Below, piece by piece: positions 1-64,000 of a stretch of DNA of 64,000 nucleotides. The notes beneath the pieces were generated by a model. The model saw only the letters and a program-made list of their open reading frames with translations, was not told the DNA's origin and searched no databases. Origin of the DNA: Roseateles koreensis (GTDB lineage: Bacteria > Pseudomonadota > Gammaproteobacteria > Burkholderiales > Burkholderiaceae_C). A program made the translations under genes and the position numbers. The first letter of the stretch is position 1; every line of letters begins with the position of its first letter. The DNA is taken from assembly GCF_028595305.1 (NCBI RefSeq), contig NZ_JAQQXS010000012.1, forward strand, positions 104,885 through 168,884, written 5' to 3'.

Positions 1-322
1 CGATGGCAGTGGTCACATCTTTGAGCAGGTCCTTATGGTAGGTTTGTGCCAATGTCCCTTTGCTGATTCGTTCGAAATGCTTGATGCTTTCTTTGACTGA
101 GCAAGTGAAGTTGTCTTCCGATATCCACTTGGCGAACTCCGCAGGCGTGGTGGGAAAGTATTCAAGAATTCTGCGCCCCTTGCGGTCAAGCAGGTAGCCG
201 TCGCCAAGCTTCCGCCACGGAATGCCCCCCTTCTGAGTGGCCCACGCTGTCAAGACTCGAATCTTGGCCTTGGCCTTGCGTTCGGTGTCTTCTTTGGCGG
301 TCTCTGCAGAGTGTTTAGTCAT
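1..322 (-). CDS. Third protein of the recombinase trio, cut by window edge
   Basis: An open frame starts with ATG at 322 and stays open to position 1, giving about 107 residues of N-terminus. Its start overlaps the stop of the preceding 777-residue gene by 8 bases, so the two are translationally linked. The visible part is hydrophilic and Lys/Glu rich at the start (residues about 5-20), followed by a segment with aromatic residues and the motif LLDRKGRRILEYFP at about residues 44-57. I do not recognise a domain. By position it corresponds to the small third member of trio-type integrase modules, which are thought to assist DNA binding; that role is inference. Confidence 0.7.
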   Translation of the reverse strand, partial: MTKHSAETAKEDTERKAKAKIRVLTAWATQKGGIPWRKLGDGYLLDRKGRRILEYFPTTPAEFAKWISEDNFTCSVKESIKHFERISKGTLAQTYHKDLLKDVTTAI

Positions 323-2648
323 CCTTGCCCTCGCTCGATTCTTTGCCCGGGAACGCAATTGAGGCCGCCCAGAAAATCTTCTTGAAAGTGGCCTGGGTCA
401 CATTGGCCATCTGGCTCTCTGCATCGATGAGCTCTTGCATTCGAGCTGCGGCATCGGCAGATTGGGCCCGTGCCGCAGCCGGGAGGCGCATGTTCTTGGA
501 CTGCTTGAGCATGAGCTCCCGCTCATCAACGTAGATTGATTGGACCGACTCGGAAGTCGCATGGTTGATGCAGCCGCTACAGACGGACGGACTCTTCCGG
601 TCGGGCTCCGGTCCTGATGCTCCTGTGCAGTGGGCTTGCTTGCGGGTATGACGAGCGGAACCGAGCATGCAGGGCCCCGGCCCTGGCTCCGCACGGTATC
701 CGCGTTTGATGAGTCGTGTGGACAGAAGGTCCGCGCGTTGGTCGAGTGTTCCTGCCCGGAATCTGGCTGAGCGTGCCAGCCCTTTGCACAGCGCCGCAAC
801 GAGCAATGGGAACTTTCCGCCAACTCGTTCGCCCGAAAGTAGGCGTCGGACGTAGTGGGCGAGCAGCTCCTGGCCCCCCTCTTCGGCCAGCAGATTGATT
901 TCCGCCTCTTCGCGCTTGCGCCAGAGGCGATATGCCCTGCGGTCTTCCGGCCGGCCCGCCGGGTCTGTGTAGTAGGGGGTCAGATGGTCCAAAGAGAACT
1001 GACCGACCTGCCGATTTAGAGAGAGCAGGCTCTTGTGTTCAAAACGGAACATGTGGACCAGAATGAAGATTCGTCGGAACGGAGGGTGTGTTCCATCGAA
1101 GAGCTCCTTTCTCAGGCCTGCACGGCTCAGAAGCAAGGTGCAGTCTCGGGTCCAGTCGAACTCCCAAGTCGGAGGCTCACGAACGTCCGCGCTGTAATCT
1201 CTATAGCGGAAGAGCCAATGTGTTCGACGACGCTTGGCCAGCTTCTTTCGTGCTGGAAGGACTTCGTCGGTTCCGCTAAGGAGCCTGTCGAGGCTCTCCA
1301 GAAGCATGACGCAATCCGATGTGGAGTCGTTGCAGGGAAAGTCGTGCCAACCAGGTAGCCCAGACTTCTTCTGCAAGTGCGAATCTAAGCGATGCGTGCC
1401 GCTCGACTCACCCGCTTGCGTTACGCAGCCGTGATAAAAACCATATTTCTTCTTATGCCCAACAACTTCATTTATTCTGCGACCGTTGTATGTGGCGGAA
1501 AGTGCGGCGACAGCGGAGAAAAGGGTTTTGACTAAACAATTAATAAATTGGCTATCGTTTAAACCGATGCCCACGCCAGCCAGTCCGACGGAGTTCAGAA
1601 TCTTCTCAAACTTCGGGCGATATTCGGGCAGTTGTTCAATGGCGTTAAATTTCCCGGCTGATACCGCGCTTTTCGATGCGATTCTGCATAGCTCCAAGAT
1701 TTGGACGACGCCCCTGCCGTATGTGTAAACCCAATGGTTGCATTCGGTAAACAGGGCTGTGGCCTCTTCTGGCGAAATGTTCGCAGTCCCCCCTGCCGTG
1801 CCCGCGAAAACATCGTTTCTAATCTTTTGCAGTTCCCGCATTGGGATAGAGGGAATCGATTGGACGCTCGGCGACATCGGGCTGAACGCCCGAAGAGTAT
1901 TGTTGAGTGTTTTTGACTGTGCCGCACTGGTTGCAGAAGGGACGTCCGTGACTTGTCCGAGCCCAGGCCGTTTAAACTTCTCGGCGAGCGCTTGCCTGAA
2001 CCACAGAGGGATATCAAAGTTTGCAACCGGAATTCCGATGAGTTCGGAAAGTGCTGTGGGCACCAAGACGTCATTTCGACCAACCAGAAGTCCGCGAAAG
2101 GTCTCCAATTGGGGGGACTTCAAGAGCGCCTTGAGCGCATCATTCAGCGCCAAAATTTCCGACCATCCCTTTAGGGCAACATCGGTACCAAGCTCAATCA
2201 ATTCCCCTCGAGAAATCGTGCCTGGAGAGTAGTGACCCCGTCGAATTGCCCAAATCGCAATTCTGGTGCATGCCATAAAAACCCTGGGAACATCGCTTGT
2301 GGAGACGTCAGAATCTGGACTAGGGAGGGCGGCATTGATTGCTCCTTTGATGCCGTTGACCCAGTCCGGAAATTCAGTCAGAAAGACAATCCTTTTCAAC
2401 GGAAATGCGCCAGTCGAAAGGTTTATTTTCGTCTTGCCCAAATGAAAGTGGCGGATGCGTTCGCCCTTTGTGCTTGGGCCGGACAAATCTACTGTAATGA
2501 CGTCCGCTTCGAAATCGGACATGTAGCGAGGATGAAGGGGCAACTCGCCCAGCCCTGGGAAAGGCGATTCCGGCCGGTCGGCAGTGCCTGCCTTCCGGGT
2601 TGACGCTTCAGAGACCTGGAAAATATCCTTAGCAGGCTTGTGCATCAA
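315..2648 (-). CDS. Large tyrosine-recombinase-like protein (second member of trio)
   Basis: 777 residues. The C-terminal half carries recognisable though divergent tyrosine-recombinase landmarks: NGRRINEVVG near residue 390 (box I arginine), a QKKSG turn near 420 (lysine hairpin), HPPFRR near 521 (box II HxxxR), and VGQFSLDHLTPYYTD near 550-560, where Gln replaces the usual second His and a Tyr candidate follows. After this comes a cysteine/histidine cluster (about 660-695, including CSGC) that could bind zinc. It overlaps the upstream gene by 20 bases and the downstream gene by 8. The size, C-terminal metal-binding segment and place in a trio resemble GmtZ-type integrases. The N-terminal 380 residues are unrecognised. 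Confidence 0.75.
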   Translation of the reverse strand: MMHKPAKDIFQVSEASTRKAGTADRPESPFPGLGELPLHPRYMSDFEADVITVDLSGPSTKGERIRHFHLGKTKINLSTGAFPLKRIVFLTEFPDWVNGIKGAINAALPSPDSDVSTSDVPRVFMACTRIAIWAIRRGHYSPGTISRGELIELGTDVALKGWSEILALNDALKALLKSPQLETFRGLLVGRNDVLVPTALSELIGIPVANFDIPLWFRQALAEKFKRPGLGQVTDVPSATSAAQSKTLNNTLRAFSPMSPSVQSIPSIPMRELQKIRNDVFAGTAGGTANISPEEATALFTECNHWVYTYGRGVVQILELCRIASKSAVSAGKFNAIEQLPEYRPKFEKILNSVGLAGVGIGLNDSQFINCLVKTLFSAVAALSATYNGRRINEVVGHKKKYGFYHGCVTQAGESSGTHRLDSHLQKKSGLPGWHDFPCNDSTSDCVMLLESLDRLLSGTDEVLPARKKLAKRRRTHWLFRYRDYSADVREPPTWEFDWTRDCTLLLSRAGLRKELFDGTHPPFRRIFILVHMFRFEHKSLLSLNRQVGQFSLDHLTPYYTDPAGRPEDRRAYRLWRKREEAEINLLAEEGGQELLAHYVRRLLSGERVGGKFPLLVAALCKGLARSARFRAGTLDQRADLLSTRLIKRGYRAEPGPGPCMLGSARHTRKQAHCTGASGPEPDRKSPSVCSGCINHATSESVQSIYVDERELMLKQSKNMRLPAAARAQSADAAARMQELIDAESQMANVTQATFKKIFWAASIAFPGKESSEGKDD

Positions 2649-4596
2649 TGTCCCTTTCGCATTCTGCGAGCACCGCTGCTGCTTCGCTGGCTTTCAAAAA
2701 TCTATACAAGCTTTCGCAGAATGCAATTCGCGGCTTATGTATCGTGTGGAAGCGGGCCATGTTTGCCTGCAAGAGAGTTTTCGAATAGTCTCGATAGATT
2801 TGCCGCTGCAGAACACAGTGGTAAATCTCCTCTTTCCCAATGTCGAGTCTCAGAGTTCCAGCGCTTTGCATCCACGCATCAGCAACGCAACCCATTGCTT
2901 TGGCATCAAGGATGTCGCTTGAAAATAGCAGGTTGCCGGACTCTGCTCTGGCGGAATGTGACTTCTTGGCCCGGTCACGATGACCGGAAACAAGATGAAC
3001 GGACGCCTCGAGCAACATCATGTAGTCAAGGATGCTTGCTTCCTCAAACAGGCGCGTGGAGGCAGTGGCGGTGTAATTGACCGTTGTCTGCTCGTTCGCA
3101 TGCCCGGCTGAAGCCTGCGCAGTATGAATTGAGCCTTTGGGGCGCAGTTCGTCTAAGGAAAGTCCATGATTTCGCAGAATCCGGTTGTCGAGGCCGGGGA
3201 ACTTGAACCTTTTTCGAAACCTGTGATATAGGCCGCGGGGAGTGAAAGTGAGGAATCCTTCTGCATGGGTCTTGAAGTGCGTCTGAGCATGCAGAAACAG
3301 CGATTGGTCTTCAATTTCAAAGAGACTATCAATTGTTTCTCTTTGCACCAGCAGCAATTTGATAGCAGCTATAGCCGTCGAGCCGATGACCAGTCTGTCC
3401 TCGTCTTGTTCCGAAGCATCGTCCTCATATTTCTCGTCGCTAGACTTTGCCGAACTTATTGTTGACTTAATATCAAACAGCTCGGCAGTTTGAATTTGGC
3501 CCGTCTTTGATTTTATTGCGGTAAGAAGAAATCCTGCCCCGTGCGGCTGAATCATCTCCTTTGTGAGTGCCAGGCACGTATATGAGTTCCACGAGGTTTC
3601 TGCTTGAATTGCAAGCAAGCAGCAGTATAGTGTCGGGGCCGTCAGAAAATAGTCTGAAATTAGAATCTCTTTGAGTTCGTGCGAGGGGCATCGAAAAACA
3701 AGTGTTTCATCCCACGATTGTGGCCCCGCCATATTGGCGTACTTAACTGTTGTGTAGTTTCGATGCAGATGCAACTCTTCGCGCTTGGCAATGAGCGCGG
3801 CCAAGCGCAATCTGATTTCTGGGTCATGCTTTGCAAGTGGCTTGTGGGCAGGGAATTTCCCCGCCATGACTGAAGCTGCCAAGCGCGGGGGGAGCATTGA
3901 AACTGGCTCCCGCTTCAGGTTGGATATCCGCGATTTCAGTGCCTCGTATGCCCGAAATGTCTGCTCGATGATTGTTTGCAGGCTATTGAGGCGCGCTTGG
4001 TGATGACGATAGGCAAAGTCTCTCCATTGCGCCTGCGGGATGGTCGGCAATAAAGCTGGTAACGGCTCCTTGAAGCCCTCTGGCGCTCGCGCGTCATAGA
4101 AATCGCTGAGCGTTTTCGGGCGTTTTGGGCGTGGGGAGCCCTTGCGCTTAAACAGCACATCTGCAATAAAACCGCCCGTTTTAAGCGGCACGGTGCACTT
4201 GCGGAGATAGCCGATGGCCGTGTTGGGGACCGACGCAGCGCTGTCCACCGTCGTAGTGGCGGTGTAGGTGCTTAGGCATTGAAAGAGGTGCTTTACGTCA
4301 GCTCCGGTGAGCGCATCAGGTGCGGTGTTCAAGACCGCCAGTGCCCGAGGGTCGAGCGACGCATGTGTGAGCGCCGCGGAGAACCGGTTTGCCGCGGACG
4401 GATGGACTGGGCTGGCCATGTCCCGGAGGACGACCTCAAGAAGGCCGCCTGGTTGGAGGCCCAGCGCCTCCGTATGAAGAAACACTTGAGAGACCGACCT
4501 CCTGTGATGGAGGGTCTCCTCGGTCGCAAAGGAAACCGTTCCGCCTTGCCAGCTGTGCTTGCGGGTGACCAAAGCTAACGGCGAATTCGTGTCCAT
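2629..4596 (-). CDS. Tyrosine-recombinase-like protein (first member of trio)
   Basis: 655 residues from the ATG at 4596. A GTG at 4614 would add six residues, but the best promoter puts the transcript start near 4619, only a few bases before that GTG, so the ATG is preferred; neither start has a clear Shine-Dalgarno sequence. The catalytic-like end shows KSKTGQ near residue 365, LRPKGS near 484 and AGHANEQTTVNYT near 500-512, i.e. an Arg, a GH box and a terminal Tyr in the usual order. The normal box I arginine segment reads ETSWNSYTCLAL near 334, so the active site looks incomplete. A charged Glu/Asp/Ser-rich insert lies near 390-405. It is the first gene of the trio operon and overlaps the next by 20 bases. 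Confidence 0.75.
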   Translation of the reverse strand: MDTNSPLALVTRKHSWQGGTVSFATEETLHHRRSVSQVFLHTEALGLQPGGLLEVVLRDMASPVHPSAANRFSAALTHASLDPRALAVLNTAPDALTGADVKHLFQCLSTYTATTTVDSAASVPNTAIGYLRKCTVPLKTGGFIADVLFKRKGSPRPKRPKTLSDFYDARAPEGFKEPLPALLPTIPQAQWRDFAYRHHQARLNSLQTIIEQTFRAYEALKSRISNLKREPVSMLPPRLAASVMAGKFPAHKPLAKHDPEIRLRLAALIAKREELHLHRNYTTVKYANMAGPQSWDETLVFRCPSHELKEILISDYFLTAPTLYCCLLAIQAETSWNSYTCLALTKEMIQPHGAGFLLTAIKSKTGQIQTAELFDIKSTISSAKSSDEKYEDDASEQDEDRLVIGSTAIAAIKLLLVQRETIDSLFEIEDQSLFLHAQTHFKTHAEGFLTFTPRGLYHRFRKRFKFPGLDNRILRNHGLSLDELRPKGSIHTAQASAGHANEQTTVNYTATASTRLFEEASILDYMMLLEASVHLVSGHRDRAKKSHSARAESGNLLFSSDILDAKAMGCVADAWMQSAGTLRLDIGKEEIYHCVLQRQIYRDYSKTLLQANMARFHTIHKPRIAFCESLYRFLKASEAAAVLAECERDIDAQAC

Positions 4597-4611
4597 GCAC
4601 GGACCATATCG

Positions 4612-4650
4612 CACACTCAGTCAGGCGGATAGATGGTGTGACTGAGTGTG
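4612..4650. repeat. 12-bp perfect inverted repeat around the trio promoter
   Basis: CACACTCAGTCA (4612-4623) is exactly inverted as TGACTGAGTGTG (4639-4650), spaced by 15 bases. One arm covers the -35/spacer, the other the expected transcript start, as expected for an autoregulatory operator. The core CTCAGTCAG occurs once more, in direct orientation, at 4737-4745, close to the element end, so it may be a recombinase-binding site. Confidence 0.75.
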
Positions 4651-4654
4651 TCAA
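4626..4654 (-). promoter_or_regulatory. Sigma-70-like promoter of the recombinase trio
   Basis: On the minus strand a perfect TTGACA (4654-4649) is followed after 17 bases by TATCCG (4631-4626), a weak -10. Transcription would start near 4619, about 24 bases before the ATG at 4596. The promoter is threaded through the inverted repeat 4612-4650. Confidence 0.5.
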
Positions 4655-4741
4655 ATCCTCTACGCTCGGCGCGGCAGACCGCCGCGTCCCGCCCCCCCCT
4701 CCGCACCACCCCCATGGATAGCCGAATGCCGTTCGTCTCAG

Positions 4742-5038
4742 TCAGTCGGCCAGTTGTTGGTTGCGACACAGCGCGACATATTCACCGTAGGAGTGGCTCT
4801 TTAAATAGGCGGGGCAGGCAGCGACCAAGGTGTCATCCAACCAGACGCTCAAGAATTGAGGCTGCCAACCCGTGGCTGCCGTGGCGCTGAGGCTGTTTGT
4901 CAGGGCTTGCAGGTAGTCCAGGCGCATAAAGGGCGTGGGCTGCGACTGGATTGAAAGCAATTCGTTCCAGGCGGGAACAGGGAGTTCAGAGGGGTCGCCG
5001 TGGACCCGAATGACATAATCAGGCAGCCTCGTTTTCAA
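4742..5038 (-). pseudogene. Truncated COG3146-type GNAT acyltransferase
   Basis: The frame begins MKTRLPDYVIRVHGDPSELP and matches the N-terminus of the COG3146 (DUF482) GNAT/FemAB-like family, normally around 380 residues. After YLKSHSYGEYV (residue about 88) the family sequence is lost, and ten unrelated residues lead to a stop at 4742. The break coincides with the end of the recombinase element, so the gene was interrupted by its insertion. The remaining fragment lacks most of the acyltransferase fold and should be inactive. It is divergent from nadE, with only 11 bases between the two starts. Confidence 0.75.
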
Positions 5039-5049
5039 TCCAAATCCTC

Positions 5050-7145
<2,096 letters not shown>

Positions 7146-7153
7146 GAACCCAG

Positions 7154-7176
7154 CCACCCATCGCAAGGATGGGTGG
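7154..7176 (+). terminator. Hairpin after glnB
   Basis: A 9-bp perfect stem (CCACCCATC / GATGGGTGG) with loop GCAAG lies just past the glnB stop. No T-run follows, so it may be a weak or factor-assisted terminator. It also faces the end of the convergent RDD gene. Confidence 0.45.
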
Positions 7177-7197
7177 GCTATAACCTCAGAGTCAGCC

Positions 7198-7725
7198 TCA
7201 GGTTTTGACCGGCCACTGCGTGATCAGTTCTGTGCTGCACAGCACGTCATGCAGAAACTGTTGCCGGGGCAGAAACAAGGCCAGTAAAGCGTAGGCCGCT
7301 ACGCCGGAAATTAAGGCGCCAAAGATGGTCGTTGTACTGTGCAGCCCCAGCGCCCAGGCGCAGGCCAGGGCGGGCATGAACCACAGCCAACTCAATACAT
7401 AGCGGGCGAGGGCGCGTATCTGCGTGAGCGGGCGGCCCTGGCGGTCCAGCACACGGATGTGCCAGGCTTTCATGGCGACCGTTTGGCCGCCATGGGTCCA
7501 GAACCAGATGAAGTAGATCCCCAGGACCACAAAAATAAAGGCCTGTAGGCCATGCTGCCCCTGCATGGCATGGCGCTGCTGCGTTATGGCCGAAAAGAAG
7601 TAGCCTGACACAAAGACCACGCCGAACAAGAGCACGCCCTCATACATGAATGCCGCCAAGCGACGCCAAAGGCTGGGTCTGGCGTTGTCTTGTGTTGGGT
7701 GTTGAAGGGCTGGGCTGCGGGTCAT
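7198..7725 (-). CDS. RDD family membrane protein
   Basis: 175 residues. The RDD signature appears as SLWRRLAAFMYEGVLLFGV near residues 18-36, followed by hydrophobic segments near 28-48, 60-78, 105-125 and 130-150, i.e. a small multi-pass inner-membrane protein. A His-Gly-Gly-Gln stretch between helices 2 and 3 (FWTHGGQTVAMKAWHIRV) is typical of the family. Function in the family is mostly unknown, though some members affect ion transport. It is the last gene of a four-gene leftward unit and overlaps the DUF3106 gene by 4 bases. Confidence 0.85.
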   Translation of the reverse strand: MTRSPALQHPTQDNARPSLWRRLAAFMYEGVLLFGVVFVSGYFFSAITQQRHAMQGQHGLQAFIFVVLGIYFIWFWTHGGQTVAMKAWHIRVLDRQGRPLTQIRALARYVLSWLWFMPALACAWALGLHSTTTIFGALISGVAAYALLALFLPRQQFLHDVLCSTELITQWPVKT

Positions 7726-8663
7726 GGCTTCACGGCGCTGGCTGGGCTGGCCCCGGCTTCAGGTTTTACCGATGCCATGGCTGGTGCCACGGGTGCATTG
7801 GGCGCAATGGGCGTTGCGGGTAGGGTGACATGCTTTGGCAGCAAAGTCTTGCTATCAACCAGGCTGGGGTCGGCCAGCACTTTGGTCTGACCGGCTTGCA
7901 GGTGTGCAGGCTGGCCGGAGACTTGATTGATCAGTACCGTGCTGGCGCCTGCTTTGGCGCGCAGCACCGAGGGGGCCACCGACCGGATGGGCGCGTTGAT
8001 GCTGGCGACGGGAACCCGGTTGGACTTGAGTTGGCTGTCGCCGGGGTGGCCTGCCGGAGCCGTAGCACTTGCTTCGGGTTGGGCCTTTTGCTTGGCGGCC
8101 GCTTTTTCGGTCAGGGCTTGGCGTTGCTCGGGCGTCAGAGCTTGGTAGGCTTCCCATTTGGCCTTGCGGTCATCCGGTTTGATTTGTTGTGCCACTTGAA
8201 AGCCGACTCGCGCCCGCTGGCGCTCTGCCGGGCTCATGCGCGCCCAGTCGTGCATGCGCTCCTGCAGCCGGGCCTGCTCCTGTGCCGGAAGGTCCGGGTA
8301 ACGGGCGGCAATTTGCAGCCATTTGTTTTTGCGGAACTCGTCCAGGCCGTTCCAGTCCTTTTCCAGGGGCTTTAGCGCTGTTTGTTGTGCACGGTTCAGG
8401 CTTTGCCAAAGTGGGGTGGAAAGCAAGGTCGGTGGTGCAGCGCGTGGGCTGCCCCCAGTCTTCGCCGCTGGCGCTGCAGCACTGGCCGTCGTCGTGGGGG
8501 TCAGGCTCGGGGTCGCGAGTACTTGACCCGCTGTAGGTGTTGTGCGCGTCAGATCGGCTGCGCCGGCATCCACCATCGGGGCAGATGGTGGGGTCTGGGC
8601 TTGGCAAAAGGGCGGGGTGACGAGCAGGGCCAGCAGCGTAGGTGCAACGGAAAAAACTTTCAT
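7722..8663 (-). CDS. DUF3106 domain protein, exported
   Basis: 313 residues. An N-terminal signal peptide (VAPTLLALLVTPPFCQAQ, cleavage near residue 22) is followed by a Pro/Ala/Thr-rich spacer. The DUF3106 core at about residues 85-190 has short helical repeats with WNGLDEFRKNKWLQIA, ERMHDWARMSPAERQRAR and EAYQALTPEQRQALTEKA. The C-terminal third is low-complexity Ala/Pro/Val. Such repeats suggest a periplasmic helical protein; function is unknown. It sits 10 bases after the DUF3619 gene and overlaps the RDD gene by 4, so it is part of the sigma-factor operon. Confidence 0.8.
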   Translation of the reverse strand: MKVFSVAPTLLALLVTPPFCQAQTPPSAPMVDAGAADLTRTTPTAGQVLATPSLTPTTTASAAAPAAKTGGSPRAAPPTLLSTPLWQSLNRAQQTALKPLEKDWNGLDEFRKNKWLQIAARYPDLPAQEQARLQERMHDWARMSPAERQRARVGFQVAQQIKPDDRKAKWEAYQALTPEQRQALTEKAAAKQKAQPEASATAPAGHPGDSQLKSNRVPVASINAPIRSVAPSVLRAKAGASTVLINQVSGQPAHLQAGQTKVLADPSLVDSKTLLPKHVTLPATPIAPNAPVAPAMASVKPEAGASPASAVKP

Positions 8664-8673
8664 GCAAGACCCA

Positions 8674-9129
8674 TCATTGTTGCGGCTCGCTCAAAAATTC
8701 CGAGAAGCCGGGGTCGCTATAGGCGGCGGGCGGCAGATGGTCTGCCAGCAAGGCAGTATCGACTTCGGCGGATGCTGTGATCTGTTGATACCACTGGCTG
8801 TGCTGAATCAAGGCGAGGCCCAGCACCAAAATCAATAGTGGCAGAACGGAGGCGAGCTTGAGCCAGCGGCGCGAACCACCAAAACCTCCGCCCAACGCCA
8901 AGCTGGTGCCCATTTGCACCGCTTGTGTGCTTGGGGTGAGTTGGGTCTGGGCTTGGGCATTGCGTGCCGCGCGGGCTTTCAGCAAGGCTTGGTCACGGGC
9001 GACACGCAGGCGCTCGGAAATATCGTGGGGCAGGGTTTCACTGGACTCAGCCAAGCCGCCCACCACCGCCAGATTGAAACGGGTGACCCGGGCGTCGAGT
9101 GCCTGCGAAAAATGGCCTGTTGTGCTCAT
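8674..9129 (-). CDS. DUF3619 family single-pass membrane protein
   Basis: 151 residues. An N-terminal cytoplasmic part (FSQALDARVTRFNLAVVGGL and a DISERLRVARDQALLKAR helix) is followed by one transmembrane segment near residues 92-110 (LASVLPLLILVLGLALI) and a short periplasmic tail. Its start overlaps the stop of the sigma factor gene by 4 bases. A soluble N-terminus plus one membrane helix next to a sigma factor is the layout of an anti-sigma factor; that role is inferred from position and topology only. Confidence 0.8.
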   Translation of the reverse strand: MSTTGHFSQALDARVTRFNLAVVGGLAESSETLPHDISERLRVARDQALLKARAARNAQAQTQLTPSTQAVQMGTSLALGGGFGGSRRWLKLASVLPLLILVLGLALIQHSQWYQQITASAEVDTALLADHLPPAAYSDPGFSEFLSEPQQ

Positions 9130-9743
9130 AGTGTGATCCCCCGTGCCTTCAGCGATTTTGCCAATGAATGGGTTGCCCGCGAGCAGTGTGTTTTGACGCT
9201 GCCTTCAGAGCACCCCATGATTTCGGCCGTCTCAGCGACGTCCAACTCCTCCCAGTAACGCAGCAGGAAGGCTTGGCGTTGACGTTCGGGCAATTCGGCC
9301 ACTTCAGTTTCAATCGCTTGCAAGATTTGGGCCCGGGAAACCTCGTCCGCCGCACTCAATGTGCCCAGGCTGCCTTCTTGCCCTTCCAGCATCTGCATCA
9401 GGTCGAAGTCGTCGTCGGGATCGTTCGATTCGAAGTCCGACATGTTCTGCATGATGGCCGTGCGCACCTTCTTGCGCCGGAACCAGTCCATCGTGGCATT
9501 GGAGAGGATGCGCTGGAAAAGCAGGGGCAATTCCGCCGCAGGGCGATCGAAGTACTTCTCTGCCAGCTTGATCATCGCGTCTTGCACGATGTCGAGGGCG
9601 CCGTCGTCGTCACGAACCAGATAAGCGGTACGTTTGAAGGCGCGCCGATCGACGCTTTTCAGGAAATCGTTGAGTTCTTTGTCGGTGGCCAAGGAGAGGA
9701 CGGGCGAACCCGATGCTGGCAAAAAGAGCCTGCAGTATCGCAT
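9126..9743 (-). CDS. ECF-like RNA polymerase sigma factor
   Basis: Up to 205 residues from ATG 9743. Similarity to the family begins only at LATDKELNDFLKSVDRRAFKR, so a TTG near residue 18 (about 9692) may be the true start. Region 2 is seen in RRAFKRTAYLVRDDDGALDIVQDAMIKLAE and FQRILSNATMDWFRRKKVR, region 4 in ELPERQRQAFLLRYWEELDVAETAEIMGCSEGSVKTHCSRA, a helix-turn-helix that reads the -35 element. An acidic linker (SNDPDDDFD) lies between. It heads the unit with DUF3619, DUF3106 and RDD genes. Target promoters are unknown, and no clear autoregulatory site was seen upstream. Confidence 0.9.
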   Translation of the reverse strand: MRYCRLFLPASGSPVLSLATDKELNDFLKSVDRRAFKRTAYLVRDDDGALDIVQDAMIKLAEKYFDRPAAELPLLFQRILSNATMDWFRRKKVRTAIMQNMSDFESNDPDDDFDLMQMLEGQEGSLGTLSAADEVSRAQILQAIETEVAELPERQRQAFLLRYWEELDVAETAEIMGCSEGSVKTHCSRATHSLAKSLKARGITL

Positions 9744-9795
9744 TTCGCGCGAATCCGCTGGCTACTTCGGAGTATTGGCGCACATTTGATGCATA

Positions 9796-9915
9796 ATGTT
9801 GGTTCCCACAATGAATTTTCTGGTCTCAAGCTGGTCGCCCAACCGGGGCGCCATGTTTTTTGATTGCGCAGGTTCCGAGTCCACCTCATAAGGGTGCGAG
9901 TAGGGGCACCGATGG
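9796..9915 (+). promoter_or_regulatory. Possible leader region of ilvB (small ORF plus hairpin)
   Basis: The 204-base space between the sigma factor start and ilvB holds a 31-codon open frame (9796-9891), ending just before a small hairpin (GGTGC 9893-9897 / GCACC 9906-9910) followed within four bases by a short T-run. The placement resembles an attenuator, but the small frame is not rich in Ile, Leu or Val codons and has no clear ribosome site. The call is weak. Confidence 0.25.
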
Positions 9916-9947
9916 TTTTTCGTTAGAGAAATTCACAAAGGTTTTAT

Positions 9948-11741
9948 ATGGATTTGCAAAGCGCGGAAGTCAAACGTGCCCCCGCGGCACATTCGCACAA
10001 TACCCCCCCCAATTTTTCGACCTCTGCTGAGCTGAACGGCTCGGATGTGCTGGTTCGTTGTCTGCAGTCCGAGGGTGTCAAATACCTTTGGGGCTATCCA
10101 GGTGGCGCAGTCTTGTACATCTACGACGCCTTGTTCAAGCAGGAGACGATCCAGCACGTTCTGGTGCGTCACGAGCAAGCTGCTGTGCATGCGGCGGATG
10201 GCTATGCCCGCGCCACTGGCGATGTGGGTGTGGCCCTGGTCACCTCGGGTCCGGGTGTCACCAATGCCATCACCGGCATCGCGACGGCCTATATGGACTC
10301 GATCCCCATGGTGATCGTGACGGGTCAGGTGCCAACGCCAGCCATCGGCCTGGATGCCTTCCAGGAATGCGACACCGTGGGCATCACCCGCCCCATCGTC
10401 AAGCACAACTTCCTGGTGAAGGATGTGCGCGATCTGGCGATGACCATGAAAAAGGCATTCCACATCGCCCGTACTGGCCGTCCTGGCCCTGTGGTGGTGG
10501 ACATCCCCAAAGACATTTCGATGGCGAAGTTGCCCAACTTCAGCTATCCACAACACGTGGAGATGCGCTCGTACAACCCGGTGCGCAAGGGCCATTCCGG
10601 CCAGATCCGCAAGGCGGTGCAGTTGCTGTTGCAAGCCAAGCGCCCTTATATCTATTCGGGTGGCGGTGTCATTCTGGGTGAAGCTTGCGCCGAGTTGCGT
10701 GAACTGGCGCACCTGCTGGGCTATCCCATCACCAACACCTTGATGGGCCTGGGTGCCATGCCGGCCAGCGACCCGAAGTTCCTGGGTATGTTGGGCATGC
10801 ACGGCACGTACGAAGCCAATATGACCATGCAGAACTGCGATGTTCTGCTGGCCGTGGGCGCGCGTTTCGACGACCGCGTGATTGGCAATCCGGCGCACTT
10901 CGCGTCCGTGGAGCGCAAGATCATTCACGTGGACATCGACCCGTCGTCCATCTCCAAGCGTGTGCGCGTGGACATCCCCATCGTGGGCGATGTCAAAGAC
11001 GTGCTGCAAGAGTTGATCTTCCAGATCAAGGAAGCGCAAGCCAAGCCTGACAGCAACAGCATCAACGCCTGGTGGAGCCAGATCAATGAATGGCGCCGTA
11101 AGGACTGCCTGGCCATCAAGCCTTCCACCGAAGTGATCAAGCCGCAGATGGTGGTTGACACCCTGTGGAACCTCACCAAGGACCGTGATACTTACATCAC
11201 CTCCGATGTGGGTCAGCACCAGATGTGGGCCGCGCAGTATTACCGCTTCGAGGAGCCGCGCCGCTGGATCAACTCCGGCGGTTTGGGCACCATGGGCGTG
11301 GGCCTGCCTTATGCCATGGGCATCAAGCTGGCCAAGCCGGAGTCCGATGTGTTCTGCGTGACGGGCGAAGGCTCGATCCAGATGTGCATCCAGGAGTTGT
11401 CCACCTGCCAGCAGTACAAGACGCCGGTGAAGATCGTCGCCTTGAACAACCGCTATCTCGGCATGGTACGTCAGTGGCAAGAGCTGGACTATGGCGGCCG
11501 TTACTCCCATAGCTATATGGAAGCTTTGCCCGACTTCGTCAAACTGGCCGAGGCCTATGGCCATGTCGGTTTGCTGGTGACGCGTCCCGAGGATGTAGAA
11601 GGGGCGCTGAAAGAGGCGATCCGCCTGAAAGATCGCACGGTGTTTTTGGACATCCGCACCGATCCTACCGAGAACGTCTGGCCCATGGTCCAGGCGGGCA
11701 AGGGCATTTCAGAGATGCGGCTGGGCTCCGAGGACCTCTGA
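9948..11741 (+). CDS. ilvB: Acetolactate synthase large subunit
   Basis: 597 residues. The ThDP/FAD enzyme condenses two pyruvates to acetolactate, or pyruvate with 2-ketobutyrate, in valine/leucine and isoleucine synthesis. The ThDP-activating Glu lies in RHEQAAVHAADGYAR (about residue 73), the ThDP-Mg motif is GEGSIQM followed by an Asn pair in ALNNRYLGM (about 472-505), and GQVPTPAIGLDAFQE is the typical substrate-site segment. An extra Pro/Ser/His-rich N-terminus of about 25 residues precedes the core. It is followed by the regulatory subunit gene ilvH, so it should be the feedback-regulated form. Confidence 0.96.
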   Translation: MDLQSAEVKRAPAAHSHNTPPNFSTSAELNGSDVLVRCLQSEGVKYLWGYPGGAVLYIYDALFKQETIQHVLVRHEQAAVHAADGYARATGDVGVALVTSGPGVTNAITGIATAYMDSIPMVIVTGQVPTPAIGLDAFQECDTVGITRPIVKHNFLVKDVRDLAMTMKKAFHIARTGRPGPVVVDIPKDISMAKLPNFSYPQHVEMRSYNPVRKGHSGQIRKAVQLLLQAKRPYIYSGGGVILGEACAELRELAHLLGYPITNTLMGLGAMPASDPKFLGMLGMHGTYEANMTMQNCDVLLAVGARFDDRVIGNPAHFASVERKIIHVDIDPSSISKRVRVDIPIVGDVKDVLQELIFQIKEAQAKPDSNSINAWWSQINEWRRKDCLAIKPSTEVIKPQMVVDTLWNLTKDRDTYITSDVGQHQMWAAQYYRFEEPRRWINSGGLGTMGVGLPYAMGIKLAKPESDVFCVTGEGSIQMCIQELSTCQQYKTPVKIVALNNRYLGMVRQWQELDYGGRYSHSYMEALPDFVKLAEAYGHVGLLVTRPEDVEGALKEAIRLKDRTVFLDIRTDPTENVWPMVQAGKGISEMRLGSEDL

Positions 11742-11906
11742 CGCTGGGCAGTCAGGCGGAGGTCGCAGCGTTACCGCGCGCGGCCGACGGCTTGATCAAG
11801 CAGCGGCAGAGCCTGGATCAACCCCTTCATCATTTTTCAATCGAAGAGCGTGGCCAAGCGCCGTCAGTTACCGCTGGCGGCTTGAAGAGCGCGCAGGACG
11901 AACACC

Positions 11907-12398
11907 ATGAAACACATCATTGCATTGTTGATCGAGAACGAGCCGGGCGCGCTGTCGCGTGTGGTGGCCTTGTTCTCGGCTCGGGGCTACAACATTGAGA
12001 GCCTGACGGTGGCGCCGACTGAAGACGCCTCGCTCTCACGCATGACCATTGTCACCACCGGTTCCGACGAAGTGATTGAACAGATCACCAAGCACCTGAA
12101 CCGCCTGATCGAAGTGGTCAAGGTGGTGGACCTCACCGAAGGCAACTTCACCGAGCGCGAGCTCATGTTGATCAAGGTGCGTGCTGTGGGTAAGGAGCGC
12201 GAAGAAATGAAGCGCACCGCCGACATCTTCCGCGGCCGCATCATCGACGTGACGGAAAAGACCTACACCATCGAGCTGACGGGCGACTCTTCCAAGCTCG
12301 ACGCTTTCATCGATTCCATCGACCGAGCCTCGATTCTGGAGACCGTGCGTACGGGTTCCAGCGGCATCGGCCGTGGCGAGCGCATCTTGCGCCTCTGA
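11907..12398 (+). CDS. ilvH: Acetolactate synthase small (regulatory) subunit
   Basis: 163 residues, full length. The N-terminal ACT domain reads HIIALLIENEPGALSRVVALF followed by GYNIESLTVAPTED, the valine-binding fold that confers feedback inhibition on IlvB. The C-terminal domain (ELMLIKVRA, DIFRGRIIDV) is the second ACT-like half that activates catalysis. It begins 165 bases after ilvB and precedes ilvC by 57 bases. The 165-base spacer shows no gene and only weak secondary structure. Confidence 0.96.
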   Translation: MKHIIALLIENEPGALSRVVALFSARGYNIESLTVAPTEDASLSRMTIVTTGSDEVIEQITKHLNRLIEVVKVVDLTEGNFTERELMLIKVRAVGKEREEMKRTADIFRGRIIDVTEKTYTIELTGDSSKLDAFIDSIDRASILETVRTGSSGIGRGERILRL

Positions 12399-13472
<1,074 letters not shown>

Positions 13473-13504
13473 TGCTTGAACTGATCGGTCTTTGATCGAT
13501 CCCG

Positions 13505-13539
13505 AAAGCCGCGTGAGCCGCAAGGCCGCGCGGCTTTTT
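13505..13539 (+). terminator. Rho-independent terminator after ilvC
   Basis: A 9-bp perfect stem AAAGCCGCG (13505-13513) / CGCGGCTTT (13529-13537) is followed by a T-run. It separates the ilvBHC transcript from pssA. Confidence 0.8.
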
Positions 13540-13569
13540 CAATGGTTTCGTGCTGTATCCTTGCGCCCC

Positions 13570-14409
13570 ATGACTGACCCCAAGAACCCTCTCGTCGAAT
13601 CAGACGACGACATTGAATTTCGCGAGCCGGTGCGCCCGCGCCGCAAGGGCATCTACATCCTGCCCAATCTGTTCACGCTGGCTGCCTTGTTCAGTGGCTT
13701 CTATGCCATCGTCATGGCCATGAATGGCCGCTTCGAGCAATCGGCCTACGGTATTTTCAGCGCCATGGTGCTGGACAGCCTGGACGGCCGCGTGGCACGC
13801 ATGACGCACACGCAAAGCACCTTTGGCGAGCAGATGGACAGCTTGTCTGACATGGTGTCTTTCGGCGCCGCGCCGGCCTTGATCATGTACATCTGGGGCC
13901 TGCAGGGCCTGGGCAAGTGGGGCTGGTTTGCCTCCTTTGTCTATTGCGCTGCGGCGGCCTTGCGCCTGGCTCGCTTCAACACCAATCTTGCGGTGGTTGA
14001 CAAGCGTTTCTTCCAGGGCGTACCCAGTCCAGCGGCAGCGGCCATTCTTGCCGGTTTGGTGTGGGTGATGGACGACGCAGGCTACAAAGACGTGTACACC
14101 CATTTGAATCAGGCTTGGTTGGCCTTTGGCGTCACGCTGTACGCCGGTTTAACCATGGTGACCAATGTGCCGTTCTACAGCTTCAAGGATGTAAGCTTCA
14201 AACGTTCGGTGCCTTTCATCGTGATTGTGGCAATCGCCTTGCTGATTGCGGTGATCAATATCGACCCGCCGCGGGTGCTGTTCTTCCTCTTCTGTGTCTA
14301 TGGTTTGTCGGGTTATGCCGTGTACATCTACAAGAAGGTCAAGGGCCGGCCGGTCAGCGTGATTGCGACTTCCACCGACGAGCCTGACGAGAAGGGTTTG
14401 CACCATTGA
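13570..14409 (+). CDS. pssA: CDP-diacylglycerol-serine O-phosphatidyltransferase
   Basis: 279 residues from the ATG at 13570, where family similarity (MTDPKNP, then the charged N-terminus) begins; upstream codons in frame lie in the ilvC terminator. It makes phosphatidylserine, the precursor of phosphatidylethanolamine, in the inner membrane. The CDP-alcohol phosphotransferase motif DG..AR..(8)..G...D...D is seen as SLDGRVARMTHTQSTFGEQ with MDSLSDMVSFG right after (about residues 75-100). Six or more hydrophobic segments follow. Its place between ilvC and leuA is conserved in betaproteobacteria. Confidence 0.95.
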   Translation: MTDPKNPLVESDDDIEFREPVRPRRKGIYILPNLFTLAALFSGFYAIVMAMNGRFEQSAYGIFSAMVLDSLDGRVARMTHTQSTFGEQMDSLSDMVSFGAAPALIMYIWGLQGLGKWGWFASFVYCAAAALRLARFNTNLAVVDKRFFQGVPSPAAAAILAGLVWVMDDAGYKDVYTHLNQAWLAFGVTLYAGLTMVTNVPFYSFKDVSFKRSVPFIVIVAIALLIAVINIDPPRVLFFLFCVYGLSGYAVYIYKKVKGRPVSVIATSTDEPDEKGLHH

Positions 14410-14436
14410 AGAGGGTGCCAACTCTCATGCTATATT
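14406..14436 (+). promoter_or_regulatory. Candidate promoter of the leu leader
   Basis: TTGAAG (14406-14411), overlapping the pssA stop, and TATATT (14431-14436) are spaced 19 bases. Transcription would start near 14443, almost at the leader ATG (14444), which would make the leader peptide nearly leaderless. The spacing is longer than ideal. Confidence 0.4.
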
Positions 14437-14443
14437 CGAGACT

Positions 14444-14497
14444 ATGAATGCTTTGAACGTGCTCGGTCTACTACTAGGAACCCAACGGGTTCACTGA
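14444..14497 (+). CDS. leuL: Leucine operon leader peptide
   Basis: A 17-residue frame, MNALNVLGLLLGTQRVH, contains five leucines, three of them consecutive CTA codons, a rare leucine codon in this G+C-rich genome. It ends 32 bases before a strong terminator that precedes leuA. This is the classic set-up in which a ribosome stalled for charged tRNA-Leu alters RNA folding and allows read-through into the synthesis gene. No strong ribosome site is visible, only CGAG four bases before the ATG. Confidence 0.8.
   Translation: MNALNVLGLLLGTQRVH
14478..14492 (+). promoter_or_regulatory. Leader hairpin of the leu attenuator
   Basis: GAACCC (14478-14483) and GGGTTC (14487-14492) form a 6-bp stem with a 3-base loop, directly after the three CTA codons. 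A ribosome at the CTA codons would cover it, so it is the likely first stem of the attenuation switch. The exact antiterminator pairing was not resolved. Confidence 0.55.
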
Positions 14498-14529
14498 TCG
14501 CGCACGTCCATCCAACGTTTGATCTTGTC

Positions 14530-14568
14530 GGCCCGTATGCAACCTGCAGCGGGCCTTTTTTGTTTTTT
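14530..14568 (+). terminator. Attenuator terminator before leuA
   Basis: GGCCCG (14530-14535) pairs with CGGGCC (14550-14555), followed at once by T6, G and T6. It lies between the leucine leader peptide and the leuA start at 14613, so it should act as the conditional terminator. Confidence 0.8.
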
Positions 14569-14612
14569 CAGCGTCTGTGGGTTGCAAATTTAAATCACCT
14601 GGAACCCTCACC

Positions 14613-16334
14613 ATGTTGAAGCAAGCACAGACCAAGTACCGCGCCTTTGCACCCGTCGCCTTGTCCCAGCGGACCTGGCCCGACGCCCAACTGACCCAGG
14701 CACCGCAATGGCTTAGCACCGATTTGCGCGACGGCAATCAGGCCTTGATTGAGCCGATGGACCCGCAGCGTAAGCTGCGCATGTTCCAGATGCTGGTCAA
14801 GATTGGATTCAAAGAGATCGAGGTTGGATTCCCGTCGGCCTCGCAGGCGGATTTTGACTTCGTGCGCCTGCTTATCGAGCAAGATTTGATTCCGGCGGAT
14901 GTGAGCATCCAGGTGTTGACGCAGGCACGTCAGCCTTTGATTGAGCGCACTTTTGAGTCCCTGCGCGGTGCCCGCCGTGTCATCGTCCACCTTTACAACG
15001 CGGTTGCGCCCGTGATGCGCCGCGTGGTGCTGGGCTTGGACGAAGACCAGATCGTTGATTTGGCGGTCCGTCACACGCGCATGGTGAAGGAATTGGCCGC
15101 GGCGCAAACCGGCACCGAATTCGTCTTTCAATATTCGCCCGAGATGTTCTCCGGCACCGAGTTGGTCTTCTCCAAGCGCGTGGTTGACGCCGTGACTGAA
15201 GCCTGGGGCGCGACACCTGAGCGCAAGTGCATCATCAACCTGCCTGCCACTGTGGAGCATTCAACGCCGAATATCTTCGCCGACATGATCGAGTGGATGC
15301 ATCGGTATCTTGCGCGTCGTGATGCGATTGTTCTGTCGGTGCATCCCCACAATGACCGTGGCACGGGCACGGCAGCGGGCGAGTTCGCCCTGATGGCTGG
15401 CGCGGATCGCATCGAAGGCTGCTTGTTTGGCAATGGCGAGCGCACCGGCAATGTTGACTTGGTCAACATCGCCTTGAATCTGTACACGCAAGGGGTTCAT
15501 CCGCAGCTGGATTTTTCAGACATCGACGAGGTGCGCCGCTGCGTCGAGCATTGCAACCAACTCAGCGTGCACCCGCGCCATCCGTATGTGGGTGATCTGG
15601 TCTACACATCCTTCTCGGGCTCCCACCAGGATGCGATCAAAAAGGCTTTTGCCGCCCGCAAGGAGGGCGAGATTTGGGATATGCCCTATCTGCCCATTGA
15701 CCCCAAGGACCTGGGGCGCAGCTATGACGCGGTGATTCGCGTCAACAGCCAGTCAGGCAAGGGGGGGATTTCTTATCTGCTGGAGGCCGAATATGGCATC
15801 GAACTGCCGCGCCGTTTGCAGATCGAATTCAGCCAGGTGGTGCAGGCGGTCATGGACGATGCCGGCAAAGAGCTGTCAGCCGCCGATCTGTGGGGTATTT
15901 TTGAGAACGAATACGGGCTTGCCGAAGCGCAAGCCGGCGCGCCCGTTCAGGCAGCCGTGTCGGAACACAGCGGCGGCCAAGTCGCCGTGCATGCGTTGGT
16001 GCAGATCGGCGGGGCTCGCTTGGACGTTCGCGGCCAGGGCATCGGCCCGATCGATGCTTTTGTCGATGGCCTGAGCCGCCATTTGTCCGACGACCTGCGG
16101 GTACTTGATTACCACGAGCACGCCATTGGCAGCGGCGCGAATGCCCGCGCTGCGGCCTATCTGGAGTTGCGCGTTGGCGAAACCCAGACCTTGTTCGGCG
16201 TGGGCCTGGATGCGAACATCGTGTCCGCCTCGCTCAAGGCCATTGTCTCTGGCCTGAATCGTGCCACCCGGCAGGGGCGCCTGACGCTGCGGGCGAAACC
16301 GGTAGAGTCCGCGGCGCCGGTGGCAGCGGTCTGA
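14613..16334 (+). CDS. leuA: 2-isopropylmalate synthase, long form
   Basis: 573 residues from the ATG at 14613 (preceded by CTGGAA). It condenses acetyl-CoA with 2-ketoisovalerate, the first committed step of leucine synthesis. The TIM-barrel starts with [20 protein letters not shown] (about residue 29) and has the [12 protein letters not shown] metal-binding loop near 247; the C-terminal regulatory domain contains ALVQIGG and [10 protein letters not shown]. This is the longer LeuA type, clearly different from the 513-residue enzyme encoded next. The leucine leader and attenuator directly upstream indicate leucine-responsive transcription. Confidence 0.93.
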
Positions 16335-16377
16335 AGACTGAAACCCGATCCTTGAAAAGATAAAGAGAGAGTCCCTC

Positions 16378-17919
16378 ATGAGCCAGCAACTGATCATTTT
16401 TGACACCACCTTGCGCGACGGCGAGCAAAGCCCCGGCGCCTCTATGACCAAGGATGAAAAACTGCGCATTGCCCGCCAACTTGAGCGGCTGCGCGTTGAT
16501 GTGATCGAGGCAGGTTTTGCGGCATCCAGCAATGGCGATTTCGAGGCCGTCAAGGCGATTGCTGATGCCGTGCGCGAGAGCACCATTTGCTCCCTGGCGC
16601 GTGCCAACGACCGCGACATCTCCCGCGCGGCCGAGGCCTTGAAAGGCGCTGCCCGCTCGCGCATCCACACCTTCATCGCCACCAGTGAACTCCATATGGA
16701 GAAAAAGCTGCGCATGACCCGCGAGCAGGTGCTGGAGCAAGCCATTCAGGCTGTGCGATTCGCCCGCAACCTGACTGACGATGTTGAGTTCTCGCCCGAA
16801 GACGGCTACCGCTCGGACCCGGAGTTCTTGGCGCAAGTGGTTGAGGCCGTCATCAAGGCTGGCGCGCGCACCATCAACATCCCCGACACCGTGGGCTATG
16901 CCATCCCGGAGCTGTACGGCAACTTCATCAAAACCTTGCGCGAGCGGGTGCCCAACTCTGACCAAGCCATCTGGTCAGTGCACTGCCATAACGACTTGGG
17001 CATGGCGGTGGCGAACTCCCTGGCCGGCGTGCAGATTGGCGGCGCCCGCCAGATCGAATGCACCATCAACGGCCTGGGCGAGCGTGCCGGCAATTGCTCG
17101 CTCGAAGAAGTCGTGATGGCGGTCAAGACCCGCCGCGACTACTTTGGGCTGGATCTCAATATCGACGCCACCCAGATCGTGCCGGCCTCGCGCATGGTCT
17201 CTCAAACCACTGGTTTCGTGGTGCAGCCCAACAAGGCGGTGGTGGGTGCCAACGCCTTCGCCCACGCTTCAGGCATTCACCAAGACGGCGTACTCAAGGC
17301 GCGCGATACCTATGAAATCATGCGTGCCGAAGACGTGGGCTGGGCGGCCAACAAGATCGTGCTGGGCAAGCTGAGCGGGCGCAATGCCTTCAAGCAGCGT
17401 TTGCAAGAGTTGGGCATTTCGCTGGAGTCTGAGGCGGAAGTCAACGCCGCCTTTGTGCGCTTCAAAGACCTGGCTGACCGCAAGAACGAAATCTTTGACG
17501 AAGATATTCTGGCCCTGGTGATGGACGAATCGGTCACCACCGAGCATGAGCACTATCGCCTGGTGGCCTTGTCTCAGCGCTCGGAAACCGGGGAGCGCCC
17601 GCACGCGCAGGTGGTTTTTGCCGCCGGCGACGTGGAGCACCGCACCGAGAGCGAGGGCAACGGCCCCGTTGACGCTGTGTTGAAGGCGATCGAGTCCGCG
17701 GCTCAAAGTGGTGTCGAGATGCTGCTCTATTCGGTCAATGCCATCACCAGTGGCAGCACAGAATCACAAGGCGAAGTGACAGTTCGCTTGCAACTCGCCG
17801 GACGAGTGGTGAATGGCGTGGGTGCCGACCCCGATATCGTGGTCGCGTCAGCCAAAGCCTATCTGAGCGCGTTAAACAAGTTGCACAGCAAGATCGAACG
17901 CGTTGCCGCGCAAGGCTGA
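16378..17919 (+). CDS. leuA: 2-isopropylmalate synthase, short (bacterial) form
   Basis: 513 residues, typical for the common bacterial LeuA. The N-terminus [17 protein letters not shown] carries the catalytic Arg-Asp pair, [16 protein letters not shown] (about residue 200) the metal-binding His residues, and [16 protein letters not shown] (about 295-310) the conserved lid. The C-terminal allosteric domain (from about 390) includes [20 protein letters not shown]. It begins 43 bases after the long leuA with a GAGAGAG ribosome site, so the two paralogs are probably one transcript. Why both are kept is not clear; one may be leucine-insensitive. Confidence 0.95.
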
Positions 17920-18081
17920 GTGGCCGCATCCCGCACCGAAAACCGGTGTTTTGGCTTGCAGACCGCCCGGACATGCGTGAGTATCAAGGCGAGGCTCAGC
18001 TTTAAGAGCCTGCTTTAAGTTTTTGATCTTGCGTGTGTTTTTCTGATCACTTAAACTGAGTGACAGTCGCCGGGGACCGAA

Positions 18082-19191
18082 TTGAAGAACATTTACTCAT
18101 TGTTACCGCGTATCGCCCTGTGTGCAGCCTTGGCTGCCGCAGGCTTCTCCGCGCATGCGCAAGGGACCGACACGGCCCCAAGCAAGACCGCTGCGGCCAA
18201 GTCCAGCGCGAAAAAGCCGAGCGAGGGGCGCAACGCCAGTGCCAGTACGACGGTGCGCAAAGCCAAGTCGAGCGCGCAGGGCACCGAGAAGTCGGCAGTC
18301 AAGGCTGTGCGCGGTGCACGCAATGGCCGCAAGCTTGCTGCCGCAGGGGCCGGCGCCACCATCGTGGCGGCCAAGCCCACGTATGGTCAGCTTTATGGCC
18401 TGCATTCGGTGGAAGACCCGCTGGCGCTGAAGTCCAGTGTCGCCTTGGTCTTGGATCAAGACACCAACGAAGTGCTGTTTTCCAAGAATTCCTCCGCGGT
18501 GCTGCCCATCGCTTCGATCACCAAGCTGATGACGGCCTTGGTGGTGGTGGATGCCGGCCAGTCGATGGATGAAAAATTGACCATCACCGACGAAGACATT
18601 GACTCTGAAAAGGGCACCCATTCGCGCTTGGTCGTCGGCACGACGCTGACCCGTGGTGAGATGATGCACCTGGCACTGATGGCGTCTGAGAATCGTGCGG
18701 CCAATGCCATGGGACGCCACTATCCCGGCGGTTTGAATGCGTTTGTGGCGGCCATGAACCAGAAGGCGCAGTCTCTGGGCATGAAGGACACGCACTACGT
18801 GGAGCCTACGGGCCTGAACAGCCACAACCAGTCCAGCGCCAAGGATTTGGCCGCGCTGGTGAAGGTGGCTCACGAGGTGCCGTTGCTTCGCGAGCTGTCC
18901 ACCTCGCGTGAATATCAGGTGGCGCTGGGCCACCGGCAAGTTCAGTTCCACAGCACCAATGGGCTATTGAGCAACCCGGGCTGGGACATTGGTTTGCAGA
19001 AAACCGGTTTCATCAATGAGGCCGGCCGTTGCCTGGTGATGCAGGCGCGCATGGCGGGTCGCAAACTCATCATGGTGTTTTTGGACTCCACGGGCAAGTA
19101 TTCGCGGATCGGTGATGCCGAGCGGGTGCGCAAGTGGATCACCAGCAACCAATTCGAGATCAATCACGCCAAGACCAAGGTTGGCGACTGA
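18082..19191 (+). CDS. pbpG: D-alanyl-D-alanine endopeptidase (PBP7-like, S11)
   Basis: 369 residues. The start is a TTG at 18082, which gives the signal peptide KNIYSLLPRIALCAALAAAG ending in AHA-QG near residue 27; no ATG fits. A Lys/Ala/Ser-rich linker of about 80 residues precedes the catalytic domain. The penicillin-binding motifs are SITK (SxxK, about residue 141), SEN (SxN, about 202) and KTG (about 313). It cleaves peptidoglycan cross-bridges in the periplasm. It is a single gene followed by its own terminator. Confidence 0.9.
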   Translation: MKNIYSLLPRIALCAALAAAGFSAHAQGTDTAPSKTAAAKSSAKKPSEGRNASASTTVRKAKSSAQGTEKSAVKAVRGARNGRKLAAAGAGATIVAAKPTYGQLYGLHSVEDPLALKSSVALVLDQDTNEVLFSKNSSAVLPIASITKLMTALVVVDAGQSMDEKLTITDEDIDSEKGTHSRLVVGTTLTRGEMMHLALMASENRAANAMGRHYPGGLNAFVAAMNQKAQSLGMKDTHYVEPTGLNSHNQSSAKDLAALVKVAHEVPLLRELSTSREYQVALGHRQVQFHSTNGLLSNPGWDIGLQKTGFINEAGRCLVMQARMAGRKLIMVFLDSTGKYSRIGDAERVRKWITSNQFEINHAKTKVGD

Positions 19192-19218
19192 TGTGTCGCT
19201 TGGGCTTGAAACAGAAAA

Positions 19219-19239
19219 ACGCGCCTCGGCGCGTTTTTT
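19219..19239 (+). terminator. Rho-independent terminator after pbpG
   Basis: ACGCGC (19219-19224) / GCGCGT (19229-19234) with loop CTCG, followed by six T. An A-run on the left side may let it also stop transcription from the opposite IclR gene. Confidence 0.8.
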
Positions 19240-19278
19240 ACGGCCCGCTGGGGGCCTAGATTGCGTTGAGGCCGGCGC

Positions 19279-20049
19279 TCAGACGCCCCGGTAGCCCAAT
19301 TCGGCAGAAATTTGGGCCGCAGTGTCTTTCAAACGGGCCAGCCAGGATTCTTCAAGACGGTCCGCCGGGGCGGAAATCGACAGGCCGGCAATCAACTTGG
19401 CCTGATCGTCATAGATGCCCGCCGCCATGCAGCGCACCCCCAGTTCCAGCTCTTCGTCGTCTCGCGCCACGCCGCGCTGGCGCACTAGCGCCATTTCACG
19501 CTCCAGGGCCTGGATGTCGGTGAGGCTGTTTCGCGTGTGTCCGGCCAAGCCTGTGCGGGCGGCATAACTGCGAACTCGTGCGGGGTCTTCGCTGGCCAGG
19601 AACAGTTTGCCCACCGATGTCAGATGCAGCGGCGCACGGCCACCCACAGCACGAACCACCTGCATGCCCGAGCGCTCGCTGTATGTGCGCTCGATGTAGA
19701 CGATTTCGTCCCCCTGGCGAACCGACAGGTTCACAGGCTGATGGGTAAATTTGTGCAATTCGCGCATGGGCGCCAGGGCTGCATCACGCACATCCAGGCG
19801 GGCTTTGACCAGGTTTCCCAGTTCCAGCATGCGCATACCCAGTCGGTAGCTACCCGCCTCAGGCCGGTCAACCAACCGGCCCAGCGCCAGATCGTTGAGA
19901 ATGCGGTGCGCAGTGGACGGGTGCAGGCCAGTGCTGGCACTGATTTCTTTCAACGAGACAGGATCTTGATGGCTGGCCAATACGTCCAGCAGCGCAAACA
20001 TGCGCTCAAGCACCTGAATCGCAGGCGTTTTGACCTCTGTATTCTTCAT
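19279..20049 (-). CDS. IclR family transcriptional regulator
   Basis: 256 residues from the ATG at 20049; the frame is open further upstream but without family sequence. The N-terminal winged helix reads VLERMFALLDVLASHQDPVS with a second helix pair in ISASTGLHPSTAHRILNDL (about 30-55). The C-terminal effector-binding domain shows GRAPLHLTSVGKLFLA (about 145) and the RCMAAGIYDD segment near 215. The ligand is unknown. The divergent neighbour is the TIGR03790 gene, with which it shares a short promoter region. Confidence 0.9.
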   Translation of the reverse strand: MKNTEVKTPAIQVLERMFALLDVLASHQDPVSLKEISASTGLHPSTAHRILNDLALGRLVDRPEAGSYRLGMRMLELGNLVKARLDVRDAALAPMRELHKFTHQPVNLSVRQGDEIVYIERTYSERSGMQVVRAVGGRAPLHLTSVGKLFLASEDPARVRSYAARTGLAGHTRNSLTDIQALEREMALVRQRGVARDDEELELGVRCMAAGIYDDQAKLIAGLSISAPADRLEESWLARLKDTAAQISAELGYRGV

Positions 20050-20196
20050 GAGCAGATTGTGCGGGAGTTTTCCTTGTTTTGCATTGCGAAAAATAGATTC
20101 GCCCCTCGATATGGTTTCGTCCATGCAACAGCGTGTGGGCCGGTTGGACTTGCGGCCCATCGCCTGGCGCTGAGTTTCATCCTCCTGGCTGCGTTG

Positions 20197-21291
20197 ATGA
20201 TGGGCTTGCCCCTGTCGTTTGCCCGGGCACAGGAGCCGGTAGTGCCGGTGCCCGGTGCGGCAAGCGCTGCTCCGGTGTCCGCGTCGGCGCCCGCGCATGG
20301 CGGGGTGTTGCGCATCCAACGCCTGCAAGGGCGAATTACAGCGTCTGAACTGGGTCTGGTTGTCAATCTGGACGACCCCTATTCGGTCGCTGTAGGGGCT
20401 TACTACGCGCGCCAGCGTGGCATTCCTGACGCGCACATCGCCTATGTGCATCTGCCGGTACGCGCTAGCCTGTCGCCCAGCGAGTTTGAAGGCTTGCAGG
20501 CGCAGCTCAAGGCCAAGCTGGGTCTTGAAGTGCAAGCGCTGGCGCTGGCCTGGACCCAGCCCTATGCGGTGGCCTGCAATTCGATTACCGGGGCTTTGGC
20601 GCTTGGTTTTCAAGCGGAGTTGTGCAGCAACGGGTGCGCGGCCTCCAAGCCCTCGCCGTACCTGAGTTATGCCGGGGCCAAGCCCTTTACCGACCTGGGC
20701 TTGCGACCCTCCATGTTGCTGGCGGCACGCAGTGTACAAGCGGGGCGCGCCTTGATTGACCGGGGCATTGCGGCGGACCAAAGCTTGCCGGGTTTTGCGC
20801 CGGTCAATGCTTACTTTGTAGCAACTGCCGACGCGAATCGAAATGTGCGTGCAGCCTTGTTTCCGCCGCCCGGCAAGTTGCGGGCGCTGGGGGTCGATAT
20901 GCGGCGCGAAAATCAGGCCACTTTGCCGCCCCTGCAGCGGGTGTTGATTTATCAAACCGGCTTGGCGAGTGTGCCCGGGCTTGATCAGGTGGATTGGATG
21001 CCGGGCGCTTTGGCAGACCATCTGACCTCGTTCGGCGGGCAATTGGAGCCCAAGCCAGAGGGCGGGCAGATGAGCGCGCTTGATTGGCTGGAGTCAGGTG
21101 CAACGGCGAGTTATGGCACGGTCAGCGAGCCGTGCAATCATCTGCAAAAATTTCCGCAACCGCAGCTGCTGTTGTTCAGCTATGTGCAGGGACTTTCGGC
21201 GTTAGAAGCTTATTGGCACAGCGTGGCTTGGCCTGGGCAGGGCGTGTTTGTGGGTGAACCGCTTGCAGCGCCGTTCGCGCCCCGATTTTGA
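20197..21291 (+). CDS. TIGR03790 family protein, probably exported
   Basis: 364 residues if the ATG at 20197 is used. The hydrophobic stretch that makes a full signal peptide (LALSFILLAALMMGLPLSFARAQ) begins about 15 codons earlier, in a region with only CTG/TTG codons, so the true start is probably upstream at a non-ATG codon. The mature part contains GLVVNLDDPYSVAVGAYYAR, RGIPDAHIAYV and YGTVSEPCNHLQKFPQP, hallmarks of TIGR03790. Function is unknown. Confidence 0.7.
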   Translation: MMGLPLSFARAQEPVVPVPGAASAAPVSASAPAHGGVLRIQRLQGRITASELGLVVNLDDPYSVAVGAYYARQRGIPDAHIAYVHLPVRASLSPSEFEGLQAQLKAKLGLEVQALALAWTQPYAVACNSITGALALGFQAELCSNGCAASKPSPYLSYAGAKPFTDLGLRPSMLLAARSVQAGRALIDRGIAADQSLPGFAPVNAYFVATADANRNVRAALFPPPGKLRALGVDMRRENQATLPPLQRVLIYQTGLASVPGLDQVDWMPGALADHLTSFGGQLEPKPEGGQMSALDWLESGATASYGTVSEPCNHLQKFPQPQLLLFSYVQGLSALEAYWHSVAWPGQGVFVGEPLAAPFAPRF

Positions 21292-21319
21292 GAACTTGAC
21301 GACCTCAACGGCGCGCGTT

Positions 21320-22603
21320 TCAACCCAAGGCTGACGCGGCGGCTTGCCCAGCGCGCACAGCGCCTTCCAGCGTGGCGGGGTAGGGGCCGGCCACATAGTC
21401 GCCCGCGGCCAGCAAGCCGGGGGCGATGCGCATGGGCGGCCTTTGCAGCCCGGGCGTGCAGGCGAAGGTTGCGCGCTTTTCGGCCAACACGCGTGCCACC
21501 TCGGGGGGGCTGGCCCAGTCGAACTCTTGCTGGGCCTGGGCCAGGGTCCGGTTCGCCGTTTCATCCAGGCCCCGCGCGACCCAGGCTGACGCACCGCTGA
21601 TCACCCAGGCGAACAAGCCGGGGTGGGTGCCCAACTGGCCCAGGTCGAAGACGAATTGGGCGGGTGCATCAGGGCCTTCCTGCAAGGCCACCATGGGGGC
21701 GGGCAGCGCCGAGCCCGGGCTTCGGATGTAGACGGTGACGATGGGCTCAAATTGCAAATTCTGGGCCATTGCCGACCAACCGGGGGCCAGGACTTGCGTC
21801 AGGCGCGCAGCCTCGCTCGAACTGCAGGCCAGTATGACTTGGTCGAAGCGGTGCTCGTTCACCCGCCATGCTGAGTCTTCGGCGGCAAGCGTCTGGACGC
21901 GTGTCCCCAGGTGAATGTGCACGCCTTGGGCGCTCAGGTGCTTCATCGCCGGTGTTGCCATCAGCGTACTCAGCCCTTGCCGGGGCACTAGCAGATCGGC
22001 ACTACCGGCCCCACTGAACAGGGCGTCACGCAAGACCCGCAGGAAAACTTGGGCGCTGGCCTGAGCCGCTGGCGTATTGAGGGCCGCCACGCACAGCGGC
22101 TCGATCAGGTCTTGCCGGACGCACTTGGGCAAACCCGTGCATAGCGTTGAAACGCTGAGGCGGGCGTCTGCGCTGAATCCACGCGCCAGCCAGGTCGACG
22201 CGGCCAGCAGCAATTGCAGCCGTGCTTTGGCGGGCCAGCTTGGGTGGGCCCACACGCCTCGGGCAAAGCTGAGCAGTGGCGGACCCGGCGGCAATTGCAA
22301 GCCTTCATGCCGCGGGTAGCGAAGGCGCAATGGGGTGCGCAAAAAGGCCTGATCGATGTCGACCCCCAGGGCTGCCATCAACTTCAGGCTGTGGGTATAG
22401 GCGCCGATCAGGATGTGCTGGCCGTTGTCCAGCCCCGGCGTGAGTGCATCGCCGGGCAAGCTGCGGGCGCGCCCACCGAGCTGCCCCGCCATTTCGAAAA
22501 GACTCACCTTCGCCCCGCGCTGGCTGGCTGCCACGGCACTCGCCAAGCCCGCCCACCCCCCGCCGATGACGGCGATTTGGCGGGTGCTCAACGCCCCGTC
22601 CAT
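21320..22603 (-). CDS. hpnE: Hydroxysqualene dehydroxylase HpnE
   Basis: 427 residues. An FAD-binding Rossmann motif IAVIGGGWAGLASAV lies at residues 10-24, with GGRAR of the amine-oxidase fold near 43 and the C-terminal dinucleotide segment PGLLAAGDYVAGPYPATLEGAV near 395-417. HpnE reduces hydroxysqualene to squalene. It overlaps hpnD by 16 bases and is the last gene of the leftward hpnCDE unit. No squalene-hopene cyclase gene lies in the window. Confidence 0.92.
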   Translation of the reverse strand: MDGALSTRQIAVIGGGWAGLASAVAASQRGAKVSLFEMAGQLGGRARSLPGDALTPGLDNGQHILIGAYTHSLKLMAALGVDIDQAFLRTPLRLRYPRHEGLQLPPGPPLLSFARGVWAHPSWPAKARLQLLLAASTWLARGFSADARLSVSTLCTGLPKCVRQDLIEPLCVAALNTPAAQASAQVFLRVLRDALFSGAGSADLLVPRQGLSTLMATPAMKHLSAQGVHIHLGTRVQTLAAEDSAWRVNEHRFDQVILACSSSEAARLTQVLAPGWSAMAQNLQFEPIVTVYIRSPGSALPAPMVALQEGPDAPAQFVFDLGQLGTHPGLFAWVISGASAWVARGLDETANRTLAQAQQEFDWASPPEVARVLAEKRATFACTPGLQRPPMRIAPGLLAAGDYVAGPYPATLEGAVRAGQAAASALG

Positions 22604-23436
22604 TGGGTGCGCAGGGCGATGAGCAGTTTGCGCAGTGGCGTCAGAGAGATGCGTTGTTCGAGCACACGAAAGTTTTCAGCCTCGATTTCCCGCAGCAGGG
22701 CGCGGTAGATATTGGCCATCATCAAGCCGGGCTTCTGGGCGCGTCGGTCGGCGTCAGGCAGCAGGGCAAACGCCTCGTCGTAGAGCTGATGCGCACGCTG
22801 CGCCTGAAACTTCATCAGGGCCGAAAAACGCTCGCTATAGCCCCAGGGCCGGGTGCGAAGCAAGATCTCATGCGCTTTCACGTCGAACTGTTGAAGCTCC
22901 GAAATGGGCAGGTAGATCCGGCCACGCCGTGCGTCGTCACCCACGTCTCGAATGATATTGGTCAACTGCATGGCCTGACCCAGCTTGTGTGCATAGGCGG
23001 TGGTTTCAGGCTGTGTGTGGCCGAATATATTGGCCGCCACTTCCCCCACCACGCCCGCCACCAGGTGGCAATAGCGCTGCAGGCCGGGGTAGTCGAGGTA
23101 ACGCGTTTGTTCCAGGTCCATTTGGCAGCCGTCGATGACGGCGTTCAAGTGCGACAGCCGAATATCAAACGTGGCGCAGTGCGGCAGCAAGGCTTGCATG
23201 ACGGGGTGCTGCGGTTGGCCGGCAAAAGCGCCGGCGGCTTCCTTGCGCCACCAGGCCAGTTTCGTGGCAGCCACACCGGTGTCCTGGATTTCATCGACGA
23301 CGTCGTCCACCTCGCGGCAAAACGCGTAGAACGCCGTGATCGCGGCGCGGCGTTGGGCGGGCAGGAATAAAAAGGCGTAATAAAAGCTGGAACCACTCTT
23401 GGCGGCCTTGTCCTGCACGTACTGCTCGGGGCTCAC
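22588..23436 (-). CDS. hpnD: Presqualene diphosphate synthase HpnD
   Basis: 282 residues of the trans-isoprenyl diphosphate synthase, head-to-head type. FYAFCREVDDVVDE (about residues 36-49) is the first Asp-rich motif, and QLTNIIRDVGDDARRGRIYLP (about 158-178) the second. It joins two farnesyl diphosphates to presqualene diphosphate. It overlaps hpnC by 4 bases and hpnE by 16, so the three are translationally coupled. Confidence 0.93.
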   Translation of the reverse strand: MSPEQYVQDKAAKSGSSFYYAFLFLPAQRRAAITAFYAFCREVDDVVDEIQDTGVAATKLAWWRKEAAGAFAGQPQHPVMQALLPHCATFDIRLSHLNAVIDGCQMDLEQTRYLDYPGLQRYCHLVAGVVGEVAANIFGHTQPETTAYAHKLGQAMQLTNIIRDVGDDARRGRIYLPISELQQFDVKAHEILLRTRPWGYSERFSALMKFQAQRAHQLYDEAFALLPDADRRAQKPGLMMANIYRALLREIEAENFRVLEQRISLTPLRKLLIALRTQWTGR

Positions 23437-24317
23437 GAGGTCTCCTTGGTGGGTTGCGGGGCGCGCATGCGACAGGCGCGCAACAGCAAAAGCGGGGCGT
23501 CGAAGGCAGTGATTTTGGGGCGATGTGTGAGGCTGGCGAATTGCATGTGGCGGATTCTCTCAAGAATGCGCAGCCCGCCTTGCACAACGAGGCGCAACTC
23601 CCAGCCCGCGCGCCCGGGAATTTGATGCACCAGCGGGGCGCCGTCACGCATCAAGGCTTCGGCCCAGTTGCATAAATCGGCAATCAAGGCGCGGGCGGCG
23701 GGGCTGTCTTTGCATTGGCGTATCGCCTCCAGACCGAGGCCTTGACTTTGTAGATCGGTGAGGGGCGCATACACCCGGCCACGCGGCCCGTCCCGGCTGA
23801 AGTCTTGCCAGAAGTTGATCAACTGCAGGCTGGTGCAGATGGCGTCTGAGCGCTGCAAGGCCAGTGGGTCGGTGATGCCGTAGAGATGCAGCAGCAAACG
23901 ACCCACGGGGTTGGCGGACCGGCGGCAGTAGTCCAGCAATTCGTCGCGGTCGACGTAGTGGGTCTTGTGCAAATCTTGCTCAAACGCGTCCAGCAAATCG
24001 TCAAGCAAACGCTGCGGCAGCCGATATTCGGTCAGTACAACGCTCAGTGGGTCAAAGACGGTTGTTGCCCAACGTGCGGAATACGGCGTGCCTTGGCAGG
24101 CCGCGTTGAGGTCGGCCCGGTAAGCGGCAAGGTCGGCCCGCCGTTGTGCGTTGGAGACATTGCCCTCATCGGCGAGGTCGTCAGCGGTGCGGGCGAAATA
24201 GTAGATCGCCGCGATGGCAGGGCGCAGGCGCTTGGGGCAGAGCCAGGACGCGACGGGAAAATTTTCATAGTGTTCGATGCTCACAGGCAGGATTGTGTGG
24301 GCGAAAGTGAGGCTCAT
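23433..24317 (-). CDS. hpnC: Hydroxysqualene synthase HpnC
   Basis: 294 residues from the ATG at 24317 (MSLTFAHT), where family similarity starts; an earlier in-frame ATG at 24353 would add 12 residues. YYFARTADDLADEGN (about 40-54) is the first Asp-rich motif; the second region reads LINFWQDFSRDGPRGRVYAP (about 167-186). It converts presqualene diphosphate to hydroxysqualene. First gene of hpnCDE, divergent from the RND efflux genes. Confidence 0.92.
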   Translation of the reverse strand: MSLTFAHTILPVSIEHYENFPVASWLCPKRLRPAIAAIYYFARTADDLADEGNVSNAQRRADLAAYRADLNAACQGTPYSARWATTVFDPLSVVLTEYRLPQRLLDDLLDAFEQDLHKTHYVDRDELLDYCRRSANPVGRLLLHLYGITDPLALQRSDAICTSLQLINFWQDFSRDGPRGRVYAPLTDLQSQGLGLEAIRQCKDSPAARALIADLCNWAEALMRDGAPLVHQIPGRAGWELRLVVQGGLRILERIRHMQFASLTHRPKITAFDAPLLLLRACRMRAPQPTKETS

Positions 24318-24435
24318 GGTTTGCGCAGCGGTGCAATTTAGGGGCTGACGCACGCGGAGACAGTGTGGCTCAATCAGGCGCCCAGGCTTGACGGAGGCTG
24401 GTCATTTGAAGCTTGGTTTGACAGGTTCAGAGGCC

Positions 24436-24467
24436 TTGCATACATTACTGACCAGTTGGTCAATAAT
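24436..24467 (+). promoter_or_regulatory. Promoter with palindromic operator before the RND pump
   Basis: TTGCAT (24436-24441) and an AT-rich -10 region around 24460-24467 enclose the perfect dyad TGACCA-GT-TGGTCA at 24449-24462. An operator between the -35 and -10 is the usual target of TetR-type repressors of efflux genes. No TetR gene is in the window, so the regulator is unidentified. Confidence 0.5.
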
Positions 24468-24545
24468 TTTGTCGCGCCTTGGATCAGGCCATGGCCTGTG
24501 CGGGGCGCGATGGCAATTCAGTAGTCAGATTGATTGAGGTTGTTC

Positions 24546-25655
24546 ATGCCTTTTCGAATTTCCAGGGACTTGCTGTGGGCTCCGGCGCTCAGCCTTGTGG
24601 TGCTTTTGACTGCCTGTGGCAAGCAGGAGCAGGCGGCTGAACCCGAACGGGCCGTTCGCACGGTGCAGCTGAAGTCGGAGGCGGCGGGCATGACGTATGA
24701 GTACGCGGCCGAGGTGCGCGCACGGATCGAATCGCGCTTGTCCTTCCGCGTGGGCGGCAAGATTTTGTCGCGCAAGGTCAATCTCGGCGATGTGGTTCGA
24801 CCGGGGCAGCTGTTGGCCCAATTGGACGAGCAAGACCTGCTGTTGGCCCGAACGGCCTCAGATGCGGCCGTGTTTGCCGCCCGTACCAACCGCGATCAGG
24901 CCGCGGCTGACTACAAGCGCTACATCGACTTGCAGCAGCAGGGCTTTATCAGTGCTGCCGAGCTGGAGCGGCGCAGCAATGTGTTCAAAGCGGCCCAGGC
25001 TCAGTTGGATCAAGCCAAGGCGCAGGGCAATGTGCAGGACAACCAGACGACCTACGCCCAATTGATGGCGGATGTTGCCGGCGTGGTCACCAGCGTGGAC
25101 GCCGAACCTGGCATGGTCGTGAGCGCCGGGACGCCCATTGTGCGCATTGCGCAGAACGGTCCTCGCGACGTGGTGTTCTCGGTGCCGGAAGATCATCTGG
25201 ACGCATTTCGGACCGCTGCGGCTCAGCCCGGCGCGTTGAAGTTCACCTTGTGGGGGCCTGGGCAATCGCCGCGTGACGCTGTGCTGCGAGAGGTGTCGGC
25301 CGCCGCTGACCCGGTGACGCGCACCTTTCTGGTCAAGGCCGATGTGGGCAGCTTGGACACCAAATTGGGGCAAACCGCCACGGTGACCCTGAAAGCGCCG
25401 CGTGCCGGGCCGGTGATCAAGCTGCCGCTTTCTGCGGTGATGCAAGAGCAGGGCAAGAACGCGGTGTGGGTGCTCGACCCCAAAACCATGATGCTGCAAT
25501 CTCAAGCAGTGCAGATTGGCGGCGCGGATGGCAATGACGTCGTGATCAGCGGCGGCCTGCAGCCGGGCCTGGAGGTGGTGGTGGCGGGCGTGCATGTGCT
25601 CAAGGCCGGACAAAAAGTTCGGCGCTATGTGGCGCCGGATGCGGCGTCGCACTGA
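24546..25655 (+). CDS. RND efflux periplasmic adaptor (membrane fusion) lipoprotein
   Basis: 369 residues from the ATG at 24546; a TTG at 24534 is possible. The signal ends in a lipobox LLTAC near residue 22. The order is lipoyl-like half (RLSFRVGGKILSRKVNLGDVVRPGQLLAQLD), helical hairpin with AARTNRDQAAADYKRYIDLQQQ, lipoyl second half (DVAGVVTSVDAEPGMVVSAG), beta-barrel and membrane-proximal domain. It links the inner-membrane pump encoded next to an outer-membrane channel not present here. Substrates are unknown. Confidence 0.93.
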   Translation: MPFRISRDLLWAPALSLVVLLTACGKQEQAAEPERAVRTVQLKSEAAGMTYEYAAEVRARIESRLSFRVGGKILSRKVNLGDVVRPGQLLAQLDEQDLLLARTASDAAVFAARTNRDQAAADYKRYIDLQQQGFISAAELERRSNVFKAAQAQLDQAKAQGNVQDNQTTYAQLMADVAGVVTSVDAEPGMVVSAGTPIVRIAQNGPRDVVFSVPEDHLDAFRTAAAQPGALKFTLWGPGQSPRDAVLREVSAAADPVTRTFLVKADVGSLDTKLGQTATVTLKAPRAGPVIKLPLSAVMQEQGKNAVWVLDPKTMMLQSQAVQIGGADGNDVVISGGLQPGLEVVVAGVHVLKAGQKVRRYVAPDAASH

Positions 25656-25668
25656 GCACGGAGCCAGC

Positions 25669-28600
25669 ATGAGCAGTCAAGCAAGCAAGTCGCCCAAGGC
25701 CGTTAAGAGCGCCGGAGGCCGGCATTTCAATGTGTCGCGCTGGGCGTTGGAGCACCCATCGCTAACGCGTTACCTCATGGTTGTGCTGATGCTGATGGGC
25801 TTTGCCGCCTATTTTCAGCTGGGCCAGGATGAAGACCCGCCGTTTACTTTTCGGCTGATGGTGGTGCAGGCCTTCTGGCCGGGCGCCACGGCGCAGCAGG
25901 TGGCTGAACAGGTCACCGACAAGATCGAGAAGACCTTGCAGGAGGTTCCTCATGCCGATCGAATTCGCAGTTACACCAAGCCGGGTGAGTCACTCACGAT
26001 TTTTCAGCTGAAAGAAAACGCACCGCCTAAAGAAGTCGGCGATGCCTGGTATCAAGTGCGCAAGCGCATTGGCGACATGGCCAATACGCTGCCGCAGGGC
26101 GTCATCGGGCCAGTTTTCAACGACCAGTTCGGGGACGTTTATGGCTCGATCTTCGCGTTGTCGGCTACGGGTTTCACGTTCGAGGAGTTGCGTCAGCACG
26201 CCGATCAGGTGCGTTCAGCCTTGTTGAAAGTGCCTGATGTGGCCAAAGTGGAGCAGTTTGGCGTTCAAGCCGAGAAGATTTTTGTCGAAATCTCGCAAAA
26301 GCGTGTGGCCACCTTGGGCCTGGATTTCAATCAGGTGATCAGCCAGCTGAGTGCGCAGAACGCCGTGGAAGGCGCTGGCGTGCTGAATGCCGGCAGCGGC
26401 AATCTGCAGCTGCGGGTGCAGGGCCAGTTCAACTCGGTTCAGGCACTCAAGGACTTCCCCATCCGCGCCGTCAATCCCAGCACGGGCCAGGCCAGCAGCT
26501 TGCATCTGTCGGATATTGCTGAAGTCACTCGGGCCTACGTTGACCCGCCCGCCATCATGGTGCGCCATCAGGGCAAGGACGTCATTGCCTTGGGCATTTC
26601 GATGGCCAAGGGCGGCGACATTGTCGCCATGGGCAAGTCATTGCAGGTGGCCGCCGCCGCCATCCGCAAACAACTGCCAGCGGGCATCGAATTTGAGCAG
26701 ATTCAAGATCAGCCGGAGGCGGTGACCCGCTCGGTCAGCGAGTTCGTGCACGTGCTGGTCGAGGCGGTGGTGATTGTGCTGGCGGTCAGCTTCATTTCGC
26801 TGGGCCTGCACACCAAACCCCTGCGCATTGACATCTGGCCGGGCATGGTCGTGGCCATCACCATTCCGCTGGTGCTGGCCATTACGTTTGTGACCATGTT
26901 CTATTGGGGCGTGGGCCTGCACAAGATATCGCTAGGTTCTTTGATCATCGCGTTGGGGCTGCTGGTGGACGACGCCATCATTGCCGTGGAGATGATGGTG
27001 CGCAAGCTTGAAGAAGGCTACGACAAGATGCACGCGGCCACCTTTGCCTACGACGCCACGGCCATGCCCATGCTGACCGGCACCTTGATCACGGCCGTGG
27101 GTTTTCTGCCCATTGGCATGGCCAAGTCAACCACAGGCGAATACACCTTTGCCATCTTCGCGGTCACGGCTGCCGCCTTGATCATCAGCTGGCTGGTGTC
27201 GATCTACTTCGTGCCGTATCTCGGCGCCCTGTTGCTCAAGACGCATGCCTCGAACCACGGGGGTGAAGCCCATGAGCTGTTCGACACGCCGTTCTACAGC
27301 CGCTTCCGTGTGCTGGTGGGATGGTGCGTGACAAACCGCTGGAAAACCATTGGCATGACGCTGTTGATTTTTGCCTTGGGCCTGGTGGGCATGGGGCGCG
27401 TACAGCAGCAGTTCTTCCCGGACTCTAGCCGGCCTGAAATTCTGGTGGACCTGACGCTGCCTGAAGGCTCGACCATCCAGCAAAGCCGCGAGATTTCCAA
27501 GCGCTTTGAGGCCAGGATGATGAAGGAGTCGGGGGTGGCCACGGTCAGCAGCTGGATTGGCACCGGCGTGCCGCGCTTCTACCTGCCGCTGGATGTGATC
27601 TTCCCGCAGCCCAATGTCAGCCAGTCGATTTTGCTGACCCGCGATTTGCATCAGCGCGAGGAGTTGCGCAAGCGCCTGCCCGCCTTGGTAGCGGCCGAGT
27701 TTCCTGAGGTGCGGGCACGCGTCAAGCTGCTGCCCAACGGGCCACCGGTGCCGTATCCGGTGCAGTTCCGCGTGGCGGGCCCTAACGTAGATGAAGTGCG
27801 GCATTGGGGTGACGAGGCCAAGGCCCTGCTGGTGGCCAACGCCAATATGCGCGGTGTGAATGACAACTGGAACGAGTCCATCAAGGTCTTGAAGCTGGAG
27901 ATTGATCAAGACAAGGCGCGCGCCCTGGGCGTCAGCAGCCAAGCCCTGGCGCAGTCGGCACGTACCTTGTTTTCGGGGAGCACCATTGGCCAGTACCGCG
28001 AAGGCAACAAGCTGATCGACATCGTGTTGCGCCAACCTTTGAATGAACGCGATGTCATCACCGACATCGGCAGTGCCTATGTGCCGACCAGCAGCGGGCG
28101 CGCCATTCCTTTGACGCAGATTGCCAAGGTTGGGTTTGCCTGGGAGCCTGGCGTGTTGTGGCGCGAGGCGCGCGACTACGCGGTGACCGTGCAGGGCGAC
28201 GTGGCGGAAGGACTGCAAGGGGCGACGGTCACCGCGCAACTGTGGCCGCAAATGCAGGCGTTGCAAGCCAAGATGCCGCCGGGCTACACCATCGCGGTGG
28301 CCGGTGCTGTCGAAGAAAGCAGCAAGGGCCAGGGCTCGATCGCTGCGGGCATTCCGATGATGCTGTTCATCATCTTTACCTTGCTGATGTTGCAGCTACA
28401 GAGCTTCTCGCGCTCGATGTTGGTGTTCTTGACTGGCCCGCTGGGGATTGCCGGCGTTGCGGCTGCGCTGTTGCTGTTCAACCGTCCGTTCGGGTTTGTG
28501 GCCCTGCTGGGCGTGGTGGCGCTGATGGGCATGATCATGCGCAATTCAGTGATCCTGATCGACCAGATCGAGCAAGACCGGGCGCGAGGCGTTCCGGATA

Positions 28601-28827
28601 GCACGGCGATTGTGGAGTCGGCGGTGCGCCGCTTCAGGCCCATCGTGTTGACCGCCGCTGCCGCGGTGCTGGCCATGATCCCGCTGTCACGCAGCGTGTT
28701 CTGGGGGCCGATGGCGGTCGCCATCATGGGCGGGCTGATTGTGGCGACGGCGCTGACCTTGTTGGCTTTGCCGGCTATGTATGCAGCGTGGTTCCGCGTC
28801 AAGTCACCTCAGTCGGCGACACGATAG
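25669..28827 (+). CDS. RND efflux transporter, inner-membrane permease
   Basis: 1052 residues from the ATG at 25669, 13 bases after the adaptor gene and with an ACGGAG ribosome site. Similarity begins at FNVSRWALEHPSLTRYLMVV (TM1). TM4 carries the proton-relay acidic residues in GLLVDDAIIAVEMM (about residue 440), and the duplicated RND halves with large periplasmic loops are clear (second half TM segments about 850-1040). It drives export with the proton gradient. The DEDPPF motif after TM1 is typical of the less studied HAE1-like subgroup in betaproteobacteria. Confidence 0.94.
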   Translation: MSSQASKSPKAVKSAGGRHFNVSRWALEHPSLTRYLMVVLMLMGFAAYFQLGQDEDPPFTFRLMVVQAFWPGATAQQVAEQVTDKIEKTLQEVPHADRIRSYTKPGESLTIFQLKENAPPKEVGDAWYQVRKRIGDMANTLPQGVIGPVFNDQFGDVYGSIFALSATGFTFEELRQHADQVRSALLKVPDVAKVEQFGVQAEKIFVEISQKRVATLGLDFNQVISQLSAQNAVEGAGVLNAGSGNLQLRVQGQFNSVQALKDFPIRAVNPSTGQASSLHLSDIAEVTRAYVDPPAIMVRHQGKDVIALGISMAKGGDIVAMGKSLQVAAAAIRKQLPAGIEFEQIQDQPEAVTRSVSEFVHVLVEAVVIVLAVSFISLGLHTKPLRIDIWPGMVVAITIPLVLAITFVTMFYWGVGLHKISLGSLIIALGLLVDDAIIAVEMMVRKLEEGYDKMHAATFAYDATAMPMLTGTLITAVGFLPIGMAKSTTGEYTFAIFAVTAAALIISWLVSIYFVPYLGALLLKTHASNHGGEAHELFDTPFYSRFRVLVGWCVTNRWKTIGMTLLIFALGLVGMGRVQQQFFPDSSRPEILVDLTLPEGSTIQQSREISKRFEARMMKESGVATVSSWIGTGVPRFYLPLDVIFPQPNVSQSILLTRDLHQREELRKRLPALVAAEFPEVRARVKLLPNGPPVPYPVQFRVAGPNVDEVRHWGDEAKALLVANANMRGVNDNWNESIKVLKLEIDQDKARALGVSSQALAQSARTLFSGSTIGQYREGNKLIDIVLRQPLNERDVITDIGSAYVPTSSGRAIPLTQIAKVGFAWEPGVLWREARDYAVTVQGDVAEGLQGATVTAQLWPQMQALQAKMPPGYTIAVAGAVEESSKGQGSIAAGIPMMLFIIFTLLMLQLQSFSRSMLVFLTGPLGIAGVAAALLLFNRPFGFVALLGVVALMGMIMRNSVILIDQIEQDRARGVPDSTAIVESAVRRFRPIVLTAAAAVLAMIPLSRSVFWGPMAVAIMGGLIVATALTLLALPAMYAAWFRVKSPQSATR

Positions 28828-29028
28828 GGCGGCGCAGGCCTCGAGCGGCCTGATTTCCGCCTCGGGTTTTCCTGGGGCGTGGAATTGGGCTCTGCAAAAT
28901 GGCTACAATCCACGGTTCTGCCGAAATGCCGCAGGTTTGCCGGGCTGAGGGTGCAGGGGAGCGAGGAGTCCGCAAGGGCATGCCGCCAATCCCTGTTTTC
29001 CAAAGCCTGGCGGGTCTGAAATCCTCCA

Positions 29029-29115
29029 GCGCGGGTGGCGAAATTGGTAGACGCACCAGGTTTAGGTCCTGACGCCTTCACCGGCGTGCCGGTTCGAGTC
29101 CGGCCCCGCGCACCA
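29029..29115 (+). tRNA. tRNA-Leu (anticodon TAG)
   Basis: 87 bases including an encoded CCA. The acceptor arms GCGCGGG / CCCGCGC pair perfectly, the anticodon loop is TTTAGGT with TAG, a long variable arm is present, and the T-loop is GGTTCGAGTCC. It reads CTA, the codon used three times in the leu leader. A -10-like TACAAT lies at 28904-28909. The 200 bases between the RND gene and this tRNA hold no gene. Confidence 0.97.
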
Positions 29116-29138
29116 GATAACTTTGTATTGAGTCAAAC

Positions 29139-30452
29139 ATGGCTGTCACCGTCGAAACCCTCGAAAAGCTCGAACGCCGCATCACGCTCACGCTGGCGGC
29201 TGCAGACATCAACAGCGAAGTGGAGCTTCGTCTCAAGAAGCTCGCTCGTACCGTCAAGGCTGACGGCTTCCGCCCCGGCAAGGTGCCGATGAGCGTTGTC
29301 ACCCAGCGTTATGGCTACTCCGTCCAGTACGAAGTCATGAACGACAAGCTGGGCGAAGCCTTCTCCAGCGCAGCCAATGAGGCGCAATTGCGCGTTGCTG
29401 GTGCCCCGAAGATCGCCCAAAAGGACGAGTCGCCTGAAGGCCAGATGGCTTTCGACGCCACCTTCGAGATCTACCCTGACGTCAAGATCAACGACCTGGC
29501 TACCGCCGCTGTTGAGCGTGTTGTCAGCGAAGTGACCGAAGAAGCCATTGACAAGACCGTTGAGATCCTGCGCAAGCAGCGTCGCAGCTTCGCCCAGCGC
29601 GGTGCGGCTGACGTGGCGGCTGAAGGTGATCGCGTCACCATCGACTTCGAAGGCAAGCTGGACGGCGAGCCTTTCCAAGGCGGTAAGGCCGATGGCTTCC
29701 AATTCATCATTGGCGAAGGCCAGATGCTGGAAGCTTTCGAGAAGGCCGTGCGCGGTATGAAGGCCGGCGACTCCAAGACCTTCCCGCTGGCTTTCCCTGA
29801 GGACTACCACGGCAAAGACGTGGCCGGCAAGGAAGCCGACTTCTTGGTGACGGTCACGAAGATCGAATCGCAGCACCTGCCTGAAGTGAACGAGGCCTTC
29901 GCCAAGTCGCTGGGCATCGCCGATGCCAGCGTTGAAGGCTTGCGCGCCGACATCAAGAAGAACCTTGAACGTGAAGTCAAGTTCCGCGTGCTGGCTCGCA
30001 ACAAGGGCGCCGTGATGGACGCTCTGGTGGCTGCCGCTGAGCTCGACGTGCCCAACGCCCTGATCGCCGGTGAAACCGAGCGCATGGTGGCTGCCGCCCG
30101 TGAAGACCTGAAGAAGCGTGGCGTGAAGGATGCCGATAAGGCACCGATCCCCGAAGAAATCTTCCGTCCGCAAGCTGAGCGTCGCGTACGCCTGGGTCTG
30201 GTGGTGGGTGAGTTGGTTCGCTCCAATAACCTGCAAGCCAAGCCCGAGCAGTTGCAAGCTCACATTGAAGAGCTGGCCCAGAGCTATGAAAAGCCCGCTG
30301 AAGTGGTGCGTTGGTACCTGAGCGACCGCAATCGTCTGGCTGAAGTGGAAGCCGTTGTGGTTGAAAACAACGTCACCGACTTCGTGTTGTCCAAGGCGCA
30401 GGTCAGCGACAAGGCCTTGCCTTTCGATGAACTGATGGCGCAAGCCAACTGA
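29139..30452 (+). CDS. tig: Trigger factor (ribosome-bound chaperone, PPIase)
   Basis: 437 residues. The N-terminal ribosome-binding domain begins MAVTVETLEKLERRI and has the signature GFRPGKVP (about residues 44-51). The FKBP-type domain (about 150-250) contains GDRVTIDFEGKLDGEPFQGG. The helical C-terminal domain provides the chaperone arms. It starts 24 bases after the tRNA-Leu gene and may share its transcript. It is followed by clpP, clpX and lon in the order conserved across proteobacteria. Confidence 0.97.
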   Translation: MAVTVETLEKLERRITLTLAAADINSEVELRLKKLARTVKADGFRPGKVPMSVVTQRYGYSVQYEVMNDKLGEAFSSAANEAQLRVAGAPKIAQKDESPEGQMAFDATFEIYPDVKINDLATAAVERVVSEVTEEAIDKTVEILRKQRRSFAQRGAADVAAEGDRVTIDFEGKLDGEPFQGGKADGFQFIIGEGQMLEAFEKAVRGMKAGDSKTFPLAFPEDYHGKDVAGKEADFLVTVTKIESQHLPEVNEAFAKSLGIADASVEGLRADIKKNLEREVKFRVLARNKGAVMDALVAAAELDVPNALIAGETERMVAAAREDLKKRGVKDADKAPIPEEIFRPQAERRVRLGLVVGELVRSNNLQAKPEQLQAHIEELAQSYEKPAEVVRWYLSDRNRLAEVEAVVVENNVTDFVLSKAQVSDKALPFDELMAQAN

Positions 30453-30477
30453 TTTTCATTCGAGCCCTCGAATGACG

Positions 30478-30510
30478 AAAGCGCCGTACCGCAAGGGCGG
30501 CGCTTTTTCT
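30478..30510 (+). terminator. Rho-independent terminator after tig
   Basis: AAAGCGCCG (30478-30486) pairs with CGGCGCTTT (30498-30506) followed by T-rich sequence. A second perfect small dyad CATTCGAG/CTCGAATG (30457-30474) precedes it. Confidence 0.75.
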
Positions 30511-30541
30511 TTGCTTTTTCGCCCGCGTCGATGGGTCAGGC

Positions 30542-30569
30542 CTTGTGGCGACATAATCAGTCCCCATAC
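30542..30569 (+). promoter_or_regulatory. Heat-shock (sigma-32-like) promoter of clpP
   Basis: CTTGTGG (30542-30548) and CCCCATAC (30562-30569), 13 bases apart, fit the sigma-32 pattern CTTGAAA / CCCCATnT well at the -10 and at CTTG of the -35. It lies 43 bases before clpP, as expected for this protease gene. Confidence 0.6.
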
Positions 30570-30612
30570 CTGATTCACCACGGTCTACCTCGACTTTTCT
30601 CCAAGGAGCCTC

Positions 30613-31221
30613 ATGAGCGCGCTGGAAATCAACAACCTGGGCATGGTGCCCATCGTGATCGAACAATCAGGCCGCGGCGAGCGTGCCTACGACATCTACA
30701 GCCGCTTGCTGCGTGAGCGCATCATCTTCTTGGTGGGCCCCGTCAATGACGCCGTGGCCAATCTGGTGGTGGCGCAGATGTTGTTCCTGGAGAGCGAGAA
30801 CCCCGACAAGGACATCTACCTCTACATCAACTCCCCCGGCGGCAGTGTTTCTGCAGGCATGTCGATTTTTGACACCATGCAGTTCATCAAGCCGCAGGTC
30901 TCCACGCTGTGCATGGGCATGGCCGCCAGCATGGGCGCTTTCTTGCTCGCCGCCGGTGAAAAGGGCAAGCGTTTTGCACTGCCCAATGCGAAGGTGATGA
31001 TTCACCAACCGCTGGGCGGCGCGCAGGGTCAAGCTACCGACATCGAAATTCACGCCCGCGAGATTCTCAAGACCCGCGAGCAGCTGAACCGCATTCTGGC
31101 CGAGCGCTCTGGCCAGAGCCTGGAGAAGATCCAGGCCGATACCGAGCGCGATTACTACATGTCCGCTGCCGAAGCGCAGACCTATGGTCTGATCGACGGT
31201 GTGCTCGAAAAGCGCCCGTAA
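30613..31221 (+). CDS. clpP: ATP-dependent Clp protease proteolytic subunit
   Basis: 202 residues. Serine peptidase with Ser in [11 protein letters not shown] (about residue 101), His in [17 protein letters not shown] (about 126) and Asp in the later ILAERSGQ..D segment. The N-terminal axial loop region reads [19 protein letters not shown]. It forms the 14-mer chamber fed by ClpX, whose gene follows. The ribosome site AAGGAG lies directly upstream. Confidence 0.97.
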
Positions 31222-31286
31222 CTTGAAGAATGGATGGGCTGATACCGGCCTGTCCGCGTTTTTCAACGCCCAACAGGTGGCGTATT

Positions 31287-31312
31287 GGGGCCCTTATCAA
31301 GAAAAGGGCCCC
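31287..31312 (+). promoter_or_regulatory. Perfect hairpin between clpP and clpX
   Basis: GGGGCCCTT (31287-31295) / AAGGGCCCC (31304-31312) forms a 9-bp stem with an 8-base loop but no T-run. It may protect or partly terminate the clpP transcript. Confidence 0.5.
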
Positions 31313-31369
31313 TCGTGCGTTTGAACTATCATCACAGCAGGCATTAACGCCTGAAAGACAAGCAGATCC

Positions 31370-32638
31370 ATGGCCGAGAAAAAAGGCAACTCCAGCGAAA
31401 AAGTCCTGTACTGCTCCTTCTGCGGCAAAAGCCAGCATGAAGTGAAGAAGTTGATTGCTGGCCCATCGGTGTTCATCTGTGATGAATGCATTGAGCTGTG
31501 CAACGACATCGTGCGCGACGAAGTGCCTGCCGAAACGCCGGCTGCGCGCGCCAGCAAATCAGACTTGCCCGTGCCCAGCGAGATCAAGGCCAGCCTTGAT
31601 CAGTACGTGATCGGTCAAGACGTTGCCAAGCGCACCTTGTCCGTGGCGGTGTACAACCATTACAAGCGCCTGCGCCATATGGCGGGCAACAAAGACACGG
31701 TGGAATTGGCCAAGAGCAATATCTTGCTGATCGGCCCCACCGGCTCCGGCAAGACCTTGCTGGCCCAAACCCTGGCGCGTTTGTTGAACGTGCCCTTCGT
31801 GATTGCCGACGCCACCACCTTGACCGAAGCTGGTTATGTGGGTGAGGACGTCGAAAACATCATTCAAAAGCTGCTGCAGAACTGCAACTACGACGTCGAG
31901 CGGGCACAGCGCGGTATCGTCTACATCGACGAAATCGACAAGATCTCCCGCAAGGCCGACAACCCGTCCATCACCCGCGATGTGTCGGGCGAGGGTGTGC
32001 AGCAGGCCTTGTTGAAACTGGTTGAAGGCACGATGGCTTCAGTGCCTCCGCAGGGGGGGCGCAAGCATCCGAATCAGGACTTCTTGCAGATTGACACGAC
32101 CAACATCTTGTTCATTTGCGGCGGTGCTTTTGATGGCCTTGAAAAGGTCATTCAAAACCGTTCTGAGAAAACCGGCATTGGCTTCGGTGCCACGGTGAAG
32201 AGCAAGGACGAGCGTCGTGTTTCGGAAATCTTCCGTGAAGTCGAGCCGGCCGACCTGATTAAATTCGGCATTATTCCTGAGTTGGTGGGCCGCCTGCCGG
32301 TGGTTGCCACCCTGGGCGAGTTGACCGAAGACGCGCTGATTCAGATCCTCACCGAACCCAAGAACGCCCTGGTCAAGCAGTACCAGCAGTTGTTCGCCAT
32401 GGACGGCGTGGAGTTGGAAATCCGCCCCTCCGCGCTGACGGCCATCGCCAAGAAAGCCCTGGCCCGCAAAATTGGTGCGCGCGGCCTGCGCTCCATCATG
32501 GAGCTCTCGCTGATCGACACCATGTTCGAGTTGCCAGCCCTGGATGGGGTGGCCAAAGTGGTGTTGGACGAACACACGATTGAAGAAAGTGCCAAACCCT
32601 TGCTGGTCTACCGTGAGCAGGCGAAAGCCAGCGCCTGA
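31370..32638 (+). CDS. clpX: ATP-dependent Clp protease ATPase subunit ClpX
   Basis: 422 residues. The N-terminal zinc-binding domain has two CxxC pairs (CSFCGK near residue 16 and CDECIELC near 38). AAA+ motifs: Walker A GPTGSGKT (about 120), Walker [11 protein letters not shown] (about 180), pore loop GYVGEDVE (about 153), and [13 protein letters not shown] in the small domain (about 365). It unfolds tagged proteins for ClpP. Confidence 0.97.
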
Positions 32639-32649
32639 AATCAACGTCT

Positions 32650-32721
32650 TTGAACACCAAGGCCTGAAGCCAGCGGCAAATTCAACGAATTCATCCCATT
32701 CCGAATGAGCTGGGTGTTCAA
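32650..32721 (+). promoter_or_regulatory. clpX-lon intergenic inverted repeat
   Basis: TTGAACACC (32650-32658) is exactly inverted as GGTGTTCAA (32713-32721). The right arm also lies within another possible hairpin, CTGGG/CCCAG (32710-32728). The structures are mutually exclusive, and the region precedes lon by about 70 bases. No clear sigma-32 promoter was found here. Confidence 0.4.
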
Positions 32722-32797
32722 GGCCCAGTTCTCCTGATTTCGGTATCTTGCAATTGCCCGCTCAGCCCGCAGCTAGGGTTGAGAAAGAGAGGTTTAC

Positions 32798-35206
32798 ATG
32801 TCTGGTCATCCTGTTCTGCCCGCGGAACTCATCACGCTGCCGCTGCTGCCGTTGCGCGACGTGGTGGTCTTCCCGCATATGGTGATCCCGCTGTTTGTGG
32901 GGCGCCCCAAGTCCATCAAGGCCCTGGAAGCTGCGATGGAAGCCGGACGTCAAATCATGCTGGTCGCACAAAAGGCGGCCGGCAAGGATGAGCCCAAGTC
33001 GGACGATATGTTCGAGGTGGGTTGCGTCTCCAGCATCCTGCAAATGCTCAAGCTGCCCGACGGCACCGTCAAGGTGCTGGTGGAAGGCTTGCAGCGCGCC
33101 ACCACGCACAGCATCACCGATGGCGAAGAGCATTTCGTCGCCGAAGTCATGCCCATCCCGCCCGAGGCTGACACCAAGCCCGAGGCCGAGGCCCTGCGCC
33201 GTGCGGTGACACAGCAGTTTGACCAGTACGTCAAGCTGAACAAGAAGATTCCGCCCGAGATCCTCACCAGCATTGCTGGCATCGATGACGCGGGCCGCCT
33301 GGCCGACACCATCGCCGCGCATCTGCCACTCAAGCTCGACGCCAAGCAGTCGGTGCTGAACCTCTCCGAGGTGGGCAAGCGGCTTGAGACGCTGCTCGAC
33401 CTGCTGGAGCACGAGGTTGACATCCTGCAGGTGGAAAAGCGCATCCGTGGCCGCGTCAAGCGCCAGATGGAGAAGAGCCAGCGCGAGTACTACCTCAACG
33501 AGCAGGTCAAGGCCATCCAGAAAGAACTGGGCGACGGCGAAGACGGCGCGGACATGGAGGAGTTGGACAAGAAAATCCAGGCCGCCAAGATGCCCAAGGA
33601 CGCCCGCAAGAAGGCCGACGGCGAGCTGAAGAAGCTCAAGCTGATGTCGCCTATGTCGGCCGAAGCCACCGTGGTGCGCAACTACATTGAGACCCTGGTT
33701 AATCTGCCCTGGAGCAAGAAGACCAAGATCAAGCACGACCTCTCCAACGCCGAGAACGTGCTGAACGAAGACCACTACGGCCTTGAAAAGGTCAAGGACC
33801 GTATTCTTGAGTATCTCGCGGTGCAAACGCGGGTCGACAAGGTCAAGGCACCCATTTTGTGCCTGGTGGGCCCTCCGGGTGTCGGCAAGACTTCCCTGGG
33901 CCAGTCGGTGGCACGCGCCACCGGCCGCAAGTTCGTTCGCATGGCCCTGGGTGGCGTGCGTGACGAGGCCGAGATCCGTGGCCATCGTCGCACCTATATC
34001 GGCTCCATGCCGGGCAAGGTGCTGCAGAGCTTGTCCAAGGTTGGCACGCGCAATCCCTTGTTCCTGCTGGACGAAATCGACAAGCTGGGCATGGACTTCC
34101 GTGGCGACCCGTCTTCGGCGCTGCTCGAAGTGCTGGACCCGGAGCAGAACCACACCTTTGGCGACCATTACGTTGAGGTCGATTTCGACCTGTCCGACGT
34201 GATGTTCATCGCCACCTCGAACTCCATGAACATTCCGCCGGCGCTGCTGGACCGGATGGAAGTGATCCGCCTGTCGGGTTACACCGAGGACGAGAAGGTC
34301 AATATCGCCCAGCGTTACCTGCTGCCCAAGCAGTGCAAGAACAACGGCGTGCTGGATTCGGAGATGGAAGTCACCGAATCCGCCATCCGCGGCATCATCC
34401 GTTACTACACGCGTGAAGCGGGTGTGCGCTCGCTGGAACGTGAAGTCTCCAAGATCTGCCGCAAGGTGGTGAAGGGCTTGGCGTTGAAGACTTTCGTCGG
34501 CAAGGCCGTCGTGACCGAGGACAACCTCAACGACTACCTGGGTGTGCGCAAGTACGACTTCGGCCGCGCTGAGAAGAAGAATCAGGTCGGCCAAGTGGTT
34601 GGGTTGGCTTGGACTGAAGTGGGCGGCGATCTGCTGACCATTGAAGCCACGGCCATGCCGGGCAAGGGCAACATCATCCGCACCGGCTCGCTCGGCGATG
34701 TGATGAAGGAGTCCGTCGAGGCTGCACGTACGGTAGTGCGTTCACGCGCCCGCCGCCTGGGCATCAAGGACGAACTGTTCGAGAAGCGTGACGTGCACGT
34801 TCACGTGCCCGATGGCGCCACGCCCAAGGACGGTCCCAGCGCGGGCGCAGCCATGACCACGGCCTTTGTGTCGGCGCTCACAGGCATCCCCGTGCGCGCC
34901 GATGTCGCTATGACGGGTGAAATCACCTTGCGTGGTGAAGTCACGGCCATCGGCGGCTTGAAGGAAAAGCTGCTGGCGGCGCACCGTGGCGGTATCAAGA
35001 CAGTGATGATTCCCGAGGACAACGTCAAGGACCTCCAAGACATTCCCGAGAACGTCAAGAACCATCTTGAAATCGTGCCTGTGCGTTGGATTGACCGGGT
35101 GCTGGAAGTGGCACTTGAATCCATGCCCGTGCCCTTGCTGGACGAAGAGCCCGCTGTGGCCGCTAAACCTGAAGAGGTGAAGGTCGTGCCCGCAGCCACG
35201 CACTGA
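32798..35206 (+). CDS. lon: ATP-dependent Lon protease
   Basis: 802 residues, LonA type. The N-terminal substrate domain begins ELITLPLLPLRDVVVFPHM and contains a coiled-coil segment (about 190-270). Walker A GPPGVGKTSLG is near residue 359, Walker B FLLDEIDKLG near 425. The protease domain has the catalytic dyad Ser in KDGPSAGAAM (about 684) and Lys in GGLKEKLLAAHR (about 727). It degrades misfolded and regulatory proteins. A GAGAGG ribosome site precedes the ATG. Confidence 0.97.
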   Translation: MSGHPVLPAELITLPLLPLRDVVVFPHMVIPLFVGRPKSIKALEAAMEAGRQIMLVAQKAAGKDEPKSDDMFEVGCVSSILQMLKLPDGTVKVLVEGLQRATTHSITDGEEHFVAEVMPIPPEADTKPEAEALRRAVTQQFDQYVKLNKKIPPEILTSIAGIDDAGRLADTIAAHLPLKLDAKQSVLNLSEVGKRLETLLDLLEHEVDILQVEKRIRGRVKRQMEKSQREYYLNEQVKAIQKELGDGEDGADMEELDKKIQAAKMPKDARKKADGELKKLKLMSPMSAEATVVRNYIETLVNLPWSKKTKIKHDLSNAENVLNEDHYGLEKVKDRILEYLAVQTRVDKVKAPILCLVGPPGVGKTSLGQSVARATGRKFVRMALGGVRDEAEIRGHRRTYIGSMPGKVLQSLSKVGTRNPLFLLDEIDKLGMDFRGDPSSALLEVLDPEQNHTFGDHYVEVDFDLSDVMFIATSNSMNIPPALLDRMEVIRLSGYTEDEKVNIAQRYLLPKQCKNNGVLDSEMEVTESAIRGIIRYYTREAGVRSLEREVSKICRKVVKGLALKTFVGKAVVTEDNLNDYLGVRKYDFGRAEKKNQVGQVVGLAWTEVGGDLLTIEATAMPGKGNIIRTGSLGDVMKESVEAARTVVRSRARRLGIKDELFEKRDVHVHVPDGATPKDGPSAGAAMTTAFVSALTGIPVRADVAMTGEITLRGEVTAIGGLKEKLLAAHRGGIKTVMIPEDNVKDLQDIPENVKNHLEIVPVRWIDRVLEVALESMPVPLLDEEPAVAAKPEEVKVVPAATH

Positions 35207-35253
35207 GACTGAGGCCGCGTATGCTGATTGATTGCGAAAAATTTGCGAAAAGC

Positions 35254-35283
35254 TTGCAAAGAGACTAAAAATCAGCATACAAT
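35254..35283 (+). promoter_or_regulatory. Promoter of the tRNA cluster
   Basis: TTGCAA (35254-35259) and TACAAT (35278-35283), spaced 18 bases, lie about 90 bases before the first tRNA-Gly in an A+T-rich gap after lon. Confidence 0.5.
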
Positions 35284-35374
35284 CATTGTCTTGCTTCGAT
35301 GTGCTGCAAGTTTTTACAGAGTCTCGGTTCGCCGGGGTGAAGTTTAAATACTGCACGCAGACAAGTGAGAATAT

Positions 35375-35450
<76 letters not shown>

Positions 35451-35459
35451 AAATTTGAA

Positions 35460-35484
35460 AAGGAAGCTCAGGCTTCCTTTTTTG
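35460..35484 (+). terminator. Terminator between tRNA-Gly copy 1 and tRNA-Cys
   Basis: AAGGAAGC (35460-35467) / GCTTCCTT (35472-35479) with loop TCAG, followed by a T-run. The downstream tRNAs then need read-through or their own promoter. Confidence 0.7.
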
Positions 35485-35523
35485 TCGAACCTTCACCAAA
35501 GGGTTTGGCAAAAAAGTTCTTAA

Positions 35524-35597
35524 GGCGCGATAGCAAAGCGGTTATGCCCCGGATTGCAAATCCGGTTAGTCCAGTTCGACTCTGGATCGCGCCTCCA
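35524..35597 (+). tRNA. tRNA-Cys (GCA)
   Basis: 74 bases with CCA. Acceptor GGCGCGA / TCGCGCC, anticodon loop TTGCAAA (GCA), T-loop GTTCGACTC. Confidence 0.96.
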
Positions 35598-35607
35598 AGA
35601 AATCACT

Positions 35608-35683
<76 letters not shown>

Positions 35684-35743
35684 GAGAAATCTGGAAACCC
35701 TACCAAATCAGGGATCAGGCTTTCGAGCCCGATGTCTGGCAAT

Positions 35744-35819
<76 letters not shown>

Positions 35820-35827
35820 AAAGTAAA

Positions 35828-35855
35828 AAGGGAAGCCCTCAGGCTTCCCTTTTTT
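35828..35855 (+). terminator. Terminator after the tRNA-Gly cluster
   Basis: AAGGGAAGC (35828-35836) / GCTTCCCTT (35843-35851) with T-run. It closely resembles the one after tRNA-Gly copy 1, suggesting the tRNA plus terminator was duplicated as a unit. Confidence 0.8.
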
Positions 35856-35958
35856 CATGGCTCAATCGTTCTTGTTTGCCCTTATTCGCTCCTTTGCTGC
35901 AGCGATAATCGTGCAAGTCAAACACCACTCCTGGGTGGCGATGAATGGTTGGGGTGAT

Positions 35959-36045
35959 GCCGGCGTGGCGAAATAGGTATACGCAAGGGACTTAAAATCC
36001 CTCCTCTTCACGGAGATGCGGGTTCAAGTCCCGCCGCCGGCACCA
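35959..36045 (+). tRNA. tRNA-Leu (TAA)
   Basis: 87 bases with CCA. Acceptor GCCGGCG / CGCCGGC, anticodon loop CTTAAAA (TAA), long variable arm, T-loop GGTTCAAGTCC. Confidence 0.96.
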
Positions 36046-36076
36046 TAAGGACATTCAGGGTCGCGCCCCCGACCAC

Positions 36077-37105
36077 CTACCGAGGCAGGCCCTTCACGGC
36101 TTCTTGACGCCGATACGTCCCCGGTGCGCAACCGGTCCAGTTTTTGAACGCGCGTTGAAATGACGCGCTGTCAGCAAATCCCAACTCCAGTGCCAGCGCT
36201 TCCAGCGGTATCGAGCTGGTGTTCAGTCGAACGATTGCCATGTCGCGCCGCAGCGAGTCTTTCAAGACCCGGAAGGTGGTCCCCTCCGCCGCCAAGCGTC
36301 TTTGCAGGGTTGCGCTTGAGATGTGCAGTGCCTCGGCCGTAGCGACCAGATCAGACCACTCGGGCAGGCGCCGTTGCAGGTGCCGGCGCACATCGGCACT
36401 CATTGCGTCGGTGCTCTTTTGAGGCATGAAGACGTTCTTCTGTGCGTTCGACAAGTAGTTGAAAAGCGACTGCTCGTCCTGCCTGACTCGGTTTTGCAAA
36501 TACGAGGCATCGAACCAAAATCCCGACTGCTCGCAATTGAACGCCAATTTGCCTGGGAAGGCCTGCGCGTAGGTATCCGCGTAGTAGGGCGGGGCAAATG
36601 CAAAATCGAACCGCGCCACCCGCAACTTGCCGCCCGCCAGCCAAGCGATCAATTGCCAGAGAACGCGCAGCAATAATTCGGGCAAAAAGTTGGGCCATTT
36701 CGCGCTGGGGTCGGTGTAGTGCAGGGTGACGCCGGCCAGTGCGCCATCACGCACCGTTTTTATCAGCACGTCATCTTGCAGCAATCGGTAGGTGCGGGCG
36801 ATGCGGCGTATGGCTACTTCAAGCGTGGGCGCGCCGATGGCAGAACGCGCCATCAACACAAAGCTGCCCCGTTTCAATGCGCGTGATTGCAGGCCCAGCA
36901 GGTCGTCGTCCAGGCGATTGACCAGCGACTTGAACAGCTCAATGTATTGCTCAACCGTGACGCGCGAACTGCTTTGCGCCAACAACTCCGGCACGATGCC
37001 CGCGTCAGCCAAGAAGCAGTCCAGTGCAATGCCTCGGGCACGCACGGCCTCCAGCATGGCGTGCACATAGGCGATGGGAATGGTCGTGGGTGGGCGAATC
37101 ATCAA
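36077..37105 (-). CDS. AraC family transcriptional regulator
   Basis: 342 residues. The N-terminal part (IPIAYVHAMLEAVRARGIAL ... LLAQSSSRVTVEQYIELFKSL) belongs to the arabinose-binding-like type (PF12625) found in OruR/ArgR-like regulators. The C-terminal helix-turn-helix pair reads VATAEALHISSATLQRRLAAEG and LNTSSIPLEALALELGFADS with FQRAFKNWTGCAPGTYR (about 255-335). It is divergent from the acyl-CoA degradation operon and is its likely activator; effectors of such proteins are often the pathway substrate or its CoA ester. Confidence 0.9.
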   Translation of the reverse strand: MMIRPPTTIPIAYVHAMLEAVRARGIALDCFLADAGIVPELLAQSSSRVTVEQYIELFKSLVNRLDDDLLGLQSRALKRGSFVLMARSAIGAPTLEVAIRRIARTYRLLQDDVLIKTVRDGALAGVTLHYTDPSAKWPNFLPELLLRVLWQLIAWLAGGKLRVARFDFAFAPPYYADTYAQAFPGKLAFNCEQSGFWFDASYLQNRVRQDEQSLFNYLSNAQKNVFMPQKSTDAMSADVRRHLQRRLPEWSDLVATAEALHISSATLQRRLAAEGTTFRVLKDSLRRDMAIVRLNTSSIPLEALALELGFADSASFQRAFKNWTGCAPGTYRRQEAVKGLPR

Positions 37106-37268
37106 AGGAGCATGAAATTACAGGGTGCCGCACAGCCCCCGGCGGTCAATTTGATGCCAATTGTCATGTGGATGAGGAGTCTTGCAATGGTGGGTTCGCA
37201 GATGAATTTCTACGATCATTGCCAGACTTATTGTTCCGGCTCCAAAAAATCCTACAGGAGACAGCCGC
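37106..37268. other. Divergent control region of the AraC gene and the acyl-CoA operon
   Basis: Together with the remnant that follows, this is a 337-base gap before the thiolase gene. It must hold the promoters of both directions. TGCCAATTGTCA at 37155 and a second TGCCA near 37220 could be parts of AraC-type binding sites, but no convincing -35/-10 pair stands out. Confidence 0.3.
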
Positions 37269-37395
37269 ATGTACATGACCCAGGCACTGCAAGTTGTCTC
37301 CCGTGGCTACCGTCAATCCCCCTTACTTTCACAGGGCTGAGGGGCGCACGTTGGGCAAGCTGCGCTCGGCTGGGTGGGCCGGCAAGGCGGCGTAA
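37269..37395 (+). pseudogene. Possible remnant of an acyl-CoA ligase
   Basis: A good ribosome site (AGGAG, 8 bases before) leads to ATG 37269 and a short frame beginning MYMTQALQ, ending at 37340. In Burkholderiales, acyl-CoA ligases of this kind of operon commonly begin MYLTQ(G/A)LHRA. In another frame just downstream, LGKLRSAGWAGKAA followed by a stop (37351-37395) resembles the C-terminal VGK...YWAG end of such ligases. The pattern fits an internal deletion that removed nearly the whole gene. The evidence rests on two short similarities recalled from the family. Confidence 0.35.
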
Positions 37396-37442
37396 GTTCG
37401 ACTTGCCCACTATTTTTCAATTCTTGACCTAAGGAGTTCACG

Positions 37443-38627
37443 ATGAGCCATGACGTTTTGGTTGCCGGTGTCGGCATGATTCCTTTTGCCAAACCCGGCA
37501 ACCATGAACCCTATCCCCAGATGGCGGCCAAGGCCACGCGCCAGGCACTTGCCGATGCGGGCATTGCCTATGAGCAAGTGCAGCAGGCCTATGTGGGCTA
37601 TGTGTATGGCGACTCAACCGCGGGCCAGCGTGCCGTCTATGAGGTGGGCATGACAGGCATCCCCGTGGTCAATGTCAACAACAATTGTTCAACAGGGTCG
37701 ACGGCGCTGTTCCTGGCCCGCCAGGCGGTGGCCAGTGGCGCGGCCGAGTGCGTGTTGGCGCTGGGCTTTGAGCACATGAGTCCCGGCGCTCTGGGGGCTC
37801 AATTCACGGATCGCCCCAGCCCTTTTGACCGTTTTGAAGCGGCCACCGAGCAAATCGTCGGTCACAGCGAAATTCCGTTGGCGCTGCGCTACTTCGGCGG
37901 TGCTGGGCTGGCCCATATGGAGCAATACGGCACCAAGCTGTCGACCTTTGCCAAGATCCGCGCCAAGGCCAGCCGCCACGCGGCCAACAATCCCCTGGCG
38001 CTGTTTCGCAACCTGGTCAGCGAAGAGGATGTGCTCAACGCCCCTGTGATGTGGCCTGGCGTCATGACCCGCTTGATGGCCTGCCCGCCCACTTGCGGCG
38101 CCGCGGCGGCCATTATTTGCTCGGCTGAGTTTGCCCAGCGTCATGGCCTGCGCAACGAAGTGCGTATCAAGGCCCAATCGATGACGACCGATCGCCCGGT
38201 GGCCTTCGAATCGCGCGATATGCGCGAGGTGGTGGGCTTCAGCATGGCCCAGGCCGCTGCGGAGCAGGTCTACGCAGCCGCTGGCGTTGGCCCCATGGAC
38301 GTCGACGTGGTCGAACTCCACGATTGCTTTGCCCACAACGAGCTGATCACGTACGAGGCGCTGGGTCTGTGCCCGGTCGGCGGCGCGGAGAAGTTCGTTT
38401 GCGACGGTGCCAACACCTACGGCGGCCAAGTGGTCACCAACCCCTCTGGCGGGCTGCTGAGCAAAGGCCATCCCCTGGGTGCCACCGGCCTGGCCCAATG
38501 CTTTGAGCTAACTCACCAACTGCGCGGCACTGCCGAGCAGCGTCAAGTGCCGAACGCACGCCTAGCTTTGCAGCATAACCTTGGCCTGGGTGGTGCTTGC
38601 GTGGTGACCCTGTACGAGCGTGTTTGA
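37443..38627 (+). CDS. SCP-x type thiolase (lipid-transfer protein family)
   Basis: 394 residues. The thiolase fold starts LVAGVGMIPFAKPG; the nucleophilic Cys is in VNNNCSTGSTALFLAR (about residue 83); the C-terminal motifs are VVELHDCFAHNELITYEAL (about 288) and GGLLSKGHPLGATGLAQ (about 337). It has no sterol-carrier domain. SCP-x thiolases cleave 3-ketoacyl-CoAs with a 2-methyl branch, such as those from phytanyl or sterol side chains. First intact gene of a six-gene operon; a TAAGGAG ribosome site precedes it. Confidence 0.9.
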   Translation: MSHDVLVAGVGMIPFAKPGNHEPYPQMAAKATRQALADAGIAYEQVQQAYVGYVYGDSTAGQRAVYEVGMTGIPVVNVNNNCSTGSTALFLARQAVASGAAECVLALGFEHMSPGALGAQFTDRPSPFDRFEAATEQIVGHSEIPLALRYFGGAGLAHMEQYGTKLSTFAKIRAKASRHAANNPLALFRNLVSEEDVLNAPVMWPGVMTRLMACPPTCGAAAAIICSAEFAQRHGLRNEVRIKAQSMTTDRPVAFESRDMREVVGFSMAQAAAEQVYAAAGVGPMDVDVVELHDCFAHNELITYEALGLCPVGGAEKFVCDGANTYGGQVVTNPSGGLLSKGHPLGATGLAQCFELTHQLRGTAEQRQVPNARLALQHNLGLGGACVVTLYERV

Positions 38628-38660
38628 GCCTGTTTTAGCGCGTTTTAGCGAGGTGACCCC

Positions 38661-39101
38661 ATGATTGACAGAAAGTGGATCGGCCATCTGCTCCCGGCCT
38701 CAGTACTGCCGATTGAGCGCAGCCGCTTGCAATTCTTTGCCAAGGCCACCGGGGAGATGAACCCGATTTACACCGACCGCGAAGCCGCCAGAGCGGCGGG
38801 CTACGCCGACCTTCCCGCGCCGCCCACCTTTTTGTTTGCGGCGGAACTTGACTCTCAGGTCACCGACCAATTGCTGGTGGATCTGGGCATTCCGCTGTCC
38901 AAGCTCTTGCACGGCGAACAAAGCTTCACCTACCACCGAGTGGTGTGCGTCGGCGACACCGTGACGGTGCGCTCGCGCATCAGCGACATCTACGACAAGA
39001 AGAACGGCACGCTGGAATTCGCGGTGAAGGATTCGGTGGCTACCAATCAGCGAGGTGAAGCGGTGGCCGAAATGCGTACCGTGCTCGTCTGCCGCACCTG
39101 A
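38661..39101 (+). CDS. FAS1-like dehydratase, MaoC N-terminal type
   Basis: 146 residues of the MaoC_dehydrat_N family (PF13452): KWIGHLLPASVLPIERSRLQ at the start, ATGEMNPIYTDREAARAAGY near residue 30, and LHGEQSFTYHRVVCVGDTV near 85. Members of this half lack the full catalytic set and pair with a MaoC partner. The catalytic partner is encoded 21 bases downstream, so the two probably form a heteromeric enoyl-CoA hydratase. Confidence 0.88.
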   Translation: MIDRKWIGHLLPASVLPIERSRLQFFAKATGEMNPIYTDREAARAAGYADLPAPPTFLFAAELDSQVTDQLLVDLGIPLSKLLHGEQSFTYHRVVCVGDTVTVRSRISDIYDKKNGTLEFAVKDSVATNQRGEAVAEMRTVLVCRT

Positions 39102-39122
39102 TGTTTTGACGCTGAGGAATAC

Positions 39123-39545
39123 ATGTTGGCCCCACCCATTTATGACAGCGTTCAGGTTGGCGACACGCTGCCTGTGCTGCAAATCCAAGCGGTTGACCGA
39201 ACCACGCTGGCGCTTTTTGGCGGTGCCTCGGGCGACCACAATCCCATCCACCTTGACACCGACTTCGCACGCCGTGCGGGCATGCCTGATGTGTTCGCGC
39301 AGGGCATGCTGGGCATGGCCTGGTTGGGCCGAATGCTCACCCAATGGGCGCCGCAAAGTCAGTTGCGCCGCTTCGATGCACGCTTTCTCGGCATCACGCA
39401 CCTTGGCAATGCCATGCGCTGTTGCGGTCGCGTGGTGGAGAAGTTCGAGCGCGGCGACGAGCGCTGCGTGCGCATCGAACTCTCCAGCGTCAACCAGTTC
39501 GGCCAAACCAAGATTGCAGGCGACGCCGTCGTTGCGCTGCCCTGA
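39123..39545 (+). CDS. MaoC-like enoyl-CoA hydratase subunit
   Basis: 140 residues, single hot-dog fold. The R-hydratase motif appears as GGASGDHNPIHLDTDFARRAG (Asp and His of the catalytic pair, about residues 34-46) and is followed by GMLGMAWLGRM. It would hydrate 2-enoyl-CoA together with the preceding FAS1-like subunit, an arrangement like the split hydratases of steroid and mycolate metabolism. Confidence 0.9.
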   Translation: MLAPPIYDSVQVGDTLPVLQIQAVDRTTLALFGGASGDHNPIHLDTDFARRAGMPDVFAQGMLGMAWLGRMLTQWAPQSQLRRFDARFLGITHLGNAMRCCGRVVEKFERGDERCVRIELSSVNQFGQTKIAGDAVVALP

Positions 39546-39578
39546 TTGCTTCAACCTCATTCGCAAGGAGTTACCACC

Positions 39579-40409
39579 ATGACACGCAAACTCGAAGGCA
39601 AGGTTGCCCTGATTACCGGCTCTGGCCGTGGCATCGGCCGCGCCATTGCTATGAAACTCGCCAGCGAAGGCGCCCGCATTGTGGTCAATGACCTCGACAC
39701 GGAGCCAGCGCAGGAAACCGTGCAGGCCATCGTGGCCGCCGGCGGTCAGGCCGTGGCTTGTGTTGGTAGCGTGACGGCGCCCGACTTTGCCGAGCGATTC
39801 ATTGGCACGGCAGTCAGTGAATTCAAGGGCTTGGACATCATCATCAACAACGCAGGCTATACCTGGGACAACGTGATCCAGAAAATGACCGACGAGCAGT
39901 GGTACGCCATGCTCGACTGCCACTTGACCGCCCCGTTTCGCATCCTGCGCGCCGCGCAACCGGTGATTCGCGCACTCAGCAAGGCTGAGACCGAGGCGGG
40001 CCAGCGCGTGGTGCGCAAGGTAGTCAACATCTCGTCCGTGGCCGGCGTATTCGGCAATGCCGGCCAAGCCAACTATTCGGCCGCTAAGGCCGGCATCGTG
40101 GGCATGACGCAAACACTGGCCAAAGAATGGGGCCGCATGAATGTTGCCGTCAACTGCGTGGCCTTCGGCTTGATCAAAACCCGCCTGACCGTGACGGCGG
40201 ACGGTGCGGCCTCGGCCCATATTGACGGTCGAGACATCAAGGTGGGTGTCAATCCCGATTTGATGGCCACCATGGAGCGCAGCATCCCGCTGGGCCGTGG
40301 CGGTACCCCCGAGGAGGCTGCGGGCGCCGTTTACCTGCTGTGCACCCCTGAGTCAGACTACATCAGCGGCCAGACGCTGATGTGCACGGGGGGCCTGACG
40401 GGCATCTGA
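39579..40409 (+). CDS. SDR family dehydrogenase (3-hydroxyacyl-CoA type)
   Basis: 276 residues from ATG 39579 (AAGGAG ribosome site). The cofactor motif is TGSGRGIGRAIA (residues about 12-23), NNAGYTWDN near 90, and the catalytic Ser...Tyr-xxx-Lys is in NISSVAGVFG (about 152) and YSAAKAG (about 167). In this operon the likely job is oxidation of the 3-hydroxyacyl-CoA made by the MaoC pair. An insert (SKAETEAGQRVVRKV) before the Ser strand is typical of the peroxisomal MFE-2-like SDRs. Confidence 0.88.
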   Translation: MTRKLEGKVALITGSGRGIGRAIAMKLASEGARIVVNDLDTEPAQETVQAIVAAGGQAVACVGSVTAPDFAERFIGTAVSEFKGLDIIINNAGYTWDNVIQKMTDEQWYAMLDCHLTAPFRILRAAQPVIRALSKAETEAGQRVVRKVVNISSVAGVFGNAGQANYSAAKAGIVGMTQTLAKEWGRMNVAVNCVAFGLIKTRLTVTADGAASAHIDGRDIKVGVNPDLMATMERSIPLGRGGTPEEAAGAVYLLCTPESDYISGQTLMCTGGLTGI

Positions 40410-40458
40410 AGCGCGCTTTGCGCGGCGAGCCACCCCGATTTGAACTACAGGAGTTGCC

Positions 40459-41622
40459 ATGTTTCCCCAACTTCACCGCCACGCCTGGATGGACGCGGAC
40501 GTCGAAGCCTTTCGCGAGCAAGTTCGCCGTTATGTCGAAGGCGAATTGGTGCCGCACCTGGGCGCTTGGCGCCGCCAGGGCTACATCCCGCGCGAGGTCT
40601 GGCGCCCGTTTGGCGAGATGGGCTTCATGTTGCCCGAAATGTCCGAAGCCTATGGCGGCAGTGGCGTCAGCCTGGCCTATCAACTGGTGGTGCAGGACGA
40701 GTTGGCCAAAGCCGAGGTGCCGGCCAACACCGCCGTGCATACCATCGCGGCGCACTACATCCAAGACTACGGCACCGAAGCACAAAAGCAACGCTGGCTG
40801 CCTAAGCTGGCCAGCGGCGAAATGCTGGCGGGCATCGCATTGACCGAGCCTGGTTGTGGCTCCGACCTGAAGGCGCTGCGCACCCGCGCCCGGCGTGACA
40901 CTGAAGGCCAAGGCGACCACTATGTGATCGACGGGGCCAAGACTTTCATCACCAATGGCTACACCGCCAATCTGCTGGTGATTGCCGTTCGTACGGGTGA
41001 GGCTGGCAGCCGTGGGGTCTCGCTGATGGTGGTCGAAACGCAAGACCAGCCGGGCTTTCGGGTGGGCCGCCGCTTGGAGAAGTTGGGGCAGCATGCCTCC
41101 GACACGGCCGAGTTGTTTTTCGACGAGATGCGTGTGCCGGCCAGCCATCTGTTGGGCGGGGTCGAGGGCAAAGGCTTTGCGCAACTGATGAGCCAGCTGC
41201 CCTACGAGCGCATGCTGCTGTGCGTGCCCGCTGCCGCCGTCATTGAGCGTGCCGTGGAAATGACGGTGGCGTACACCCAGCAGCGCAAGGCATTCGGGCA
41301 AACGGTGTTCGATTTTCAGAACACCCGCTTCAAGCTGGCCGAGTGCGCCACGCTGGCCCATGTGGTGCGCAGCTTCGTCAACGACTGCGTGCAGCGTATG
41401 CTCGATGGCACGCTCGACGACGAGGCCGCTTACATGGCCAAATGGTGGTGCACCGAGCAGCAGGGCAAGGTCACCGACGAGTGCCTGCAGCTGTTCGGTG
41501 GTTACGGCTATATGGTTGAATATCCCATTGCCCGCTTGTATGCCGATGCCCGCATCCAGCGCATTTACGGCGGTACGACTGAGATCATGAAAGACCTGAT
41601 CGCTCGAAAGTTAGCCCTGTGA
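40459..41622 (+). CDS. Acyl-CoA dehydrogenase
   Basis: 387 residues. AGIALTEPGCGSDLKALRTRA (about 131-151) is the FAD/substrate motif, QRKAFGQTVFDFQNTRFKLAE (about 275-295) the helix before the C-terminal domain, and LFGGYGYMVEYPIARLYADA with IQRIYGGTTEIMK the FAD-binding C-terminal signature. It introduces the 2,3 double bond of the acyl-CoA. It overlaps the downstream gene by 4 bases (GTGA). Confidence 0.93.
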   Translation: MFPQLHRHAWMDADVEAFREQVRRYVEGELVPHLGAWRRQGYIPREVWRPFGEMGFMLPEMSEAYGGSGVSLAYQLVVQDELAKAEVPANTAVHTIAAHYIQDYGTEAQKQRWLPKLASGEMLAGIALTEPGCGSDLKALRTRARRDTEGQGDHYVIDGAKTFITNGYTANLLVIAVRTGEAGSRGVSLMVVETQDQPGFRVGRRLEKLGQHASDTAELFFDEMRVPASHLLGGVEGKGFAQLMSQLPYERMLLCVPAAAVIERAVEMTVAYTQQRKAFGQTVFDFQNTRFKLAECATLAHVVRSFVNDCVQRMLDGTLDDEAAYMAKWWCTEQQGKVTDECLQLFGGYGYMVEYPIARLYADARIQRIYGGTTEIMKDLIARKLAL

Positions 41623-42665
41623 AGCCGCCACTTCACGGCGTCCGTATCGTCGAGTTCGAGGGCCTGGGCCCGGGCCCCTTGGCCGGCTGCATGCTGGCCG
41701 ATATGGGCGCTGAGGTCACCGTGATCACACGCCCGCAAAAAGGCGCCGTGTTGATGCAACTGGGGGGCAATACCGCCAACCCGCTGCTGCGCGGCAAGAC
41801 CGTGCTGGCCTTGGACCTGAAACAGGATGCCGGCCGAACCGAGGCGCTGCGCCTGGTGGCGGCCGCTGACGCTCTCATCGAAGGCAACCGGCCGGGCGTG
41901 ATGGAGCGTCTGGGCCTGGGGCCCGCCGACGCTGCGGCCTTGAACCCCCGCCTGGTCTATGGCCGCATGACGGGCTGGGGCCAGAGCGGCCCCTGGGCCC
42001 ACACTGCCGGCCATGATCTGAACTATGTGGCGCTCAGCGGCCTGCTCTCGCTCTCGGCACGGCGTGGCGAGCGGCCCATGGTGCCGCCCACGGTGCTGGG
42101 GGATGCAAGCGGGGCATTGGGGCTGGCCTTCGGCATCGCCTGCGCCTTGTTCGAGGCCCGCAGCAGCGGCCAGGGCCGCGTGGTGGACGGGGCGATCATC
42201 GACATACTCGCCATGCTGGGTGGCATTGCGCAGCTTGTGCGTGCAGGCGGCCAGCTTGACAGCCCAGCGCCCAGTCCCTTCCACGACTCCCCGTTCTACG
42301 ACGTCTACGCCTGTGCCGATGGTAGCCACATCACCATTGGCGCGTTGGAGCCGCAGTTCTACGCGCTGCTGCTGAATAAACTGGGTCTTACCGATGTGGA
42401 CCCGGCGCAGCAGTACGACACCCACACCTGGCCGGCCCTCAAGGCCCGCTTCAGCGACTTGTTTGCAAGCCAGCCCCGGGCCCATTGGGAGTCCTTGCTG
42501 GGCGGCACCGATGTTTGCTTCGCCCCCGTGCTCAGCTTGGGCGAGGCAGCGCTGCATCCGCACAACGCGGCGCGAGAGATCTACCGGGTTGACGCAAGCG
42601 GCATGATGCAGGCCCACGCCGCACCGCGCTTTCTACCGCTGGGCGACCCGCAGGATGAGCGCTAA
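41619..42665 (+). CDS. Alpha-methylacyl-CoA racemase
   Basis: 348 residues, starting at GTG 41619 that overlaps the acyl-CoA dehydrogenase stop. The fold is that of CaiB/BaiF CoA transferases, but the residues known to work in racemases are all there: GRMTGWGQSGPW and GHDLNYVALSG (catalytic His, about residue 131), VLGDASGAL (Asp, about 161) and IGALEPQFYA (Glu, about 244). This favours AMACR over a CoA transferase. It would convert (2R)- to (2S)-methylacyl-CoA so the dehydrogenase can act. It converges on fliR and overlaps it by 4 bases. Confidence 0.85.
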   Translation: MKPPLHGVRIVEFEGLGPGPLAGCMLADMGAEVTVITRPQKGAVLMQLGGNTANPLLRGKTVLALDLKQDAGRTEALRLVAAADALIEGNRPGVMERLGLGPADAAALNPRLVYGRMTGWGQSGPWAHTAGHDLNYVALSGLLSLSARRGERPMVPPTVLGDASGALGLAFGIACALFEARSSGQGRVVDGAIIDILAMLGGIAQLVRAGGQLDSPAPSPFHDSPFYDVYACADGSHITIGALEPQFYALLLNKLGLTDVDPAQQYDTHTWPALKARFSDLFASQPRAHWESLLGGTDVCFAPVLSLGEAALHPHNAAREIYRVDASGMMQAHAAPRFLPLGDPQDER

Positions 42666-43426
42666 GTGAACGCGGCTAGCATGCGCTCCAGCGCGACCAT
42701 GAAGGGCGTTTGCATCAGCGGCAAGGTGGCGACCATGCCGATCAGGCCGATGCTCACGGTTAGCGGAAAGCCGACCGAGAACACGCCGATCTGAGGCGCC
42801 ACCCGCGAAATCACGCCCAGCACCAGGTTCACAAACATCAGCATGGTGATCAAAGGCAGGGCGATCCACAAGCCCATGCGAAAAATCTCGGCGCCCCAGG
42901 TCTGCGGTTGAGCCACGCGCAAAAAGCGAAAGGGCTCATCCCCAATGGGGAAAACGTGAAAGCTCTGGATCAGTGCGTTGATCAATAGCAGATGTCCGTT
43001 GATCGCGATGAACAAGAACGCCACCATGCTGCCAAAGAAGCGCGCGGTACCCGTCCCCTGGCTGCCGGTGGCGGGGTCAAAGAAACCGGCGTAATTCAGG
43101 CCCATCTGCAGGCCGATCAACTCGCCCGCAAACTCCAGCGAGGCAAACACCAGACGCACCGCAAAACCCATCGACAAGCCGATGAGCAATTGCTGCGCGA
43201 GCAAGAGCAGCAGCGTGGGCAAGGAGTCCAGCGGCGTCAGCGGCATGTCCGGCAGCGAGGGCTGGGCGGCGATGGAAATGAACAGGGCCAGGCCGACGCG
43301 CGCGCGCATGGGCACATTGCGCTGGCTGAAGATGGGCATGCCACCAAACAGTGCCATCGTGCGGATGAAGGGCCACAGCAGCGGGTTCAGCCAGGCCAGC
43401 AACTGGGCTTCGGTGAAAGAGATCAA
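42662..43426 (-). CDS. fliR: Flagellar export gate protein FliR
   Basis: 254 residues with six hydrophobic segments; the family motifs PLLWPFIRTMALFGGMPIF (about 15-33), MGFAVRLVFASLEFAGELIGLQMGL (about 85-109) and ALPLITMLMFVNLVLGVISRV (about 190-210) are present. Part of the FliPQR export gate in the MS ring. Last gene of the leftward flagellar unit, 4 bases after fliQ. Confidence 0.95.
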   Translation of the reverse strand: MISFTEAQLLAWLNPLLWPFIRTMALFGGMPIFSQRNVPMRARVGLALFISIAAQPSLPDMPLTPLDSLPTLLLLLAQQLLIGLSMGFAVRLVFASLEFAGELIGLQMGLNYAGFFDPATGSQGTGTARFFGSMVAFLFIAINGHLLLINALIQSFHVFPIGDEPFRFLRVAQPQTWGAEIFRMGLWIALPLITMLMFVNLVLGVISRVAPQIGVFSVGFPLTVSIGLIGMVATLPLMQTPFMVALERMLAAFT

Positions 43427-43430
43427 GGCG

Positions 43431-43700
43431 TCAGCCCACCGCTTGAGGAATGGCCAGTAAGGTGCGCTGGATGTACTCGACCAAGGTGGTCACCATCCAC
43501 GGCCCGGTGATCGCCAGCACGAGCACCGCCGCAACCACCTTGGGCACGAAGCTCAGGGTAGCCTCATTGATCTGTGTGGCGGCCTGGAACACGCTGACCA
43601 GCACGCCGACCAGCAAAACCGTGAGCAAGACAGGCGCTGCCACCAACATCAGGATGTACAGGCCCTGCTGGCCAAAGGTGAAGACTTGTTGTGCGTCCAT
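43431..43700 (-). CDS. fliQ: Flagellar export gate protein FliQ
   Basis: 89 residues, full length, with two transmembrane hairpin helices (LYILMLVAAPVLLTVLLVG and VVAAVLVLAITGPWMVTTLVE) and the conserved QAATQINEATLSFVPK between them. Export gate component. Confidence 0.95.
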   Translation of the reverse strand: MDAQQVFTFGQQGLYILMLVAAPVLLTVLLVGVLVSVFQAATQINEATLSFVPKVVAAVLVLAITGPWMVTTLVEYIQRTLLAIPQAVG

Positions 43701-43800
43701 GATTGAATGAAGTTTTCTTGCGCTGGCGAGGGCGCGGGTGTTTCGGGCTAGAACGTGCGTCGATTGGGTGGTGACGGTGAGGTGGCGTCTACTTGTCGCG

Positions 43801-44568
43801 TTATGTCACGAACGACGCGGCCAGCGAACCCAGCAGCAGGTTCCAGCCGTCCGCCAGCACAAACAGCATCAGCTTGAAGGGCAGCGCCACCAGCACGGGT
43901 GACAACATCATCATGCCCAGGCTCATCAGCACGCTGCTGACAATCATGTCGATCACCAGAAACGGGATGAAGATCAGAAACGCGATCTGGAACGCACTCT
44001 TCAACTCGCTGGTCACGAAGGCCGGCACCAGCACCTTGAAGGGCACGTCTTCCGGTTTGATCGTGCTCTCCAGTTTCGCCAATCGCGTGAACAGCGCCAT
44101 ATCGGCTTGGCGAGTCTGCTTGAGCATGAAGTTACGCATCGGTGGATCGGCCTTTTTGAGGGCTTCTTCAAAGCCGATCTGACCTGCGCTATAGGGTTGG
44201 TAGGCCTCGGTGTACACCTTGTCCAGCGTTGGGCTCATGACGAAGAAGGTCAGAAACAGTGAGAGGCCGACAATCACCTGATTCGGCGGCGCAGCCTGCG
44301 TTCCCAGCGCCTGGCGCATCAGCGAGAGCACGATCACGATGCGCGTGAAACCCGTCATCATCAGCAGCACGGCGGGCAGAAAACCCAGCGCGGTGAAAAA
44401 CAACAGGGTCTGGATCGGCACCGAATAGCTGTTGCCCCCGTTGCCCTGGCCGATCAGCAAGGGCAGGGTGGCGGGCGCGGCCCCTGCGCTTTGCGCCACG
44501 GCGGCGGCGGAGAGGGTGCTCATGGCCAGCAGGGCCAAGGCTTTCACGCAGCGAGCATCAAGACGCAT
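43801..44568 (-). CDS. fliP: Flagellar export gate protein FliP
   Basis: 255 residues from the ATG at 44568, which follows a GGAG eight bases upstream; an ATG at 44583 is possible. A cleavable signal peptide (about residues 1-22) precedes the mature protein. Motifs: [21 protein letters not shown] (about 65), [14 protein letters not shown] (about 138), and the C-terminal [19 protein letters not shown]. Five identical gate subunits form the export pore with FliQ and FliR. It overlaps fliO by 11 bases. Confidence 0.95.
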
Positions 44569-44944
44569 CTTGTGCTCCGTCATTGCTGCCGCCGCGCAGG
44601 CGTTTGCCCAACATTTGCGCGAAGGAATTGCCGGAGTCACCCGGGCCACCGGTGCTATTGATGCCGCCACGTCCTGGCGCTTCGGCCTGCGGGGGCAACT
44701 CGTGCAGGGTGCTGATCTGTTGCGCCGTGACGCCCAGCACCAGCCAGCGCCGATGCTCACCTTGACCAACCTCCACCGTGAGGAGTTTTTGATTGGGCGA
44801 CAAGGGAAGTTGTGCGACCACGCGCATCTGCCCTTGCGGGTTCAAGCTGCCGCCCATCGGTGTGCGCTTGAGCAGCCAAAGAGCCAGCGGAATCAGGCAC
44901 AGAATGGCCAGAAACCAGACAAAGGGAAGCAGAGAGGAGTTCAT
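44558..44944 (-). CDS. fliO: Flagellar biosynthesis protein FliO
   Basis: 128 residues from ATG 44944; an upstream start would add 23 residues without family sequence. One transmembrane segment ([19 protein letters not shown], residues about 6-25) is followed by a cytoplasmic SH3-like part ([33 protein letters not shown]). It helps assemble the FliP pore. The C-terminus is Gly-rich and low complexity. Confidence 0.88.
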
Positions 44945-45113
44945 GTGCCTGATTGTCACCAGCGATGCTGTGTGGCAAACCGCACAAATGAGGCCGATTG
45001 AGGCCGTAAACACCGCCGGCTGCGTGCGCGGCCAGCCGGCAGTTGCGTTGAGGCTCTGCCTCGTGCTCGTCTTGCTTATTTGCGGATAAGTTCTTAGCGA
45101 GCGGCTGCGTGCC

Positions 45114-45551
45114 TCAAGCCTTCGACAAGCGTCGCATGCGCTCAGACGGGGTGACGATGTCGGTCAGTCGGATACCGAACTTGTCATTCACCACCACCAC
45201 CTCGCCTTGGGCGATCAGGTAACCGTTGACCAGTACGTCCATGGGCTCGCCGGCGAGGGCGTCGAGTTCTACCACGGAGCCTTGCGCCAATTGCAGGATG
45301 TTCTTGATGGGGATGCGGGTGCGGCCTAACTCCACAGTCAGCTGGACGGGGATGTCCAGAATCATGTTGATGTCGCCGCTGGGCAGGTTGCTCGGCGTGG
45401 GCGAGAAGTTGGCGAAGCTCGCCGGCGCCACCTGCTCGGAGGCTTGCTGCACCTCTTCGGCCACGTCATTGGGCTTGGCTTCGGCCAGGGCAGCGGCCCA
45501 TTCGGCCGCCATTGCGTCTTGTTCGTCGGAGGAGGGGGTATCAGGTGACAT
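45114..45551 (-). CDS. fliN: Flagellar motor switch protein FliN
   Basis: 145 residues. An acidic N-terminal part of about 60 residues precedes the SpoA domain, seen in DIPVQLTVELGRTRIPIKNI, GSVVELDALAGEPMDVLVNG and EVVVVNDKFGIRLTDIVTP. It forms the bottom of the C-ring with FliM, whose gene it overlaps by 11 bases. Confidence 0.95.
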   Translation of the reverse strand: MSPDTPSSDEQDAMAAEWAAALAEAKPNDVAEEVQQASEQVAPASFANFSPTPSNLPSGDINMILDIPVQLTVELGRTRIPIKNILQLAQGSVVELDALAGEPMDVLVNGYLIAQGEVVVVNDKFGIRLTDIVTPSERMRRLSKA

Positions 45552-46545
45552 TGCGTGCTCCCAGCCAGCCCTGGTCGGGGCTGGTCAGCATTTTTTCAAC
45601 TTTGATTGCGTATTTGCCGTTGGAGGTGCCGTAGTGGCAGTCGTAAACGGGCACGCCGTCAATCTTGGCCTTGATCATGGTTTCCAGGTCCAGCTCGATG
45701 AAGTCACCGGGCTTGAAGGCCAGCAGCTGTTCTACCGTGGCGGGTGCGGTGCCGAGTTCGGCCACCAATTCCACTTTGGCGTCTTGAATTTGGTGTTTGA
45801 GCAGATTCACCCAGCGGCGGTCGGGCTCGGTGGAGTCGCCCACGGTGGTGGAATACAGCACATCGCGAATCGGCTCCAGCGTGGCATAGGGAATACAGAA
45901 ATACACCGTGCCGCTCGTCTCGCCGATTTCCAGCGTAAACGAAGTGGACACCACAATCTCGCTGGGTGTGGCGATGTTGGCGAACTGTGGCTGCATCTCC
46001 GAGCGCTGAAATTCCAGCTCCAGCGGATAGATGCCTTTCCAGGCCTTGTGGTACTCGGCCGTGATGACCTCGACCAGGCGCAGGATCACGCGCTGCTCGG
46101 TGGCCGAGAAGTCGCGGCCTTCGATACGCGCATGGAATTTGCCGATGCCGCCGAACAGCGAGTCGATGACAGCGAACACCAGCGTCGGGTCGCAGACGAT
46201 CAGGCCGGAGCCGCGCAGCGGCTTGACCGAGACAATATTGAAATTGGTCGGCACCACGATTTCACGCAGAAAGGCGCTGTACTTCTGCACCTTGATGCCG
46301 CCGATGGCGACTTCCGGGCTCTTGCGGATGAAGTTGAACAGGCCGACGCGGATGTTGCGGGCAAAGCGCTCGTTGATGATCTCCATCGTGGGCATGCGCC
46401 CACGCACGATGCGTTCCTGGCTGGCCAGGTTGTATTCGCGGATGCCACCAACCTGTTCCTCTTCGGCATCGAGCTTTTGGCTCTCACCGGTAATGCCTTG
46501 CAGGAGGGCGTCAACTTCGTCTTGCGAGAGAATTTGCTGATTCAT
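45541..46545 (-). CDS. fliM: Flagellar motor switch protein FliM
   Basis: 334 residues. The N-terminal CheY-P binding segment ILSQDEVDALLQGI is at residues 4-17, the central CheC-like domain has the FliG-binding GGIGKFHARIEGRDFSATE, and the C-terminal SpoA domain ends with HYGTSNGKYAIKVEKML. It controls direction of rotation. Confidence 0.96.
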   Translation of the reverse strand: MNQQILSQDEVDALLQGITGESQKLDAEEEQVGGIREYNLASQERIVRGRMPTMEIINERFARNIRVGLFNFIRKSPEVAIGGIKVQKYSAFLREIVVPTNFNIVSVKPLRGSGLIVCDPTLVFAVIDSLFGGIGKFHARIEGRDFSATEQRVILRLVEVITAEYHKAWKGIYPLELEFQRSEMQPQFANIATPSEIVVSTSFTLEIGETSGTVYFCIPYATLEPIRDVLYSTTVGDSTEPDRRWVNLLKHQIQDAKVELVAELGTAPATVEQLLAFKPGDFIELDLETMIKAKIDGVPVYDCHYGTSNGKYAIKVEKMLTSPDQGWLGARNVT

Positions 46546-46576
46546 TTTGAATCACTGGCCGCGTTCAGCAGCAGGC

Positions 46577-47188
46577 TCACTGGACGATGAAGGTGGAGAA
46601 CAACACATTGGTCACCGGGCTTTCGACCTGGTGCTTTTTCTTTTTCTTTTTCTTTTTGACGGGGGCGTCGGCAGCGGCGGGCGCCTCGTCTTCGTCTTCG
46701 TCATCCAGTTCAATGCCCATGGGGCGAACGGATTCACGGCGAATTTCTCGTGCCAACTTTTCCTTGCCTTCAATCGTCAGCAACTCGACGGACGATTTGT
46801 GCGACAGCAGCATCAGCACATTGCTGCGGATGGCGGGCAGGTAGGCTTTGATTTGGTCTGCGGTGTGGGCATCCACCACCTCAAGGGTGATGCCAATCTG
46901 CGCAAAGCGGTCCACTTCCTTGTCAGACAAATTGACGGTGAAGGGGTCCAGCGGTACGAATGTGGGAGGCGCGCCTGGTTTGGCGTGCGCTGCGGGGGCC
47001 GGGGCGGCTTCATGCGTGTCTTCGGCGCCATCTTCGCCTTCGGCCGGGGCTTTTTTCTTGAGCAGCATCACGGCCGCACCACCACCGATCAAGACCAGAA
47101 GCAGAACGGCTGCAATGATGATGATCAGCTTTTTCTTGCCACCGCCTTTGGGGGCGGCGTCTGCGGCTGGCGCGGCGGCTGTGGCCAT
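46577..47188 (-). CDS. fliL: Flagellar basal-body protein FliL
   Basis: 203 residues. One transmembrane helix (KLIIIIAAVLLLVLIGGGAAV, about 20-40) and a periplasmic stomatin-like domain with PFTVNLSDKEVDRFAQIGI (about 82-100) are visible. Unusual is a run of lysines near residue 180, after an Asp/Glu-rich stretch, encoded by tandem TTTTTC units on the plus strand (46635-46657). The C-terminus reads ESPVTNVLFSTFIVQ as in other FliL proteins. It heads the fliLMNOPQR run. Confidence 0.92.
   Translation of the reverse strand: MATAAAPAADAAPKGGGKKKLIIIIAAVLLLVLIGGGAAVMLLKKKAPAEGEDGAEDTHEAAPAPAAHAKPGAPPTFVPLDPFTVNLSDKEVDRFAQIGITLEVVDAHTADQIKAYLPAIRSNVLMLLSHKSSVELLTIEGKEKLAREIRRESVRPMGIELDDEDEDEAPAAADAPVKKKKKKKKHQVESPVTNVLFSTFIVQ
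46635..46657 (+). repeat. Hexanucleotide tandem repeat inside fliL
   Basis: Three perfect TTTTTC units and a partial fourth lie in fliL (coding strand GAAAAA). Gain or loss of units would add or remove Lys pairs without shifting the frame. Confidence 0.7.
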
Positions 47189-47237
47189 GAAGAGAACTCC
47201 TGTGATGTCGGTCGCTGCCCCATTGGGGCTTGGGCCT

Positions 47238-47265
47238 GATTATTGAGCGAGCGATGCTTGAGCAA
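47238..47265 (-). promoter_or_regulatory. Weak candidate promoter for fliLMNOPQR
   Basis: Minus-strand TTGCTC (47265-47260) and ATAATC (47243-47238), spaced 16 bases, lie about 50 bases before fliL in the 186-base gap to fliK. The match is modest. Confidence 0.3.
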
Positions 47266-47374
47266 GCCGTGAAAAGAAGGGCATGGCCTTGTCTAATCCC
47301 ACTTCAAGCGTGAACGCTGACCCCAATCGGGTGGATTCAAGCCCTCAACGCCTGAATGCGTCAAGTATCAGGCG

Positions 47375-48913
47375 TCAGGCGTACAAGTCCACCACACCCT
47401 GCGTTGCGCGTGCCACGGGGCGAGTTGCTGCCGGCACACCGTTGTCATTCATGCTCAAAATACTTCGATCAGCCTGGCGAACGCCGCTGCCGCTACTTTG
47501 GCCGTCGTTTGCCTGATTTTGGCTGGTTTGGCTTTGTTGATTCATTTGCTGAAACACACCGCCACCGCTGAGCGTGAGTCCGTTGTCGCGCAGGGCGGCA
47601 GCGAGATCCGGCAAGCCGCGCTCCAGCACTTCGCGCGTTTGCGCGTTGTCCGCGTGGAATGAAATCTGCGCCTGTTGACCGTCCACCACGATTTGCACGG
47701 CTACTGGGCCCATTTCTGCCGGGTTGAGGTGCAAATGCGCTTCCTGCACGCCTTGCGAGGCCAGCACGCTCAGGCGCGCCGCCATTTCAGGTACAAATGC
47801 TGCACTGTGCAGTGGCTGCGGGAGGCTGATGTTGGTGCTGGTTGCTGCGCCGTTAGGTGGCGCGTCAGAGGGGGCTTGTGAGGCTTGGGCATGGGCCACC
47901 ATAGTGGCGGACAGCCCTTCCGGCTTGCTCGCGGCGGTGGCGAGGGCCTCGGCGCCTTGCCCGGCCGTTTGACTGGCGGCTTGGCCTGCACTGTTTGTTG
48001 TGGCGTCTGGCGCTTGCCCTGCGGACTGCAATTGCGCGGCAAACGAGCCAACAGATTTGTCCTTGCCATCGGCAACGGTTGCGTTGGCGTCCGTGCTTGG
48101 GTTGGCGCCGGGCTGTGCGTTCAAGGCCAAACTGCCAGGCTTGCCATGCAGATCAGCGCGGCCAGGTGCACCCAAGCTGCCTCGCTTTGCGGTGGCGCCT
48201 GCGGAGGGGGCTGTGCCGAAAGTATCTGTTGCGCCATCGGCTTGCGCGTCGGCGGCACTCGCATTTCCGATCAGAGAACTGGTGGCGTTGGCAGGGGTTG
48301 CCGCGGACTGTTGTGCCGCGGCTGCTGTCGCTGCAACTGTGGCGGCATCTGTCGCCGTCGTGTCGCTGCGCGATGCTGTGCCAGGAGCGTCTTTGTCGGA
48401 GGGGGCGGCCGAGGGCGCGCGTGCGGCCCGGGCTTGCGCGCAAGCCGTGGAGCCGCCGTCTGCGGCGAGGTTGGGCGCAGCGGCATCTGCGGCGGCACTG
48501 GCGGGCCGGGCCGTCAAGGCCAAGCGCCCTGGCAGATTGAGTTTGCTGGCGCTTGCGTTGCTTTGCGCCTGCGCGCCGCTTTCGCTGACGCTTTGGCTGG
48601 TGCTGCCGCTTGAAGGCTTCAGCGCTTGGCGATTGTTCTCCTGGCGCTGGCTTTCAGCCCGTTGGCTGAGGCTGTGTTCGGTCTCTTGCGCGCGCGCCTG
48701 ATTGCCGCTGATCAGCTTGTCTTGCTCCTGCTGACTGCTGTTGAGGCTGGCTGCGGTGGGTGTCGGGCTGGGCGGGGGTGTGAACTGGCTCAGCAGGGCA
48801 GAGAATTGGTGGGTGTTGGCATCCGTCGAGGACGACTGCGAACTGGCCAAAACGGCGCCCTGGCTTGCCCAGGGGCTGTCAACCCGGCTCACGCTATTGA
48901 AGGCTGTGCTCAT
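47375..48913 (-). CDS. fliK: Flagellar hook-length control protein FliK
   Basis: 512 residues. The first 360 residues are low-complexity Ala/Ser/Gln/Thr, the usual flexible ruler. The C-terminal domain (about 370-460) contains the conserved VQEAHLHLNPAEMGPVAVQI and ERGLPDLAAALRDNGLTL that interact with FlhB to switch export from hook to filament. It begins 11 bases after fliJ. Confidence 0.9.
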   Translation of the reverse strand: MSTAFNSVSRVDSPWASQGAVLASSQSSSTDANTHQFSALLSQFTPPPSPTPTAASLNSSQQEQDKLISGNQARAQETEHSLSQRAESQRQENNRQALKPSSGSTSQSVSESGAQAQSNASASKLNLPGRLALTARPASAAADAAAPNLAADGGSTACAQARAARAPSAAPSDKDAPGTASRSDTTATDAATVAATAAAAQQSAATPANATSSLIGNASAADAQADGATDTFGTAPSAGATAKRGSLGAPGRADLHGKPGSLALNAQPGANPSTDANATVADGKDKSVGSFAAQLQSAGQAPDATTNSAGQAASQTAGQGAEALATAASKPEGLSATMVAHAQASQAPSDAPPNGAATSTNISLPQPLHSAAFVPEMAARLSVLASQGVQEAHLHLNPAEMGPVAVQIVVDGQQAQISFHADNAQTREVLERGLPDLAAALRDNGLTLSGGGVFQQMNQQSQTSQNQANDGQSSGSGVRQADRSILSMNDNGVPAATRPVARATQGVVDLYA

Positions 48914-48923
48914 GGGTGTGGTC

Positions 48924-49394
48924 TCAGGCGCTCAGGCGAACAAATGGGTTGTAGGCGGACGCGGCGCTGCGGGCGGCCTGTTCGTCGCAGGCTTTTTGTT
49001 CCTGGCGTTGGGCGGCGCGGCTTGACTCCAGGCGGCGGCGCTCAATCAATTTGGCGATGGAGGCGACCCGCATTTCTGCCTCGCGCAGTTTGTCTCGGGC
49101 CACGTTCATGCGTTGGTCGGCGTGCTGTGCCACATGGCCCTGGCTGGTGATGGCCTCATCCAGCTTGCCGCCAAAGGTCTGATAGCAGGTGACGATGTCC
49201 ATGGTGCCGCGGGTGGCAAATTGCTGGCTCCAACGTTGCTGGTAGTCGCTGCGGTATTGGTTCAGTTCGCCGTGCTGATTGCGCGCGTGGGCGGCGCGTT
49301 TGTCCGCTTCCTGGAAGAGGCGCAGGGCTTCGTCGCGCTCGCTCTCGGCGCGCTCCAGCAAAATGTTGAGGACCTGCAGATTGCTCGAACTCAT
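48924..49394 (-). CDS. fliJ: Flagellar export chaperone/stalk protein FliJ
   Basis: 156 residues, almost wholly coiled coil, with LNILLERAESERDEALRLFQ at the start and RMNVARDKLREAEMRVASI near 95. It links the FliI ATPase to the export gate. The C-terminal 25 residues are Ala/Glu/Gln rich. Confidence 0.88.
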   Translation of the reverse strand: MSSSNLQVLNILLERAESERDEALRLFQEADKRAAHARNQHGELNQYRSDYQQRWSQQFATRGTMDIVTCYQTFGGKLDEAITSQGHVAQHADQRMNVARDKLREAEMRVASIAKLIERRRLESSRAAQRQEQKACDEQAARSAASAYNPFVRLSA

Positions 49395-49464
49395 GATGCT
49401 TTGCTCCGGAAGAGAGGCAAGGGCCGGGTCAGCGAGCCTTGCCTTTCGGGTTTATCGGCCGATC

Positions 49465-50961
49465 TCAGGCGTCCTTGATGACCGATGTCAGTTGTTTGAT
49501 GCTGTCGGACAGCGAGGCCGGGCTGTGCATGTCTTGCTGCAGCAGGCGGTTGATGTCCGGGTGACAGCGCACGGCCGCGTCCAACTCGAAGTCGTTGCCA
49601 GGGACATAGGCACCGAGTTGAATCAAGTCGCGCGCCTTGTTGTATTTGGCGAGCAGCTGGCGGCAACGCCGTGCAGCTTCGATGTGTGATTGGGGTGCAA
49701 CGTTCGTCATCACCCGCGAAATGGAGCGTTCGATGTCGATGGCGGGATAGTGGCCGGCTTCGGCCAGCTCCCGGCTCAACACGATATGGCCGTCCAAAAT
49801 GCCGCGCGCGGCGTCGGCAATGGGGTCTTGCTGATCGTCGCCTTCGCTCAGCACGGTGTAGAAGGCGGTGATGGAACCTTCGCCCGGCAAGCCGTTGCCG
49901 CTGCGCTCGACCAGTTGCGGCAGTTTTGCGAAGCAGCTGGGTGGGTAGCCCTTGGTGGCAGGGGGTTCGCCAATGGCCAGGGCGATTTCACGCTGGGCCA
50001 TGGCGTAACGGGTCAGCGAGTCCATCAGCAGCAGCACGTGCTGGCCGCGGTCGCGAAAATTTTCGGCAATGGCAGTGGCGTAGTGCGCGCCCTGCATGCG
50101 CACCAGGGGTGGTGCATCGGCGGGGGCGGCGACGACGACTGAGCGTTGCAAGCCTTCGGTACCCAGGATGTCTTCGATGAATTCTTTAACTTCCCGGCCG
50201 CGCTCGCCGATCAGCCCGACCACGATCACGTCGGCCTGGGTGTAGCGGGCCATCATGCCCAGCAACACCGATTTGCCCACGCCGGTGCCGGCGAACAGGC
50301 CCAGGCGCTGGCCACGGCCAACGGTCAGCATGCTGTTAATGGCACGCACACCGGTGTCCAGCGGTTTGCGCACCGGGTCGCGGTCCATGGCGTTGATGGG
50401 GCGGCGCACCATCGGCTCGGAATGGACCGTTTGCAGCGGGCCGCGGCGGTCCAGCGGGTGGCCATGCGAGTCCACCACGCGGCCCAGCAGGCCGTCCCCC
50501 ATGGGCAGGTGCAGGCCGCGGTCTTCGCCACGGCGCCAGGGGTGCAAGGGCTTGCCCAGTTGGGGGGCGATCAGGGGTAGGGCGCGCGGCAGCACCATGG
50601 CGCCGCTGGAGAGACCTTGAATCTCGTCCGTCGGCATCAGATAGGCGCGGTCGCCGGAGAAGCCCACCACCTCGGCGTTCACCGGACGCAGGCCGCGTTG
50701 GGGGTTGGCGCCGGAGCTGGGCATTTGAATTTCGCAGACCGAGCCCACCGGCACTTTCACGCCAGTAGCTTCAAGCACCAGGCCGGCCACGCGTACCAGC
50801 TTGCCTTGGGACTCCAGCGGCACAGGGTTGCCGGCAAACGCCTGCATGTCTTTCAGGTACTGCTGCCAGCGGCCCGTGCGGGTGCTGTAGCGTTCGGGGC
50901 CGGGTTCGGCGTCGTTGTCGCTGCTGGGGATGGCCAAGTCCAGATCGTCAAAACCGCTCAT
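49465..50961 (-). CDS. fliI: Flagellum-specific ATP synthase FliI
   Basis: 498 residues. Walker A is [17 protein letters not shown] (about residue 216), Walker [26 protein letters not shown] (about 300-325), and the [19 protein letters not shown] loop is typical. The hexamer energises loading of export substrates. It overlaps fliH by 4 bases. Confidence 0.96.
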
Positions 50962-51770
50962 GGCTGCACCTCCGTACCGTCGTCAACGGGCCCGCGGGCG
51001 TCTGACGAGCCCTGGCCACGCCGGTCTTCCCACAGCGAGGCCTGCCCCATGGCGGCGGCGGCTTGCTGCCAGCGGGCAGCGAGGGAGGCATCCACGCTGC
51101 TGATGTCGGAGTCCACCTTGCAACCGCCGCGCGCCACATCGGGGTCGGGCAGCAGCTGGGCTTCGCGGGCACGCAGTTCTTCACCGGCGCCGTCCATCAC
51201 CAGGGGATAGTCGGCGGGGTTCACGCGCACACGCACGTGTTTGGCGGACAGCTGCAGGGCTTCCACCGCGTCGTGTGCCACTTTGGCGATGTGCTCGGGG
51301 CGTTGCGTGATCTCGCTGCGCACCACCTGACGGGCCAGTTCGACGGCACAACGGGCCAGCGCCTGCGCCATATCACCTTCCAGGGCGAGCAGGTCGGCGT
51401 CGAAATTCTTGACCAGGCTACCGATCTGGGTGGCCATCTGCTTGGCAAAGCTTTGCTTGAAGGCGTCCAATGCGGCCATGCCGTCGCGGTATCCGTCTTG
51501 GTAGCCCGACTGACGTGCTTCATGCAGCAACTCGGACACATCGGGTTCCGGCGGTGCGGCCGGAGCCGTAGCAGGGGCCGCAGCTGGCGGCTGGTTGGGG
51601 GCGTTGACGGGCGGGCGCTTTTCGTTCATTGCGCCATGCAGTGCGTCCGGATTCCACGCAGCAAAGCCTTGCAACTCTTCACGTGGAATGAAGCGGCTGT
51701 AGCTGCTGGTGCGCGCCGCGCTGCCTTCGCGTTGCGGCGGCGGAACTTGGCGGGGAGGGACTCTAGTCAT
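50958..51770 (-). CDS. fliH: Flagellar assembly protein FliH
   Basis: 270 residues. A Pro/Ala-rich N-terminal part (to about 85) is followed by the charged helix and the C-terminal FliH/HrpE domain with [18 protein letters not shown] (about 138-155) and [11 protein letters not shown] (about 187). It binds FliI and keeps its ATPase in check. Confidence 0.92.
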
Positions 51771-51797
51771 GATGTGTTGCGCGTATCAGTTCATGGT

Positions 51798-52793
51798 TCA
51801 GACGAACTGATCGTCGCCACCGCCGGCCAGCACGATGGTGCCTTCGTCCACCAGGCGGCGGACGATCTTGAGCATTTCCTTCTGTTCCGACTCCACTTCG
51901 GACAAGCGCACCGGGCCGCGCGACTCCAGGTCTTCGCGCAGTGTTTCGGCCGCTCGCGTGGACATATTGCGCAGCACCTTTTCGCGCAACTCGGCGCTGG
52001 CACCCTTCAGGGCGACGATCAGCGATTCGCTCTGCACTTCCTTCAGCACGGCTTGGATGCCCTTGTCGTCGACTTTCTCCAGATCGTCGAAGGTGAACAT
52101 GTTGTCCATGATCTTCTGGGCCAGATCGGCGTCGGCCTCGCGGATGTAGTCCAACACCGAGGCTTCCACGCTGGAGCCCAGCATGTTGATGATTTCGGCC
52201 GCGGTCTTGACCCCGCCGAGATTGGATTTCTTCATGCGCTCGCCGCCAGCCAGCACCTGGCTGAGCACCTCGTTGAGATCCTTCAAGGCCAGCGGCTGGA
52301 TGCCGTCGAGGGTGGCGATTCGCACCAGCACTTCATTGCGCTGGCGCTCGGTGAAGACGCGCAGCACCGAACTGGTCTGGTCAAAGTCCAGATGAGCGAG
52401 GATGGCGGCAATGATTTGCGGATGCTCGTTGCGCAGCAACTCGGCGACCGAGGCCGCATCCATCCATTTCAGGCTTTCGATGCTGGACACATCGCTGCCT
52501 TGCAGAATGCGGTCCAGCAGCAGATTGGCCTTGTCGTCGCCCAGCGCCTTGCGCAGCACCGAACGCACATACTCATCGGTATCCGTCACCAGCGTGCTTT
52601 GGGTAGCGGCTACGGCGTCAAAGCGCACCAGTACCTGCTCTACCTTGTCGCGCGCCACCACCTTGAGCTTGGCGATGGTTTCGCCCAAGGCTTGCACTTC
52701 CTTGGGTTGCAAATGCTTGAAGACCTCGGAGGCTTCTTCTTCGCCGAGGGACATCAGCAGGATGGCGGCGTCTTCGAGTCCGGAATCGTCCAT
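51798..52793 (-). CDS. fliG: Flagellar motor switch protein FliG
   Basis: 331 residues. N-terminal ILLMSLGEEEASEVFKHL binds FliF; EHPQIIAAILAHLDFDQTS is the middle-domain EHPQ motif (about residue 128); the C-terminal torque helix shows LREKVLRNMSTRAAETLREDL (about 265-285) with the charged residues that meet MotA. Confidence 0.96.
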   Translation of the reverse strand: MDDSGLEDAAILLMSLGEEEASEVFKHLQPKEVQALGETIAKLKVVARDKVEQVLVRFDAVAATQSTLVTDTDEYVRSVLRKALGDDKANLLLDRILQGSDVSSIESLKWMDAASVAELLRNEHPQIIAAILAHLDFDQTSSVLRVFTERQRNEVLVRIATLDGIQPLALKDLNEVLSQVLAGGERMKKSNLGGVKTAAEIINMLGSSVEASVLDYIREADADLAQKIMDNMFTFDDLEKVDDKGIQAVLKEVQSESLIVALKGASAELREKVLRNMSTRAAETLREDLESRGPVRLSEVESEQKEMLKIVRRLVDEGTIVLAGGGDDQFV

Positions 52794-52821
52794 GATATTT
52801 TTGCTTCTCTGGGGTCCGGGG

Positions 52822-54528
52822 TCAGGCGGCTTCGCCGGTCATCCAGCTGCGCATGATGTTGGCCACCGCCACTGGGTTCTCGCGGGCCAGCAGGCGGGCT
52901 CGCTCCAGCTTGTCGTTGGAGACCGGTGCTTCCAGCGCCGGCAGTCCGTTGGCGCCGAGTACGGCTGGCAGATGGTTTTCTTCGTCGACGATGGCGCTGA
53001 GTTCTTGTGCGCCTTCAGCCTTGTCCTCGTCTTTCACCTCAGGTGGCGGAGGGTTCACGGCGCGGATGGCCGGGCGCACCATGCCGAACACGGCAATCAG
53101 GGCCACCAGCACTAGCGCCAGTGGCACCGCGGCAGCACGCACGATGTCCAGCACCATGGGTTGCTTCCACAGCGGCAGCTCGATGCTTTCGGGCTTTTCG
53201 TTCATGAAGGGTGCGGTGATGACCTTCAGCGAATCGCCACGCTCCTGGCTGAAGCCCATCGTCTCCTTGACCAAGGCTGTCAGCTTGTCGAGCTCTTCTT
53301 GGGGGACGGGCACCGAGTTGACTTTGCCCTTGGGGTCAGTGCTGCTGCGGTGGTTGAGCACCACGGCCACGTTCAGGCGCCGGACCTGGCCGGTAGCGTT
53401 GCGCACCACGCGCACCGTTTTGTCCAGCTCGAAATTGGTCACGGCTTCGCGACGCGAGCTGTTGCTGGCGTTGCCGCCCGTGACTTGCAAGGGGGCGGAG
53501 GCGCCGTTGATGGGCGCAGTGGCGGGCACTGGGGGCTGATTGGTTGCTGCACCGGGGACGCCGGTGGGCAGGGCGGGCGTGCCGTTGGTGGATTCGTTGG
53601 TTTGCGAGCTGCGCACGGCGGCGCTGGCGTTCTGGCCTTGGTTGGGCTTGAACTCCTCAGCGGTGGACTCCACCTGCGAGAAATCAACGTCTGCGGTGAC
53701 GGTGGCGCGCAGGTTTTCACGGCCCACCACCGGCTCCAGCAATTCATAGATGCGCTTGGTGGTGTTGGCTTCGATCTGCTGCTTGTATTGCAGTTGCTGG
53801 GTGTCCAAGCCGTTGCCGCTACCGTCGTTGCCGGGGTTGGACAAGAGCGCGCCGGTCTGGTCCAACACGCTCACGGCCTTGGGCGACAACTCGGGCACGC
53901 TGGCAGAAACGAGGTGCACGATGCCCGCGATCTGGCCGCGGTCCAGCGTGTGGCCACCGCGCAGCGTCAACATCACCGAAGCGCTCGGCTTTTGCTGCTC
54001 GCGGAAGAAGCCATTCTGCTGCGGCATGGCCAAATGCACGCGGGCGTCGGCCACATCCGCCAAGGCGGTGATGGTGCGAACGAGTTCGCCCTCCAGGCCG
54101 CGCTGAAAGTTCAAGCGTTCATTGAATTGAGTTTGTCCGATGGAGCTTTTGTCCATCAGCTCAAAACCCACCGTGCTTCCCTTGGGCAGACCCGCAGAGG
54201 CCAGCTTCATGCGCACGTCGTAGACCTGGCCAGCCGGCACCAAAATGGTGCCGCCGGGTTCATTGCGATAGGGTACGCCCAAGGTGGTCAGCTGTGCGAT
54301 GACGGCGCCGCCGTCTTTGTCTGACAAACCGGTGAACACCGGGCGGAAGTCGCCTTGGTTGGTCCACAGCGTCATCGCCAGCACGGCGCCGGCCAGCACC
54401 GCCAAGCCACCGGCCATCATCACCTTGCTGCGGGTGGGCATGGCCGCCAGGCGGGTGCCAAAGCTCTCGCCGCCCGGGGTGACGGTGAGGGGCAGGTTGG
54501 CTGCGGTGGGGCTGATTGCGTTGTCCAT
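52822..54528 (-). CDS. fliF: Flagellar MS-ring protein FliF
   Basis: 568 residues. Two transmembrane segments bracket the periplasmic ring-building domains: about residues 35-52 (VMMAGGLAVLAGAVLAMTL) and about 455-478. The YscJ-like domain reads RNEPGGTILVPAGQVYDVRM and the RBM3 region carries ENLRATVTADVDFSQVESTAE. The C-terminal tail binds FliG. First gene of the leftward fliFGHIJK run, divergent from fliE. Confidence 0.96.
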   Translation of the reverse strand: MDNAISPTAANLPLTVTPGGESFGTRLAAMPTRSKVMMAGGLAVLAGAVLAMTLWTNQGDFRPVFTGLSDKDGGAVIAQLTTLGVPYRNEPGGTILVPAGQVYDVRMKLASAGLPKGSTVGFELMDKSSIGQTQFNERLNFQRGLEGELVRTITALADVADARVHLAMPQQNGFFREQQKPSASVMLTLRGGHTLDRGQIAGIVHLVSASVPELSPKAVSVLDQTGALLSNPGNDGSGNGLDTQQLQYKQQIEANTTKRIYELLEPVVGRENLRATVTADVDFSQVESTAEEFKPNQGQNASAAVRSSQTNESTNGTPALPTGVPGAATNQPPVPATAPINGASAPLQVTGGNASNSSRREAVTNFELDKTVRVVRNATGQVRRLNVAVVLNHRSSTDPKGKVNSVPVPQEELDKLTALVKETMGFSQERGDSLKVITAPFMNEKPESIELPLWKQPMVLDIVRAAAVPLALVLVALIAVFGMVRPAIRAVNPPPPEVKDEDKAEGAQELSAIVDEENHLPAVLGANGLPALEAPVSNDKLERARLLARENPVAVANIMRSWMTGEAA

Positions 54529-54830
54529 GAGCTGACGGCTGGCGGTGAGGGTGAGAATGGGCTGGTGTGCGGTGTTGAAAAGTGCCGTACTTGACGTGGG
54601 TTCTGTGCGTTAGTTCACGGCGACACGGGAAAGTGCCGCGATAGATGAATTATTCGGATTTGCCCCCTCAAGAAAGCCGGGAACAAGCCGAGGAAGGGCG
54701 CTCTTCTCGTTTCTTCAAGAAGGCAGTGACGGCCTAGACTTCGTCCCATCGCCACAGTTGCGCCCTGATGCTGGGAGCCCGGAACTCTTCCGAGTCCTTC
54801 TCAAAACCGGGGTGCACACGAAAATCCGTC
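54529..54830. other. Divergent fliF-fliE control region
   Basis: The 302-base gap holds no gene. A plus-strand sigma-28-like pair is noted separately; no sigma-54 (-24/-12) element and no convincing promoter for fliF were found. Confidence 0.4.
54668..54694 (+). promoter_or_regulatory. Weak sigma-28-like promoter for fliE
   Basis: TCAAGAAA (54668-54675) and GCCGAGGA (54687-54694), spaced 11 bases, partly match the flagellar sigma-28 pattern (TAAAGTTT, GCCGATAA). fliE is usually expressed earlier than the filament genes, so the assignment is tentative. Confidence 0.3.
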
Positions 54831-55154
54831 ATGGACCTGAAGCTCAAACCGTTTGATTTCGCTCAAGCCACCGCACGTGCGGGCTTGGCCGTCAACGGCC
54901 AGCCCCTGGCGAAAGCCAAGGCCGCAGGCGGCGCCAGCTTTGGCGATGCCATGGCGCAGGCCATGAAGGGCGTCAGCCAGACGCAGAACGAAGCGGTGCG
55001 CCTGCAACGTGAAGTGCAGCTCGACAACCCCACCGTCAGCCTGGAAGAAACCATGGTCGCCATGCAAAAGGCGCAAATCGGCTTCCAAGCCACCCTGCAG
55101 GTACGCAACCGGCTGGTCTCGGCTTACAGTGAAATCATGAACATGCAGGTGTAG
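54831..55154 (+). CDS. fliE: Flagellar hook-basal body protein FliE
   Basis: 107 residues from the ATG at 54831. The frame is open upstream but similarity starts with FDFAQATARAG and the typical C-terminus VSLEETMVAMQKAQIGFQAT...RNRLVSAYSEIMNMQV is complete. It connects the MS ring to the rod. Divergent from fliF, as in many proteobacteria. Confidence 0.94.
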   Translation: MDLKLKPFDFAQATARAGLAVNGQPLAKAKAAGGASFGDAMAQAMKGVSQTQNEAVRLQREVQLDNPTVSLEETMVAMQKAQIGFQATLQVRNRLVSAYSEIMNMQV

Positions 55155-55204
55155 GTTTTTGCCGGCATGTTCATTGAGTTGCTGAGTACGCGACACAAAT
55201 AAAA

Positions 55205-55227
55205 AAGCCACCCAGTAGGTGGCTTTT
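55205..55227. terminator. Terminator between fliE and the toxin gene
   Basis: AAGCCACC (55205-55212) / GGTGGCTT (55218-55225) with T residues on the plus side and A residues on the left, so it can serve both convergent genes. Confidence 0.75.
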
Positions 55228-55246
55228 GTATTGCTGCTGGCGGGCT

Positions 55247-55636
55247 TTAAACTTGAATGAGCTTCACATTGGGATATTGAAGAATCAGCGCATCGCGGGT
55301 CACCAGATGGTAATTCTCAACTTGGGCTTGCGCAATCATCATTCGATCAAATGGATCGTTGTGGATTGCAGGCAATCCTGGGGCGGCGATTGCATGAGCG
55401 CCGGAAATTGAGAGCAATTTATAGCCCGCTGCGGTGAAGAATGTCATCGCATTGGCTGCGTTGATAGGCATTCCCGCAGGATTCTTTGCATTCTTAATGC
55501 CAATTTCCCATATCGCAGCGGAGCTCACCCAAATATCATTGGCGGGCGAAGCGATCATGGCGTTGGTCGCGGCGGAAAGCGTCGGGTTTGCCGTAATCGC
55601 CCAAAGGGCAACATGGGTATCAAGCAGCAGATTCAA
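55247..55636 (-). CDS. vapC: VapC-like PIN-domain toxin
   Basis: 129 residues. The PIN acidic residues are visible in LLLDTHVALWAI (Asp6), SAAIWEIGIKNAK (Glu44) and HNDPFDRMMIAQA (Asp near 95 and 98), with a final VTRDALILQYPNVKLI. Such toxins are Mg2+-dependent RNases, often of tRNA. It overlaps the antitoxin gene by 4 bases. Codon use is less G+C-rich than in the flagellar genes around it, a sign of later acquisition. Confidence 0.88.
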   Translation of the reverse strand: MNLLLDTHVALWAITANPTLSAATNAMIASPANDIWVSSAAIWEIGIKNAKNPAGMPINAANAMTFFTAAGYKLLSISGAHAIAAPGLPAIHNDPFDRMMIAQAQVENYHLVTRDALILQYPNVKLIQV

Positions 55637-55878
55637 CGGCCATCACCCAAAAAGGTTGCGGCAATCTCTGCATTGTCTGAATCAATATCGTCGGGCACCA
55701 CAAACAAACCTTTGGCAATACCAATGCGCTTGTTTGTTGCCTCGCTTTTGATGGGCACAAGCTTTGCAATTGGAATGCCTTGCTTTGTGACGATGATTTC
55801 GCTTTCTTCGCCGGCGTTGATCGACTCAAGCAAAGTCGTGATGGATGCTAGTGCTTGTGCGTAGGTCACTGTGGACAT
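55633..55878 (-). CDS. Phd/YefM-like antitoxin
   Basis: 81 residues. The N-terminal Phd/YefM fold reads VTYAQALASITTLLESINAGEESEIIVTKQGIPIAKLVPI, with a C-terminal toxin-binding tail. It precedes the PIN toxin with a 4-base overlap, the usual type II order. It should bind its own promoter, in the 123-base gap upstream. Confidence 0.85.
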   Translation of the reverse strand: MSTVTYAQALASITTLLESINAGEESEIIVTKQGIPIAKLVPIKSEATNKRIGIAKGLFVVPDDIDSDNAEIAATFLGDGR

Positions 55879-56001
55879 GATGCACCTCCGTTCGGTGAGT
55901 CTAGCGTGATCAGGACCCTCCTGGCCATCAAGATGGATTGGGCGACCTCGGCGCTGGCTTGGCGATCAGAATGACGTGATGAGATCTGGCGCCTGATCGA
56001 T

Positions 56002-56544
56002 TCAACAACGCAGGGCGCCTACAGCGTCAGGTCCGCAGATGTGGGTACGCCCCATGGGGTTGAGCACCACCCGCAGGTTTTGGCCGGCCTCGGTGCGCAG
56101 GGCGGCCGCGCCGCTTTGGGCCACCTGGCCCAGGCCGGGTGAAAAGGCGGCATCTTGTGCCGCGTCCAGCAGCACATGGGGATAGTGTGTGTTGTCCATG
56201 TGGCTGAGTTCGCAGCGCCCCTGCGGGCTGGTGCCGGCGCAATCGCAGGGCTTGGCGCGGCTTAAGCCCCAGCACCATTGTTTGCCGGCGTTGTAGTTGA
56301 TGAAAATGGCCGAGTTCTCGCTAACGCTCAATTCACGGGCATGGCGCAGGTCCAAGGCCAGCAACTCGGCAACCTGGCGCAATTGCCGGCGCTGCAGCAT
56401 GTGCTGGTAACTGGGTATGGCGACGGCAAGAAGAATGCCCGTGATGGCGATCACGATGGCCATTTCAAGCAAGGTGAAACCGCAGCTTTTGCCGCGGCGT
56501 TTACTGTTGCGTGTGCGAGCAAGCCGGGGGGGGAGGGCGTTCAT
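56002..56544 (-). CDS. GspH/FimT family pseudopilin
   Basis: 180 residues. The prepilin site and helix read CGFTLLEMAIVIAITGILLAV (residues about 22-42) with the conserved Glu at +5, after a short basic leader. The C-terminal domain has cysteines (WCW, CDCAG, RCELS, ICGP, RC at the end) that could form disulfides. It is processed by PilD-type peptidase and belongs to type IV pilus or type II secretion machinery, but no other pilus gene is in the window. Confidence 0.85.
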   Translation of the reverse strand: MNALPPRLARTRNSKRRGKSCGFTLLEMAIVIAITGILLAVAIPSYQHMLQRRQLRQVAELLALDLRHARELSVSENSAIFINYNAGKQWCWGLSRAKPCDCAGTSPQGRCELSHMDNTHYPHVLLDAAQDAAFSPGLGQVAQSGAAALRTEAGQNLRVVLNPMGRTHICGPDAVGALRC

Positions 56545-56560
56545 GGCGCTCTCATGCGCT

Positions 56561-57337
56561 TCAGGCGGGCGCGGATTTGCGCAGCAGTCGGCCCAGTTTT
56601 TGCGTCTGGTCGATGTAGCGTTGCAGGTTGCGCTCCGCCTCGTTGTCGATGCTGGAAAACGTCAGCCCCACGTGCTGGCCGCCTTCGAGGCTGGGCCGTG
56701 CGTTCTGCAGGCGAAGGCCGGTTTCAAACCGGGTTTCGCGGTCCAGTTCTACCTGCACCCCTGGGATCAGGCTGCCCGGCGCCATATCGGGTTGGTCGGC
56801 GGGCAGCAGCAGTGCCAAGCCGCCCAGGCTGAGGTCGATGATACGCAGGCGCAGCTGCAGTTCAGGATGCTGTGGATGAGTCAGGCGAACCTGGGGCGTG
56901 CGTGTGTTGGGTTGCACCCGAAAGGTCTGCCGGCGCTGAAAACGGTACAACTGGCTGGGCAGCTGAGCCTGCAAGACCAGGCCGTTGCTGAGATCCGGGC
57001 TGTTCAGTCGCATCAACCCGTCGACTTCGAACTGGATCTTGATCTGGTCCAGATAGACCACCGCCGTGACCTCGTCGGCGCTGAGCAGGGCTTGCAAGTC
57101 GGGACTGCGCGGGTCGGCGTCGAACCCGATCGCACCGCGTTGGCCGTCGATGGCGCTCAGGCGCGTGGGCATGGTCGCCCCGTTGGCGCCGCTGAGCGTG
57201 ATGCGGCTTTGCTGCTGCAGCAGGCTTTGCAGCCAAGCCAGAACTTCCGCAGGGGACTGAATACGAAAATCGCCCGCGGCGACCTGATTTGGCGCGGCGG
57301 GCGAGAAATTCAAAGAGGAAAGGCTGCTGCTCATCAA
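56561..57337 (-). CDS. ycgR: Flagellar brake protein YcgR (PilZ, c-di-GMP binding)
   Basis: 258 residues. An N-terminal YcgR domain (to about 110) precedes the PilZ domain with the c-di-GMP motif RRQTFRVQ (RxxxR, about residue 134) and DLSLGGLAL (D/NxSxxG, about 169). When charged with c-di-GMP it slows the motor by contact with the switch. It lies with the fliT/S/D export genes on the minus strand. Confidence 0.92.
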   Translation of the reverse strand: MMSSSLSSLNFSPAAPNQVAAGDFRIQSPAEVLAWLQSLLQQQSRITLSGANGATMPTRLSAIDGQRGAIGFDADPRSPDLQALLSADEVTAVVYLDQIKIQFEVDGLMRLNSPDLSNGLVLQAQLPSQLYRFQRRQTFRVQPNTRTPQVRLTHPQHPELQLRLRIIDLSLGGLALLLPADQPDMAPGSLIPGVQVELDRETRFETGLRLQNARPSLEGGQHVGLTFSSIDNEAERNLQRYIDQTQKLGRLLRKSAPA

Positions 57338-57382
57338 TGCATTTTCACTGCGGCAAGCCGGCGTCAGTCCGGTGAATTGGGG

Positions 57383-57682
57383 TCAATGCAGGGTCTTGCT
57401 CTTGCCGGTCATCACGCGGTCGAGATCGTCCAGCCAAGGCTCAGCCAAGTGGCGGATCTCAGCATCGTTGACCAAGATGCGCTGCATGATGCGGGTCTTC
57501 AGCTTCGACTCTTCAGGGGCCAGCGGGTTGCTGGATGCGGCGTGCTTCAGCTGAGAAATCAGCAAGACGCAGGCGCCTTCCAGCTTGACCACTTCGTCCC
57601 AGTTGCCGGAGCGGGCGGCGTTCAGCATGTCAGCGCTGGCTTGTTCAATGGCTTCGTAGTAGCTCAGGAGTTGAGTGTTCAT
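57383..57682 (-). CDS. fliT: Flagellar export chaperone FliT
   Basis: 99 residues from the ATG at 57682 (MNTQLLSYYEAIEQAS), preceded by an A/G-rich ribosome site. An all-helical small protein with LLSYYEAIEQASADMLNAAR and GNWDEVVKLEGACVLLISQL. FliT escorts the cap protein FliD. Gene order fliT-fliS-fliD supports the call; sequence conservation in this family is low. Confidence 0.8.
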   Translation of the reverse strand: MNTQLLSYYEAIEQASADMLNAARSGNWDEVVKLEGACVLLISQLKHAASSNPLAPEESKLKTRIMQRILVNDAEIRHLAEPWLDDLDRVMTGKSKTLH

Positions 57683-57731
57683 CACAGGTTCCGCTCGAGA
57701 CAAAAAGTTGGGGTGGTGCTTTGCCATCGGT

Positions 57732-58166
57732 TCAGGCCGCACGAGACATCTCGCCCGGGGCGCCAATCGCCGTCCAAGCTTCACGCACCGGGGTGAGGAT
57801 GCGTTGGCACTCTTCAATGGCAGCGGCGTCGTTGTGCAAGTTAGCCCGAGTCAGGCGCATGCACACATAGGCGTACAAATCATTCAAATCGGTGGCCAGG
57901 GGGCCGGCATCCAGGTTCAGGCCCGCTTTCAGGCCCTCGTCGAGGATGCGCACGGCACGGGTCAGGGTGCGGTGCTTGAGTTCGGTGTTCTGGGTCTGGA
58001 TCGCGACGCGGGCCTGATTCATGGCTTCAAACAGGCCGTCGAAGAGCATGGCGATCAGACGATGCGGGCTGGCGCCGTGCACGTCGGTTTCCAGACCCAC
58101 CTTGCTGTACATCGACGCCCGTTGCGTGCGAGGTCCGAAGGGGGATGAGGTGTTGCCATACATCAT
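57732..58166 (-). CDS. fliS: Flagellin export chaperone FliS
   Basis: 144 residues from the ATG at 58166 (second ATG follows directly), with GGGAAG upstream. Family motifs: SPHRLIAMLFDGLFEAMNQA (about 33-52), DLNDLYAYVCMRLTRANLHND (about 97-117). It keeps flagellin unpolymerised in the cytosol until export. Confidence 0.93.
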   Translation of the reverse strand: MMYGNTSSPFGPRTQRASMYSKVGLETDVHGASPHRLIAMLFDGLFEAMNQARVAIQTQNTELKHRTLTRAVRILDEGLKAGLNLDAGPLATDLNDLYAYVCMRLTRANLHNDAAAIEECQRILTPVREAWTAIGAPGEMSRAA

Positions 58167-58401
58167 TTGCTTCCCAAGTTGTGCAGTGTTGAATTGTTTT
58201 CGACCGCTGAGCCTGAAACTTGAGATGTCTGCCTTGCAGTTTTGATGCGAGATGAGGTGTGAAGAGTGCGGCTTAATGCACAAAAAAAGGCACAAAAGAA
58301 TGCACAAAGAATCCACCAAATACAGCGCCCCGCGGGCCAGGGGATGGCGCGCGGGGCGTGGGGTGTCGCGGGCGGCAACGAGGCCGCTTTGACCCGGCAG
58401 G

Positions 58402-59835
58402 TCAGCCGAACTGCTTGCTGACGTAGCTTTGCAGGGTGGTCATCTTCGCCATTGTGGTGTCCAGGGCCTGGTAGCTGGCGCGCATGCGGGCCTCGACCAG
58501 CGTCAGGCGCTGGTTCATTTTGTCCTGGTCATCGGCGTTGTGGTTGATGGAGCTGCGCAACGAAGTCTGCTTGCTGTTCAAGGCGCCGTCGAAACTCAAG
58601 GCCGAATCGGCCAGGGCGCGGATGCGCTGGATGATGCCGCTGTTGCTGTCGTTGGACGTGTCCAGTCCTGACAGCACTTTTTTCATGGCGTCGACATTGG
58701 TCACCGCTGCGTCTAGCTTGGTGCTGTTGACTTTCAAGCTGCCATCGGCCTGAGGGTCCAGGCCAATGTCGCTCAGGCGGCTCAGGCTCCCGCCCAAGGT
58801 GGTTGAACTGCCGATCAGGTTGCGCAATTGGCCCTGCAGGCTGATGGCCGTGCTGTCGCCTTGAAGCGGACCGGCCGAGGCCGCCGTGGTGCCGGACTTG
58901 GGCACGTACTTCGTCTGGTCTTTCATGAAGGAGGCGAGCGCGTTGTAGGCGGTCGCGAAGTCGTTGACGGCCTTTTTGATGCTGTCCTTGTCAGGGCCCA
59001 CGGTGACGCTCACATCAGCCGTTGTGATCTTGTTGAAGTTCACGGTCAGGCCGTCGATCACATTGGCGACGGTGTTGCTTTCGGAGACTACGTCAATGCC
59101 GTTGATCTTGCCGACAGCACTCTGCGCGGCTTGTGCCTGGGTGGCGGTGGTGACGCCGTTGCTCGGATCGAAGGCCAGTGCAGCCAAGCCGGGCCCGCCA
59201 TTCGAATCTTGCGTCGTGACGGTGGACGACACCCTGAAACCGTTGCTGGCACCGGTGTTGGCTGAGCGCAGCACCAGGCGCGAACCCTGGCTGTCGGTCA
59301 CCACCGAGGCCACTACGCCTGCGCCGGACGCGTTGATCTTGTCGCGGGCGGCGCTCAGGCTGTCGTCGCCCGCGCCGATGTTGATGGTGACTGCTGACTT
59401 TCCGCTGGTGGGCGTGAAGCTGGATTGATCGCTGCTCCATGCCCCGAGTTCGATGGTCAGCGAGCCCTGGCCGATTGAGGTTGTGTTGGCAGGAAATGCC
59501 GCCGTGGTGATGGTTTGCGCACTCGCTAATTTGGTAATGGACACCGCATAGGTGCCCGCCACTGAGCCATCGGTGGTGGTGGCCGTGGCCGAGGTTGAGT
59601 CGGATGACGAGGTGAGGTTGGCGCCCCAGGTGCTGGGGTTGTTGAGCTTGGCCGCGGCGTCGCGCAGCGTGCTGATATTGCTCTGCAGCTTGCCGTACGA
59701 CGACAGCTTGGTCTGCATCGTCGTGGCGCGCGTCTGCAAGTCGGTCACCGGCTGACGCTCGATCGACATCAGTTTGGTGACGATGCTTTCAACGTCGAGT
59801 CCGCTGCCTATGCCTGTCGAGGTGATGCTGGCCAT
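58402..59835 (-). CDS. fliD: Flagellar filament cap protein FliD
   Basis: 477 residues. N-terminal D0 region ITSTGIGSGLDVESIVTKLM and C-terminal coiled coil DQDKMNQRLTLVEARMRAS are typical; the middle domains are Ser/Thr-rich. Five copies cap the filament and fold incoming flagellin. A sigma-28-like promoter lies upstream (59899-59925). Confidence 0.94.
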   Translation of the reverse strand: MASITSTGIGSGLDVESIVTKLMSIERQPVTDLQTRATTMQTKLSSYGKLQSNISTLRDAAAKLNNPSTWGANLTSSSDSTSATATTTDGSVAGTYAVSITKLASAQTITTAAFPANTTSIGQGSLTIELGAWSSDQSSFTPTSGKSAVTINIGAGDDSLSAARDKINASGAGVVASVVTDSQGSRLVLRSANTGASNGFRVSSTVTTQDSNGGPGLAALAFDPSNGVTTATQAQAAQSAVGKINGIDVVSESNTVANVIDGLTVNFNKITTADVSVTVGPDKDSIKKAVNDFATAYNALASFMKDQTKYVPKSGTTAASAGPLQGDSTAISLQGQLRNLIGSSTTLGGSLSRLSDIGLDPQADGSLKVNSTKLDAAVTNVDAMKKVLSGLDTSNDSNSGIIQRIRALADSALSFDGALNSKQTSLRSSINHNADDQDKMNQRLTLVEARMRASYQALDTTMAKMTTLQSYVSKQFG

Positions 59836-59898
59836 GATGATCTCCGGAACCCGCAGTCATCGCTGCCCGTGGGGCAGCTGACGATGCTTGATGCCGCT

Positions 59899-59925
59899 AT
59901 GTCGGCAGATGTAGAAAAAACTGAA
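59899..59925 (-). promoter_or_regulatory. Sigma-28-like promoter of fliD
   Basis: Minus-strand TTCAGTTT (59925-59918) and GCCGACAT (59906-59899) are spaced exactly 11 bases, 6 of 8 matches to each half of the consensus TAAAGTTT / GCCGATAA. The expected start leaves a 57-base leader before the fliD ATG. Confidence 0.55.
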
Positions 59926-59953
59926 GGCGGTCAAGCCAAAGCCGAACCGCCTT
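59924..59953. terminator. Terminator between flagellin 1 and fliD
   Basis: AAGGCGGT (59924-59931) / ACCGCCTT (59946-59953), T-run on one side and A-run on the other, so it can end the leftward flagellin transcript. It abuts the fliD promoter. Confidence 0.65.
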
Positions 59954-59979
59954 TTTTGCAAGATCAAGCCAGGGCGGCT

Positions 59980-60825
59980 TCAGCCTTTTAGCAGCGCCAA
60001 CACTTGCTGCGGCATTTGGTTGGCCTGCGCCACCATTGCGTTACCGGCCTGTTGCAGGATTTGCGTGCGGCTGAGATTGGAGGTTTCTGCGGCGTAGTCG
60101 GCATCCATGATGCGGCTGCGGGCGGCGCTTTGGTTCTCAACTGACACCTGCAGGTTTGAGATCACCGCGTCGAAGCGATTCTGTGATGCACCCAAGGTGG
60201 CGCGCTGGCTGCTGACGGTATTGATTGCCGCATCGATGGCATCAATCGACGTTTTCAAGGTGGCCGAGGTGTCGGCGTTCGTGATGGAGGAGGCCGTCAC
60301 CAGTGTGATCGTCGGGTCCACCGTCATGTCAGAAGTGGTCACCGTGATGACATCCTCGGGTCCCGTATTGGGGCCGACCTGGAAGTCTTGCGGTGTGGCG
60401 GCGTCTGCGCCCAAAATTTTCTTACCGTTGAAGGTGGTTCCGCCCAGCACCCGGGTGATTTCCGAGGCCAGTTGCGTGTACTCCTTGCCGATGGAGTCGA
60501 GGTCGGCTGTCGTGTTGGTGGCATTGCGAGCCTGTACCGCCAACTCACGCATGCGCTGCAAGCTGTCGCCCACTTTGGACAACGCGCCTTCAGCCGTCTG
60601 CGCCAGTGAGATGCCGTCATTGGCATTGCGGATTGCCACGTTCATGCCGCGAACCTGGGAGTTCATGCGCTCGGCAATGGCCAGCCCCGCCGCATCGTCC
60701 TTGGCCGAATTCACCCGCATTCCTGATGACAGGCGTTGCATGGAGATGGCCAGGGAGCCTTGTGAACTGGCCAGATTGCGTTGGGCGTTCAGCGAGGCAA
60801 TATTGGTATTGATGGTTTGGGGCAT
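59980..60825 (-). CDS. fliC: Flagellin 1
   Basis: 281 residues. The D0/D1 N-terminus ([40 protein letters not shown]) and C-terminus ([28 protein letters not shown]) are complete; the central part is short, without D2/D3 domains. It differs from the other two mainly in the centre (TPQDFQVGPNTGPEDVITV). Filament subunit, one of three tandem genes. Confidence 0.96.
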   Translation of the reverse strand: MPQTINTNIASLNAQRNLASSQGSLAISMQRLSSGMRVNSAKDDAAGLAIAERMNSQVRGMNVAIRNANDGISLAQTAEGALSKVGDSLQRMRELAVQARNATNTTADLDSIGKEYTQLASEITRVLGGTTFNGKKILGADAATPQDFQVGPNTGPEDVITVTTSDMTVDPTITLVTASSITNADTSATLKTSIDAIDAAINTVSSQRATLGASQNRFDAVISNLQVSVENQSAARSRIMDADYAAETSNLSRTQILQQAGNAMVAQANQMPQQVLALLKG

Positions 60826-60950
60826 TTGAGCACTCCTTCAAATCTGCTAACTCCGGTTTCGAGCGTTGTGCGCAGCTGCCCGACTGTGTGGGGTCTTGTG
60901 CCGCGTCAATTGCTTCGATTCATGCCGACAACCTGAGTTGCCTGCCTGTT

Positions 60951-60980
60951 CCGGACCTCGGGTTGCATTCACGGCAACCC
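60951..60980 (-). promoter_or_regulatory. Hairpin and GGTCCGG motif in the flagellin 1 upstream region
   Basis: A 7-bp perfect stem GGGTTGC (60960-60966) / GCAACCC (60974-60980) with a 7-base loop is followed on the minus strand by GGTCCGG (60957-60951), as in the leaders of flagellins 2 and 3. No convincing sigma-28 promoter was found for this gene, so it is not certain that the hairpin is transcribed. Confidence 0.45.
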
Positions 60981-61046
60981 GATGGACAAATTCTCTGTGC
61001 GCTTAAATTTTTCAAAAGCCCGAAAAGGACGCAAAACCACACCCAT

Positions 61047-61086
61047 AAAAAAACTCCGGCCGCCCTACCAAGGCAAGGACCGGAGT
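61047..61086 (-). terminator. Terminator after flagellin 2
   Basis: On the minus strand ACTCCGG (61086-61080) pairs with CCGGAGT (61059-61053), followed by a run of T. It lies about 70 bases past the flagellin 2 stop. Confidence 0.75.
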
Positions 61087-61153
61087 GTTCTCTTTATGCG
61101 GCGCCGTGATTCAAAGGGGCGTTGGCGCGTGCCCCTCATCCAGCCTGTGTGGA

Positions 61154-61996
61154 TCAGCCGCCACGCAGCAGCGACAACACCTGCTGGGGCAACTGGTTGG
61201 CCTGCGAAATCATCGCATTGCCAGCCTGCTGGAGGATCTGTGCACGGCTGAGGTTGGCGGTTTCCGTCGCGTAGTCGGCGTCCGTGATGCGGCTGCGTGC
61301 GGCGCTTTGGTTTTCGACGGAAATCTGCAAGTTGGAGATCACCGCATCGAAACGGTTTTGTACCGCGCCAAAGGTTGCCCGCTGGTCACTGACGGTGGTG
61401 AGTGCGGTGTCAATGTTGTCGATGACCGTCTTCAAGGTAGCGGCCGTGTCGGTGTTGCTGATGGTGGCGCCGGTGATGGCGGTGATCGTGGTGTCGGTGG
61501 TCAGATCGTTGGTTGTGACGTCCACCGAGTCATTGGCCGTCGTGTTTGCGCCAATCTGGAAGGTGGAGGTGCCCGACGTGGCCAAAATCGCCTTGCCGTT
61601 GAAGGTGGTGCCGCCCAGCACGCGGGTGATTTCAGAGCCCAGCTGGGCGAATTCCTTGCCGATGGAATCCAGGTCGGTGGTGGTGTTGGTGGCGTTGCGG
61701 GCCTGCACGCTCAGTTCACGCATGCGCTGCAGCGAGTCGGTCACCTTGGCCAGCGCGCCGTCGGCAGTTTGCGCCATTGAGATGCCGTCATTGGCATTGC
61801 GAACGGCCACATTCATGCCGCGAACCTGGCTGGTCATGCGGTCCGAGATGGCCAAGCCGGCAGCGTCGTCCTTGGCAGAATTGATGCGCATGCCGGACGA
61901 CAGGCGCTGCATCGAAATGGCGAGCGAACCCTGCGATGTCGCCTGATTGCGTTGAGCGTTCAGAGACATCAAGTTGGTGTTGATAATTTGGCTCAT
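61154..61996 (-). CDS. fliC: Flagellin 2
   Basis: 280 residues with complete D0/D1 ends ([31 protein letters not shown]). The centre is nearly the same as in flagellin 3 ([20 protein letters not shown], with [10 protein letters not shown]). The close match to flagellin 3 and the distance from flagellin 1 suggest a recent duplication or gene conversion. Own sigma-28-like promoter and long leader. Confidence 0.96.
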
Positions 61997-62148
61997 TTTT
62001 CAATCCTTTGGTGTTTAAAGACTTGCCGGAAATCCGGTCTTCACGGTCGATGAAAGCACACCTCGAAAGGTGACTTTTGCCAGCAGCCATCGGGCTTTCG
62101 CCTGATCACCGCACCGTCCGCGTCCTGCTCAAAAAGCTGAGCGGGCTG

Positions 62149-62187
62149 ACCGGACCACGTAGTCCACTTCATTCCTCGGACCCGTTG
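62149..62187 (-). promoter_or_regulatory. Conserved leader element of flagellin 2 mRNA
   Basis: The expected transcript begins with CAACGGGTC (62187-62179) and 18 bases later has ACGTGGTCCGGT (62160-62149). Both blocks recur in the flagellin 3 leader. The bases between can form a small GTCC/GGAC stem. The leader to the ATG is about 190 bases. Confidence 0.55.
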
Positions 62188-62193
62188 TTTTGC

Positions 62194-62221
62194 TTATCGA
62201 CGACACCAGGGATTGACTTAA
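62194..62221 (-). promoter_or_regulatory. Sigma-28-like promoter of flagellin 2
   Basis: Minus-strand TTAAGTCA (62221-62214) and GTCGATAA (62201-62194), spaced 12 bases; the -10 matches 7 of 8 consensus positions. Confidence 0.6.
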
Positions 62222-62233
62222 ATCCTTTTTGCG

Positions 62234-62265
62234 AAAAAGCGCCGCGTGTCACTGACCTGCGGCGT
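62234..62265 (-). terminator. Terminator after flagellin 3
   Basis: On the minus strand ACGCCGC (62265-62259) pairs with GCGGCGC (62245-62239) followed by five T. It sits between the flagellin 3 stop and the flagellin 2 promoter, so the genes are separate transcripts. Confidence 0.8.
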
Positions 62266-62378
62266 ATTTTTCTGAAATGGAGGGAGTGAGAAGACGCCGC
62301 GTTGCGCATGCGCCAGCGCCTCTGCGTTTCAGGCTTCAGGCCAGAACCAGGCGCCAAGGCCTGGTCCTGCCTGCGCGA

Positions 62379-63215
62379 TCAACGCAGCAGGGTCAAGACT
62401 TGCTGCGGCAACTGGTTGGCCTGCGCAATCATCGCGTTACCGGCCTGCTGCAGGATCTGCGAGCGGCTCAGGTTGGCGGTTTCCGTCGCGTAGTCGGCAT
62501 CCGTGATGCGGCTGCGAGCGGCGCTCTGGTTTTCCACCGAGATCTGCAAGTTCGACGTGATCGCATCAAACCGGTTTTGCACCGCACCGTAGGTGGCGCG
62601 CTGGCTGCTGACCGTGGTCAGCGCGGTGTCGATGTTGTCGATGACCGTTTTCAGGGATGCGGCCGTGTCGGTGTTGCTGATGGTGGCACCGGTCACTGCG
62701 GTCAGGGTTGTATCGGCGGTCAGGTCAGTGGTGGTGACGTCCACCGAGTCATTGGTGGTCGTGTTGGCGCCAATCTGGAAGGTCGATGTACCGGCTGTGG
62801 CCAGGATCGCCTTGCCGTTGAAGGTGGTGCCACCCACGACACGGGTGATTTCAGCGCCCAGCTGAGCGAATTCCTTGCCGATGGAATCCAGGTCGGTGGT
62901 GGTGTTGGTGGCGTTACGGGCTTGCACACCCAACTCACGCATACGCTGCAGTGAGTCGGTCACCTTGCTCAGCGCGCCGTCAGCGGTTTGCGCCATCGAG
63001 ATGCCGTCATTGGCATTGCGGATGGCCACATTCATGCCGCGAACCTGGCTGGTCATGCGGTCGGAAATGGCCAAGCCGGCAGCGTCGTCCTTGGCGGAAT
63101 TGATGCGCAGACCCGAAGACAAGCGCTGCATGGACACAGACAGCGAGCCTTGCGAGGTGGATGTGTTGCGCTGTGCATTCAGCGACAGCAAGTTGGTGTT
63201 AATGACTGCGGGCAT
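62379..63215 (-). CDS. fliC: Flagellin 3
   Basis: 278 residues with complete conserved ends (INTNLLSLNAQRNTSTSQGS; PQQVLTLLR) and a short centre close to flagellin 2. Good ribosome site (AGGAGTG) six to eight bases before the ATG. Own promoter, 220-base leader and terminator. Confidence 0.96.
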   Translation of the reverse strand: MPAVINTNLLSLNAQRNTSTSQGSLSVSMQRLSSGLRINSAKDDAAGLAISDRMTSQVRGMNVAIRNANDGISMAQTADGALSKVTDSLQRMRELGVQARNATNTTTDLDSIGKEFAQLGAEITRVVGGTTFNGKAILATAGTSTFQIGANTTTNDSVDVTTTDLTADTTLTAVTGATISNTDTAASLKTVIDNIDTALTTVSSQRATYGAVQNRFDAITSNLQISVENQSAARSRITDADYATETANLSRSQILQQAGNAMIAQANQLPQQVLTLLR

Positions 63216-63293
63216 GATTCACTCCTGTTTCAGCTACAAGTTTTTCCGGCAGAGCGCCGACGTGTTGCGAACACCCCGGAGGGCATCCGTTAC

Positions 63294-63326
63294 GCGGAGG
63301 TTTGTTCACTTGAACAAGCCCCCCGC
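63294..63326 (-). promoter_or_regulatory. Long hairpin in the flagellin 3 leader
   Basis: TTGTTC / GAACAA (63302-63307 and 63312-63317, 4-base loop) is extended by GCGGAGG / CCCCCGC arms (63294-63300 and 63320-63326), the mismatch being a G-U pair in the minus-strand RNA. It lies about 80 bases before the flagellin 3 start. Confidence 0.5.
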
Positions 63327-63396
63327 CTCGCCCGGCGCAGTCAACCGATGCAGCTGTCAGCTCCCCGGGTTTGGGGGCGTTGGTTGCGGCCTTCTT

Positions 63397-63428
63397 ACCG
63401 GACCACGTGTCTGTTTCCAGACCCGTTG
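63397..63428 (-). promoter_or_regulatory. Conserved leader element of flagellin 3 mRNA
   Basis: The expected transcript begins CAACGGGTC (63428-63420), forms a GTCTG-GAAA-CAGAC hairpin (63422-63409) and then has ACGTGGTCCGGT (63408-63397), the same two blocks as in the flagellin 2 leader. Confidence 0.6.
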
Positions 63429-63434
63429 AAATGT

Positions 63435-63462
63435 GTATCGGACGGCACGCCATAGAACTTTA
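63435..63462 (-). promoter_or_regulatory. Sigma-28-like promoter of flagellin 3
   Basis: Minus-strand TAAAGTTC (63462-63455, 7 of 8 matches) and TCCGATAC (63442-63435, 6 of 8), spaced 12 bases. Confidence 0.65.
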
Positions 63463-63774
63463 GAACTGTTTGTCAATAGCTTGGGTCGTCGGATAAACAT
63501 GCCTTGGGGCGGTCAGTTCTTCGGATCAAATATTTTTGGCTGTATGGCGGGTGGTGCCTGACCTGCCGGGCAGGGGGGCGACTGGCTGGCACGGGCGGCG
63601 AGCGTGAGTACGTTGCGACCAGTCGCACTTGATTCATGGGACAAATGGCGTGCAAATGATGCGCTGGGGCTGCAGCCTGGGACTTTTTACCTTTATCAGC
63701 GTCGCAGGCATCTATGGTGGGTAGTTCCCATGCAAGTCAGTTGTTCGGCCTTGCAGGTCCACAACCCAGCTGAT
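63463..63774. other. Intergenic region before the last partial gene
   Basis: No gene is seen. ATGGTGGGT at 63714-63722 is inverted as ACCCACCAT at 63780-63788, 57 bases apart, next to the start of the final gene. The promoter of that gene is not evident. Confidence 0.3.
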
Positions 63775-63786
63775 ATGCCACCCACC

Positions 63787-64000
63787 ATGCCTCCCCCTCC
63801 CACCCGCTACAGCGCTGCCGAACTGGCCGTGCGCATTAAAGAGACGCTGCAGGCTGGCGGCACTGGCATGGCGGGCGCGGCCCAAGTCGGCCTGGAGTTA
63901 GGCCCCGACCACCCCCTGCTTCACATCACCCACTGGCACTACCGCCAAACCCTGCACGAGCCCTGGCGCCTAGACCTTAGGGCCAGCGGCGGCAACATCC
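63787..64000 (+). CDS. Unidentified protein, 5' part only (possible VgrG-like N-terminus)
   Basis: An open frame begins at ATG 63787 (in-frame alternatives at 63775 and 63730) and runs off the window after about 71 residues. The segment LLHITHWHYRQTLHEPWRLDLRA (given here as two parts: LLHITHWHYRQTL, then HEPWRLDLRA) resembles the start of VgrG/phage gpD-like spike proteins, which read similar to HYREAL.E.Y.LDL. The similarity is short and the call is weak; the frame may also be a protein of unknown type. Confidence 0.3.
   Translation, partial: MPPPPTRYSAAELAVRIKETLQAGGTGMAGAAQVGLELGPDHPLLHITHWHYRQTLHEPWRLDLRASGGNI

Follow-up and report, generated by a model that had tools for sequence, protein, structure and literature searches.

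A six-gene operon with recombinase-like proteins at one end of a 36.8-kb island interrupting a FemAB_like gene in Roseateles koreensis

Genes at the locus and the ends of the island

We analysed a 64,000-nucleotide stretch of Roseateles koreensis DNA (the window; its contig is referred to as C4), the left part of which holds three overlapping leftward genes, here named X, L and S, and the remnant of a host gene. The features are as follows.

Window 1..358, minus strand: gene S, 5' part, a leftward frame leaving the window at position 1
Window 315..2648, minus strand: gene L, 777 aa, large recombinase-like protein
Window 2629..4596, minus strand: gene X, 655 aa, tyrosine-recombinase-like protein
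Window 4597..4774, no strand: island right end upstream of X, containing an 11-bp inverted repeat
Window 4613-4623 and 4639-4649: arms of the 11-bp inverted repeat, ACACTCAGTCA/TGACTGAGTGT
Window 4742..5038, minus strand: FemAB_like N-terminal remnant (PF04339, 72 bits)
Window 4775..4781, no strand: junction repeat GACATAT, right copy, 7 bp
C4:72831-72837, outside the window: junction repeat GACATAT, left copy

The gene sizes and overlaps given in the preliminary description, with a third gene cut by the window edge, were borne out: X and L share 20 bases (2629-2648), and L and S share 8 bases (315-322) if S starts at the ATG at 322, or 44 bases if it starts at the TTG at 358. X would reach 661 aa if started at an upstream GTG. 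What had been taken for a three-gene module proved to be larger; the complete S (226 aa, C4:104562-105242) is followed outside the window by V (114 aa), H (646 aa) and I (442 aa), giving six same-strand genes in the order X-L-S-V-H-I.

The operon occupies the right end of an insert of 36,821 bp (C4:72838-109658), whose right end lies at window 4774/4775, in agreement with the earlier view that these genes belong to a recombination module terminating an inserted element. The cargo lies on the I side, left of the window as had been anticipated; many of its genes are predicted to act in defence, among them those of type I restriction-modification, Septu and TPR-GreABC-PIN. The insert interrupts a FemAB_like gene, host pieces of which were found on both sides of the island; the remnant consists of 88 host codons (4775-5038), after which the frame continues for 33 bases inside the island. 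Comparison within the genus revealed the FemAB_like gene whole, with the site in one stop-free frame, in 16 of 17 relatives, and the gene was not found in the 17th, whose genome is 76% complete. The right flank was matched by 16 of the 17, every match beginning at window 4775-4776, and the left and right flanks were contiguous in all four relatives aligned in full. This comparison, named in advance as one that could refute an insertion, thus showed that an empty site exists and that the insert is absent from relatives. An element consisting of the 8.6-kb operon alone was rejected, as the left boundary, judged from the genus comparison, lies another 28 kb leftward. The exact heptamer GACATAT occurs in only 2 of 16 relatives, and the 11-bp inverted repeat upstream of X is likely a regulatory or recombinase site.

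The island also carries an intact FemAB homologue that lacks the GACATAT core and is 45-49% identical to the FemABs of the genus. That this copy might be the host gene in inverted form was rejected, considering its intactness, its degree of identity and the split of the host gene across both island sides.

Recombinase-like proteins and recurrence of the operon

Alignment of the operon proteins with their relatives (for I, leaving out a cut Rhodovastum integrase) revealed an Arg-His-Arg-Trp-Tyr set in I, which is the only operon protein to have a complete catalytic set. The family profile of I matches XerH at 6e-11 and that of X matches XerD at 2.3e-5, both PDB-wide; the profile links of I and L to SE proteins and of V to the VPA1267 family given below are single comparisons, uncorrected for a database. 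X has Asn337 where the first catalytic Arg would stand and Asp482 at the His-II position, with Lys362, Arg485, His499 and Tyr508 retained. Asn stands at the first position in 7/7 aligned members, an alignment that leaves out the Providencia 786-aa protein, which is assigned to X by position only and, in another alignment, is gapped where the Asn stands. L has Arg391, Lys427, Arg525 and Tyr559; Gln550 replaces the second His, which is present in 9/9 aligned relatives, and all four cysteines of a cluster (660, 674, 690 and 693) are common to 8/9. The alignments therefore uphold three earlier remarks, on the unclear box I Arg of X, the Gln of L and its cysteine cluster.

The fold assignment of X and L rests on profiles, because the AlphaFold2 models were of low confidence (pLDDT 29.0 and 37.6, respectively). 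The family profile of L matches family X at 3.8e-5; against the PDB, the best integrase reached only 0.58 and ferritins scored better (0.29). Taken alone, the case for a recombinase fold in L is weak, its profile support being indirect. Single X and L proteins gave nothing useful against Pfam, NCBIfam, PADLOC, PHROGs and PDB, and word-based searches (about 8,000 candidates scored from 5.8 billion proteins) returned only X and L themselves; when given an alignment, a word-based search recovered seven proteins related to Alteromonas L. S matches a 192-aa Alteromonas protein weakly (0.002). Judged from these sequences, I is the likely catalyst among the three recombinase-like proteins.

All six genes occur in unchanged order in Alteromonas pAMCP48-600 and in Colwellia; in Rhodovastum the order is nearly the same, with a primase gene inserted and a gene of 369 aa, and a further genome (G1164) has X-L-V-H-I. 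In related operons of Methylibium, Providencia and another contig of the same genome (C2), V-H is missing between S and I. In species from three classes of Proteobacteria, the genes X, L, S and I remain grouped, some of them identified by position alone. The arrangement is more than chance, since the same gene order is found again in other bacteria. A search of genome contigs found no locus with L (777 aa), and one locus by alignment; tblastn of plasmids with L and H (646 aa) and two scans of viral contigs gave no match. These results suggest with good confidence that the operon at the end of the 36.8-kb insert in the FemAB_like gene has six genes, the first three being those of the window, and it is predicted to move the insert by site-specific tyrosine recombination, as in the mechanism proposed below.

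The V-H pair

H resembles a RecD2-like family (1.7e-5 over 539 columns). The alignment spans most of the protein, yet motifs I, II, III, V and VI are all lost, whereas 6/6 aligned relatives keep them. V matches the gathered VPA1267 family at 5.8e-6 and the Alteromonas and Colwellia V proteins alone at only 0.18; those two proteins themselves have no match to the VPA1267 model. That VPaI-6 of Vibrio parahaemolyticus might carry the same module is no more than a lead, and neither VPA1267 nor VPA1269 is named in the literature among the matches listed.

The motor-less H may be a sign of a decaying island. The loss of all five motifs, together with the word-based searches that recovered X and L alone, would suit a dead remnant, once mobile with a working six-gene operon, whose mobility was lost along with the H motor; yet all six frames are open, the base pattern of H by codon position is like that of X and L (a weak test), and H may be dispensable, because the Methylibium, C2 and Providencia operons go from S to I without V-H. 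We regard such a remnant as rather unlikely.

For the V-H pair, we read the neighbourhoods of 15 of 31 match rows (9 of 15 above the cut-off and 6 of 16 below). The two genes overlap in 14 of these 15, and V stands behind a same-strand run of large frames in 14 of 15 (exception, L102). V-H pairs were also found behind a gamma-mobile-trio operon and behind operons laid out like SEs. At the former locus (L099), where the pair lies directly behind a GmtY-containing operon, the recombinases gave no BLAST match to those of this operon at 1e-4, and only the first gene matches family I, partially (1.1e-4 over 49 columns). The lasting likeness of V and H beside recombinases too distant for BLAST, together with the four-gene operon forms that do without them, would also fit a passenger outside mobility, such as a defence or maintenance pair riding several island types; however, the overlap of the two genes and the position of V behind large frames, not among cargo, make this reading an unlikely one.

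Known multi-recombinase islands and a proposed mechanism

With SEs, the operon shares an ordinary and a large recombinase, a small helper and a recombinase-fold partner without catalytic residues, as well as recombinase genes at one element end and a short core. Family profiles point to I and L as the operon's homologues of SE IntA and IntB (pAQU1), at 5.3e-9 over 345 columns and 4.2e-5 over 73 columns, respectively; smaller four-member families gave weaker matches (I with IntA, 0.0065; L with IntB, 0.13). X matches Tfp weakly (0.016), S has no detectable profile match to Srap (0.29), and plain BLAST of the six operon proteins against the four SE proteins found no match (best 0.64). The order differs, being intA-tfp-intB-srap in SEs and X-L-S-V-H-I here, with the IntA-like gene last and V and H extra; S and X are not readily recognised as Srap and Tfp; the repeat is 7 bp here, whereas SEs have a 6-bp spacer. 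SEs have imperfect terminal inverted repeats of 13-19 bp, whereas the best here, 13/19, barely exceeds chance and was equalled by 6 of 200 shuffles.

GInts, as described in the available parts of PMC5385486, likewise combine three recombinase-type proteins, one without the first Arg, with a fourth protein of small size; they too insert within a gene, carry large cargo and have junctions marked by short direct repeats. They differ in the order ginABCD with cargo adjoining ginD, whereas here the small S is third and I last, and V-H is not among the GInt genes described there, a comparison by description and not by sequence.

The membership of gamma-mobile-trio islands suggested earlier was not supported as far as GmtY goes. 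Defence-rich cargo is common to both (PMC12715929, in the part available) and a V-H pair follows the GmtY gene at L099, but none of the six operon proteins matches the GmtY model NF040693 (cut-off 340 bits) at E<=1, the best score in the genome being 24.8 bits on another contig, and the six have no NCBIfam match. NF040692 and NF040694 were rejected as GmtX/GmtZ models, both being other families. The suggested Tn554 kinship survives in behaviour-type features and not in gene content: Tn552-II, in the accessible text of PMC12486829, is site-specific with a 7-bp att and carries, next to tnpABC, a tgl gene for which a rescue role has been proposed, matching the predicted site specificity, the 7-bp core and the target-gene-like gene here, whereas these elements are staphylococcal, have three genes and lack an X, V or H counterpart (compared by gene content, not sequence). 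RIT elements also have three recombinase genes; their archetype, in the portion of PMC10214605 available, has recombinases of 315-410 aa with catalytic Tyr and 34-bp inverted repeats at the ends, whereas the proteins here have 655, 777 and 442 aa, the third recombinase gene is not adjacent, and no RIT-like 34-bp terminal repeat was found in the island ends compared. The island would thus resemble SEs, GInts and Tn554 in working; it matches none in gene order, and is a new variant among multi-recombinase islands.

In the mechanism we propose, I would cut and join at the 7-bp core, with L as the second, large recombinase and S as a small helper protein comparable to TnpC, GinD or Srap. X would be a DNA-binding subunit, since the first Arg is absent in 7/7 aligned members. 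A circular form would likely arise by copy-out, as proposed for SEs, whose circularization is strand-biased and leaves no empty donor site; the donor here would likewise stay in place, and V and a RecD2-like H would help to open or replicate the strand intermediate; because its motor motifs are lost, H here would be a DNA-binding part or have no role. The island FemAB would replace the split gene and, without the core, would itself be a poor target. An ordinary cut-and-paste island, in which I alone excises and inserts and the other five proteins are regulators or architectural factors, would agree with the complete catalytic set in I only and with the short identical repeat at both ends, which suits simple excision, but is improbable in view of the three classes across which X, L, S and I remain grouped (in part judged from position alone), and because all four genes are reported essential for recombination in GInts and in SEs (available parts of PMC5385486 and PMC10214605, respectively).

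Returning to the operon-driven reading, we tentatively suggest that the island may be a new replicative site-specific type, with an operon rotated relative to SEs (Tfp-, IntB- and Srap-like, V, H, IntA-like last), a RecD2-like helicase cassette swapped among distant recombinase operons including gamma-mobile-trio, H here serving as a motor-less DNA-binding subunit, and insertion paid for by an intact, core-less copy of the broken gene. A helicase gene tied to operons of distant recombinase types would give a specific candidate for carrying out the replication step, and the island joins mobility machinery to phage-defence cargo and a built-in substitute for its target gene.

The six-gene operon and its relatives

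The three leftward genes reported in the preliminary description (655 aa, 777 aa and a third cut by the window edge) are real, and begin an operon, X-L-S-V-H-I, in which all neighbouring frames overlap if the longest starts are taken. The source genome is 4.37 Mb, and the window corresponds to positions 104885-168884 of contig C4. Elsewhere in the window, at 35375-36045, five tRNA genes (Gly, Cys, Gly, Gly, Leu) lie inside 0.7 kb.

Operon genes
X: window 2629-4596, leftward, 655 aa
L: window 315-2648, leftward, 777 aa
S: cut by the window, completed by the sequence to the left, leftward, 226 aa
V, H, I: left of the window, same strand as X-L-S; 114, 646 and 442 aa
X-L-S-I operon on contig C2: loci L018:13441-18660 and L005:1216-2499; 702, 911, 163 and 427 aa

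Profile searches against the PDB matched I to XerH (6e-11) and X to XerD (2.3e-5); L reached the HP1 integrase only at 0.58, with ferritins scoring better (0.29). In profile-profile comparisons, whose values are pairwise and uncorrected for a database, L matched X (3.8e-5), I (4.7e-4) and SE IntB (4.2e-5), and I matched SE IntA (5.3e-9). AlphaFold2 models of X and L gave no usable fold.

Residue states were read from alignments, with active-site roles taken in part from PMC5385486. I carries Arg228, His345, Arg348, Trp385 and Tyr394; Arg, His, Arg and Tyr are present in all seven aligned family members, the other six have His (five) or Gln (one) at the Trp385 place, and the Lys264 place holds Lys in five of the seven and Arg in two. 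Arg391, Lys427, Arg525 and Tyr559 of L are kept in 10/10 aligned proteins, and four Cys in 9/10; place 550 is His in nine and Gln in the island L alone. X has Asn337 at the first-Arg place, as do all seven aligned proteins, which also keep Lys, the second Arg and the second His; none of the seven has His at the His-II place, and Tyr is aligned in five and one residue further on in the remaining two. That the Asn never varies across distant members speaks for a conserved structural role over decay.

A tblastn search of 72,556 plasmids returned one record for the 442-aa protein and one for the 655-aa protein, both Methylibium plasmid RPME01, which carries a four-gene X-L-S-I operon (S assigned by position). 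The second, divergent X-L-S-I operon of our own genome, on C2, stands beside an HsdM gene. All six genes, with order kept, are found in Alteromonas pAMCP48-600 and Colwellia. In Rhodovastum plasmid RHOApc, X, L and S (by position) are followed by a RepB-type primase, V, H, a 369-aa gene and a cut integrase weakly matching family I (4.6e-4); the gene between S and V, within the recombinase operon (L023:8766-9614), is annotated as a RepB-domain DNA primase. Of the four genes on Providencia plasmids, two match (L and I) and two are assigned by position only (X and S). Few genomes carry relatives of L (2 among 399 searched from the order, own counted), and among 59 genomes (own counted) family I occurs in our own genome only, in two copies: the island operon and C2.

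The insert, its target gene and its cargo

With window 4700-5900 as query, the right flank was matched in 17 of 18 genomes of the genus (own counted), and homology in the 16 relatives begins at query base 76-77, or window 4775-4776. Four relatives were aligned in full, and in these the own C4 sequence up to 72836-72842 adjoins that from 109660, which defines an insert of 36,821 bp at C4:72838-109658. Both junctions carry GACATAT (C4:72831-72837 and C4:109659-109665); the 16 relatives have one single 7-mer where the flanks join (GACATAT 2, CACATAT 6, CACATAC 4, CACGTAT 2, CACGTAC 1, TACATAC 1). G+C is 58.8% in the island, 62.5% to its left and 60.9% to its right.

The target is a FemAB_like gene, whose neighbour we take to be NAD synthetase. 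The 7-bp core spans the end of codon 86 and codons 87-88 (motif E-Y-V), and the C-terminal part of the split gene, 304 codons, lies left of the island. A single stop-free FemAB match is present in 16 of 17 relatives, and none was found in the seventeenth (G002, genome 76% complete); our own genome has no FemAB match besides the island copy and the two parts of the split gene.

Cargo, between the island left end and the operon
HsdR-like frame: 1102 aa, from reading of the frame
HsdS and HsdM: by PADLOC and Pfam
PtuA and PtuB of Septu: PADLOC best E 3.4e-59 and 5.9e-40
PIN-TPR-GreABC protein: PF20698, 80.9 bits; HTH and helicase neighbours
HAD_SAK_2 protein
Intact FemAB homologue: 379 aa, ends 6 bases from gene I

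Three large cargo genes (L048:1113-11301, C4:85612-95800) encode an HTH protein, the PIN-TPR-GreABC protein and a ResIII/DEAD helicase, and likely form one conflict system. The island FemAB is 45-49% identical to the genus FemABs; its core place reads GTTCGTA versus ATATGTC in the target (3/7 identical), which would make it a poor target. We infer that it replaces the split host gene. For Tn552-II, PMC12486829 describes a 7-bp att and a gene resembling the target gene, for which a rescue role is proposed.

The V-H pair in other operons

V scores 23.6 bits against NCBIfam VPA1267 (a weak match; cut-off 90) and 5.8e-6 against the gathered V family, but only 0.18 against the Alteromonas and Colwellia V proteins alone. 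The latter two have no match to the NCBIfam VPA1267 model and, grouped with a protein of genome G1164, match the V family at 5.1e-11. H is a member of a RecD2-like family (Alteromonas H, 392 bits against TIGR01448, cut-off 500); island H has lost five motifs kept by 6/6 aligned relatives (I, II, III, V and VI).

VPA1267 matches occur in 4 of 369 genomes of the island's own class, none over the cut-off, and in 28 of 394 genomes of Colwellia's order, 14 over it. Neighbourhoods were read for 15 of the 31 match rows in that order: an H gene follows V in all 15, overlapping it in 14, and at locus L098 H is split and 0.5 kb away. Eight of the 15 have a first gene of one common type (a profile of seven matches family I at ~1e-16) and four genes arranged as in SEs; these four gave nothing better than 0.0024 against the pAQU1 SE proteins, and the eight operons could just as well be GInts. 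The operon at L099 is of the GmtY kind (563 bits), GmtY also lies 3.5 kb before V in a second genome (G1022), and L109 is laid out X-L-V-H-I. The upstream genes in L098, L102, L104, L105 and L108 are candidate recombinases only.

The V proteins of L097, L098, L099 and L100 share 86-91% identity, and the H proteins of L097, L099 and L100 share 74-84%, yet BLAST at 1e-4 gives no match between the upstream genes of L097/L100, those of L098 and those of L099; V-H thus acts as a cassette that different operon types have in common. By profile, the first gene of L099 does match that of the common type, at 1.2e-8. At L108:7682-14540 (genome G1110), V-H stands behind a four-gene run (679, 677, 325 and 432 aa), possibly a further operon type, with a weak match to another type in the 677-aa gene only.

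In titles and abstract openings on GMT, VPA1267-1270/GmtY/GmtZ, strand-biased elements, GInts, and RecD2 with tyrosine recombinase and genomic island, we recognised no account of a helicase in such operons, and the words helicase and RecD are absent from the main text of the SE paper. The V-H pair may already be described in the GMT paper (Nat Microbiol 2024).

A proposed mechanism

Compared with SEs, the island order is rotated so that the IntA-like gene stands last (Tfp-like, IntB-like, Srap-like, V, H, IntA-like); X and Tfp, and S and Srap, are equated by position and residues, without significant similarity. For an element with the insertion site, repeats, operon, conserved gene order and active-site states observed here, we propose that I and L would carry out strand exchange at the 7-bp core, and that X and S would be architectural; two S relatives resemble coiled-coil proteins (weak matches). 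The circle would be made by a copy-out route, as proposed for SEs (PMC10214605, PMC9345347), with H serving the replication step, and the RepB-domain DNA primase inside the Rhodovastum operon would fit a replicative role.
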